Positions 1-27,299 of a stretch of DNA of 27,299 nt are shown here, one piece after another. The first letter of the stretch is position 1, and each line of letters starts with the position of its first letter. The stretch is from a virus, in the IMG/VR virus record IMGVR_UViG_3300044733_004699, positions 1-27,299 of that record; one strand, 5' to 3'. The translations under genes were made by a program, and so were the position numbers. The notes below the pieces were generated by a model. That model ran no database searches. It saw only the letters and a list, made by a program, of their open reading frames with translations, and was not told where the DNA came from.

Positions 1-2
1 GC

Positions 3-104
3 ACTGGCTCACAACGCCGCATTGAATACTTCCCTCAATTGGACCTAGCCAAAGCAAAAAGTAATTGGCAAGGCGTTCAACCTCACCTTTGTATTGACAT
101 TTAA
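3..104 (+). CDS. C-terminal fragment of an unidentified protein
   Basis: An open frame enters from the left edge and codes for 33 residues ending in PHLCIDI before a TAA stop. The stop shares one base with the ATG of the FAD oxidoreductase (TAATG), so the two are probably translationally coupled and in one operon. The stretch LDLAKAKSNWQ loosely recalls the C-terminal segment of NAD-dependent sugar epimerases, where a D(I/L)SKAKxxLGW motif is common. That would suit the sugar-modification neighbours, but 33 residues are too few to assign a family. Confidence 0.55.
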   Translation, partial: TGSQRRIEYFPQLDLAKAKSNWQGVQPHLCIDI

Positions 105-1087
105 TGAAACGCTTGGCAATTATTGGCGCTGGCTGGGTGGGATGTCACTTGGCCTATCAGCTTAGAAATGAATATTGCATCACGCTTTTTGATCGCGAGC
201 ATGAGCCATTCCACGGCGCTTCACTGGTAAACCAAAACCGCCTTCACCTTGGCTACCACTACGCTAGAAATTCCGCCACACGCGCATTATGTCGGCTCAC
301 TTTTGATCGTTTTATGCACGAATATGGAGCACTTACTTATGCTGTAAAAAATAATTTGTACGCAGTGCCAGAGGACGAGAGCCTTTTAGATGCTGGAACT
401 ATTAAGACTATTTTCCCTCCATTGCTTTGGCAACACGAAGAAGTTGAGACTAGCTTCCTCCGTGACACTTCTATGGTCTGGCGCACACAGGAGCGCTACA
501 TTTCCCCCATAGAGGCCAAAAAATTCTTTTCTGAGCGGCTATCTCCATTGTTCAAGCAAAGCGAAATTACAAGCAAGGATGTAGAAAGATTAAAAAGCGA
601 CTTTGATTTGGTAATTGATTGCACTAATAATGCGCTATTGAAACCATCAAAGAATGAATACTTTGAAGCAGTGGCAATGTTTCTTTATAGCGTTCAAAAG
701 CCTTTGCCTTTTGGCGCTCTTACTTATATTGACGGGCCATTGTTTTCTTTTTATCCATTTCATGATGGCACCGTTTCTTTAAGTCATGTGGTGCATAGCG
801 TTGCGACGGAATCAGTCGCTCCTGTCAACGAAGAACCATCAAGGGAACAGTTGGAACAGCTTAGACGTAAAGCAGAAAATCACGTTTGTCATTACTGGCC
901 TGATTTTTCAAACCATCTCTCTCAGCACAGCATTGTGCTTTCAATGAAAAGCAAGCGAAGTAATGCCAGTGCCTATCGAGCGCCATTATTCAAACAGCAA
1001 GACAATCTTCTGTCTTGCTACACAGGCAAAATTCAAGGCATCTACTTAATTGAAGAGCGAGTGCGTCAAATGCTGGATGGCTTGTAA
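104..1087 (+). CDS. FAD-dependent oxidoreductase, DAO-like
   Basis: The 327-residue protein opens with a Rossmann dinucleotide-binding motif, GAGWVG at residues 8-13. An acidic residue about 20 residues later (LFDRE) fits contact with the FAD ribose. The segment VNQNRLHLGYHYARN follows where DAO-family flavoenzymes keep a conserved substrate or FAD loop. Length and layout suit a soluble flavin oxidase or dehydrogenase; the substrate cannot be read from the sequence. The start overlaps the stop of the upstream gene, so the two are coupled. Its 3' end overlaps the opposing isomerase gene by 22 bp. With the neighbouring epimerase and isomerase it suggests modification of a sugar or small metabolite, perhaps for cell-surface or virion decoration. 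Confidence 0.75.
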   Translation: MKRLAIIGAGWVGCHLAYQLRNEYCITLFDREHEPFHGASLVNQNRLHLGYHYARNSATRALCRLTFDRFMHEYGALTYAVKNNLYAVPEDESLLDAGTIKTIFPPLLWQHEEVETSFLRDTSMVWRTQERYISPIEAKKFFSERLSPLFKQSEITSKDVERLKSDFDLVIDCTNNALLKPSKNEYFEAVAMFLYSVQKPLPFGALTYIDGPLFSFYPFHDGTVSLSHVVHSVATESVAPVNEEPSREQLEQLRRKAENHVCHYWPDFSNHLSQHSIVLSMKSKRSNASAYRAPLFKQQDNLLSCYTGKIQGIYLIEERVRQMLDGL

Positions 1088-1785
1088 ATTTGAGCGAAAT
1101 AATCGTACTCACCTGGATAGTTTTTTGCCTTTAATAGCTCGCGAATCACTCCGCCTTCATACTCGGTATTGCGCAACGCCTCTGCAAAACGTTCGTGCTT
1201 GTCCTGGCAAATAATGGCGCCAATGTTTTGGTCACTAATGTGGACATGCTTAATGTATGGAAAGTATTGAAGAAGCACGTCTTCTGGCCATTGACTCTCT
1301 AGCCATGCACTGTTTGTGTCGATCATTGTTGCTACGTGCGATAAAGAATACTCGGCAAGGCTTTGAACAATTTCTTCAACCGTGAAAAAGTATTCACCAC
1401 CATATGGCTTAGCCACGGGCTCAATGCAAACAATACAATCAATGGCGGCAAGCGCATCGTTGTTTCTTGCAAGCGCGTCCATTAAATAACGCCTGTCATC
1501 TTTGCGCAACCCTGGACTGCCAAGTACCATTCTTTTCCATTCATATTTTTGCGCCATTGCTATTAACTTTGCCAAGCACAGATCAAAAGCCTGTTCATTC
1601 CAAAACGCATCAATGTCCATGCCGTAGAACAACGATTGAGCAGAATATTTTTGTAGACAGCCAGAAAAACGACTGTGCCTTTTAAAAGGCACTGCTTCTA
1701 ATAGTTCAATGCCATCGGGAAGATGCAGCACGATTTCAGAATGGTCCTCGGCTTCCCAGCCAATCGCGCTAACTCCGAGCTTCAT
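1066..1785 (-). CDS. Sugar phosphate isomerase/epimerase-like TIM-barrel protein
   Basis: The 239-residue protein has the alternating strand/helix texture of a TIM barrel of the xylose isomerase-like (AP endonuclease family 2) superfamily. Candidate metal ligands sit at strand ends: E122 (CIEPVAKPYGG), D156 (MIDTNSA) and H182/D185 (HVHISDQ), the usual Glu/Asp/His set. Such enzymes isomerise or epimerise sugars or related polyols with a divalent metal; the substrate here is unknown. Its start lies 17 bp inside the end of the upstream epimerase gene, so the pair are probably co-translated. It is the last gene of the portal/head operon. A role in sugar-nucleotide or surface-glycan chemistry is inferred from context. 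Confidence 0.7.
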   Translation of the reverse strand: MKLGVSAIGWEAEDHSEIVLHLPDGIELLEAVPFKRHSRFSGCLQKYSAQSLFYGMDIDAFWNEQAFDLCLAKLIAMAQKYEWKRMVLGSPGLRKDDRRYLMDALARNNDALAAIDCIVCIEPVAKPYGGEYFFTVEEIVQSLAEYSLSHVATMIDTNSAWLESQWPEDVLLQYFPYIKHVHISDQNIGAIICQDKHERFAEALRNTEYEGGVIRELLKAKNYPGEYDYFAQIYKPSSI

Positions 1786-2530
1786 TGATAAATGCCTCCA
1801 TCTCTTGCATCACTTCATCCTTGGAAAGCCAATAACCACTTTGCGTGGCCATGGTGCTGTAATCGTAAGAAATTCGATCCCCAGAAGCGATTTGCGCATT
1901 CGGAAAAAACTTGTCAATAATGTCCAAAGTTTCAATGGGAGGCGGAAACAGATTGATTACACCTTCGCCTTTTACCGATTGAATGTCTTGCCATAGACGA
2001 TTAAGTGGATACCACTGATAGGCCGAGTTGCCGTTGATTTGCTCCACATTATTATCATTAAGCAAGTCAAATAAAATGTTCTTTTTAATGAGCGGATGAA
2101 AGACAGCGGGGAGCCGCACAATGCAAGTGTTAAAAGCAAGCGTGTTTTGGATAAGTGTTTCAAATAGAAGCCTGTTGGAGCCGTAACCCAATGGGCCAAA
2201 ATGTGTCCAAAAGTCTTCACTTGCTCCGCAGTCAGTATGTTGATAAATATCAATGGTAGAAATAAGAATTACTTTTGTCGCCCAAACTGTCGTCAATACA
2301 TCGACAATGGAAAGAATATTGTTTAAATCTTTTGCTGGGTCTTGATTAACTAGCCACTTCGTCGCGGGCAGACATGCAAGATACAGCTCGTCTACTTGCC
2401 CCGGCATATTGGCAATATTCGGCAGCTCGTGAATGTTGCTGGAATTAAAGGTGGCATCAAAGTTAGTAGATTGCTGCAAAACTCTGCCAATTAAACCAGT
2501 GTCTCCTAAAAGGACTTTCATGGGCTTCAA
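1769..2530 (-). CDS. NAD-dependent epimerase/dehydratase-like (extended SDR)
   Basis: The 253-residue protein starts with a Rossmann fold carrying GDTGLIG at residues 9-15, the nucleotide-binding loop of extended SDR enzymes. The segment STIDIY (91-96) matches the catalytic Ser region (SSxxVYG). YGSNR (116-120) sits where the catalytic YxxxK motif belongs, with Arg in place of Lys. Either activity is altered or the enzyme is a divergent dTDP-4-dehydrorhamnose reductase-type protein. It begins 11 bp after the head-morphogenesis stop codon, which puts it in the structural operon, and overlaps the isomerase downstream. The fold is clear; the substrate is not. Confidence 0.7.
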   Translation of the reverse strand: MKPMKVLLGDTGLIGRVLQQSTNFDATFNSSNIHELPNIANMPGQVDELYLACLPATKWLVNQDPAKDLNNILSIVDVLTTVWATKVILISTIDIYQHTDCGASEDFWTHFGPLGYGSNRLLFETLIQNTLAFNTCIVRLPAVFHPLIKKNILFDLLNDNNVEQINGNSAYQWYPLNRLWQDIQSVKGEGVINLFPPPIETLDIIDKFFPNAQIASGDRISYDYSTMATQSGYWLSKDEVMQEMEAFINEARS

Positions 2531-2541
2531 GCTTTGCCTTA

Positions 2542-3219
2542 CTATACTGGCACAGCTTGTGGTTGCTGCCTAAAGTATTTAACCGTGCATTTGCAGCGTG
2601 CTCCACATGCACAACGCACACCAGGCATGGGAACGCTGCCAATAGGCACGATGCCACGCGCTGCATAGCCAAGGCAGTCTTGGCAATGCACTGCTTGAGC
2701 ATCCAAGATGCGGCGCATCAACGAAAACCCACGTTGTTGCTCGCGCATTTCTGTGCCTTGCCAATAAGAGCCCCGCACGCTCTGAGCATAGAGGCCAATA
2801 CGAGCAACAGCCATAGGGGCAGAAATACGGCCATCCAAAAGGTCACGTACAAAACCTTGTAGATAAGTGTATTCCGCACGGAGGCGTTGGCCGATGCGAC
2901 CATATTCCGCGCTGCCCATTTCGGCCCTTCCGCCGTAGCCAATGGTCGCTGCTTGAATGTGCGCTGCTTTAATTGCTTCACGAACGCTTCCCTGCCATTG
3001 ATCAAGCGTAATTGAACCGTCTCCTAACATCCGCGTGAAACGCTTTAGTTGCGCCTCCAGCTTGTCAATGCGACCATCAACAAGCTTACCCACTGATGTT
3101 TTACTTAGGAATCGGCCTTTCTCGTCACGATAACGTCCACTGCGGCGGTCATAAGACCATTCAGCGTCCATCCTGATAGACATAACGACGCTGCTGAACG
3201 AAGATAAGTCATTCAGCAT
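2542..3219 (-). CDS. Phage head morphogenesis protein (Mu F-like minor head protein)
   Basis: The 225-residue protein is Arg/Lys-rich and helical. It ends with the hallmark of Mu gpF/SPP1 gp7-type minor head proteins: a Cys cluster HCQDC followed by a GxxPIGSVPMPG turn and CACGARCKC near residues 180-215, a probable zinc site. These proteins sit with the portal on the inside of the procapsid and help initiate assembly or DNA delivery. Its ATG lies 11 bp inside the 3' end of the portal gene, the usual portal-minor head coupling. A start at the internal MSIRMDAEW (3183) is also possible. The protein is complete but shorter than many family members. Confidence 0.8.
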   Translation of the reverse strand: MLNDLSSFSSVVMSIRMDAEWSYDRRSGRYRDEKGRFLSKTSVGKLVDGRIDKLEAQLKRFTRMLGDGSITLDQWQGSVREAIKAAHIQAATIGYGGRAEMGSAEYGRIGQRLRAEYTYLQGFVRDLLDGRISAPMAVARIGLYAQSVRGSYWQGTEMREQQRGFSLMRRILDAQAVHCQDCLGYAARGIVPIGSVPMPGVRCACGARCKCTVKYFRQQPQAVPV

Positions 3220-5254
3220 TGTCAGCCTCTAGCAGCTCTTTGAACTGTGCTGGAGCTTCTTCCTTCCATTGCTTCATAGCATCCTCGATGTCTTCGTCCG
3301 AAATAAACGCAGCCTCGTCAATGTCAGCAAGCATTAGCCCTTCCACTTTCATGGGCTCAATAGCATCCACTTTGCTGCTAACAAGCTTTGCTGGTCCCCG
3401 ACGATCAGGATCAGGGTCAGCTTTACGCTTGCGGGCTACAATCGTCTGTCGCTCTTCCTTGTTCATGGCTTGGGCCTTTGCCTTGGGTAGGCACTTGGGC
3501 TTACCTTCCTTCTCTTCGCGACCGCCGCATTCGCCAAGGATTTCTCCATTGGCTCCAATCCTCACCCATTCTTCCTTGAACCACTTGTCAAGATCGTCGT
3601 AATTCACGTCACCATCGTCCCCCTTGAAGCCACTGCCACCACCGTGCTTCTTGGAATAAAGTTCTTTGTATTTCTGAACCATGTATGCGCTGGCATAAGC
3701 GCTCGGCCATACTTTGAACTTTGACTTTGTAGCAGCAATGGCTTGCTGGTGAAGATCCTTGTCTTTGAACTGCACGTCGCCCCTGACCTTTTCAAGGTCG
3801 CGAGGCAAGAACAATCCTGCTGCATCTTGCACCTCACGGCTTCCGTCCATCGGCAGAGTGCCATTCTCTTCGTTCATTGGGTCGCGCCCACCAGGAGGCA
3901 CTTTCATCTCACCGCCGGGCTGCGGCAGTTCACGGGGAAGCGATGGGTCGAGAGTGAGTTCCATTGACCATTCAGAACCGCCATAACGGGCCTCTGCCAC
4001 TTCTTTCGGGTGGAGCACGCCAAGTTGGATGTAACGGCCGTCTACTGCCGCCACGCGAGCCCTCACGTCGGCCTTCTCCCTTTCATTCAGTTCAAACAAG
4101 TCGTTGAAATGAATGCGCCATGAATCAGGCACTTGTCCATTGGTGGGACCGTCTTTGCTCAGAAGAATCATCTCCATGAGATGCTTGATTGGGCGCTTGA
4201 ATCGAGATGCCTGATAGTCACCCAACATTTTTGCAAAGTCACGCTCTTCGCTCCGGCCAGTGGAGCCCAATCCGCTAGGGCTTTCCCCAAAAAGAATGGT
4301 GTGAGGAATTTGTGAGGCGCCAATAATATCAATGCGCAGTTTCTCCAGGATTTCTCCAATGCCACCAAAGTTGCGGCTAATGAATTCCAGCTCTTCTTTC
4401 TCTGCGTCAATTGCATAGCCGCGATACACGCTCTTGCTCATGTCGTTCAAGATCAGGCGATCGCGCACGTCCTTTTCTTTGCCAGCAGCAAGCATCGTGG
4501 ACAGGCCGCGAAGTTTATGCACAAAGATGTCAAATTCAGTAAGAAGCGTGGCTGCAGAACTAATGCCAGTGGAATAGAAGCGAAAGCTGTCATAAACACT
4601 CTGCAGACTGCTCATCCCCCACCCATAGTTCCGCTGCCTGATCCTGTAGGGAAGCCATTCCCCATCAAACCTCAGGATCCTGTCTTTGTGGATGTAAGTG
4701 AGTTGTGGCTGGCGAATGAGGTCGCCAGAAATGATTTGATAGTAAGTGGCCTTGGAATAGTCGTAGAGACTTTCCTCGCTGATCACTGGGGCAATCTGCC
4801 AGCGATCAAGCACTTCCATACCTTCAATACTGCGGATGTTCCGTCGATCTACGGGCTGGTTTGCAGGGCGCCCGTCGTCGATGTACAGAAGAATAACTGC
4901 GCCGCCAAAAAGTCGTGCATTTTTACAAGCAAGACCGAGGTTCTCAAGGATGTATAAATCCTCGATAATTTGCTCAATGCCAGCCACCTCTTCAGCGGCA
5001 GCACCTTCTCCACCAAACAGCACCTTGAAACCCTTTCTAGTGGCTTGTTCGGCAACAATGTCCACAATTCGCTTGGGAATCCACTCGGAATAAAGGTTTT
5101 CTAGTTCTTCCTGTGTGAGAAAGACGATGGGCTGGGCGGAAGTGAATTGGCTTTTGTCGCGACCAGTGCCCATGCCTGTGAGGGCATTCACCAGACCGTC
5201 CACTCGCAGGCTCTCATTGCCGTTGTGGCCAAGATTGACGATTTCTTCCGACAT
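3209..5254 (-). CDS. Phage portal protein (DUF1073-type) with C-terminal DUF5872-like module
   Basis: This 681-residue protein forms the dodecameric DNA channel at the capsid vertex. Residues from about 50 to 450 have the DUF1073/Gp6-like portal texture: WIPKRIVDIVAEQATRKG near the N-terminus, the LARLFGGA-like segment (CKNARLFGGAVILL), IPHTILFGESPSGLGSTG, and a helical clip/stem region. Residues about 505-628 form an extra module with KVWPSAYASAYMVQKYK, a WFKEEWV helix and KCLPKAKA...RKRKADP. I associate it from memory with DUF5872, a family otherwise found as separate small basic proteins. An acidic tail follows. The gene is first in a minus-strand operon and diverges from the nuclease/terminase genes. 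The start at 5254 follows a weak GGGAAA; no better one is visible. Confidence 0.85.
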   Translation of the reverse strand: MSEEIVNLGHNGNESLRVDGLVNALTGMGTGRDKSQFTSAQPIVFLTQEELENLYSEWIPKRIVDIVAEQATRKGFKVLFGGEGAAAEEVAGIEQIIEDLYILENLGLACKNARLFGGAVILLYIDDGRPANQPVDRRNIRSIEGMEVLDRWQIAPVISEESLYDYSKATYYQIISGDLIRQPQLTYIHKDRILRFDGEWLPYRIRQRNYGWGMSSLQSVYDSFRFYSTGISSAATLLTEFDIFVHKLRGLSTMLAAGKEKDVRDRLILNDMSKSVYRGYAIDAEKEELEFISRNFGGIGEILEKLRIDIIGASQIPHTILFGESPSGLGSTGRSEERDFAKMLGDYQASRFKRPIKHLMEMILLSKDGPTNGQVPDSWRIHFNDLFELNEREKADVRARVAAVDGRYIQLGVLHPKEVAEARYGGSEWSMELTLDPSLPRELPQPGGEMKVPPGGRDPMNEENGTLPMDGSREVQDAAGLFLPRDLEKVRGDVQFKDKDLHQQAIAATKSKFKVWPSAYASAYMVQKYKELYSKKHGGGSGFKGDDGDVNYDDLDKWFKEEWVRIGANGEILGECGGREEKEGKPKCLPKAKAQAMNKEERQTIVARKRKADPDPDRRGPAKLVSSKVDAIEPMKVEGLMLADIDEAAFISDEDIEDAMKQWKEEAPAQFKELLEADNAE

Positions 5255-5288
5255 TTTCCCGCATTATGTGTTGCATCCATGCTAACTG

Positions 5289-5305
5289 GTGGCTACAGTA
5301 GCCAC
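5289..5305. promoter_or_regulatory. 17-bp perfect inverted repeat in the divergent portal/terminase gap
   Basis: GTGGCTA-cag-TAGCCAC is a perfect 7-3-7 inverted repeat centred in the 66-bp gap between the divergent portal and nuclease/TerL starts. Its position suits an operator acting on both late transcripts. No clear -35/-10 pair is seen beside it. A binding role is inferred from symmetry and place only. Confidence 0.5.
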
Positions 5306-5320
5306 GATGTCCATTTAATC

Positions 5321-5806
5321 ATGCCCACTCCCATTGAATTTGTCTTCACTGATGAAGAACGTCAATTGGCCATGGAGGAAGGACTGAGGCGCCAGGGCTT
5401 TAATGAAAGCAAAGGCTTGCGCGGGCGTAATGGCGGAGCCTGGAAGGGAAGCAAGGCTCTGGATATTCATCTACTGGGCGCGGCGGGGGAAATGGCAGTG
5501 GCCTCTTATCTGGGCATGAAACCTTTGCTTTATCAAGAAACTGAAGCTAAGCGCGGCTCTGATGATCTGCCTGGCATTGACGTAAAAACCAGAAGCAAGC
5601 ATAAATATGACTTGATCGTCCAAAAAAACGAAAGTCCGAAAAAGAAGTTTGTCTTGGTTACGATTGAAGACAAGACCACCCTCATCCATGGCTGGTGCTA
5701 TGGAGAAGAGGCGATGGAGGAGAAATATTGGGCTGATCCTGCCCGTGGACGCCCTGCATATTTTGTCCCTAAAGAAAAGTTGCGCAGCATGGATGAACTT
5801 GCATGA
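5321..5806 (+). CDS. Putative PD-(D/E)XK nuclease-like protein upstream of TerL
   Basis: A 161-residue protein starting MPTPIEFVFTDEERQ. The frame stays open back to 5147, but that extension would run through the portal promoter and start codon, so the ATG at 5321 is preferred. A helix with Glu (LLGAAGEMAVASYLG), then DDLPGIDVKTR, fits the E...D-x(n)-(E/D)xK pattern of restriction-endonuclease-fold proteins, here as D-V-K. The C-terminal half is basic. It overlaps the TerL start by 4 bp (ATGA), so it is likely co-translated with the terminase. It might be an accessory packaging nuclease or a DNA-modification factor. The family assignment is tentative. Confidence 0.65.
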   Translation: MPTPIEFVFTDEERQLAMEEGLRRQGFNESKGLRGRNGGAWKGSKALDIHLLGAAGEMAVASYLGMKPLLYQETEAKRGSDDLPGIDVKTRSKHKYDLIVQKNESPKKKFVLVTIEDKTTLIHGWCYGEEAMEEKYWADPARGRPAYFVPKEKLRSMDELA

Positions 5807-7179
5807 AGCTTAAATGCAGTGAATTTGCCAAGCTAGTTCTGCAATTAGAGTTGTGGCCTGAGCAGAAGCGCATTCTTGATTCTTATTTTGGTGGAGACAA
5901 GACGCACGCTGTGTGGGCACTAGGCCGACGCTGTGGTAAGACGCTCATGGCCTCCATTGCAGCGCTCTATGCCTGCTTTGTTCTGGAAGATCAATACAAG
6001 AGGCGCGTAAGAAAGTCGGAAAAGTTTTACATCCTCACCATTGCAAACGATCAAAGCCAGGCCAAGCTTGCCCTGAACAACATCCGTCAATTGTTGATGG
6101 ACTCTCCCTTGGTGGGTGAGATCACTAGGGAGACGGCCACTGAGATTGAAGTGAGCAATAATTGCGTGTTCCAGGCCATTCCCGCATCAGCTCGTGCTTC
6201 TCGTGGTAAAGCCGTGGTGATGCTAATCATGGACGAGCTGAGCTTTGCCATTGAAGGCGATGCCAACCGTGGCGCCGGTGCCATCTACCAAGCCCTGTCT
6301 CCCTCCATCGCTCAGTTTGGCAAGCACGGTCGCATCCTGGAACTGTCTTCGCCATGGCTCACTGATGGCTTGTTCTATCAACACTATTGCGAAGCCACGT
6401 CTGGTGACTACCCGTTCATGCAAGCGGAAAACCTGGCCACTTGGACAGTCAATCCAAATTTGCCATGGGGGTGTCCGTTCCTTGAAGCTGAACTAAAACG
6501 CGACCCTGATAAGTTCTGGGTGGAATATGGTGCTCAGTTTGCCAAGAACAACTCTGCATTGTTGGCAGCGGAGATTGTTGACATTTCCGTGAATAAAGAA
6601 AGGGGCATTTTGTTTCCGCAGCGTGAACTAATGGGAACATATGTATTGGCCCTTGACCCTGCTCGTGGTGGCGTGGGTCGAGATGATTACACTGCTTGCA
6701 TTGTGCATTACGAAGGTGAGCGCCTAGTGGTGGACAAATTTCACGCCTTTGAGCCTGATTTTGATATTGGCGGAAAGAAAGAAGTGAATATTGCCAAGGT
6801 AGAAGAATGGATTAGGGAGCACCACCGCATTTACGATTTTCAAAGTATTGTGCTTGACCAGTTCAACAGTTCTGGCACCATTCAAAGCATGTCTAAAGAC
6901 TTCCCCATTGCTGAACTTGCTTGGTCCGTTAGCACCAAGATGAAAGCATTTAGCAAGATGAAGGAGCTCTTTAATGCTGGCCTTATTGAAATGTATCCTC
7001 ACGAGAAAGCCGTCAAGCAACTGAAAAACCTCAGTGTTATCTACAGAAGCAGTGGGCAATGGGCAGTAACTGGTGGTAAAGAAGTGGGAGTAGATGACTA
7101 CGCTTTTGCCTTGGCTGGTGCCATTCTTGAAGCCTCTAAGGATAATGATATTGATTGGCTGAACAGTCTGGTACGCTGA
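5803..7179 (+). CDS. terL: Terminase large subunit (ATPase and nuclease)
   Basis: The 458-residue protein carries both halves of a large terminase. A Walker A/P-loop, GRRCGKT, lies at residues 41-47, and a Walker B, LIMDE, ends at D144-E145. The RNase H-like nuclease domain has acidic residues in LALDPARGG (about 286), IVLDQFN (about 348) and GVDDYAFAL (about 437). TerL docks on the portal and pumps and cuts DNA during packaging. Length is normal and no break is seen. It is coupled by ATGA to the nuclease-like gene before it. It is transcribed away from the portal gene, which is unusual, because phages normally keep terL and portal in one direction. Confidence 0.95.
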   Translation: MKLKCSEFAKLVLQLELWPEQKRILDSYFGGDKTHAVWALGRRCGKTLMASIAALYACFVLEDQYKRRVRKSEKFYILTIANDQSQAKLALNNIRQLLMDSPLVGEITRETATEIEVSNNCVFQAIPASARASRGKAVVMLIMDELSFAIEGDANRGAGAIYQALSPSIAQFGKHGRILELSSPWLTDGLFYQHYCEATSGDYPFMQAENLATWTVNPNLPWGCPFLEAELKRDPDKFWVEYGAQFAKNNSALLAAEIVDISVNKERGILFPQRELMGTYVLALDPARGGVGRDDYTACIVHYEGERLVVDKFHAFEPDFDIGGKKEVNIAKVEEWIREHHRIYDFQSIVLDQFNSSGTIQSMSKDFPIAELAWSVSTKMKAFSKMKELFNAGLIEMYPHEKAVKQLKNLSVIYRSSGQWAVTGGKEVGVDDYAFALAGAILEASKDNDIDWLNSLVR

Positions 7180-7227
7180 TCACCACTAGAATTTTCAGGA
7201 ATTTAGAATTATCGACTTTTTTGAAAA

Positions 7228-7416
7228 ATGAAGCATTTTTATCTTTCCTTGAAGGAGGTGTCGTATCTTGTTGCATTGTTAGAAGCTGATAGGCAAACTG
7301 CTCTTCAACTGCTAGCAGCAGATCATTTTTACGAACCCTCGCTCCTGCCACGCTTGAAAAAGCTGCAGCAGCAGTTAAAGGTGGAGCAACTTGCAAAGAA
7401 AGAAAGCGTTGAATAG
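7228..7416 (+). CDS. Small helical protein of unknown function
   Basis: A 62-residue frame 48 bp after terL, predicted largely helical: LKEVSYLVALLEADRQTALQLL followed by a charged C-terminal helix with LKKLQQQLK. No family is recognised. The ATG at 7228 has no Shine-Dalgarno site, while a good GGAGGTG lies inside the frame near 7255. A shorter product starting further on is therefore possible, although no ATG follows it closely. It is probably co-transcribed with terL. Confidence 0.5.
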   Translation: MKHFYLSLKEVSYLVALLEADRQTALQLLAADHFYEPSLLPRLKKLQQQLKVEQLAKKESVE

Positions 7417-7440
7417 ACTAGCCGTACTTGCGTTTCCACC

Positions 7441-7671
7441 ATGGTTCTTTCTCGGGCTGCTGAAGAGGCGTTTCACGCTGCCATTGAAGCCGCTTATGCC
7501 ATGCAAGAGCCTGGCGTGAGCATGGAAGATCGCAAGTTGGCTGAAAAGGCCTACGCTCACCACATGCAGCAATATTATTGGCTCAATGGAGAGAAAGACA
7601 GAGGGGATTGGTGGGACAAGGAATGTTCGCTGTTCCCTGATTCTCCGCGATGCAAGCTTTATGACATCTAG
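7441..7671 (+). CDS. Small conserved-looking phage protein of unknown function
   Basis: A 76-residue acidic protein. Its N-terminal helix is Ala-rich (AAEEAFHAAIEAAYAMQ), followed by a Tyr/Trp-rich middle and the tail DKECSLFPDSPRCKLYDI. A C-terminal two-Cys motif of the form EC(S/A)L(F/Y)P-(x)-SPxCKxYD is, to my knowledge, common among small Synechococcus phage proteins, but the function is not known. It starts 24 bp after the previous stop, in the terL transcript. It is the last plus-strand gene before the hairpin-rich region and tRNA. Confidence 0.65.
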   Translation: MVLSRAAEEAFHAAIEAAYAMQEPGVSMEDRKLAEKAYAHHMQQYYWLNGEKDRGDWWDKECSLFPDSPRCKLYDI

Positions 7672-7826
7672 CCATGGTTGGACTGTTGTTTATCCTTCAT
7701 GGTCAGAAAAGGGAAGTTGTAGTGCCCCTGCGAGAGGCAAGGCACGTACATAAGCAATTGTGCTCAGAAGGAGCGGTTGTGTTTTGGAGCTGGCGCTGCT
7801 AAGATTTTGGGGCTTCCTGCAGGAGC

Positions 7827-7865
7827 CCGTTGGCCAACGGCACCAGCATCCTCGTCAATGCTGGT
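7827..7865 (+). repeat. Adjacent perfect palindrome and 8-bp stem-loop
   Basis: CCGTTGGCCAACGG (7827-7840) is a perfect 14-bp palindrome. One base later ACCAGCAT (7842-7849) pairs perfectly with ATGCTGGT (7858-7865) across an 8-base loop. Another imperfect hairpin (GGGC..GCCC) lies at 7810-7828. Together they open a hairpin run that continues to the tRNA. They may belong to a terL-transcript 3' end or to a structured RNA. Confidence 0.45.
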
Positions 7866-7909
7866 TTCGGAGATGCCGTGGATGAGTTGAAGCATTCATG
7901 GTTCTTGTT

Positions 7910-7962
7910 GACAGAACTACAGGCCGCACCTGTTAATTCCCTAATGCGGGATAAGTTCTGTC
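7910..7962 (+). ncRNA. Predicted three-way-junction RNA just upstream of the tRNA
   Basis: GACAGAACT (7910-7918) pairs perfectly with AGTTCTGTC (7954-7962), a 9-bp closing stem. Inside are two further hairpins: ACAGG/CCTGT around CCGCA, and TCCC/GGGA around TAATGC. The layout is a compact 53-nt three-way junction ending 4 bases before the tRNA. It lacks a tRNA T-loop (TTCRANT), so it is not itself a standard tRNA. The 5' strand could also pair with GGTTCT at 7900-7905, an alternative fold. RNA status is a prediction from symmetry. Confidence 0.4.
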
Positions 7963-7966
7963 TCAC

Positions 7967-8040
7967 GCCCTTGTAGCCCAATAGGAAGAGGCATCTGATT
8001 TAAGCTCAGACAAGTGTCAGTTCAAATCTGACCAAGGGTA
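7967..8040 (+). tRNA. tRNA with UAA anticodon and short (class I) variable loop
   Basis: A complete cloverleaf can be drawn. The acceptor GCCCTTG/CAAGGGT (7 bp, first pair G-U) ends in discriminator A. The D arm has G-G in its loop and a 3-bp stem. The anticodon stem TCTGA/TCAGA is perfect with loop TTTAAGC, giving anticodon UAA (reads UUA, Leu). The variable loop is only 5 nt (CAAGT). The T arm GTCAG/CTGAC is perfect around TTCAAAT. No CCA is encoded. Bacterial tRNA-Leu normally has a long class II variable arm, so the charging identity is doubtful. The last 19 bases overlap the antisense 70-aa gene. Confidence 0.75.
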
Positions 8041-8234
8041 TTTTGTTCTTCTTTGTGAATCCAAGTTTTTAGTTCGTGAACATAAGCCCTGAGTTCTGCT
8101 GCCTTTTTGGCATGCCAAGGGTCTCCATGGAGAAGAAATAATTCAGTGTGATTATCAATGGCTTTCAATAAATTATGAATGGGCGCGTTCCATTTGCAGC
8201 GAATGGGGGTGTCAAACGTCCTGCGCTCGCCCAC
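8022..8234 (-). CDS. Small basic protein of unknown function
   Basis: A 70-residue protein from a GTG start, rich in His, Lys and Trp. It has the segment HGDPWHAKKAAELRAYVHELKTWI, a predicted amphipathic helix; no family is recognised. It follows the HNH gene and its terminator on the same strand. Its 3' end overlaps the tRNA on the opposite strand by 19 bp. No Shine-Dalgarno site precedes the GTG. The composition is protein-like, which is the main support. Confidence 0.55.
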   Translation of the reverse strand: MGERRTFDTPIRCKWNAPIHNLLKAIDNHTELFLLHGDPWHAKKAAELRAYVHELKTWIHKEEQNTLGQI

Positions 8235-8299
8235 GGCTTTTGAAGAAGTCTTTAATCAACTCTAGACAAGAAAGACGGGGCTTTCTATGCGGGAAAAGC

Positions 8300-8331
8300 G
8301 GGGCTTCCGATGTAGCAATAGCGGAAGCCCC
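8300..8331 (-). terminator. Rho-independent-type terminator after the HNH gene
   Basis: GGGGCTTCCG and CGGAAGCCCC form a perfect 10-bp stem around a 12-base loop, 6 bp past the HNH stop codon. On the minus strand it is followed by GCTTTTCCC, a short U run. It is probably the original nrdB terminator if the HNH gene is an insertion (see findings). Confidence 0.7.
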
Positions 8332-8337
8332 ACAGCG

Positions 8338-8979
8338 TCAAGAGCCGTAGGAAGGAAGATTTACGTTGGCGATTTCCCATAGCGGCACAGGAGATAGCGT
8401 GTTCCACGCTGTTTGTTTGTATTTGGCGCTGGATATGCTAGAAGGAGCGACTCCCCACTCTTCGGCCAGGTCTTCCCTCAACCCTCGCAGTGAGCGTAGG
8501 TCAGGAAGTCGCCTCAACACTCTTACTTGATACTCATTTAAGATGGCGCCCCCGACTGGTCCTCTCTTGCGATTGCTTCTGCCATCAATGTAACGGGGAT
8601 GAGAGCCTCTATTGCGAACGCAATCTTCTAGATTTTCCAAGTGATTGCCCCACCTTAAGTTTTCTGGCATATTATTTGTATGAATGTCGTCATAATGCAA
8701 TACTAAATTTTTCCCTTCTGGAGGCAAGCCATGAAAAGCCAGGCAAATTAAACGAGCGACTGTGAATCTTTTTGTCTTTCCTTCTTTAGAAAGCATGACA
8801 GAATGACGGCCGCTATCTTTATTGATATTTGGGGACAATTGTCTCCCCCTGAATGTGCGCGTGCGCTGCTTCTGATTTCGCTCATCTAAAACAGTCCTGT
8901 CTACAGATCTAATATTACCCAAGCTTGAGGCTTCGTATAAATTTTCGTAGCCAGGAATAGGTTTCCAGATTTCTTCCAT
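8338..8979 (-). CDS. NUMOD4/HNH homing endonuclease with a NrdB-like C-terminal tail
   Basis: From the ATG at 8979 the protein has 213 residues. It begins with a NUMOD4 DNA-binding motif (EEIWKPIPGYENLYEASS, GNIRSVDR). An HNH core follows, with VLHYDDIHTNNMPENLRWG supplying His, Asn and Asn/His positions. A C-terminal helix-turn-helix (LREDLAEEWGVAPSSISSAK) completes the usual free-standing phage homing endonuclease plan. The protein ends NVNLPSYGS, nearly the same as the C-terminus of NrdB (NVNLPCYG) encoded just upstream. The frame stays open to 9030, but that extension runs through the nrdB terminator, so the ATG right after its U-run is preferred; no ribosome-binding site is seen. Its target is probably the nrdB 3' end. 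Confidence 0.85.
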   Translation of the reverse strand: MEEIWKPIPGYENLYEASSLGNIRSVDRTVLDERNQKQRTRTFRGRQLSPNINKDSGRHSVMLSKEGKTKRFTVARLICLAFHGLPPEGKNLVLHYDDIHTNNMPENLRWGNHLENLEDCVRNRGSHPRYIDGRSNRKRGPVGGAILNEYQVRVLRRLPDLRSLRGLREDLAEEWGVAPSSISSAKYKQTAWNTLSPVPLWEIANVNLPSYGS

Positions 8980-9005
8980 AAAAAAAACGGGGTGGTTAAC
9001 CCCGT
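8980..9005 (-). terminator. Strong intrinsic terminator after nrdB
   Basis: On the minus strand ACGGGGT and ACCCCGT form a perfect 7-bp stem with a 5-base loop, followed by eight U residues. It lies 28 bp after the nrdB stop, and its U-run ends at the HNH start codon. It would shield the HNH gene from nrd transcription. Confidence 0.85.
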
Positions 9006-9033
9006 AATCATAGCATAAGAAGGGAATCAAATG

Positions 9034-9768
9034 TCAACCATAGCATGGAAGATTTACGTTTGAACTTTCAAAGAACGCGATTTGACGGCTACGACGGGAG
9101 TCTTCCATGCCAGAAGCCTTTCCTTCCCAGAACAGGCGCTCAGAGCGCTGCATCCAAGCGTTTTTGTCGAGCCATTGATCATCGCTCTTGCCCAAGTGCT
9201 CAAACAGCCAGCCAGCAGTGGCAATGCGCAGCTTATTAAGGCTTTCCGTTTCCGTTTCGCCCAGTTCCTTGGCCACCAAACCATGAACGCCACAATGCAC
9301 TTGCTCGTCACGGCTAATGTCTGCTGACACCGTGCGCATGCCGATGTTGCCATTGAAGCGGAAGAACGGCAGGGCAACGAAGAAGATAGAACGCTCAATA
9401 ATGGACACTTTATGAATTGGATGGGCGGGGTGCTCCATCCACACCTTCAAGATGTTTTGCACTTCTCGCTCTGCCTTCTCGTCAGTGCCATAGGCGGCAG
9501 CAACATAGTTCAGCGCTTCATCATGACGCTCTTCATCCTTCTGGTTGGAGCGCAACGCCTCAATGATGCCAGGAGTGGAAGGCAGTTCCTTCTGTAAGCC
9601 TTGCTCAAGCAAGTCCTTCACGGGCAGTTCAAGGTGGCGCAAAGCAATGGTCTTGAAAAGCGTGGATTCAGCGCCTTCCTTCACAGGCGAATTGTCCACT
9701 GGCGTGGCTTGCCAGGGGCGCTTCTTGGCGATCATTGCTGAATAGGGGCTCTTTTCAAGGACGGTCAT
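9034..9768 (-). CDS. nrdB: Ribonucleotide reductase class I, small (beta) subunit
   Basis: A 244-residue NrdB, short against the usual 320-390. NrdB supplies the oxidising metal cofactor for making dNTPs from NDPs. All six expected metal ligands can be placed: E47, E79 and H82 (EERH), E125 (IIERS), and E155 and H158 (DEQVH). The residue at H82+4, where the radical Tyr sits in E. coli NrdB (H118/Y122), is Leu86, and the nearest Tyr is at +6. This suggests a metal-centred oxidant as in class Ic/Id enzymes rather than a tyrosyl radical. The C-terminus NVNLPCYG would be the NrdA-docking tail. It lies 87 bp downstream of nrdA. Confidence 0.93.
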   Translation of the reverse strand: MTVLEKSPYSAMIAKKRPWQATPVDNSPVKEGAESTLFKTIALRHLELPVKDLLEQGLQKELPSTPGIIEALRSNQKDEERHDEALNYVAAAYGTDEKAEREVQNILKVWMEHPAHPIHKVSIIERSIFFVALPFFRFNGNIGMRTVSADISRDEQVHCGVHGLVAKELGETETESLNKLRIATAGWLFEHLGKSDDQWLDKNAWMQRSERLFWEGKASGMEDSRRSRQIAFFESSNVNLPCYG

Positions 9769-9810
9769 TATTAGAAAGCGCGATGGAAAGGAATGAAAAC
9801 AGACAGAAGA

Positions 9811-9828
9811 GGGCCGTCAAAGCGGCCC
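9811..9828 (-). promoter_or_regulatory. Stem-loop between nrdA and nrdB
   Basis: GGGCCG and CGGCCC pair over a TCAAAG loop in the 87-bp nrdA-nrdB gap. On the minus strand it is followed by CTCTTCTGTCTGTTTTC, a loose pyrimidine tail. It could be a partial terminator or a processing site setting the nrdA:nrdB ratio. No other feature is seen in the gap. Confidence 0.45.
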
Positions 9829-9855
9829 CATCAACAAAAGGAGGAGAAGGATGGG

Positions 9856-11301
9856 TCACTCTGCACATGCAGCGCAGAAACCAGCATCTATGCCACAAGA
9901 GACAGTCTCTCCTAAGGGCTCAGTATCGCTGAGTCCAAACATGGTCTTAAATTCGTCGTCTAAGGCAGCGTAAGCATCATCTTTTCGTTGCGTGTCCGGG
10001 AGAACTTGCAGCGAATAGTAGAGGCTTGTCTGAGGAGATTCTAGCCAATCTTTCAAGAAGGCCTCGTCGTAAATAACAATGTCGCTCCATGAGTTATACG
10101 AATAGCCATGGAAAAGACCAGTGTTTTGATACAGACGTACCAGCTCATCTGCGACCAGTTTGTAATTGTCCCAGCCCACTTCAGCAGCAATTTCCACTTC
10201 CCCATAGTCAAAGCTTTCCACGCCGAAAGTGCCACTATCCCGATCAACTAAACGAGCAATGGGAGGGGCGATTTCAGGGGCTGTCGTAAAGCCTTTGGAA
10301 TCTAAATAGCGGTAGGAGCAAGAGGCTGTAGGAGCAATGCAGAAGGCGCGTTCCATTCCAGCTTCACGAGCCACTTCAGCAGCACCACTAATACCTTGGA
10401 AGATGGCAAATACGGCATTACCCACTGGCTTGTCCATAATTTCATACCAGTCTCGCGGATCTTCTTGATTGAAGGCTTTCAGGGCTTTGCCGAAGTCAGC
10501 ATAAGAAATGCCATGGAGGGAAAGGAAATTAGCAAGCCCAAGCATGCCAAGCCCCACTTGTCTATCAATCACAGAAGGAAGATATTCGCCTGTGGCGCCC
10601 ACGCCCGTTTTGCCATGAAGCTCACAGAGCTGCTCCATGCCCTCCACAAAGGCCCCTGTCACGTCTTCAATGGAGCAGGCGCCCATATTGACATGCTGCA
10701 GCAGGCAGGTGCCACGATGGGGGAGATACACTTCCAGGCAAACATTGGCACGAATGCGCTCGCCTTTTTCGTTGTAGCGAATCTTATTAAGCCAGATGTC
10801 GCCAGTGCCAATGCCTTTAAGGAGAGTATCAATCAGCTCCTTAGAAGAACGTTCAAGGAAATTTTCGTCTACGTTTAGACAACGTTTCACCCATGGAAGT
10901 TCTTGCCTAGAAGCTTGCAGGAAATCAAGCGCATCAGGATGGTCATAATCAAGATGCAATACTACAGCCCCGTTTTTATAGACGCCGCCGCGACGAAGAA
11001 TTTCATTGAGAGTGGAATAAATCTTGCCAAAACTTACAGGACCACTTGCTACAAGCCCTTTGCCATTTTCATGCCCTTTGCCGCGCAAATTAGATAAATG
11101 AACAGCAACTCCTGCACCATTACGCAGACCATGGGAAACAAAGCGCCAAGATGCTTCAATGCCTTCCTCCCCTTCCATTGAATCTTCAACTACAAAAACT
11201 GTGCAAGATACGGGCAAGCGTCCATTGGTATCATCCATCCAATTTTGGACTCTTCCTGTGCGAGCAATCTTGTCTGCCTTGGCTCCTTCCTTCAGCTTCA
11301 T
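9856..11301 (-). CDS. nrdA: Ribonucleotide reductase class I, large (alpha) subunit, short form
   Basis: From the ATG at 11301 this is a 481-residue NrdA, far shorter than the usual 750 or so. It lacks the N-terminal ATP-cone and most of the N-terminal helical domain. The catalytic set is present: a first active-site Cys in LPVSCTVF (33), the N-x-C-x-E motif NVCLE (Cys188), a second redox Cys in GTCLLQHVNMG (199), the phosphate loop APTASCS, and the paired radical-transfer Tyr in SLYYS (428-429). The C-terminal CAAC pair would accept thioredoxin or glutaredoxin electrons. Without the cone, overall dATP feedback should be absent. A frame 12 codons longer exists but would run through a terminator hairpin. 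It pairs with the downstream nrdB. Confidence 0.93.
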   Translation of the reverse strand: MKLKEGAKADKIARTGRVQNWMDDTNGRLPVSCTVFVVEDSMEGEEGIEASWRFVSHGLRNGAGVAVHLSNLRGKGHENGKGLVASGPVSFGKIYSTLNEILRRGGVYKNGAVVLHLDYDHPDALDFLQASRQELPWVKRCLNVDENFLERSSKELIDTLLKGIGTGDIWLNKIRYNEKGERIRANVCLEVYLPHRGTCLLQHVNMGACSIEDVTGAFVEGMEQLCELHGKTGVGATGEYLPSVIDRQVGLGMLGLANFLSLHGISYADFGKALKAFNQEDPRDWYEIMDKPVGNAVFAIFQGISGAAEVAREAGMERAFCIAPTASCSYRYLDSKGFTTAPEIAPPIARLVDRDSGTFGVESFDYGEVEIAAEVGWDNYKLVADELVRLYQNTGLFHGYSYNSWSDIVIYDEAFLKDWLESPQTSLYYSLQVLPDTQRKDDAYAALDDEFKTMFGLSDTEPLGETVSCGIDAGFCAACAE

Positions 11302-11307
11302 GAGACG

Positions 11308-11329
11308 AAAAAGCCCGCTCATGCGGGCT
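11308..11329 (-). terminator. Intrinsic terminator just upstream of nrdA
   Basis: On the minus strand AGCCCGC/GCGGGCT form a perfect 7-bp stem with an ATGA loop and a five-U tail, ending 7 bases before the nrdA ATG. It fits termination of the small-gene transcript upstream. nrdA then needs readthrough or its own promoter, and none is obvious. Confidence 0.75.
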
Positions 11330-11404
11330 GGTGACAACAGGAAAAAGCCTAGCTCAAACTTCCATCGTGCCAGCTTTAATCACAACATCTTTGCACAATT
11401 GGCG

Positions 11405-11593
11405 CTAGTCGCACAGCCCGTCTGGGTCTTCCATGGACTGCTTGTCCCTGGCGAAGAGCATGGCGCTGCTCTTGGTTTTGAAATAGAACGGCTTACCTTC
11501 GTAAGCTACAAACCAAGAAAAATCTGGCCTGGAATGGACCGGCCACACCTTAATGGCTCCCACCATAAAGGGGCTAGGAAGATCATCCCACAT
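11405..11593 (-). CDS. Small aromatic-rich protein of unknown function
   Basis: A 62-residue protein with DFSWFVAYEGKPFYFKTKSS, which reads as a compact beta-rich fold, and an acidic tail. No family is recognised. An AAGGAG lies about 20 bases before the ATG, farther than is ideal. It sits between the 120-aa protein and nrdA on the same strand and is followed by the terminator at 11308-11329. Its place suggests expression with the nrd operon. Confidence 0.6.
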   Translation of the reverse strand: MWDDLPSPFMVGAIKVWPVHSRPDFSWFVAYEGKPFYFKTKSSAMLFARDKQSMEDPDGLCD

Positions 11594-11655
11594 AAAAGCC
11601 CTAAAGAGACTAGCTCCTTAAGGCTAAAGGCTATGGAAAAAGAAAATGGTAGCAA

Positions 11656-12018
11656 TTAGTGCTTTTGCACAATATAAGGCTTAAACAATTTGGTAAGTTC
11701 TTTTTCGCAGTCCTTTTCAGTGTGGTGAATTAACCAATCATAAAACACTTCAAAAATGGCTTCCACTGCACTTTCTGTGTAGTAGGTGCCATCACACTCC
11801 ATGCAACTATCAATGATGGAACACAAGCGGTCATAAATCCATTCTTCCTGCTCTTCCTTCCTTTTTTCTTCTTGCTTAGCAAGCAAATAGCCAAGCGCAG
11901 CAGCAGTCACCTTGTCATTACATAGTTCAAAAGCTTCAAGACGCTCTCGCGCTTCGTCTAAGTCTTCCTTGCAGGCATCCATTGCAATGGAGAAGAGCAG
12001 GGAACTGGCGAAGCTCAT
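11656..12018 (-). CDS. Helical acidic protein of unknown function
   Basis: From the ATG at 12018 this is a 120-residue, strongly charged protein with a coiled-coil-like middle (LLAKQEEKRKEEQEEW) and a Cys/Tyr-rich segment (SCMECDGTYYTESAVEAIF). The frame is open to 12069, but that extension would overlap the preceding gene by 38 bp. The ATG at 12018 leaves a 13-bp gap and is preferred. No family is recognised. It is the second gene of the operon that runs into nrdA. Confidence 0.6.
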   Translation of the reverse strand: MSFASSLLFSIAMDACKEDLDEARERLEAFELCNDKVTAAALGYLLAKQEEKRKEEQEEWIYDRLCSIIDSCMECDGTYYTESAVEAIFEVFYDWLIHHTEKDCEKELTKLFKPYIVQKH

Positions 12019-12031
12019 GGGACACGAGGAA

Positions 12032-12271
12032 CTACCAATCAGGATAGCAGCATGCCGGTGGCGTCTCATCTAAAGATAAGTGCCAATCCAGGAGGTCAAT
12101 TTGATGGCCGCTATGCGCTGCCACGCGTGGACGGTAGAACTGCTCCTTAGGGGGCTTGACCATGGCAGGCAAGTCCCGAATGGTGCGAGGCCATGCTCTT
12201 TCTGAAGAGACGAACACTCTCCAAAAGCTGACGACTGTGGCATAGCCCGTGCGACTGTTGTTATATCCCAT
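12032..12271 (-). CDS. Small basic protein of unknown function, first gene of the nrd operon
   Basis: A 79-residue, Arg/Pro-rich protein (KPPKEQFYRPRVAAHSGHQIDLLDWHL) starting MGYNNSRTGYATVV. No family is recognised. It is the first minus-strand gene after the 900-bp structured intergenic region, so its leader probably contains two of the RNA-like modules at 12467-12610. The ATG follows a pyrimidine-rich stretch (CTTTCCCTTCTCC) instead of a Shine-Dalgarno site, as at several other genes here. Confidence 0.55.
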   Translation of the reverse strand: MGYNNSRTGYATVVSFWRVFVSSERAWPRTIRDLPAMVKPPKEQFYRPRVAAHSGHQIDLLDWHLSLDETPPACCYPDW

Positions 12272-12376
12272 GGTTGCGGAGAAGGGAAAGTAATGCTAAC
12301 AGCGCTTATTTTCCTTGCTTTTGTCTTGATTTGCCAATAAAAGACACTTTCCTAACTGTCACTTCCTTGCTATAGC

Positions 12377-12398
12377 ATGAGTCTCATTTAAGACTCAT
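12377..12398. repeat. 8-bp perfect inverted repeat
   Basis: ATGAGTCT and AGACTCAT pair perfectly around a 6-base loop, about 105 bp before the first nrd-operon gene. It could be a leader hairpin or an operator. No other support is seen. Confidence 0.4.
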
Positions 12399-12466
12399 AA
12401 GATTTAGCTCTACAATAACAATAGGCGTAGCGTGTGCTCCATTACGAGCAGCTTTCAAGCCTCCGC

Positions 12467-12514
12467 GAGCCGCTACGAGCAGGAGCCCCCAAGGCGATAG
12501 ATAACAAGCGGCTC
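12467..12514 (-). ncRNA. RNA-like module A (8-bp stem, inner GCC-UUGGG-GGC hairpin)
   Basis: Read on the minus strand: outer stem GAGCCGCT, 11 nt, inner hairpin GCC-TTGGG-GGC, 10 nt ending GCTCGT, then AGCGGCTC closing the outer stem (8-10/11-11-8 layout, 48 nt). Module B has the same lengths and inner sequence but a different outer stem that still pairs perfectly. That is the pattern expected of a conserved RNA fold. It lies about 200 bp upstream of the nrd operon's first gene, so it would be in the leader. Confidence 0.6.
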
Positions 12515-12562
12515 AGCTCCACCATCCTCCTCTCAACTCCCTTCTTTTAAGAAGCCTTTGCT

Positions 12563-12610
12563 AGGAGCCCTACGAGCTGAGCCCCCAAGGCGGTACATTC
12601 CTGGGCTCCT
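12563..12610 (-). ncRNA. RNA-like module B
   Basis: Read on the minus strand: AGGAGCCC, 11 nt, GCC-TTGGG-GGC, 10 nt ending GCTCGTA, then GGGCTCCT. All segment lengths equal those of module A, while six of the eight outer pairs differ in identity, so the stem is kept and its sequence is not. It stands 48 bp upstream of module A in the same orientation, as a tandem leader element. A self-paired CTTCTT/AAGAAG hairpin lies between them (12541-12554). Confidence 0.6.
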
Positions 12611-12675
12611 TCCTTACCACCTCCTTTCGCTTTCTTCTTTTCTTTTGATCGCCCATATTGTGCGTAGCTATCGCC

Positions 12676-12713
12676 AGTCTTAAAACAGTCTCAAATGAGA
12701 CAATAGTAAGACT
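12676..12713. repeat. Nested stem-loop
   Basis: AGTCTTA (12676-12682) pairs with TAAGACT (12707-12713). Inside, after a symmetric 5+5 internal loop, GTCTC pairs with GAGAC around AAAT. It directly abuts module D, so the two may stack as one structured RNA on the plus strand. Confidence 0.45.
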
Positions 12714-12765
12714 AAGGCCGCATGAATGACGCTCCTGGGGGAGCTACCCTCTCGCAAGCGGCCTT
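12714..12765 (+). ncRNA. RNA-like module D upstream of the 37-aa membrane peptide
   Basis: On the plus strand: AAGGCCGC, 9 nt, hairpin GCTCC-TGGG-GGAGC, 13 nt containing CTCTCGCAA, then GCGGCCTT. The plan matches modules A, B and C: an 8-bp outer stem, a G-rich loop on a short inner hairpin, and a pyrimidine/CG-containing 3' strand. The inner stem here is longer. It ends 9 bp before the ATG of the 37-aa peptide, suiting a cis-acting leader. Confidence 0.5.
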
Positions 12766-12774
12766 CATAAACTC

Positions 12775-12888
12775 ATGCTTCATCCCCTCGCTTCACCAAC
12801 TGATCCTTCCTGGAGCGTAATCATTGCTCTCCTAATCCTCCTTACTTTCGTCCTCCTTGCCATAGCTCTCATCCTGAAAGAACCATAA
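12775..12888 (+). CDS. 37-aa single-span membrane peptide
   Basis: A short frame codes for 37 residues: a 12-residue Pro/Ser-rich N-terminus, a hydrophobic run of about 20 residues from VIIALLILLTF through LLAIALI, and the tail LKEP. A clean membrane span from random DNA at this length is unlikely. Nothing longer is coded on either strand here. It sits 9 bp after module D. It might be a holin-like or host-membrane peptide; a resemblance to small photosystem subunits in size and tail is too weak to call. No Shine-Dalgarno site is seen. Confidence 0.5.
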   Translation: MLHPLASPTDPSWSVIIALLILLTFVLLAIALILKEP

Positions 12889-13150
12889 GACGACGAACAA
12901 TCTTGGTGACCTCACTCCCCATCGTTCAGCTCTAGATCGTTCGGTCAGTGCGCACTGGGAAGTGGCATATGGGGAAAAAATGGATTGAAAATTACGTCGC
13001 TCCTAATTTGGGTATCCCCGACCCCCTGCGATAGAACGCCCGTACTACTGCTCCCTGTAACATTTTGCAACTGATAAGCAATGCTGATAAAAATGTCTTA
13101 TTGAGAACGCCTCTCAATAGGCTAATTGTCTCCCAACCATAGAAAGAAAG
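12889..13150. other. Intergenic stretch with palindromes only
   Basis: No gene is supported. It holds a perfect 12-bp palindrome CAGTGCGCACTG (12946-12957), a direct repeat of ATCGTTC 15 bp apart (12921, 12936), and TATTGAGA/TCTCAATA (13099-13119). The last shares TATTGAGAACG with the Fur-like box at 15211-15220. A 21-codon frame at 12971 is too short to support. Confidence 0.5.
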
Positions 13151-13176
13151 GGGCCCTCACTATAAAGTAAGGGCCC
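13151..13176 (-). terminator. Terminator after the DUF7227-like gene
   Basis: GGGCCCTCACT and AGTAAGGGCCC form an 11-bp stem with one mismatch and an ATAA loop. It lies 14 bp past the stop codon. The minus-strand sequence after it is CCTTTCTTTC, a moderate U tail. Confidence 0.65.
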
Positions 13177-13190
13177 GATCGTTTCGCAGC

Positions 13191-13886
13191 CTATAGGCTA
13201 GTGGGAGCGATTGCGGCGTTAGCTTTCTTCTTTCCAGTGCCATGGGCGAGGAAAGCTATCACTACCCTGCGGCCGCGATGATGGCACAGCTTGCAATCGG
13301 CGCAAGTGGTAGTGTCTGAACGTTGCGCAGGACACACTAGAACAGTGTTCCCGGCCGGCGTGTGCCACGTTGTGCGCTCTTCATCGCTGTTAGCTACCAT
13401 CACGGCAGGTAATCCGGCGGCGATTGCATCATCGGCGGCTGTTTCTGACTCAGTGCTGAGATTGATTGTAAAACCGTTGCGGTTAGCGTATTTCAGAAGC
13501 TGAAGATTCTCTCCCAACTTTATGTCATGGTGAGTGTAGGTGAAGGCCTTTAAGTGTTGCACACTTGCTACCATGCGGCGGATGAATGTGCGGCTGATTC
13601 TGCCGTTTGTATGCGGGCAATCTCCAGCCTGATTGTGGCGAAACAGACGCCCACTTTCTAAGCTGAGAAGACTAGAAAGGAATTCCGAGAATGTAACACC
13701 GCGCAGACCTTCGGTAACCTTTCGCCAATGTAGGAGAAGTGGGCCCGATTCTGCGTAGCATCCGTTCTGAAAGAAAGGACAGGAAGGAGAACACGTGGCG
13801 CGGGAGGACGTGCTAACGGCTATGGGCCCAGTCTTAGCGTTAGAGCTGACAGTAGAAAGGTGAAAAGAAAGGGAAGAAAGTTTCAT
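13191..13886 (-). CDS. Cys-rich phage protein, DUF7227-like
   Basis: From the ATG at 13886 this is a 231-residue protein. It has the pattern I know from DUF7227-type phage proteins: SPSCPFFQNGCYAESGP near the N-terminus, an HNQAGDCP motif, FTYTHHD, a GFTINLS strand, VLVCPAQR, then CADCKLCHHRGR and a FLAHGTG end. The Cys clusters suggest a metal or Fe-S site; the function is not established. The frame runs 15 codons further to a TTG, but that part is a CTTTC repeat leader that happens to repeat MKLSSLSF, so the ATG is preferred. A terminator follows. It is downstream of two small genes on the same strand. Confidence 0.75.
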   Translation of the reverse strand: MKLSSLSFHLSTVSSNAKTGPIAVSTSSRATCSPSCPFFQNGCYAESGPLLLHWRKVTEGLRGVTFSEFLSSLLSLESGRLFRHNQAGDCPHTNGRISRTFIRRMVASVQHLKAFTYTHHDIKLGENLQLLKYANRNGFTINLSTESETAADDAIAAGLPAVMVANSDEERTTWHTPAGNTVLVCPAQRSDTTTCADCKLCHHRGRRVVIAFLAHGTGKKKANAAIAPTSL

Positions 13887-13917
13887 GATCAGAAAGAAAG
13901 AAGGAAAGAAAGAAAGG

Positions 13918-14070
13918 CTAGAAAGTTTCAAACCACTTGCGATAATCTGCCTTCAACGCATCGGAAACCTCCTGCCAATAGTTGAAAGCATCCTCTTCAT
14001 CATTGAACTGGTTGTTGTCATCCACCAGGGCGATCAGTTCGATGAGTTGGCCGGGGGTGAGACTTGTCAT
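13918..14070 (-). CDS. 50-aa acidic protein of unknown function
   Basis: A short frame codes MTSLTPGQLIELIALVDDNN followed by an Asp/Glu- and Trp-rich helix (DEEDAFNYWQEV) and the end YRKWFETF. Strong amphipathic periodicity and its place in a gap of matching strand support it. No family is recognised. The ATG is preceded by a (CTTTC)-rich leader and no Shine-Dalgarno site. The stop is 31 bp before the DUF7227-like ATG, with another CTTTC tract between. Confidence 0.65.
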   Translation of the reverse strand: MTSLTPGQLIELIALVDDNNQFNDEEDAFNYWQEVSDALKADYRKWFETF

Positions 14071-14115
14071 GATTCAGAAGGAAAGAAAGGGAAAGAAAGG
14101 AAAGTAAAGAAAGGC

Positions 14116-14436
14116 TCAGAAGTTCTCGGACGGTTCATCCCACGCCACGCGGTGACCTTTCACGGTCTGCCGATAGAGTGCACGCGCCTTTTCAGCAGGC
14201 AGAACGGGCGCAGAAGCAAACGACCATAGGAGAGCCTCAGCAACGTCCCTCAGGGTCTGGCAAGGGCTGATCTCCCATCCCTTGCTTACGTGGTAGCCGT
14301 GCTGTGCGTGGGAGATGCTGTCGATCAGCCCGAGGGTTCTGGCCGCTGCCTTAATGGCTTTCACGGTGCCACGTTTCTGGCCACGTGATACGGCAGACAG
14401 AAATTCAAAGGCGTCCGGGCGATTGCAGAAGGTCAT
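14116..14436 (-). CDS. Small basic protein of unknown function
   Basis: From the ATG at 14436 this is a 106-residue protein starting MTFCNRPDAFEFLSAVSRG. It has a basic helix (KRGTVKAIKAAARTLGLI), then HGYHVSKGWEI and an Ala/Leu-rich C-terminal half ending EPSENF. No family is recognised. The frame is open to 14586, but the extension is compositionally odd (Ala/Gly/Cys-rich) and contains the palindrome at 14552-14568. The ATG at 14436 also has the CTTTCCTCTC leader seen at neighbouring genes. It is first in the minus-strand unit that ends at 13191. Confidence 0.65.
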   Translation of the reverse strand: MTFCNRPDAFEFLSAVSRGQKRGTVKAIKAAARTLGLIDSISHAQHGYHVSKGWEISPCQTLRDVAEALLWSFASAPVLPAEKARALYRQTVKGHRVAWDEPSENF

Positions 14437-14551
14437 GAGAGGAAAGCGGAGGGAATCGGCCGGGAATCGCTTCCCTGCCATGGGCCCATTGTTGCCGCCA
14501 GAACGGACCAGGGCGCGGCATGCTGTGCCGCCTCCAGCACCGGCACACAAT

Positions 14552-14568
14552 GCGGCGCACTGCGCCGC
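14552..14568. repeat. Perfect 7-bp GC hairpin
   Basis: GCGGCGC-act-GCGCCGC, upstream of the minus-strand gene at 14436. On the plus strand it is followed by TTTC. It could be a weak terminator or an operator. Confidence 0.4.
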
Positions 14569-14811
14569 TTTCATGGTTTGGCCCATTGTCTGGCGCCCGT
14601 GGTTGGGAGGATCCTGCAGGGAAGGAAAGAACGCGCATGCGCGCGCAAATCATGCCTCCCGCCATCCTGTCAACCATTGCCCAAAAAGTAGCGAGGCGAA
14701 CCGTAACGGCCGAAACGCCTTGCCCCATCTGGAAAGCTGCGGAAAGCGCTTCTAGGTGTGGGGATAGCCGGGAAGGCCTGAAACGCCTCACAGAGGCTCC
14801 TGGGAGCCTCT

Positions 14812-14829
14812 CAGCGCTGATCAGCGCTG
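14812..14829. repeat. 18-bp perfect palindrome next to a 9-bp stem-loop
   Basis: CAGCGCTGATCAGCGCTG reads the same on both strands. It directly follows the stem-loop AGAGGCTCC-tg-GGAGCCTCT (14792-14811). Two strong symmetric elements back to back point to a protein-binding or cruciform site. Confidence 0.6.
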
Positions 14830-15157
14830 CTTATGGTTCGCTGCAGTATAAAGAACTGGAAAGGCCGAAAGGTATAGCTAACAACAGCGCTCCTAAGGGT
14901 AAAGAACTGGGACATAACGGCATCGTGATAATGCACTGCCATGGGCAAGCGATTGTCACATTTCGCAATACTACGGCGAGTCGGTCGGGAATCCGGGGAT
15001 TGTGCCAATCCGCCAATCGGCACAAGTGCAAACGTACTAGTCGGGCGCTGATAAGCTGGGCTGATTGTTTGGCCTGGAATGATCAGGATGCCTTATAAGA
15101 TAAGGGATGCTGATGGTTCGGCCCGGATTGATAAGCTCAGCTTATGGATGCCATTAT

Positions 15158-15172
15158 TGAGAATGATTCTCA
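15158..15172. promoter_or_regulatory. Fur-like 7-1-7 box, copy 1
   Basis: TGAGAATGATTCTCA is a perfect 7-1-7 inverted repeat. It matches the Fur-family operator consensus TGATAATNATTATCA at 13 of the 14 defined positions except for a G/C pair swap at the fourth base of each arm. A regulator of that family, host or phage, is a plausible binder; this is inferred from the site alone. Confidence 0.5.
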
Positions 15173-15180
15173 GTATCAGT

Positions 15181-15212
15181 AGTACACCAGTACTACAGTA
15201 CACCAGTACTAT
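15181..15212. repeat. Tandem 16-bp repeat, each unit a palindrome
   Basis: AGTACACCAGTACTAC at 15181-15196 is repeated at 15197-15212 with one change. Each unit contains AGTAC-acca-GTACT. The pair is flanked on both sides by a Fur-like box, giving a near-symmetric array that looks like a multi-site operator or origin-binding cluster. Confidence 0.65.
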
Positions 15213-15227
15213 TGAGAACGATTCTCA
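15213..15227. promoter_or_regulatory. Fur-like 7-1-7 box, copy 2
   Basis: TGAGAACGATTCTCA repeats copy 1 with two base changes and pairs in 6 of 7 arm positions. The two box centres are 55 bp apart. Confidence 0.45.
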
Positions 15228-15258
15228 TTCTCACCAAGAAAAATAGTACAAACGCACT

Positions 15259-15342
15259 AATACACCTTTGCCCGGACCCAATACGCCTCTAGCCGGGTCC
15301 AATACACTTTCAGCCGGACCCAATACATAGCCAGCCGAACCC
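15259..15342. repeat. 21-bp iterons
   Basis: AATAC recurs at 15259, 15280, 15301 and 15322, exactly 21 bp apart. CCGG or CCGA occurs at 15272, 15293, 15314 and 15335 with the same period. The best-kept core is GCCGGACCCAATACA. Read on the minus strand in one frame this gives a 7-residue repeat (VLGPAES, VLDPARG, VLGPGKG). However, that frame overlaps the supported 51-aa gene, so DNA iterons are the better reading. Twenty-one bp is two helical turns, as in many Rep-protein iterons. Confidence 0.6.
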
Positions 15343-15498
15343 TCACCATTTAAGCCCTGATTGAGCCGCCGCAATGGCGGCTTTTTCGTCTCTATACGGC
15401 CCTCCCACTTCTTCCCCATCGTCTTCATACCAGTACCAGCCCTCTACAAGCTCTGTGCCCTTGCAGCAAGCTTCTGAGAAATAATCAATGAGAATCAT
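15343..15498 (-). CDS. 51-aa protein of unknown function
   Basis: A short frame starts MILIDYFSEACCKG, continues GWYWYEDDGEEVGGPYRDEK and ends AAIAAAQSGLKW. The WYW-EDDGEE-GPY(R)-E-A pattern is typical of small phage proteins with a beta-hairpin and a helix; no named family is known to me. It overlaps the previous gene by 14 bp in another frame and is the last gene of the small-protein operon. Its 3' end carries a GCCGCC/GGCGGC hairpin that is coding (AAIAAA). The iterons begin right after its stop. Confidence 0.6.
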   Translation of the reverse strand: MILIDYFSEACCKGTELVEGWYWYEDDGEEVGGPYRDEKAAIAAAQSGLKW

Positions 15499-15664
15499 AC
15501 TGGCCACCAAGTTCAACTAAAGCATCCCGCAAAAAATCAACAAAATGCTGTTTGTGAATGTTTTTGAAGATATTGTCCACATATTCTTTAGTGTCAGGAT
15601 CGTAAAGCACCATGCCTCTCCACCAGTCCTCAACGAAGTGTGAAAGCGAATCATCGTCAATCAT
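15485..15664 (-). CDS. 59-aa acidic protein of unknown function
   Basis: A frame of 59 residues starts MIDDDSLSHFVEDWWRGMVL and continues with YDPDTKEYVDNIFKNIH and a helical C-terminus ending QYDSH. It overlaps the stop of the preceding zinc-binding-type gene by 4 bp (ATGA), so coupled translation is likely, and the 51-aa gene overlaps its end. No family is recognised. The clean start/stop overlap on both sides is the main support. Confidence 0.65.
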   Translation of the reverse strand: MIDDDSLSHFVEDWWRGMVLYDPDTKEYVDNIFKNIHKQHFVDFLRDALVELGGQYDSH

Positions 15665-16074
15665 GAGAATTCTCCAATGATGTAATCAAAAGGGCCATCG
15701 CCACCATGGCCAATGCAATGGCCAGGATACAAAGCATGCCTGGCGAGACCACAAGGGCCAATCGTGGCGTGATTATCTGCTAACCATTTCTTGTCGAAAA
15801 GCTTTTCCGACCGTCCTTTTCTATCCCAAACAATGGAAAAGAAAAGAGCAGGATCAATGGAATCTCCATACTCGTTTCTAATTTCATAATCTTTTTCTTC
15901 CACCTTGTAATGAATATGGCTCCACATATCGCCCCAATTGTGTAAATCTTTTTCGGGATACACGTGCAAGCCAAAGCACCACCCTGCCGAGCTTTTGCCA
16001 AGATGCAATGGTTCTTCTACTTCTTTACCACAGTGCAAGCATTTAGGAGCATGCAAATAATAATTGGTTCCCAT
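15661..16074 (-). CDS. Conserved small phage protein with a CxxC site
   Basis: From the ATG at 16074 this is a 137-residue protein starting MGTNYYLHAPKCLHCGKEVE. A CxxC pair is followed by LHLGKSSAGWCFGLHVYP, which I recognise as a recurrent phage/bacterial small-protein pattern (MGTNYY...C..C....LHIGKSS.GW.F) without known function. It may bind zinc. His/Gly-rich GHCIGHGGDGPFDY forms the C-terminus. It starts 2 bp after the previous stop and overlaps the next gene by 4 bp, in the middle of a coupled operon. Confidence 0.75.
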   Translation of the reverse strand: MGTNYYLHAPKCLHCGKEVEEPLHLGKSSAGWCFGLHVYPEKDLHNWGDMWSHIHYKVEEKDYEIRNEYGDSIDPALFFSIVWDRKGRSEKLFDKKWLADNHATIGPCGLARHALYPGHCIGHGGDGPFDYIIGEFS

Positions 16075-16076
16075 GG

Positions 16077-16382
16077 TCAAACCCTCTTGAATTTAGAAAG
16101 CATCAAGTTCCACAAGCCTGCAGGGATGTCACCAGGGCGATATAGCACATAAGCGGGTCTTCCTAGAACCATGCCTCCTTCACCATCAGGCTCAGGCTCT
16201 GCTTCATCAGTCCAAATACCTTTGCATTGACCATCATCATCAAACACGCCAATTTGGTAGTCTCCATCTTGCATGCACACTCTGACGTGCATGATCAATT
16301 CACGGAGACGCGCTGCTTGATACACTCCCTGGGTGGAAGGAAAGTAAGGCCCGTTGCTGTTGTAGTTGCGGATGGTGTGCAT
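16077..16382 (-). CDS. Small protein of unknown function
   Basis: A 101-residue protein, MHTIRNYNSNGPYFPSTQG then a helix (VYQAARLRELIMHVRVCM), a beta-rich acidic centre (DYQIGVFDDDGQCKGIW) and YVLYRPGDIPAGLWNLM. The fold looks alpha/beta and compact. No family is recognised. It begins 5 bp after the 64-aa gene and ends 2 bp before the CxxC-protein gene, so it belongs to the same operon. Confidence 0.65.
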   Translation of the reverse strand: MHTIRNYNSNGPYFPSTQGVYQAARLRELIMHVRVCMQDGDYQIGVFDDDGQCKGIWTDEAEPEPDGEGGMVLGRPAYVLYRPGDIPAGLWNLMLSKFKRV

Positions 16383-16387
16383 GGGTT

Positions 16388-16582
16388 TCAGGCTTTTTCG
16401 GCCTCGATAATTTCTTTGAGCTGGTCAATAATGCAACGAATGTCATGAGCGGCGCTTAGTCCTGCATCGTCCAATGCTTCGTCCATTGTCTTAATTTCAT
16501 CTTGCACTTCTTCAATAGAAGCGAAGGTTTTAGCAGTGAATGGAATGCCCCATTCATCATCAAGAACGAGAGAGTAAGGCAT
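16388..16582 (-). CDS. Small acidic helical protein of unknown function
   Basis: From the ATG at 16582 this is a 64-residue, strongly acidic protein: MPYSLVLDDEWGIPFTAKTF, then long helical segments (EEVQDEIKTMDEALDDAG and IRCIIDQLKEIIEAEKA). It could form a coiled coil. It starts 2 bp past the stop of the upstream gene. No family is recognised. Confidence 0.65.
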   Translation of the reverse strand: MPYSLVLDDEWGIPFTAKTFASIEEVQDEIKTMDEALDDAGLSAAHDIRCIIDQLKEIIEAEKA

Positions 16583-16584
16583 GA

Positions 16585-16773
16585 TCAATCCTCAGGGATA
16601 ATGCGAAAGTCAGGATCGTTGTTCCTTTTAATCCATCGGCATTGATTGAACTGCGGAAGCACAATGAAAAGCTTGTCGTGGAAATTCTGCTCAACAATGG
16701 CAGTGGTGATGGTGGTGCCGATGCGGCTACGGCCTTTATTGCTGATGGCCAGGATGTTGATGGTGTCTTGCAC
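16585..16773 (-). CDS. Small protein of unknown function (GTG start)
   Basis: A 62-residue product from GTG, with VQDTINILAISNKG, a Thr-rich segment, FHDKLFIVLPQFNQCRW and the end DPDFRIIPED. The frame is open further upstream to 16857, but that part is a GGAGGGT-type 9-bp microrepeat and the hairpin after the 78-aa gene. A later GTG is therefore chosen, with modest confidence. It ends 2 bp before the 64-aa gene, inside the operon. Confidence 0.5.
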   Translation of the reverse strand: MQDTINILAISNKGRSRIGTTITTAIVEQNFHDKLFIVLPQFNQCRWIKRNNDPDFRIIPED

Positions 16774-16819
16774 GGTTCTAGGGAGGCTGCGGAGGGTTCG
16801 GAGGGTGCGGAGGGGGGAG

Positions 16820-16837
16820 AGGCCGCTCAGGCGGCCT
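16820..16837 (-). terminator. GC hairpin spanning the stop codon of the 78-aa gene
   Basis: AGGCCGC-tcag-GCGGCCT is a perfect 7-bp stem. On the minus strand its loop CTGA contains the TGA stop and the tail is CTCCCCCC, so it lacks a U-run. It is more likely an attenuating or processing hairpin than a full terminator. Confidence 0.45.
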
Positions 16838-17063
16838 GCAGGTCTTCTTTGCTCCACCTAACAATGGTGGCAACAATATCGTGGCTCAGGGGCTCCCACA
16901 GTGGCATGGGCAGGCTTCCTCGGCGGCTCATGCAGATGCGGCCATCTTCACGCTTGTGGAGGGCTGCCATGGCAGGAAGCATGAGCATGTCACCAGCCTT
17001 GGCTTCGCAGATGAAGCGAGCAACCATGGAAATGAGCTGGTCTTGGATGAAGGAGGAGGTCAT
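16827..17063 (-). CDS. Small protein of unknown function with a leader-cassette promoter
   Basis: A 78-residue protein, MTSSFIQDQLISMVARFICE, then a hydrophobic/Met-rich segment (AGDMLMLPAMAALHKRE) and a Trp-containing C-terminus. No family is recognised. It heads the operon running down to 15343. Upstream lie the 5' GCGA-tetraloop hairpin (17080-17093) and a TATTAT -10 box (17103-17108), shared with three other genes. The start codon is reached after a pyrimidine-rich spacer with no Shine-Dalgarno site. Confidence 0.65.
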   Translation of the reverse strand: MTSSFIQDQLISMVARFICEAKAGDMLMLPAMAALHKREDGRICMSRRGSLPMPLWEPLSHDIVATIVRWSKEDLQAA

Positions 17064-17108
17064 GGGAAGAAGGAAGGGAGAGGCTCGCGCCTCGTTGAGG
17101 GAATAATA
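17064..17108 (-). promoter_or_regulatory. Leader cassette 1: -10 box plus 5' hairpin
   Basis: Reading on the minus strand: TATTAT (17108-17103), 9 nt, hairpin GAGGC-GCGA-GCCTC (17093-17080), a 16-nt C/U-rich spacer, ATG. Transcription should start about 3 nt before the hairpin. The -35 position is the weak GCGCTT, embedded in the upstream terminator. Confidence 0.6.
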
Positions 17109-17117
17109 AGCCAGAAA

Positions 17118-17133
17118 GGGCGCCCAAGCGCCC
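17118..17133 (-). terminator. Terminator after the 101-aa gene
   Basis: GGGCGC-ccaa-GCGCCC, a perfect 6-bp stem followed on the minus strand by TTTCTGGC. It lies 15 bp past the stop and runs straight into leader cassette 1. Confidence 0.6.
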
Positions 17134-17147
17134 CTTCCGTTGTTTCT

Positions 17148-17453
17148 TCACAAAGTGACGGTGGAACCCACTGCTTCCAGCCATTCCTTGAGCCAAGTGC
17201 CGGTGGTGGTGAAGCGAATGGTGGAGCCCTTAACAAGCCTGCCTTGGAGATGGTTGTGATTCACCAGGGTGACGTCGAAGCAGTCGTTGCCCAGCTTGAC
17301 GGCATTGAGCACTTTCTTGCCGTTGAAGCTACGCACTGCACAGTCAACGATGCCGCCAAAGTCGTGAACAGCGGCGCACACCTCCCATGCGTTGGCGGGA
17401 GCCGCGACAAGGCAACGCTCAGTGGCGGTCAGGGTGGAGAAGGAAGCAGCCAT
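17148..17453 (-). CDS. Small beta-rich protein of unknown function
   Basis: From the ATG at 17453 this is a 101-residue protein starting MAASFSTLTATERCLVAA, with alternating hydrophobic strands (FDVTLVNHNHLQGRLVKGST) and the end LEAVGSTVTL. No family is recognised. The frame is open to 17549, but the extra 32 codons would translate the promoter and hairpin of leader cassette 2, so they are excluded. It has its own promoter/leader and is followed by a terminator, so it is probably a single-gene unit. Confidence 0.65.
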   Translation of the reverse strand: MAASFSTLTATERCLVAAPANAWEVCAAVHDFGGIVDCAVRSFNGKKVLNAVKLGNDCFDVTLVNHNHLQGRLVKGSTIRFTTTGTWLKEWLEAVGSTVTL

Positions 17454-17520
17454 GGAGTGAAAGGCGGTGAGGCTCGCGCCTCGTTGAAAGAACAGTAAGC
17501 GAAAAGGGCCAGGAGCGCAA
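17454..17520 (-). promoter_or_regulatory. Leader cassette 2: promoter plus 5' hairpin
   Basis: On the minus strand: -35 TTGCGC (17520-17515), 17-bp spacer, -10 TACTGT (17497-17492), then CTTTCAAC, hairpin GAGGC-GCGA-GCCTC (17482-17469), a 15-nt spacer and ATG. The spacing is ideal for a sigma70-type promoter. Confidence 0.65.
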
Positions 17521-17552
17521 GCCCCCAGCCCCATTTCCCTCCATTGCAACGC

Positions 17553-18554
17553 TCAGGCCAGAGCCAGGGAGTGGGCCTTGGCGATGGTGGCAGCACCAGT
17601 GCCCCAGTAGAGGCTTTCCAGCCGCTGGCGGGCAGCATCAATGGAATCCACGGCACGGCCTGCATCGTGCGAGAAATACTCCGTGATGGCTTGATAGGCG
17701 CCCCACATGGTGCCCTGCACGCCAGGAATATCAAAGCCAATGCCTTCCCCATGGAACTTGTTGGCCACGTTGTCCCAGGCAGTGAGGTCTTCCAGCTTCT
17801 TGGAGCGGGCAGTGCTCTTGTCGCCCCGCTTGTCGTTGGTCATGCCCACCAGTTGGTCAGCAAACACGCTTTCGCAATACTGACGGAACAGAGCGGAAGT
17901 GCAGGGCTTGGCGGCCATTGCCTTCAGCTCATCAATGCCCGCAGTGAACTGCTGGCGCTGCATATCAATGATCGAGGGGAGGTGATCAATGAGAGCGTTG
18001 GCGTTCTTGGTATGGCGAATGCGCATCTTCTTGGTGGATGCACCAGCAGCAGCACGGCCCAGAGCGTAGGAAAGCGTGTTCTGACACACCACACGAATGG
18101 GGCTGAACATCACCTGGAAGGCAATAGTGCCATCGTGAGAAGTGCAACCAACAAGGTATTGGTGGATGGTGTCACCAGGGAGCACATCAGCTTCGGAATT
18201 GTTCACCTTGGCGGTGAATGCAACCTTGCGCCCTTCGTTGAGCACCACCACGGCATCCATCGTTGCATCTTCATGCAGGGCTTCTGCCACCCTGATGAGC
18301 TGTTCGTTTTGAACGATGGCATAGCTTTCGCTTTGGATGGAGAGCACATTGCCAGTGTCGCCGCGAGTGATGGCCTGGTAGCCAGGGATGGGCTCACCAG
18401 CAGGATCAAACACGGGAGTGCTGATGGTGCCCCAGTCTGCGTTGGCAGTGGCGAAAGCTTCACGGGCGGGCTGGGTGCCGTCGAGGACGGTGCCAAGCTT
18501 GTGCCAGGCGGGCTCATTGTTGAAGAACACGCCGGAGGTGAATTGGTGGCTCAT
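17553..18554 (-). CDS. DUF932 phage/plasmid-like protein (TIGR03299-type)
   Basis: A 333-residue protein with the DUF932 pattern: an N-terminal EPAWHKLGTVLDG-type segment, YAIVQNEQLIRVAEAL, a central GRKVAFTAKV strand, and CTSHDGTIAFQVMFSPIRVVCQNTLSYAL, the most conserved block of the family. Helical RIRHTKNAN and a C-terminal Tyr/Trp-rich region follow. The family is widespread in phages and plasmids and its function is not established. It has its own sigma70-like promoter (18587-18615) but lacks the GCGA hairpin of its neighbours. It is complete and of normal length. Confidence 0.88.
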   Translation of the reverse strand: MSHQFTSGVFFNNEPAWHKLGTVLDGTQPAREAFATANADWGTISTPVFDPAGEPIPGYQAITRGDTGNVLSIQSESYAIVQNEQLIRVAEALHEDATMDAVVVLNEGRKVAFTAKVNNSEADVLPGDTIHQYLVGCTSHDGTIAFQVMFSPIRVVCQNTLSYALGRAAAGASTKKMRIRHTKNANALIDHLPSIIDMQRQQFTAGIDELKAMAAKPCTSALFRQYCESVFADQLVGMTNDKRGDKSTARSKKLEDLTAWDNVANKFHGEGIGFDIPGVQGTMWGAYQAITEYFSHDAGRAVDSIDAARQRLESLYWGTGAATIAKAHSLALA

Positions 18555-18586
18555 GGCTTTGAGAGGAAAGTTGGCTGACGAAAGGA

Positions 18587-18615
18587 AAATTAGTTCATTT
18601 GGGGCCTGAGGTCAA
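18587..18615 (-). promoter_or_regulatory. Promoter of the DUF932 gene
   Basis: On the minus strand TTGACC (18615-18610), a 17-bp spacer and TAATTT (18592-18587). The -35 sits in GGGGCTTGACC, the same 11 bases as in leader cassette 4, which suggests a common promoter family. Confidence 0.65.
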
Positions 18616-18646
18616 GCCCCGTTACAAAGCTTCACGCTTTGGCGCT

Positions 18647-18907
18647 TCAGCGCTGTTGGTCGCAAATGCCAGCCAGCATCTCGCCCACGTAGTCGTGAAC
18701 AGCATGCAGGCGGTAGAAGGCCTGATCGCGCTCCTTGCGAGCGTGATAGTAGGCATCAGGGCCCTGCGGATAGAAATCCCTCCCATTGAGCTCGGCTTTC
18801 GCCAGGGCGTCAATGGCCTTGTCAATGGCATCGTACGCAGCAGCGTAGCCGTCGCGCAGATCGGTGAAGCCGGTGCCGTTGAGGTGGACAGTGGGAATGG
18901 TTGCCAT
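18647..18907 (-). CDS. Small helical protein of unknown function
   Basis: An 86-residue protein: MATIPTVHLNGTGFTDLRDG, then Ala/Asp-rich helices (AYDAIDKAIDALAKAEL) and YYHARKERDQAFYRLHAVHD. It looks like an antiparallel helical bundle; no family is recognised. It has leader cassette 3 (hairpin and -10 box) and is followed by the GGGGC/GCCCC region overlapping the DUF932 promoter. Confidence 0.65.
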   Translation of the reverse strand: MATIPTVHLNGTGFTDLRDGYAAAYDAIDKAIDALAKAELNGRDFYPQGPDAYYHARKERDQAFYRLHAVHDYVGEMLAGICDQQR

Positions 18908-18953
18908 GGGAAGGAAAGGAAAGGAGAGGCTCGCGCCTCGTGAGAGAACAATA
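18908..18953 (-). promoter_or_regulatory. Leader cassette 3: -10 box plus 5' hairpin
   Basis: On the minus strand: -10 TATTGT (18953-18948), hairpin GAGGC-GCGA-GCCTC (18939-18926), an 18-nt CCTTTCC-type spacer, ATG. The -35 position reads CCAATC, so recognition may rest on the -10 or an activator. Confidence 0.6.
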
Positions 18954-18961
18954 CAGGACAG

Positions 18962-18981
18962 AGGGGCCTGGATTGGCCCCT
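18962..18981 (-). terminator. Terminator after the second 101-aa gene
   Basis: AGGGGCC and GGCCCCT form a perfect 7-bp stem with a 6-base loop. The minus-strand tail is CTGTCCTG, poor in U. It runs directly into leader cassette 3. Confidence 0.55.
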
Positions 18982-19002
18982 GTCACAATTGTTTACAAAC
19001 GA

Positions 19003-19308
19003 TCAGGCCAGCACCAGCGTCTCGCCTTTGGCAGTGATGCTCACCACACGCTCGCAGTCAAAGGAACGCCAAGCGCCCTGCCCATCCTTGCGGGCCACTG
19101 CAAAGTCGCGGCAGCGAACAATGGAAGCATTGGTAGAGGGCTTGCCAGTGCCTTTGATTTCCTGGCGGTCGCAAGGATTGAATTGGATCTTGCGGAGGCT
19201 GCCGTCAGCCTTGACGAATTCCACGCTGACGATGCTGCTACCAGCGTGGCGAAGGAAACCGCGCACGATGGGGGTTTTGGTTGCGTAGCCGAGGAGGTAG
19301 GTGGTCAT
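19003..19308 (-). CDS. Small beta-rich protein of unknown function
   Basis: From the ATG at 19308 this is a 101-residue protein: MTTYLLGYATKTPIVRGFLR, strands with Ile/Val (SSIVSVEFVKADGSLRKIQF), CDRQEIKGTGKPS, and a basic C-terminal half ending AKGETLVLA. No family is recognised. Its length equals that of the protein at 17148-17453 and it has the same leader type, though sequence similarity between the two is not evident. The longer open frame to 19389 would translate the leader hairpin and is rejected. Confidence 0.65.
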   Translation of the reverse strand: MTTYLLGYATKTPIVRGFLRHAGSSIVSVEFVKADGSLRKIQFNPCDRQEIKGTGKPSTNASIVRCRDFAVARKDGQGAWRSFDCERVVSITAKGETLVLA

Positions 19309-19376
19309 GGAAAGAAAGGAATGAGAGGCTCGCGCCTCGTTGAAGCCATAATGCCCATGGACGGAGCCCCGGTCAA
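19309..19376 (-). promoter_or_regulatory. Leader cassette 4: promoter plus 5' hairpin
   Basis: On the minus strand: -35 TTGACC (19376-19371), 17-bp spacer, -10 CATTAT (19353-19348), then GGCTTCAAC, hairpin GAGGC-GCGA-GCCTC (19338-19325), a 16-nt spacer and ATG. Confidence 0.65.
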
Positions 19377-19398
19377 GCCCCTGAACCATCAGAGTTGT

Positions 19399-19605
19399 TT
19401 ATCGTTTAGGCGCAAGGCCCTTGATGAAGAATTGTGACAAACGACTCCTGCGAAGCCTGTCAGCACTGACAAACTGCTCACTGTTTGTCCCCAGATTCTT
19501 AATCTTGACTAGGGAGGTTTCTGCCTTCTTAGGGAGCACTTTATATTGTCCTCTCCAGCCAAAGATGTGGTCGTTGAGATCAACAATTGCGCCAGGCTCA
19601 AACAT
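19399..19605 (-). CDS. Small SH3-like basic protein of unknown function
   Basis: From the ATG at 19605 this is a 68-residue protein: MFEPGAIVDLNDHIFGWRGQ, YKVLPKKAETSLVKIKNLG, and a basic tail (DRLRRSRLSQFF). The pattern (xPGxIVxL...GxxGxV) recalls small SH3-like barrels found in phage proteins. It overlaps the preceding gene (TGATG), so it is translationally coupled. The fold guess is weak. Confidence 0.6.
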   Translation of the reverse strand: MFEPGAIVDLNDHIFGWRGQYKVLPKKAETSLVKIKNLGTNSEQFVSADRLRRSRLSQFFIKGLAPKR

Positions 19606-19802
19606 CACTTACTTTCCATTGCCTTCACTGTAGACGGAGCGTAAGTGAGGCGGCAATAGCGCTCAGGGTGAATGTTTAGGCATTGGCGAAGCATTGCCGG
19701 GCTATCTTGCGGCTCGGGCGTATGCACTAAGGCGGCCAGAGTGAGCATACTCATGCCACAGGAGATGGAGAAGAAAGAAACAATGGAGGGGAGGTTGTTC
19801 AT
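19605..19802 (-). CDS. Small protein with N-terminal signal/anchor segment
   Basis: A 65-residue protein whose N-terminus, from SIVSFFSIS through SMLTLAALV, is hydrophobic and may be a signal peptide or membrane anchor. It is followed by a polar C-terminal half with two Cys (LRQCLNIHPERYCRLTY) that could form a disulfide outside the cytoplasm. No family is recognised. It is coupled to the SH3-like gene downstream. Upstream, 19803-19875 shows no clear promoter. Confidence 0.55.
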   Translation of the reverse strand: MNNLPSIVSFFSISCGMSMLTLAALVHTPEPQDSPAMLRQCLNIHPERYCRLTYAPSTVKAMESK

Positions 19803-19875
19803 CGGAAGCGAGGCGACGAGAGCACATTACACGATCGGCCGGATCCTGCGGGGTTTGTAAAGGACTATTACAAAG

Positions 19876-20289
19876 TTAGCCAGACCCTTTAGCCTCCCAT
19901 TGCTGCGCGTATTCCAAAAGTGCCTGTACTCCACCAACAGAATCATTGCAGTAAGCAAAAGCGGAATTATGAGGACCGCAGATATATCCACGAGCCCTTC
20001 CAGAATTATGATCATGATCAAGGCATGTGCCTAGTCTTACGCAGCCAGGTACTGCACAAAGCGTTCCCTTCGGCGGTGGGGGATGTATTTTTTTTAATTT
20101 TTTAAGGTGATCTATAGCGTTCTTTTTGCAGCTATTGCAACGCGATGAGTAGCGAGGTTGTCCTTTTAAGTTCAAATAATTTACTTCAAAGCAATTTTCC
20201 GGCAATCGACGACGACAGGTGCTGCATTCTTTTGTCGCAATGCAGTCCGAAAAGCATTCTCCAATTCCAGGAATTAACTCTAATTGCAT
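19876..20289 (-). CDS. Recombination endonuclease VII-like nuclease
   Basis: From the ATG at 20289 this is a 137-residue protein. Two Cys pairs (ECSTCRRR and SSRCNSCKK) form a zinc ribbon. The catalytic part has LCAVPGC, then CLDHDHNSGRARGYICGPHN, matching the DHDHxTGxxRGxxCxxCN signature of endonuclease VII (T4 gp49-type) proteins, with His in place of the last Cys. C-terminal LLEYAQQWE fits the AixYL helix. Such enzymes resolve branched DNA before packaging; free-standing HNH relatives also act as homing enzymes. An upstream TTG start is possible but less likely. A terminator precedes the gene. Confidence 0.8.
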   Translation of the reverse strand: MQLELIPGIGECFSDCIATKECSTCRRRLPENCFEVNYLNLKGQPRYSSRCNSCKKNAIDHLKKLKKIHPPPPKGTLCAVPGCVRLGTCLDHDHNSGRARGYICGPHNSAFAYCNDSVGGVQALLEYAQQWEAKGSG

Positions 20290-20321
20290 TGAAAACGAAA
20301 TTAGCCAAGTCAATGTAACGC

Positions 20322-20353
20322 AAAAAAAAGACGCCCCCCAGTCGAGGGACGCC
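20322..20353 (-). terminator. Intrinsic terminator after the RlpA-like gene
   Basis: On the minus strand GGCGTCCC pairs with GGGGCGTC (8 bp, two G-U) and is followed by eight U residues. It sits 21 bp after the RlpA-like stop. Confidence 0.75.
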
Positions 20354-20374
20354 TTGCAGAGCTTGCGCTAAGAA

Positions 20375-20734
20375 TTACAGCCTGCTGATACAGACACTGG
20401 CAAGTCCCTGACTGGTGCTGGCGATTTGAGCAAACGCCCCATGAGAAAGATCAATGATGCGGCTGCCATAGTAGGGGCCACGATCATTCACGCTAACCAC
20501 AACGCTCCTGCCGTTGTTTTGGTTAGTCACGCGAAGCCTGGTGCCAAAAGGAAGCGATGGATGGGCAGTGGTAAGCCTGGAGGGAACGAAGCGCTCTCCG
20601 TTGGCAGTGAGACGGCCTGCAAAGCCATCATTGAGACCATAGTAGCTGGCAGTGCCGCACGACGATTTAGCCTCCACTGCAAGGGGCGCCAAGGCGCTGA
20701 GAGCAATGGAAGCAATGGAAAAGAAACGAAGCAT
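20375..20734 (-). CDS. RlpA-like double-psi beta-barrel protein, secreted
   Basis: A 119-residue protein with a clear signal peptide (MLRFFSIASIALSALAPLAVEA, cleavage about residue 22). One RlpA-type double-psi beta-barrel follows: GTASYYGLNDGFAGRLTANG, the TTAHPSLPFGTRLRV core, and VVVSVNDRGPYYGSRIIDLS with the conserved Asp-Arg-Gly-Pro. RlpA proteins are septal lytic transglycosylases acting on denuded glycan; small stand-alone versions occur in cyanobacteria and phages. A role in cell-wall opening at lysis or entry is plausible but not shown. It is a single-gene unit with its own terminator. Confidence 0.88.
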   Translation of the reverse strand: MLRFFSIASIALSALAPLAVEAKSSCGTASYYGLNDGFAGRLTANGERFVPSRLTTAHPSLPFGTRLRVTNQNNGRSVVVSVNDRGPYYGSRIIDLSHGAFAQIASTSQGLASVCISRL

Positions 20735-20845
20735 TTGTAAAGAGAAAGTAAATAGCGAGGGTCAGGGAGTCGCCTCCTGACAGTGTTCACCGTACCACAT
20801 TTTCCCTTTCCATTGCCAATGGACTGTTTCGACGCAGGAGGTGCT

Positions 20846-20878
20846 ATGCTTTCCAAGCAAGTCGGTCCTGAGGCGTAA
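20846..20878 (+). CDS. Possible 10-aa leader peptide with perfect Shine-Dalgarno
   Basis: AGGAGGT lies 4 bases before ATG; the frame reads MLSKQVGPEA then stops. It is one of the few strong Shine-Dalgarno sites in the window. It begins a plus-strand unit ending in a terminator at 21056. No promoter was confirmed. Confidence 0.35.
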   Translation: MLSKQVGPEA

Positions 20879-20916
20879 CAACCTCCTCTTTGAGCCGTGA
20901 GGGTGGACGGGTTTGA

Positions 20917-21024
20917 ATGGAAAGGAGGATTCCGCAAGGGCCTCCATCGCGCATTGGGCGAGTGAGGTTTCCATTCTCTTGGTTGAAGATGCGCCAAGAA
21001 AAGAAGCTCATCGGAGGCTTGTAA
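20917..21024 (+). CDS. Possible 35-aa basic peptide
   Basis: A frame of 35 residues, MERRIPQGPPSRIGRVRFPF, then SWLKMRQEKKLIGGL. It is very basic with a Pro-rich centre. It ends 6 bp before an intrinsic terminator on the same strand, which supports a real transcript. It lies in a 420-bp gap between minus-strand genes. No family is recognised and no Shine-Dalgarno site lies directly before it. Confidence 0.4.
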   Translation: MERRIPQGPPSRIGRVRFPFSWLKMRQEKKLIGGL

Positions 21025-21029
21025 AGAAG

Positions 21030-21056
21030 GAGGAGCGAAAGCTCCTCTTTTCTTTT
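21030..21056 (+). terminator. Plus-strand intrinsic terminator
   Basis: GAGGAGC-gaaa-GCTCCTC, a 7-bp stem with a GNRA loop, followed by TTTTCTTTT. It ends the small plus-strand unit in an otherwise minus-strand region. Confidence 0.75.
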
Positions 21057-21087
21057 GTCTTGCAATAGGCGGGGCGTGATTAGGCAA

Positions 21088-21110
21088 GAAAAAAGGGCCT
21101 TACGGCCCTT
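21088..21110 (-). terminator. Minus-strand terminator of the 22.7-21.2 kb operon
   Basis: AAGGGCC-ttac-GGCCCTT is a perfect 7-bp stem; on the minus strand it is followed by a run of U. It lies 46 bp past the last gene of the operon. Confidence 0.8.
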
Positions 21111-21155
21111 AGTTAATAGTCAACAGCATTTCGATACAGAATGTAAACGTACCAT

Positions 21156-21386
21156 TCATATAGTTCCTTCCATTCCTCCATCGTCAGGGGGGTTTGTTTT
21201 CGCCCATGTTGTGTCATAGGGAATAGGTTCTGTAGCGTATTCGTAGGAGTCGTAGTCGTCGTCGTTACGAGGATCATAAGCTAGTGCGCTTTGGATTTGA
21301 GCTAGAACAGACCAATAGTCTTTTCCTTTAGTCCATCGGTCCATGAGTTTGGCGCATAATGCGCGAAAATCAGGCTCTTGGGTCAT
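21156..21386 (-). CDS. Small protein of the DFRALCAxL family
   Basis: From the ATG at 21386 this is a 76-residue protein beginning MTQEPDFRALCAKLMDRWTK with a very acidic Asp/Tyr-rich middle (DPRNDDDYDSYEYATEP). The opening DFRALCAxL is shared with the next gene upstream, so the two look like paralogues. Short proteins with this opening are familiar from Synechococcus and its phages, with no known function. It overlaps the upstream stop (TGATG). It is the last gene before the terminator. Confidence 0.65.
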   Translation of the reverse strand: MTQEPDFRALCAKLMDRWTKGKDYWSVLAQIQSALAYDPRNDDDYDSYEYATEPIPYDTTWAKTNPPDDGGMEGTI

Positions 21387-21742
21387 CACATGTTCCCCTC
21401 GGGCCCCGGCAGGGGCTCGCTCACCGGCACCGGCTCGATGGCGGGGCGGCCCCAGCGGGCAAGTAGATCGCGAGAGAAATCAACAAAATGCTCTGGCGCA
21501 ATCTGATCAATTACCCAAGTACAAGTCGCTTTGTTTTTAACGAAACCAAATGAGTGCCACCACTTACAAGCAAAAGTTCTAAGTTCAGCCTGGGTCGGCC
21601 CCTGCGGCTCGGGCTGGGCCTCCAGCGCGGCGCGGGCGCGGGCTATGGCAGCGTTCCAGTTTTGCCTCCAGTTGGCGTAATCGCCTGGCTCTGCTTGATC
21701 TAGCTCAACCAGCTCAGCGCACAGCGCACGGAAGTCAGTCAT
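21386..21742 (-). CDS. Small protein of the DFRALCAxL family, GC-rich
   Basis: From the ATG at 21742 this is a 118-residue protein beginning MTDFRALCAELVELDQAEPG. A helix (ARARAALEAQPEPQ) is followed by LRTFACKWWHSFGF and a Pro-rich end. It shares its opening motif with the downstream gene. Parts of it (GCGCGGCGCGGGCGCGGGC-type DNA near 21630) are clearly more GC-rich than neighbours, which hints at separate origin or host acquisition. It overlaps the upstream gene by 8 bp. Confidence 0.65.
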   Translation of the reverse strand: MTDFRALCAELVELDQAEPGDYANWRQNWNAAIARARAALEAQPEPQGPTQAELRTFACKWWHSFGFVKNKATCTWVIDQIAPEHFVDFSRDLLARWGRPAIEPVPVSEPLPGPEGNM

Positions 21743-22004
21743 TGCCACCCTCCAGCTCGGCGGCGATGGCGAGAAAACGGCGGCGAATGTCGTCATGGAC
21801 GGTGGCGGTCCACGCTTCCTCATAAGTGCGACCACCCTCAACGATCATCGGAGGCTCCGGCACCACCTGATGAGCAGCAGCCCGCAGGGCGGCGGCGATT
21901 TTCTTTGCTTCATAGGGAATGAAGTCAGGAGAGATCCATTCGCCTTCCATTTGGGAGGCCACTGCATCCAACACCGCCTGCGCTTGTGGTGATAGTTCAG
22001 TCAT
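21735..22004 (-). CDS. Small helical protein of unknown function
   Basis: An 89-residue protein: MTELSPQAQAVLDAVASQME, then IPYEAKKIAAALRAAAHQVV and RRRFLAIAAELEGGND. The opening LSPxAQAVLDAV and the AAALRAAA helix recur in small cyanobacterial and cyanophage proteins of unknown role. It overlaps its neighbours on both sides (4 and 8 bp), a sign of tight co-translation. Confidence 0.7.
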   Translation of the reverse strand: MTELSPQAQAVLDAVASQMEGEWISPDFIPYEAKKIAAALRAAAHQVVPEPPMIVEGGRTYEEAWTATVHDDIRRRFLAIAAELEGGND

Positions 22005-22366
22005 TCAGGTAGCGCCTCCAGTGCGCGGATGACGGTATCAGTAACCTTTTTATATTGCTCGTAGAATGTAGTTCCACTATATTCGTCAAGGACAATGCCA
22101 GCTATAGTGTCAAATCCCTTGAGTGCTTCTTCCTTCAAGCTCGGCGGCTCGGGTCGACGAACACGTTGAAGTCTTGGCAGTGTTTCATTAGAACCGAATT
22201 GTCTTAATAATTCACAGCACGCCTCCAGTTCTTGGTCGGCGCCCCATTGGGCTACTTCGGTAACTATAAAGTCGAAGTAAGTCTTTGGATCGTCTTGATA
22301 CTGATCGGCTTGCTCCCACCACTGCTGCATCAGCTCCGGCGGTGGTGCGATAAAGGAATCAGTCAT
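22001..22366 (-). CDS. Small protein of unknown function
   Basis: A 121-residue acidic protein: FIAPPPELMQQWWEQADQYQ, a short helix with WGADQELEACCELL, then RRPEPPSLKEEALKGFDTIA and a C-terminal helix. The P-P-E-L-x-x-Q-W and WGADQELEACCE segments recur in small Synechococcus/cyanophage proteins, to my memory; the function is unknown. It is coupled by 4-bp overlaps with both neighbours. Confidence 0.7.
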   Translation of the reverse strand: MTDSFIAPPPELMQQWWEQADQYQDDPKTYFDFIVTEVAQWGADQELEACCELLRQFGSNETLPRLQRVRRPEPPSLKEEALKGFDTIAGIVLDEYSGTTFYEQYKKVTDTVIRALEALPE

Positions 22367-22701
22367 CAGCCTTGTCCTCCCACGGCAGCGGCATAGTCAG
22401 CCAAGTAAGCCAGAAGATCATCAGCCGTGGGCGCTTCAGTGACAATCTCTTTGTGTTGCTTCAAATGGAGATTGTGAGCAGCCTTAAGGCTGAAATACAT
22501 GCTTTCCAGATCACGACGATTGCCAGCATTCTCTTCTCTCACCATGGTTTCTTCCAAGGTGGTAAGCCACTGCTGCAAATCTTTCACGCGAAAGCTCCAT
22601 TCCACGCAAGGGGATCCTGCGTTCATAACAATTTGCATGCCGTAGTCATACTTGACGAAGGCATTGGTGCCGTAAGCTCGCTGATCAATGATGGTGGTCA
22701 T
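22366..22701 (-). CDS. Small protein of unknown function, first in its operon
   Basis: From the ATG at 22701 this is a 111-residue protein: MTTIIDQRAYGTNAFVKYDY, a beta-rich start, then WSFRVKDLQQWLTTLEETM and a helical charged C-terminus. No family is recognised. An upstream extension to 22755 is open but would cover the only intergenic space available for a promoter. It heads the coupled operon ending at 21156. Confidence 0.6.
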   Translation of the reverse strand: MTTIIDQRAYGTNAFVKYDYGMQIVMNAGSPCVEWSFRVKDLQQWLTTLEETMVREENAGNRRDLESMYFSLKAAHNLHLKQHKEIVTEAPTADDLLAYLADYAAAVGGQG

Positions 22702-22784
22702 GGTGGTGGTGAAGAACACTTGCCAATACTGCCGCCTAGCCCCAGGCCCTGTCAATCCCTGGAACCATCACTTGTCCTTATGTG

Positions 22785-23129
22785 TTACTGGCTTTCCTTG
22801 CGCTTCCAGCCAGTTGCCAGGAAGTGGCAAGAGCCAATGGGAGCCAAATGCACATGGCGCCCTGCTCGCTCTACAACGTTCTGAAAAGCCTGCCTACGAG
22901 CCTTGTCTAGAGGCTCTGCAGGCTCTGTCAGCCATGATCGCGCCCAGTCGGCCACTTCTTCAATGTCTTCAATGGAGGAAGTGCGAAGAACAAAGTGCTT
23001 GCCTCGTGCTGAAATCTTGCTCCATGCTGGATGCACCGATGGCTCTTCAGCAGCCAAGCGCTCTGCTTCAGCCTTAAGCACTGGTGGAATGCAAAGGCTA
23101 ATCATGGGAGGGAGCGATGGGGAAGTCAT
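22785..23129 (-). CDS. Small protein of unknown function
   Basis: A 114-residue protein: MTSPSLPPMISLCIPPVLKA, a helix, HFVLRTSSIEDIEEVADWAR and a basic C-terminus with Trp and His. No family is recognised. Its start overlaps the stop of the 57-aa gene (ATGA), and it is the last gene of the operon that begins at 25460 or 23754. Confidence 0.65.
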   Translation of the reverse strand: MTSPSLPPMISLCIPPVLKAEAERLAAEEPSVHPAWSKISARGKHFVLRTSSIEDIEEVADWARSWLTEPAEPLDKARRQAFQNVVERAGRHVHLAPIGSCHFLATGWKRKESQ

Positions 23130-23299
23130 GGTTCACCACCCTCTTGTTGCCCAAGCTTTTCTATCTTGACCACCTTTTTGTTGGGCACGAGTTCTAAAGC
23201 CATTTGATGGGCATAGAAGCTGTCTTTGGCCGTCAGTGAAAACTGATCACCGTCTTCAAAGTAGATGGCGTAAGTGTCCATCACGTTGCTGTTGATCAT
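23126..23299 (-). CDS. 57-aa protein of unknown function
   Basis: A frame of 57 residues, MINSNVMDTYAIYFEDGDQF, SLTAKDSFYAHQMALELVPN, then KKVVKIEKLGQQEGGEP. Beta-alpha-beta texture resembles many small phage proteins. It overlaps both neighbours by 4 bp (ATGA at each end), which strongly supports it as a real coupled gene. Confidence 0.75.
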   Translation of the reverse strand: MINSNVMDTYAIYFEDGDQFSLTAKDSFYAHQMALELVPNKKVVKIEKLGQQEGGEP

Positions 23300-23754
23300 G
23301 ATTTCCTCCTGCCAAAAAAGGACATAGGGTCAAGACCATCTTCTTCAAGGTGTTCCAGAAACGCTTGCCCAACGCTGTTTTTCAGCATGCGCTTCCAATC
23401 TTCATCACCACCAAAACTGCCAATGCCATCAACGGTTTGAATGGTTAGTGTCAGCTTGCTGATGTCATTCATTGTCAACAACGCTCCATCCATTGCGTCG
23501 TTTTCAATGTGCTGGTTCAATATTTCCTGATGAACTTCTAGCCATTTTCCTAGGCAGAAGATGCCAATTTGACGGAAAGCTTCATCGCCATATTTGTGCT
23601 TCAAGCCATCAATGGTCCTTGCCAGTTCAGGCGTCACACCAAAAGTGGCCGGATCTGAAAGAAACGGGTCGAGCTCATCATCAATCACCTGGCGCTCTTG
23701 GTTTTTAGCCGAGGTGGCTTTCTTTAGGAAATCGTTAACGCTAGAAAAGTCCAT
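23296..23754 (-). CDS. Acidic helical protein of unknown function
   Basis: From the ATG at 23754 this is a 152-residue protein: MDFSSVNDFLKKATSAKNQE, FGVTPELARTIDGLKHKYGD, FCLGKWLEVHQEIL and a C-terminal EHLEEDGLDPMSFFG. The frame extends to 23811, but a good -35 (TTGACA) lies in that stretch, so the later ATG is preferred. No family is recognised. It is followed by two coupled genes. Confidence 0.65.
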   Translation of the reverse strand: MDFSSVNDFLKKATSAKNQERQVIDDELDPFLSDPATFGVTPELARTIDGLKHKYGDEAFRQIGIFCLGKWLEVHQEILNQHIENDAMDGALLTMNDISKLTLTIQTVDGIGSFGGDEDWKRMLKNSVGQAFLEHLEEDGLDPMSFFGRRKS

Positions 23755-23823
23755 GGGAAAGTGAGGGGCAATGCCAGTGTGCCTGTTGGGTGCGCCATTG
23801 TCAAGGGGCACATCACAAAGAAA

Positions 23824-24579
23824 TTATTCTTCATCATCTTCGCTTTCATCGTCCTCGTCGTTTTCAACGTATGCTGAAAGCATTGGCCTGCTTTGACCAG
23901 TGGGTTCGCCATTTTCATCAAATTCTGCCTTGGCTTCAATGGCCACAGCACGGTCTGTAGCTGTTTGTTCTGCCTCTTTGATCTTGGCAATTTGAGACGA
24001 AAGACTATCCAAAAAGTTCTTGTAGCCGCTTTTCTCTTCTTGCTGGGGCTTAATGTCAAACAGACCAAGGATTTTAGCTTGCTGCTCAAGGCAGCCTTTT
24101 GCGACTGTCAAAAAGCTACTTTCTCCAGCCGTTTCCTCGGTTCTCGTGGTGGTTTCATTAGTGCGATCGTTGGTAGTAGTAATGCGCTTTTTCTTGCTGG
24201 CATGAAAGCCTTGTACTGCCATCTCTTTAAGCTCTGCCTGTTCACGAAGTAATTGCGCCCGCCATGTGTCTTGACTTTTAAGGATTTCCTGGGTCCAAAT
24301 GTCACGATTATGCTTCCTGTCGGCATTAACCGTTTCCTTGGACAGATTGAGCACTTCAGAGATTTGCCTATTGCTCATGCGAGCAGCAAGAAGTTCTTGC
24401 ACCATGAACCGTCGCCAGCCGGTGCTTTCCTTGTCGTAAGGAATCTTGTTTTTACCAACACCCACTTCATTGCGAATGCGTTCAATTTGCAATGGAGTGA
24501 AGCCTGCTTGTGTGAGCACCTTCAGGCTGTATTCCAACTGCTGCTCGGTGCTTTCAAAAGAAATATCTGGACGGGCCAT
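23824..24579 (-). CDS. HTH DNA-binding protein, terminase small subunit-like
   Basis: A 251-residue protein. Residues about 55-95 hold a helix-turn-helix (ELLAARMSNRQISEVLNLSK, ETVNADRKHNRDIW) of the kind used for DNA recognition. A long charged helix follows, then a Thr-rich hinge, FLTVAKGCLEQQAKILGLFD, and a very acidic tail (DEDDESEDDEE). The C-x-E-x2-AKILGL block after an HTH is a pattern of phage proteins near packaging genes, so a TerS-like role is plausible, although it is 17 kb from terL here. It starts 2 bp after the 59-aa gene. Alternative: a phage transcription regulator. Confidence 0.65.
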   Translation of the reverse strand: MARPDISFESTEQQLEYSLKVLTQAGFTPLQIERIRNEVGVGKNKIPYDKESTGWRRFMVQELLAARMSNRQISEVLNLSKETVNADRKHNRDIWTQEILKSQDTWRAQLLREQAELKEMAVQGFHASKKKRITTTNDRTNETTTRTEETAGESSFLTVAKGCLEQQAKILGLFDIKPQQEEKSGYKNFLDSLSSQIAKIKEAEQTATDRAVAIEAKAEFDENGEPTGQSRPMLSAYVENDEDDESEDDEE

Positions 24580-24581
24580 GT

Positions 24582-24761
24582 TTAGTCGAAGGAAGGATCA
24601 CCTTTCCCCATGAGAGAACGAGCAAACAAGGCACTAAATTGCTCTTGCTTCCATGGTGCAACACTAGCAGGATTGTCTGTAATAGCCTTGCGTAATGCTT
24701 GCAGTTCTTGCCATTCCTCTTGAGAAAGGAAGGGCGATGGAGAGGGAGTGGCGAGGCTCAT
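24582..24761 (-). CDS. 59-aa protein of unknown function
   Basis: A frame of 59 residues: MSLATPSPSPFLSQEEWQEL, QALRKAITDNPASVAPWKQE, QFSALFARSLMGKGDPSFD. A helical, mildly acidic small protein; the pattern of Ser/Pro start and helix-rich body recurs in phages. It lies 2 bp upstream of the HTH protein gene in the same operon. A competing 70-codon frame here is a shadow. Confidence 0.7.
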   Translation of the reverse strand: MSLATPSPSPFLSQEEWQELQALRKAITDNPASVAPWKQEQFSALFARSLMGKGDPSFD

Positions 24762-24781
24762 GGCCGTCAGGAAATGCTGAC

Positions 24782-24904
24782 TTATTGTAAAAGAAAAAGA
24801 GCACCCATGAAGAGTGCTCCTGCAATGCCGCTAATCCAACCAATGCGCCTTTCATGAGCAAGAATTTTTGCGTCAATCAGGCGCTCAATGGCATCCTTGT
24901 CCAT
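24782..24904 (-). CDS. 40-aa protein with C-terminal membrane span
   Basis: A frame of 40 residues: an amphipathic helix (MDKDAIERLIDAKILAHERR) followed by a hydrophobic span (IGWISGIAGALFMGALFLLQ). The plan, with polar N-terminal helix and single C-terminal span, suits a small holin-like or accessory membrane protein. It lies 2 bp after its upstream neighbour's stop, inside the operon. Confidence 0.7.
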   Translation of the reverse strand: MDKDAIERLIDAKILAHERRIGWISGIAGALFMGALFLLQ

Positions 24905-24906
24905 TG

Positions 24907-25218
24907 TCAGAACAAATCCTTGGGAGGTGTGTACACCAAGCTATCCTTGAAGCCCAGGATTTCATAATCACCCAGGTCGTCTTTTAGCTTCTTGGCAGCC
25001 TTAAGCTCTTCCTCCATCGCCCTGATTTCGCTTCCATAGTCCTTGTCATAACGACGCTGAATGCGAATGGTGCCATAAGGGCTTTCTTCTTTTTCAAGGC
25101 CATCTTCCTGCATTGCTGCCAGAAGGTCTGCTTTGCATTGTGCTTCCTTTTCAGCCAATGCTTTTTGATTTGCCTTGATGCTTTCTAGTTCCTTGAGGAA
25201 CTGTTCAATGTCAGTCAT
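24907..25218 (-). CDS. Coiled-coil protein of unknown function
   Basis: A 103-residue protein, MTDIEQFLKELESIKANQKA, with a long charged coiled coil, a short beta segment (SPYGTIRIQRRYDKD), and a second helix. This plan, coiled coil then YGTIRIQRR-type hairpin, resembles host-nuclease inhibitor or Gam-like small phage proteins only loosely. It overlaps the upstream gene by 4 bp. Confidence 0.7.
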   Translation of the reverse strand: MTDIEQFLKELESIKANQKALAEKEAQCKADLLAAMQEDGLEKEESPYGTIRIQRRYDKDYGSEIRAMEEELKAAKKLKDDLGDYEILGFKDSLVYTPPKDLF

Positions 25219-25460
25219 GATGCAAGGCCGCTAGCAAGAGCAGGGGTTTCAAAGTTGCGATCAATTAAAGATGCGATTTCTTCATAACTTCCTCGCCAGT
25301 GGCGTTCACCTGCAGTATCACGAGCACCATAGAGAGTGCGAGATTTAGGAGAGGGGCCACGATTTGGTTGAGAGAAACCATGGTGAACGAAAGGTTCAAT
25401 AGTAACTCCCGCATGCTCCATAGTCGGAAGACGATCAGGAGGAAAGGGCGGTTTGATCAT
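25215..25460 (-). CDS. Small basic protein of unknown function, first in its operon
   Basis: An 81-residue protein: MIKPPFPPDRLPTMEHAGVT, HHGFSQPNRGPSPKSRTLYG, then WRGSYEEIASLIDRNFE. Proline- and Arg-rich first half, helical end. No family is recognised. It overlaps the coiled-coil gene (ATGA). A start at the internal MEHAG is possible. The region upstream carries module C and other hairpins. Confidence 0.6.
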   Translation of the reverse strand: MIKPPFPPDRLPTMEHAGVTIEPFVHHGFSQPNRGPSPKSRTLYGARDTAGERHWRGSYEEIASLIDRNFETPALASGLAS

Positions 25461-25503
25461 GAAGAAAGAAATTCGCCTCAGTAGTTTAGAGGGGAATTGA
25501 AGA

Positions 25504-25556
25504 GAAGAGCGCCGTGAAAAAGCTCGCCTGGGGGCTCGCTGGTGCGCGTAGGCGCT
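25504..25556 (+). ncRNA. RNA-like module C
   Basis: On the plus strand: AGAGCGCC, 12 nt, hairpin GCC-TGGG-GGC, 15 nt ending GCGCGTA, then GGCGCTCT closing a perfect 8-bp outer stem. Inner hairpin and the CGTA end match modules A and B at 12.5 kb, but the outer stem is different and still pairs. It is followed at once by the hairpin AGCGAAAG/CTTTCGCT (25557-25582). It lies in a 285-bp divergent gap, upstream of the plus-strand gene at 25746. Confidence 0.6.
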
Positions 25557-25745
25557 CTAGCGAAAGGGTTGCAGGGCTTTCGCTTTATCACAAGCTCTCT
25601 CTGCAGTAAGTGCGCGTAAGTGAGCCCTTACGAGAACCAGAGTAAAGAGATTTTTCCGAAAATCAATAAGCAGTGTGCCAGTTTCTTATTGGCACATAAA
25701 ATTTGACGATGGGGCTAGCATTGGGAAGTCCTTTCCTCCAAATCA
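25557..25745. other. Hairpin-rich remainder of the divergent gap
   Basis: No gene is supported. It holds AGCGAAAG/CTTTCGCT (25557-25582, 8 bp), CGTAAG/CTTACG (25613-25630) and TGTGCCA/TGGCACA (25672-25694, 7 bp). The last shares its TGTGCC/GGCACA arms with 15001-15024. The stretch just before 25746 is pyrimidine-rich (CCTTTCCTCC), as at other starts here. Confidence 0.5.
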
Positions 25746-25928
25746 ATGGACTACGGCATAGCCCCTGAAATTCACACGGATGAATGGCTTAGCGCCAATG
25801 GTCATTCCAAGGAATGGCTGGAAAGGTGGTGCGCCAAGCCGCAGGTGGACAAGGAAGCCATCACCCATTGGCTCATCACCTACAAGCACAGCGATCCTCG
25901 CCTTGTCCCCCGCACGCGTCTCAAGTGA
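25746..25928 (+). CDS. Small protein of unknown function
   Basis: A 60-residue protein: MDYGIAPEIHTDEWLSANGH, SKEWLERWCAKPQVDKEAIT, HWLITYKHSDPRLVPRTRLK. Trp-rich and helical, ending basic. No family is recognised. Its TGA overlaps the GTG start of the next gene, so the two are coupled. It is the first plus-strand gene after module C. Confidence 0.65.
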   Translation: MDYGIAPEIHTDEWLSANGHSKEWLERWCAKPQVDKEAITHWLITYKHSDPRLVPRTRLK

Positions 25929-26092
25929 ACCCTTCCGAGCCCGATCAAGGCAAGATCATTCGTCTGCCTCGCAACGGCCCAAAGCCTGGTCAGTCCATGC
26001 AGGATTGGCTCTATGGCAAGGACAGAAGCGAGCGCCGAGAGATGGAGCGTCTTCGCTGGCAGACCAACAAGGCAAACAAAAAGGCCCCGTAA
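25925..26092 (+). CDS. 55-aa basic protein of unknown function
   Basis: From GTG overlapping the previous stop (GTGA) the frame codes NPSEPDQGKIIRLPRNGPKP, GQSMQDWLYGKDRSERREME and a Lys/Arg-rich end. The chosen start removes an out-of-place N-terminal extension present in the longer open frame to 25814. It resembles small nucleic-acid-binding phage proteins only in charge. A weak hairpin (GGCCCC/GGAGCC) overlaps its stop. Confidence 0.6.
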   Translation: MNPSEPDQGKIIRLPRNGPKPGQSMQDWLYGKDRSERREMERLRWQTNKANKKAP

Positions 26093-26139
26093 GGAGCCTT
26101 TAATAGAGGCGAAGCTTATTAAGGATTGAGACCCATCCT

Positions 26140-26289
26140 TTAATTACCGAAGCCCCGAAAGGGGCTTTTTAGCTGCCTAGCCTTTTCCTCCACTTCTGCT
26201 TTCACTTCATAATCTTGCTCAGCTTCTTCAATGATCTTTTCAATTTCCTCTTCGGAAGCTTGAGGCGATTGGTCCCAGATGATAGCCAT
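26140..26289 (-). CDS. 49-aa acidic coiled-coil protein
   Basis: A frame of 49 residues: MAIIWDQSPQASEEEIEKII, EEAEQDYEVKAEVEEKARQL, KSPFRGFGN. It is highly acidic and helical. Its last codons contain the AAGCCCC/GGGGCTT hairpin that also serves as a terminator for the opposing plus-strand genes. It lies 26 bp after the ATPase gene on the same strand. No family is recognised. Confidence 0.65.
   Translation of the reverse strand: MAIIWDQSPQASEEEIEKIIEEAEQDYEVKAEVEEKARQLKSPFRGFGN
26150..26170 (+). terminator. Plus-strand intrinsic terminator inside the opposing gene
   Basis: AAGCCCC-gaaa-GGGGCTT followed by TTT, with a GNRA loop. It ends the 25746-26092 transcript. The same bases code KSPFRG on the minus strand. 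Confidence 0.75.
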
Positions 26290-26315
26290 GGTCTTTTCAA
26301 TGGAATGAAAACAGT

Positions 26316-27296
26316 CTAGAAAAAGTCTTCTTCTTCTGCCTCTGCAGGGGCAGACTGAGGGGCAGGGTCAAAGTTGAACTCAGGCTCTTGATAGTCCCAA
26401 GATTGATACATCCTTGTCTTTTCTCCATTGGGACCATCTTGAAAGCTACTGGTGATAAGCCCTTGCCTCCTGGCCACTTCCAGCATCTTGCCAATAGCTG
26501 CCACGTCCCAATTGCCAGCCAAAGAGGCCACTTGCTGCTTGTTAAAACGCTCAGTCTTTCGCATGTTGATGGTGTTGACGGCTTGATCCAGTTCCTCCAG
26601 CGAACCACCAATGGGGCCTGTATAACGCCAGCCATAGTTCAAACTATCACGCTGCAGGGAATGCTTGCCCGTCAGGCCACTCCTACTCTTAAGCCATTCA
26701 AGAGTGAATTCATTGGGGTCGAAGTTGCCTTCAGAGCGAGTGAGCTTCACCACCTCACTAACGTTGTCTACAAAGCTGGTCGAATCTCGCAGGCCACCAC
26801 TCTTGTTCAAATGGTGAAGAATGAGAATTGAACAGCGATAGGTATTAGCAATATCTCGCAGGCCGTAAATTACATCGCCAGCATTGCTCTTGATTAAGTC
26901 AACATTCATTCCTGCAAGGCAGGCGGTGAGACTATCAATGGTGACGAATAAAGGGCGGTGCCTTCTCACATAGTCTTCTAGCTGTTTCATGTGGGCAAAG
27001 CGCCAGCTTTCCCAGAAACAAATGGTGCCCGGTTCCAAAGCTGCATCTTGATAGCCAATCACTCCCAGCTTCTCGCTGGTGTCTACCAAGGGTTCGTCAC
27101 TTTGAATGATGAGGCTTTTGCCTTTCATGCAACGCCTTCCGCTCCATGGCTGGCCCTGAGCAATGTTTAGCGCCCAGTTGTAAGCAACAGTACTTTTTCC
27201 AGTACCGCCGGATGCCGCCAAGAGCATCACACTGCCAAGGGGCATGATGCCTGCAATGAGCCATTCCCTAGCCTTGTCTGAATTGGCGATGGTCAT
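26316..27296 (-). CDS. RepA/KaiC-type P-loop ATPase (RecA-fold), possible replication protein
   Basis: A 326-residue protein with a RecA-fold ATPase core: Walker A GGTGKST (30-36), an IIQSDEP strand, Walker B FVTIDS ending at D121, and SILILHHLNKSGGLRDS near 154-170, the hexameric-helicase/RepA-type motif with paired His. The C-terminal third has a winged-helix-like segment and an acidic end (EAEEEDFF). The family (AAA_25, RepA-like) covers plasmid and phage replicative helicases and related ATPases; this one is likely a replication or recombination ATPase. The N-terminus is at the window edge and may extend beyond it. Confidence 0.8.
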   Translation of the reverse strand: MTIANSDKAREWLIAGIMPLGSVMLLAASGGTGKSTVAYNWALNIAQGQPWSGRRCMKGKSLIIQSDEPLVDTSEKLGVIGYQDAALEPGTICFWESWRFAHMKQLEDYVRRHRPLFVTIDSLTACLAGMNVDLIKSNAGDVIYGLRDIANTYRCSILILHHLNKSGGLRDSTSFVDNVSEVVKLTRSEGNFDPNEFTLEWLKSRSGLTGKHSLQRDSLNYGWRYTGPIGGSLEELDQAVNTINMRKTERFNKQQVASLAGNWDVAAIGKMLEVARRQGLITSSFQDGPNGEKTRMYQSWDYQEPEFNFDPAPQSAPAEAEEEDFF

Positions 27297-27299
27297 GGC

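Follow-up and report, generated by a model that had tools for sequence, protein, structure and literature searches.

A predicted family of strand-specific, covarying structured elements with a fixed layout in uncultured cyanophages

Introduction

Phage HK022 has two put RNAs of ~70 nt, encoded just past PL and PR, that act on RNA polymerase and need no dedicated phage protein; each of two early transcripts of opposite direction carries one such element, with two stem-loops near the promoter (PMC9378689). Glutamine riboswitches (glnA and Glutamine-II, formerly Downstream-peptide) are small and cyanobacterial or marine, with some glnA RNAs in tandem and the Downstream-peptide RNA preceding short ORFs. 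Structured RNAs reported from cyanophages include manA, wcaG, and PhotoRC-II. Hairpins on opposite strands also occur near the iteron origin of RSF1010 (ssiA and ssiB), where a RepA-like helicase is present.

Here, we analyze a 27,299-base IMG/VR virus record (the window, meaning the whole stretch of DNA), which is a distant relative of Synechococcus phage S-CBS4 (70% DNA identity over the reductase region). A preliminary description had distinguished four copies (A to D) of an RNA-like module, some near the ribonucleotide reductase (nrd) genes. That observation proved right and understated, and the overall interpretation attached to it was partly supported. The placement of the modules ahead of unrelated gene blocks, in outward-facing tandem pairs, resembles that of the put RNAs; however, they come as two ~50-nt modules mostly 93 to 99 nt apart, not as one ~70-nt unit, and in another host. 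Like glutamine riboswitches, they are small, cyanobacterial or marine, and tandem, with a short ORF behind some D copies, but their core differs, and the Glutamine-II model matches elsewhere in a module-bearing contig (L005:6436-6489) and at no module. The ssi hairpins would be comparable in arrangement (hairpins on opposite strands near a candidate origin), but here C modules are also found 10.6 to 16.5 kb away. The Rfam families manA, wcaG, and PhotoRC-II matched nothing in the sources scanned. In the accessible text of the literature searched (PMC9378689, PMC3480399, and PMC2864571 included), where subscription journals were thinly covered, we found no account of the modules.

Results

The modules follow one plan (Table 1). 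An outer stem (P1), usually of 7 to 13 bp (L016 has 6, and L013 has a single mismatch), leads into ~11 nt and then a small hairpin whose stem is G-C and whose loop resembles TTGGG; after ~9 to 17 nt containing C[GT]CG comes the closing strand P1'. The core, CG ahead of the hairpin and C[GT]CG after it, forms an asymmetric internal loop. Among 75 modules hand-picked from several searches for composition and core counts, 74 contained C[GT]CG, and the 34 nt ahead were rich in A and G but held little C (A 0.40, G 0.30, T 0.21, C 0.08). The outer stem is arbitrary in sequence and almost perfectly paired. In the window, copies A, B, and D and the membrane peptide behind D were found exactly where they had first been placed. 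Copy C is also real; its 8-bp stem, however, joins 25506-25513 with 25551-25558, 2 nt away from the span originally given (25504-25556). Copies A and B do share segment lengths of 8, 11, 11, 10, and 8 nt, but the conserved GCTCGT falls one nucleotide later in A, so calling their plans identical goes slightly too far. Irregular copies were observed as well: the loop is TTCG in a single D-type copy (L005), module 2 of L004 is shrunk to P1 around a tiny loop, and in L037 (about 265-400) one module is nested in another, between the inner hairpin and the 3' strand, as if inserted.

Table 1. Coordinates of the modules and neighboring features in the window
Feature	Position	Strand	Description
Module 1 (copy B)	12563..12610	-	P1 AGGAGCCC/GGGCTCCT; inner hairpin GCC-TTGGG-GGC; 3' strand GCTCGTA
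Module 2 (copy A)	12467..12514	-	P1 GAGCCGCT/AGCGGCTC; inner hairpin GCC-TTGGG-GGC; 3' strand TGCTCGT
Module D	12714..12765	+	P1 AAGGCCGC/GCGGCCTT; inner hairpin GCTCC-TGGG-GGAGC
Module C	25506..25558	+	P1 AGAGCGCC/GGCGCTCT; inner hairpin GCC-TGGG-GGC with AGC/GCT extension; 3' strand GCGCGTA
37-aa membrane peptide ORF	12775..12888	+	ATG 9 bp past D
Block F	12905..12957	+	Conserved behind D; 4-bp stem GACC/GGTC in the window
Further conserved noncoding block behind F	12987..13055	+	GAAAATTACGTCGCT ... TACTGCTCCC
K1-cluster ORF	25814..26092	+	Downstream of C, same strand
First small gene of nrd block (family F0)	12032..12271	-	Behind modules 1 and 2
Ribonucleotide reductase large subunit	9856..11337	-	phrog_367, PF02867
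Ribonucleotide reductase class Ia beta subunit	9034..9768	-	phrog_6799
81-aa gene (family F61)	25215..25460	-	Beside C; independent search handle

A descriptor built from the four copies returned exactly those four in the window, compared to 0.15 per sequence (maximum of 1) in 60 first-order Markov simulations, although this test was post hoc. A fairer one is the permutation test of a stem-blind pattern, the core without the outer stem, which was run over the IMG/VR collection. The pattern hit 49 stretches, including 7 from an earlier pattern search; on reading, 35 were judged family members, 8 (L009, L021, L026, L031, L033, L039, L042, and L045) held a different short arrangement, and 6 (L014, L015, L022, L034, L048, and L049) were chance-like. 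Near-identical loci were removed before stem, P1-pair, and anatomy counts, so that 53 matches with full flanks were reduced to 28 dissimilar ones (<80% flank identity), with the distinct ones among the 14 nonfamily stretches retained. Outer stems of at least 7 Watson-Crick pairs were present in 18 of the 28; when the right flanks were permuted 300 times, the number averaged 1.74 and never exceeded 6. The stem sequences diverged strongly between matches. Covariation in P1 thus bears out the selected fold that had been proposed from the window copies.

Two further handles agreed with this result and extended the set of homologues with compensating stem changes. The protein handle, F61, retrieved 12 loci; modules are present at all but L063, hence at 11 (E up to 0.004), and several loci are near copies of one another or of the window (L052-L054). 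The second handle was element E (AGCGCCGCAGGG...CCCAGGCGCG), a conserved block downstream of the C modules: its pattern located 23 contigs, 22 with same-strand upstream modules (E up to 0.1) and one, L096, without. Ten of these contigs were already known, and 12 of the 13 new ones held modules, including L091, which a C-type core pattern had also retrieved.

A covariance model (R1; 28 copies, narrow) gave 83 matches at E up to 1 over 51 loci (443,822 bases), a count that includes the training copies and whose weakest few are probably chance. In the R1-derived alignment of 56 distinct rows, standard pairs reached 79.8% (69.2% shuffled) and the covariation score was 0.339 (0.184 shuffled; 0 of 500 shuffles reached the observed value; slid partners, ≤0.183); these statistics are supporting but not independent, since the alignment was fitted to the structure. 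The evidence for the fold is covariation and not folding energy, which was weak (z between −0.9 and −2.4 in six modules; −1.4 over the entire leader).

The P1 pairs also indicate which strand folds. Across 51 distinct helices, scored with equal weight for G-U and A-C, we counted 475 Watson-Crick, 11 G-U, 1 A-C, and 9 other pairs (G-U to A-C of 4:0 at nrd, 1:1 at D, and 6:0 at C). Because G-U pairs outnumber A-C pairs 11 to 1, the motif strand is the one that folds as a single strand. The G-U excess alone does not separate RNA from single-stranded DNA; G-U makes up ~2% of P1 pairs, which is little for RNA and would also suit a hairpin in DNA.

Searches of whole records gave matches in 28 of 30 (E up to 0.001) and 16 of 17 (E up to 0.01), the records without a match being S-CBS4 and those of L014 and L063. 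The resulting 44 of 47 is not a frequency estimate, because records were picked for holding a previously found locus. The preliminary description had spoken of a family of this phage; the family stands, but that scope was too narrow. Judged from sequence comparison, the modules constitute a family of strand-specific, covarying structured elements in uncultured relatives of the window virus. In blastn searches, the C and nrd loci gave only scattered matches (E of 0.1 or worse) among 50,697 phage records, and the D side had no matches among phage isolate records. The 8-mer TGCKCGTA occurred 7 times in the window (1.3 expected, maximum of 5), with 4 of the 7 at the two loci, and was not enriched in record G018 (5 versus 3.4); it is thus not a genome-wide signal. 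In S-CBS4, R1 found no match better than E 1.5. A relaxed descriptor located at the homologous place a hairpin-in-stem, CTTCTAG/CTAGAAG around CGCCCC-TTGG-GGGGCG, a possible, unproven relative of the module. Four stretches from a scan of bacterial genome contigs, considered as bacterial homologues, had the core only, without P1, and were treated as chance.

The layout of the loci is conserved. At the nrd locus, tandem modules lie on the strand of the reductase block with starts mostly 93 to 99 nt apart (86 to 134 over nrd and C loci), and D lies on the opposite strand, about 100 to 190 bp from module 1. At the C locus, one or two modules stand beside a primase/helicase gene (F60, AAA_25 domain). 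In the records with matches at both, the C and nrd sets are 10.6 to 16.5 kb apart (counted across record ends for G014 and G018), and all 11 such records have them on opposite strands. Among the 13 records of at least 48 kb, matches fell at both loci in 7 and at one only in 5, and S-CBS4 had none. The nrd genes of L016 and L036 are directed away from the module detected there, which we interpret as a D copy. The genes downstream are not the same set at every locus. Of the 24 C loci compared, 19 have K1 on the plus strand downstream of C; in 10 it comes immediately after E or the site where E would be, and in 9 it is more distant. The G018 C locus has three overlapping small ORFs downstream. 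Including the window, 3 of 11 D copies are followed by such a short ORF, those of L029 and L043 being 34 aa long and similar to the 37-aa peptide, and a similar ORF start lies behind D in L075.

Element E followed the C modules in 22 of 23 contigs, and all 22 module-bearing E sites read were C loci. In its variable inner stem, two pairs show A-U in place of G-C, each in 2 of the 25 rows. Block F was found at 22 loci, with 20 distinct rows having all four pairs, whereas 99 other matches to the loose F pattern were incompletely paired; in relatives the stem reads GTCC/GGAC, GCGC/GCGC, or GCCC/GGGC between constant TCACT and GTTC. Blocks E and F suggest longer structured RNAs. However, an exact-stem search found F absent from every C-locus piece; with the module-bearing E sites all at C loci, no single longer RNA is shared by the nrd locus and the C locus. 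A protein-coding repeat was considered and rejected, because three-frame translation around E revealed no frame open and alignable in all 23 C loci translated (25 queried; L069 and the window lacked an E match). Some loci do have open frames across modules, even E; L035 and L023 share one that is closed in the others.

No named RNA of this kind had been recognized at the outset, and comparison with Rfam 15 (4227 families) agreed: no family matched over any module in 18 different sources. At E up to 1, the window yielded tRNA-Leu only, and L002, L004, and L005 yielded abiF, Glutamine-II, tRNA, and sub-threshold matches, none at a module. Six C loci had no module match, and ten loci scanned at gathering score gave abiF (3) and Glutamine-II (1), again none at a module.

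Discussion

The family consists of well-supported structured elements in a fixed genomic layout, belongs to an uncultured cyanophage group, and has no match in Rfam 15 in the 18 sources scanned. Our tentative preference, at a probability of roughly 0.35, is that the modules are cis-acting leader RNAs that modify the host RNA polymerase, similar in action to HK022 put. They would be transcribed as leaders of the downstream blocks and work in cis while the transcript is being made; the module RNA would most likely bind the RNA polymerase of the host or one of its elongation factors and so allow read-through of long phage operons. The tandem pairs are placed ahead of two outward-facing blocks, nrd and small-gene, with the single D pointing away from nrd. 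Placement upstream of genes, as originally noted, fits this reading: same-strand genes follow the nrd modules, and K1 follows C at most loci. Also in its favor are the covarying P1, folding of the motif strand, the A/G-rich sequence ahead of the modules, the opposite strands of the nrd and C sets, and the lack of a common reading frame. Because downstream gene sets differ, a general leader function may be preferable to a response to one metabolite, and the label cis-regulatory RNA given in the preliminary description is plausible.

Several observations count against a leader role. Consensus scans for sigma-70-like sites (2 and 1 versus 0.9 and 0.7 expected) and terminator-like sites (3 and 2 versus 1.1 and 1.4 expected) were little above chance. 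The first nrd-side start codon in the window, that of F0, is 195 nt past module A, and the interval includes promoter-like sequence; C sits between two opposite-strand genes. In addition, 5 of the 13 long records have one locus only and S-CBS4 none, G-U pairs are scarce in P1, and the best R1 match in HK022 (1-40700) was 12.7 bits (E 0.62) in the portal gene. R1 is narrow and a distant relation is possible; because HK022 has no convincing match, we do not claim membership of the put family. If the modules do act as RNA on RNA polymerase, protein-free antitermination would extend from lambdoid phages to cyanobacteria. A bolder version is rather improbable: tandem modules at both early transcripts would load onto cyanobacterial RNA polymerase as a protein-free, RNA-only elongation switch, and the D side would tie the system to a DnaA-box origin, so that one family coordinates early transcription and the start of replication.

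The strongest rival to the leader reading is replication, a serious possibility that we nevertheless consider on balance doubtful. The modules would be hairpins that load a primosome or primase on the lagging-strand template, like RSF1010 ssiA/ssiB, or parts of a primer RNA, with the origin between D and modules 1 and 2 or just behind D. As expected of lagging-template signals, D and C point one way and modules 1 and 2 the other; the neighbor F60 is a primase/helicase, and the rarity of G-U in P1 also fits. The cyanobacterial DnaA box has the consensus TTTTCCACA (PMC3480399). Searching for TT[TA]TCCACA, we found three matches in tandem behind F in L018 and L075 (5008-5038 and 1605-1636, respectively; spacing of 11 to 12 bp), one behind F in L013 (6795), and two behind D in L016 (1830-1850) and L036 (6336-6356); these clusters may mark a phage origin. 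Five whole records held 4 matches, three forming the tandem cluster in G015 and one elsewhere in G011. With five records treated as circles, mean GC skew was positive over the nrd-to-C arc (0.008 to 0.036) and negative over the rest (−0.020 to −0.040) in all five, although both arcs are mostly minus-coding. As an origin test, skew and DnaA boxes are suggestive only: boxes accompanied D or F at just 5 of the 25 nrd loci scanned, the window not being among them, matches also fell elsewhere (two in L017, one each in L016 and S-CBS4), C is more than 10 kb from the supposed origin, and purine-rich strand bias and tandem layout fit leaders equally well. An origin element would offer a handle on the replication of cyanobacterial siphoviruses.

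It is unlikely that modules, linkers, and E (or D and F) make up stand-alone, protein-binding noncoding RNAs of 250 to 450 nt with a trans-acting or structural role. The regular occurrence of E behind C modules, of F and a further block behind D, and the lack of a common reading frame would be expected of such RNAs, but same-strand genes follow the modules, and the two loci share no single longer RNA.

Aptamers usually have a small constant core in variable stems, tandem copies, and a leader position. The modules have such a core and such copies ahead of genes, and a Glutamine-II riboswitch lies elsewhere in L005. A riboswitch-like aptamer, whose internal loop would bind a small molecule while the leader controls nrd and early genes and tandem copies sharpen the response, is nonetheless quite improbable: no expression platform was seen beside the modules, the sets of genes behind them vary from locus to locus, and no Rfam riboswitch matched at a module in the 18 sources. 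Functionless palindromic repeat DNA, its perfection maintained by template-switch correction, is very improbable, for although P1 is almost perfectly paired across lineages and L037 holds a nested module, the core with its C[GT]CG is constant (74 of 75), places, orientation, and spacing are fixed, and E and F co-occur over divergent genomes.

Other signals were observed around the modules. The eight stretches with a different short arrangement (L009 to L045) read GCGCGCGT or ACGCGT .. CGCCTTGGGGGC .. GCGCGTAAC. Four of the 9 records searched with up to 3 mismatches have a single-copy dif-like palindrome, TTCTCAATAA-N7-TTATCGAGAA, similar to one in S-CBS4, in the interval from the C modules to E (G011:C1:54098-54124, G018:C1:9758-9784, G003:C1:17436-17462, and G014:C1:7049-7075; control pattern, 0). 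Another palindrome, GTGCCA..TTGGCAC, downstream of C (window 25675-25695), has similar sequences behind E in several relatives and is possibly a repressor site. An abiF RNA scored above the gathering threshold in four phage contigs, about 4 to 5 kb downstream of the nrd modules (L005:5123-5159, L002:6431-6467, L011:4063-4099, and L029:4839-4875), directly ahead of a tRNA in L002. Finally, a GAGGC-TCGC-GCCTC hairpin followed by GTTGA or GTGA is present in four copies in the window (17077, 17466, 18923, and 19322), 63 to 81% identical over 43 nt.

Follow-up and report, generated by a model that had tools for sequence, protein, structure and literature searches.

The stretch of DNA analyzed here (the window) is an IMG/VR virus record of 27,299 bases that has no close counterpart in phage or plasmid records. 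It belongs to a family of ~68- to 77-kb cyanophages related to Synechococcus phage S-CBS4; the portal protein encoded in the window is 66% identical to that of S-CBS4, and the two phages have the gene order primase-helicase, DPBB protein, nrd genes, terminase, and portal in common. Relatives were collected with the 139-aa protein encoded at 15661 to 16080 (38 loci) and with the primase-helicase (54 loci), and 17 related contigs of 30 to 77 kb were examined in detail. The initial annotation of the window had described a gene-free gap of 750 bp, and such a gap of about 756 bp is indeed present, with an array of iterons (direct repeats) at its right edge (Table 1). To its left lies a minus-strand gene (14116 to 14586) with a weak homologue in G003, and to its right a conserved 51-aa gene, whose stop codon starts one base past iteron 4.

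Table 1. Positions of the features of the gap and of the primase-helicase gene in the window
Feature	Positions	Strand	Sequence	Remarks
Gene-free gap	14587-15342			Contains operators and iteron array; no conserved ORF
AT-rich left flank	15139-15258			Candidate unwinding region; GC 0.38, in the lowest 2.7% of the 120-bp windows of the stretch
Fur-box-like palindrome	15158-15172		TGAGAATGATTCTCA	Similar element beside tandem LexA boxes in other phages
LexA-type box	15181-15194		AGTACACCAGTACT	Exact AGTACN4GTACT; fits RGTACNNNDGTWCB
Second LexA-type box	15197-15210		AGTACACCAGTACT	16 bp after the first; fits RGTACNNNDGTWCB
Fur-box-like palindrome	15213-15227		TGAGAACGATTCTCA	Similar element beside tandem LexA boxes in other phages
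Third, LexA-like box	15245-15258		AGTACAAACGCACT	One mismatch; abuts iteron 1
Iteron 1	15259-15279	+	AATACACCTTTGCCCGGACCC	Phased motifs, Tandem Repeats Finder, self-match
Iteron 2	15280-15300	+	AATACGCCTCTAGCCGGGTCC	Phased motifs, Tandem Repeats Finder, self-match
Iteron 3	15301-15321	+	AATACACTTTCAGCCGGACCC	Phased motifs, Tandem Repeats Finder, self-match
Iteron 4	15322-15342	+	AATACATAGCCAGCCGAACCC	Ends where the stop codon of the 51-aa gene begins
Conserved 51-aa gene	15343-15498	-	MILIDYFSEACCKGTELVEG...	3' end abuts the array
Primase-helicase (AAA_25), C-terminal half	26316-27299	-		Full length ~653 aa in L161

The array consists of four 21-bp units repeated directly in tandem (15259 to 15342). 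AATAC recurs at 15259, 15280, 15301, and 15322, and CCGG/CCGA recurs at 15272, 15293, 15314, and 15335, exactly as the initial annotation had recorded. That annotation had counted four to five exact 21-bp units with the core GCCGGACCCAATACA. Four full units were found and no fifth; the unit spacing is exact, but the unit sequences are only about 70% alike, and the core is present but exact in one copy only. Tandem Repeats Finder independently called the array (15272 to 15342, period 21, 3.4 copies). Over 86 bp, the self-match was 0.71 at a lag of 21 and 0.68 at a lag of 42. This periodicity was not reached in any of 5,000 dinucleotide-preserving Markov shuffles, for which the best lag was never above 0.58, and elsewhere in the window the self-match of 86-bp stretches did not rise above ~0.60. 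No stronger periodicity than that of 21 bp was found in the window.

Read on the minus strand, the array encodes a heptapeptide repeat in a frame that is open from 15428 to 15231, and a heptapeptide-repeat protein would be one explanation for the periodicity. The initial annotation had noted that this frame is buried in another gene, and that gene proved to be the 51-aa gene, which the frame overlaps out of register. It is the 51-aa frame that is conserved, with homologues in about 30 relatives (63 to 94% identity) and with substitutions in close relatives mostly at the third codon position (e.g., 3/1/12 and 2/1/15). In addition, spacings of 22, 23, and 31 bp in relatives would break the heptapeptide frame. 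Because of these two observations, the frame was taken to be a by-product, and the protein, the probability of which we consider vanishingly small, was rejected; judged from these sequence comparisons, the array is noncoding. An Rfam search of the gap returned only sub-threshold chance matches. On the plus strand, a terminator-like hairpin with a T run (15363 to 15383) falls within the coding sequence of the minus-strand 51-aa gene.

Most relatives have a homologous array, usually of four units, at the corresponding locus, which is bounded by nrdA on one side and by the genes at 15661 and 16077 of the window on the other; some relatives (e.g., G168) have no array at this locus. Class A units (DATACNNNNCYAGCCGGRYCY) and the class B units of other lineages (TTACCGCCTTCTAGCAAGTCC) share TAC, AGC, and TCC in register. 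The neighboring gene varies (the 51-aa gene, an HNH-type gene in L099, L100, and L104, or another gene in L126), and the array keeps its position at the gap edge whichever gene adjoins it. The unit sequence drifts across relatives, while the helical spacing is retained: 77 of 82 unit spacings were 21 to 24, 31 to 34, or 41 to 44 bp, near two, three, or four helical turns, a figure that is descriptive rather than independent because the phages are related. A search of IMG/VR with a two-unit pattern returned 69 stretches. Sixty-one were in, or resembled, the S-CBS4-related family (59 with family genes and 2 that were family-like, with no gene match on the 1-kb stretch), a slightly generous count because a few of the 59 rest on one weakly linked gene match; the other 8 resemble unrelated sequence.

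The S-CBS4 record itself (NC_016766.1; ends 69213 to 69420 and 1 to 312) differs in that it stops inside the homologue of the window gene at 16077 to 16382 and does not contain the gap, so that an array in S-CBS4 cannot be judged. The assembly of this "complete" record may lack the repeat-rich interval, or the interval may have been deleted. Further repeats were observed in the gaps of other relatives. Long AT-rich arrays with a unit of ~10 bp (GAAATGTTAA type) lie directly left of the iterons in L098/G001 (~43904 to 44108) and G162 (24940 to 25200, oriented) and resemble repeated unwinding elements or regulator sites. The gaps of G002, G007, G160, and L117 carry additional tandem arrays, TAGCGCTAAACAGTAGGGCTCAAC (24 bp), TAGCACGGCCACAAGTGAGCCTCACT (26 bp), and GTAGGGTATATTTA... 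(24 to 25 bp).

The DNA to the left of the array had been described as a region of palindromes, a description that missed that much of it consists of LexA-type and Fur-box-like operators. The palindromic DNA is largely made up of AGTACN4GTACT boxes, which fit the cyanobacterial LexA site consensus, AGTACWNWTGTACT or RGTACNNNDGTWCB (PMC3091678). In 13 genomes or contigs, the exact box occurs 14 times in the 65.7 kb that extend from nrdA to the gap edge, to which S-CBS4 contributes only 317 bp, versus 0 times in the other 780 kb. Boxes of this kind were also sought in hosts. In five small cyanobacterial genomes, which may not include the phage's host, lexA is preceded at a distance of 51 to 60 bp by GGTACAYATGTATT-like boxes with one mismatch, and in two of the five a second such box follows 16 bp on. 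The phage boxes differ from such operators in their setting, next to iterons in a gap, and in often forming perfect tandem pairs; a search of 11 phage records detected neither a lexA nor a fur gene. Taken together, the gap boxes are putative host-type LexA operators concentrated at the site of the array.

The two remaining palindromes are of the TGAGAAYGATTCTCA type, fit the 7-1-7 pattern TGAGAATNATTCTCA, and are Fur-box-like by resemblance. In 12 genomes of the host phylum, this pattern was rare and not enriched, and the match examined (G126) had no obvious iron gene adjoining it. Tandem LexA-type boxes at 16-bp spacing were found at 49 IMG/VR loci, roughly 28 of them with genes of the S-CBS4-related family and the rest in other phages, with L339 a simple repeat. 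In several of the phages with tandem boxes, a Fur-box-like element lies beside them at set distances. A DUF7227 gene (13191 to 13931 in the window) recurs on contigs with LexA-box gaps (L300, L301, L320, L326, L330, and L337), a recurrence that covers the phage family of the window and other phages.

Next, the base composition around the array was compared. The left flank, which overlaps the LexA-type and Fur-like operators, is AT-rich in most relatives; its GC percentile is 2.7 in the window, 0.3 in G001, 1.8 in G006, and 2.6 in G002. It is not clearly AT-rich in L109, L113, and L119 and is strongly GC-rich in L092. The GC-skew check proposed in the initial annotation gave a divided result. 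The raw cumulative minimum falls within about 3 kb of the array or gap in G001, G003, G006, G007, and the window, and composition changes weakly across the array in the expected direction, but the minimum of the detrended circular skew lies 3 to 13 kb away in phage contigs, often near portal or terL. Skew at third codon positions, a better-controlled comparison, was lowest in the gene block to the right of the array in most genomes. In all of the larger genomes with enough genes, C-richness on the coding strand is highest in this block and lower both in the late block and in the early block, which lies beyond the helicase on the other strand. This order is expected if replication starts at the gap, but the effect is small and the genomes are related. 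DnaA boxes were not enriched: the 43.8 kb at distances of up to 500 bp from tandem LexA boxes contained 4 of them, versus 12 in 325 kb elsewhere. A single phage, L317, accounts for two of these four; in its gap, two DnaA-box-like TTTTCCACA sites (4690 to 4715) lie beside LexA-type boxes.

Plasmid iterons are typically in phase with the DNA helix, and origins typically contain an AT-rich unwinding element (PMC5043065). The initial annotation had proposed a Rep-dependent origin; what stands of that proposal is an array that is noncoding, conserved in place, confined to a single site in each genome, phased, usually of four units, and mostly flanked by AT-rich DNA. An origin is thus a plausible reading, now with comparative support, and we place at about even the probability that the array is the core of a phage replication origin that opens its AT-rich flank for loading of the primase-helicase. 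In the proposed mechanism, an initiator would bind the four direct repeats, which are two helical turns apart, on one face of the DNA. The bound initiator would open the adjoining AT-rich DNA, and the phage primase-helicase would load onto the opened strands. Host regulators at the LexA-type and Fur-like operators of the flank would probably affect transcription or opening there.

The initial annotation had suggested as the binder an ATPase encoded at 26316, which is the C-terminal half of the primase-helicase. The complete protein has a Zn-ribbon/TOPRIM-like N terminus (the Pfam scores of these first two parts are below the curated cutoffs), an AAA_25 helicase domain, and a winged-helix-like tail. 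The recognition-helix region of the tail is identical in G001, which has class A units, and in G005, which has class B units. The tail therefore does not track the repeat, and it was rejected as the iteron binder. A search for genes that track unit class gave mostly structural genes plus one for a 79-aa protein (G001, 47973 to 48212); none of them tracks the class clearly, and no convincing DNA-binding candidate is among them. Because its sequence changes and its helical spacing does not, the array may expose a coevolving initiator once more genomes are compared. A PDB sequence search with the primase-helicase profile gave nothing at an E value of 0.001; structural matches span the helicase domain. 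In L209 and L212, the primase-helicase ORF (from 7871) is 1,063 aa long, versus ~650 to 700 aa, and carries an in-frame insert, a probable intein, close to the Walker A motif.

Among known systems, the origin of phage lambda (ori-lambda), which is bound by the O protein, resembles the locus in having four phased, phage-specific repeats of ~2 helical turns beside an AT-rich element. The lambda iterons lie inside the O gene, whereas the units of the cyanophage array are direct repeats of 21 bp, and the gap that contains them is noncoding and ~11 kb away from the helicase gene; LexA-type operators lie alongside, and no O homologue was recognized. The four lambda iterons are 19 bp long, and each forms an inverted repeat to which an O dimer binds; transcription near the lambda origin affects replication (PMC3985674, PMC5043065). 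The oriV of IncQ RSF1010, with RepA as the helicase and RepC as the iteron binder, likewise combines direct ~20-bp repeats with palindromes and with regions rich in GC or in AT (PMC7557826). The helicase domain of the phage has RSF1010 RepA among its structural matches (Z 21.4), as one of many RecA folds of similar score. The cyanophage differs from RSF1010 in that primase and helicase are one protein and in that no RepC was recognized.

The same features could be explained without replication. The gap could be a transcription control region in which the array serves as a multisite operator for a phage or host regulator that, jointly with LexA and Fur, controls the minus-strand genes on the left side (14116 to 14586, DUF7227, and nrd). 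The adjoining LexA-type and Fur-like operators are consistent with such a role. In the unrelated phages L294, L301, and L321, moreover, tandem LexA-type boxes lie 80 to 160 bp upstream of a conserved small gene (product ...KFYGPLKQVA...), a promoter-operator-like arrangement, and it is mainly this short distance that makes a transcription-only role a serious rival. However, no strong promoter pattern stands out in the gap (1 match, versus 1.1 expected), and the distance to the start of the next downstream gene is about 600 bp. An array of about four units that is intact and in helical phase also exceeds the usual needs of an operator, and transcription control leaves the change in skew unexplained. 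On balance, we regard a transcription-only role as possible but clearly less probable than an origin.

The operators might instead act as decoys, with arrays of host sites that titrate LexA, Fur, and perhaps further regulators as the number of phage genomes rises. Gaps with up to five LexA-type boxes plus further tandem arrays would suit this role, as would the finding of neither lexA nor fur in the 11 phage records, but the sites are few per genome, some relatives have none, and we know of no host operator that the 21-bp unit resembles; we consider titration improbable. Even less probable is a partition or packaging site. Phased arrays also make centromere-like sites, and the S-CBS4 record ends in the interval of the array. 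Nevertheless, no ParB_N match was found in nine relatives by a search that detected its positive controls, the terminase genes are ~9 kb away, and related contigs end at various places.

If the array is an origin, the replication start of a widespread family of cyanophages would be placed precisely and in a testable way. A full-text literature search for cyanophages and iterons, the coverage of which was not exhaustive, gave nothing on point, and origins of this type of cyanophage appear to have been unmapped so far. The less expected part is that host-type LexA operators are concentrated at the same spot as the array, which suggests a means by which a phage without its own lexA might sense host DNA damage. 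From sequence, we infer both origin activity and its control by host LexA or Fur, and the origin is possibly tuned by host stress. A more specific version, to which we attach low confidence, is that host LexA (SOS) and Fur (iron) bind the origin operators and gate cyanophage replication, with a LexA-Fur cassette common to unrelated cyanophages reading the state of the host.

Assignment of a host through a prophage was attempted and rejected, as the sole portal match in genome contigs was a 7.6-kb low-coverage MAG contig and not a prophage. This contig, L160 (JAKOGY010000249.1), from the Dolichospermum sp. ST_sed8 MAG, belongs to the S-CBS4-related family, with a portal 87% identical, and was probably binned into that MAG by mistake. 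Tyrosine integrase genes were found in two of nine relatives (G001, 72829 to 73281; G003, 69074 to 69508), which suggests that some members of the family can be temperate.
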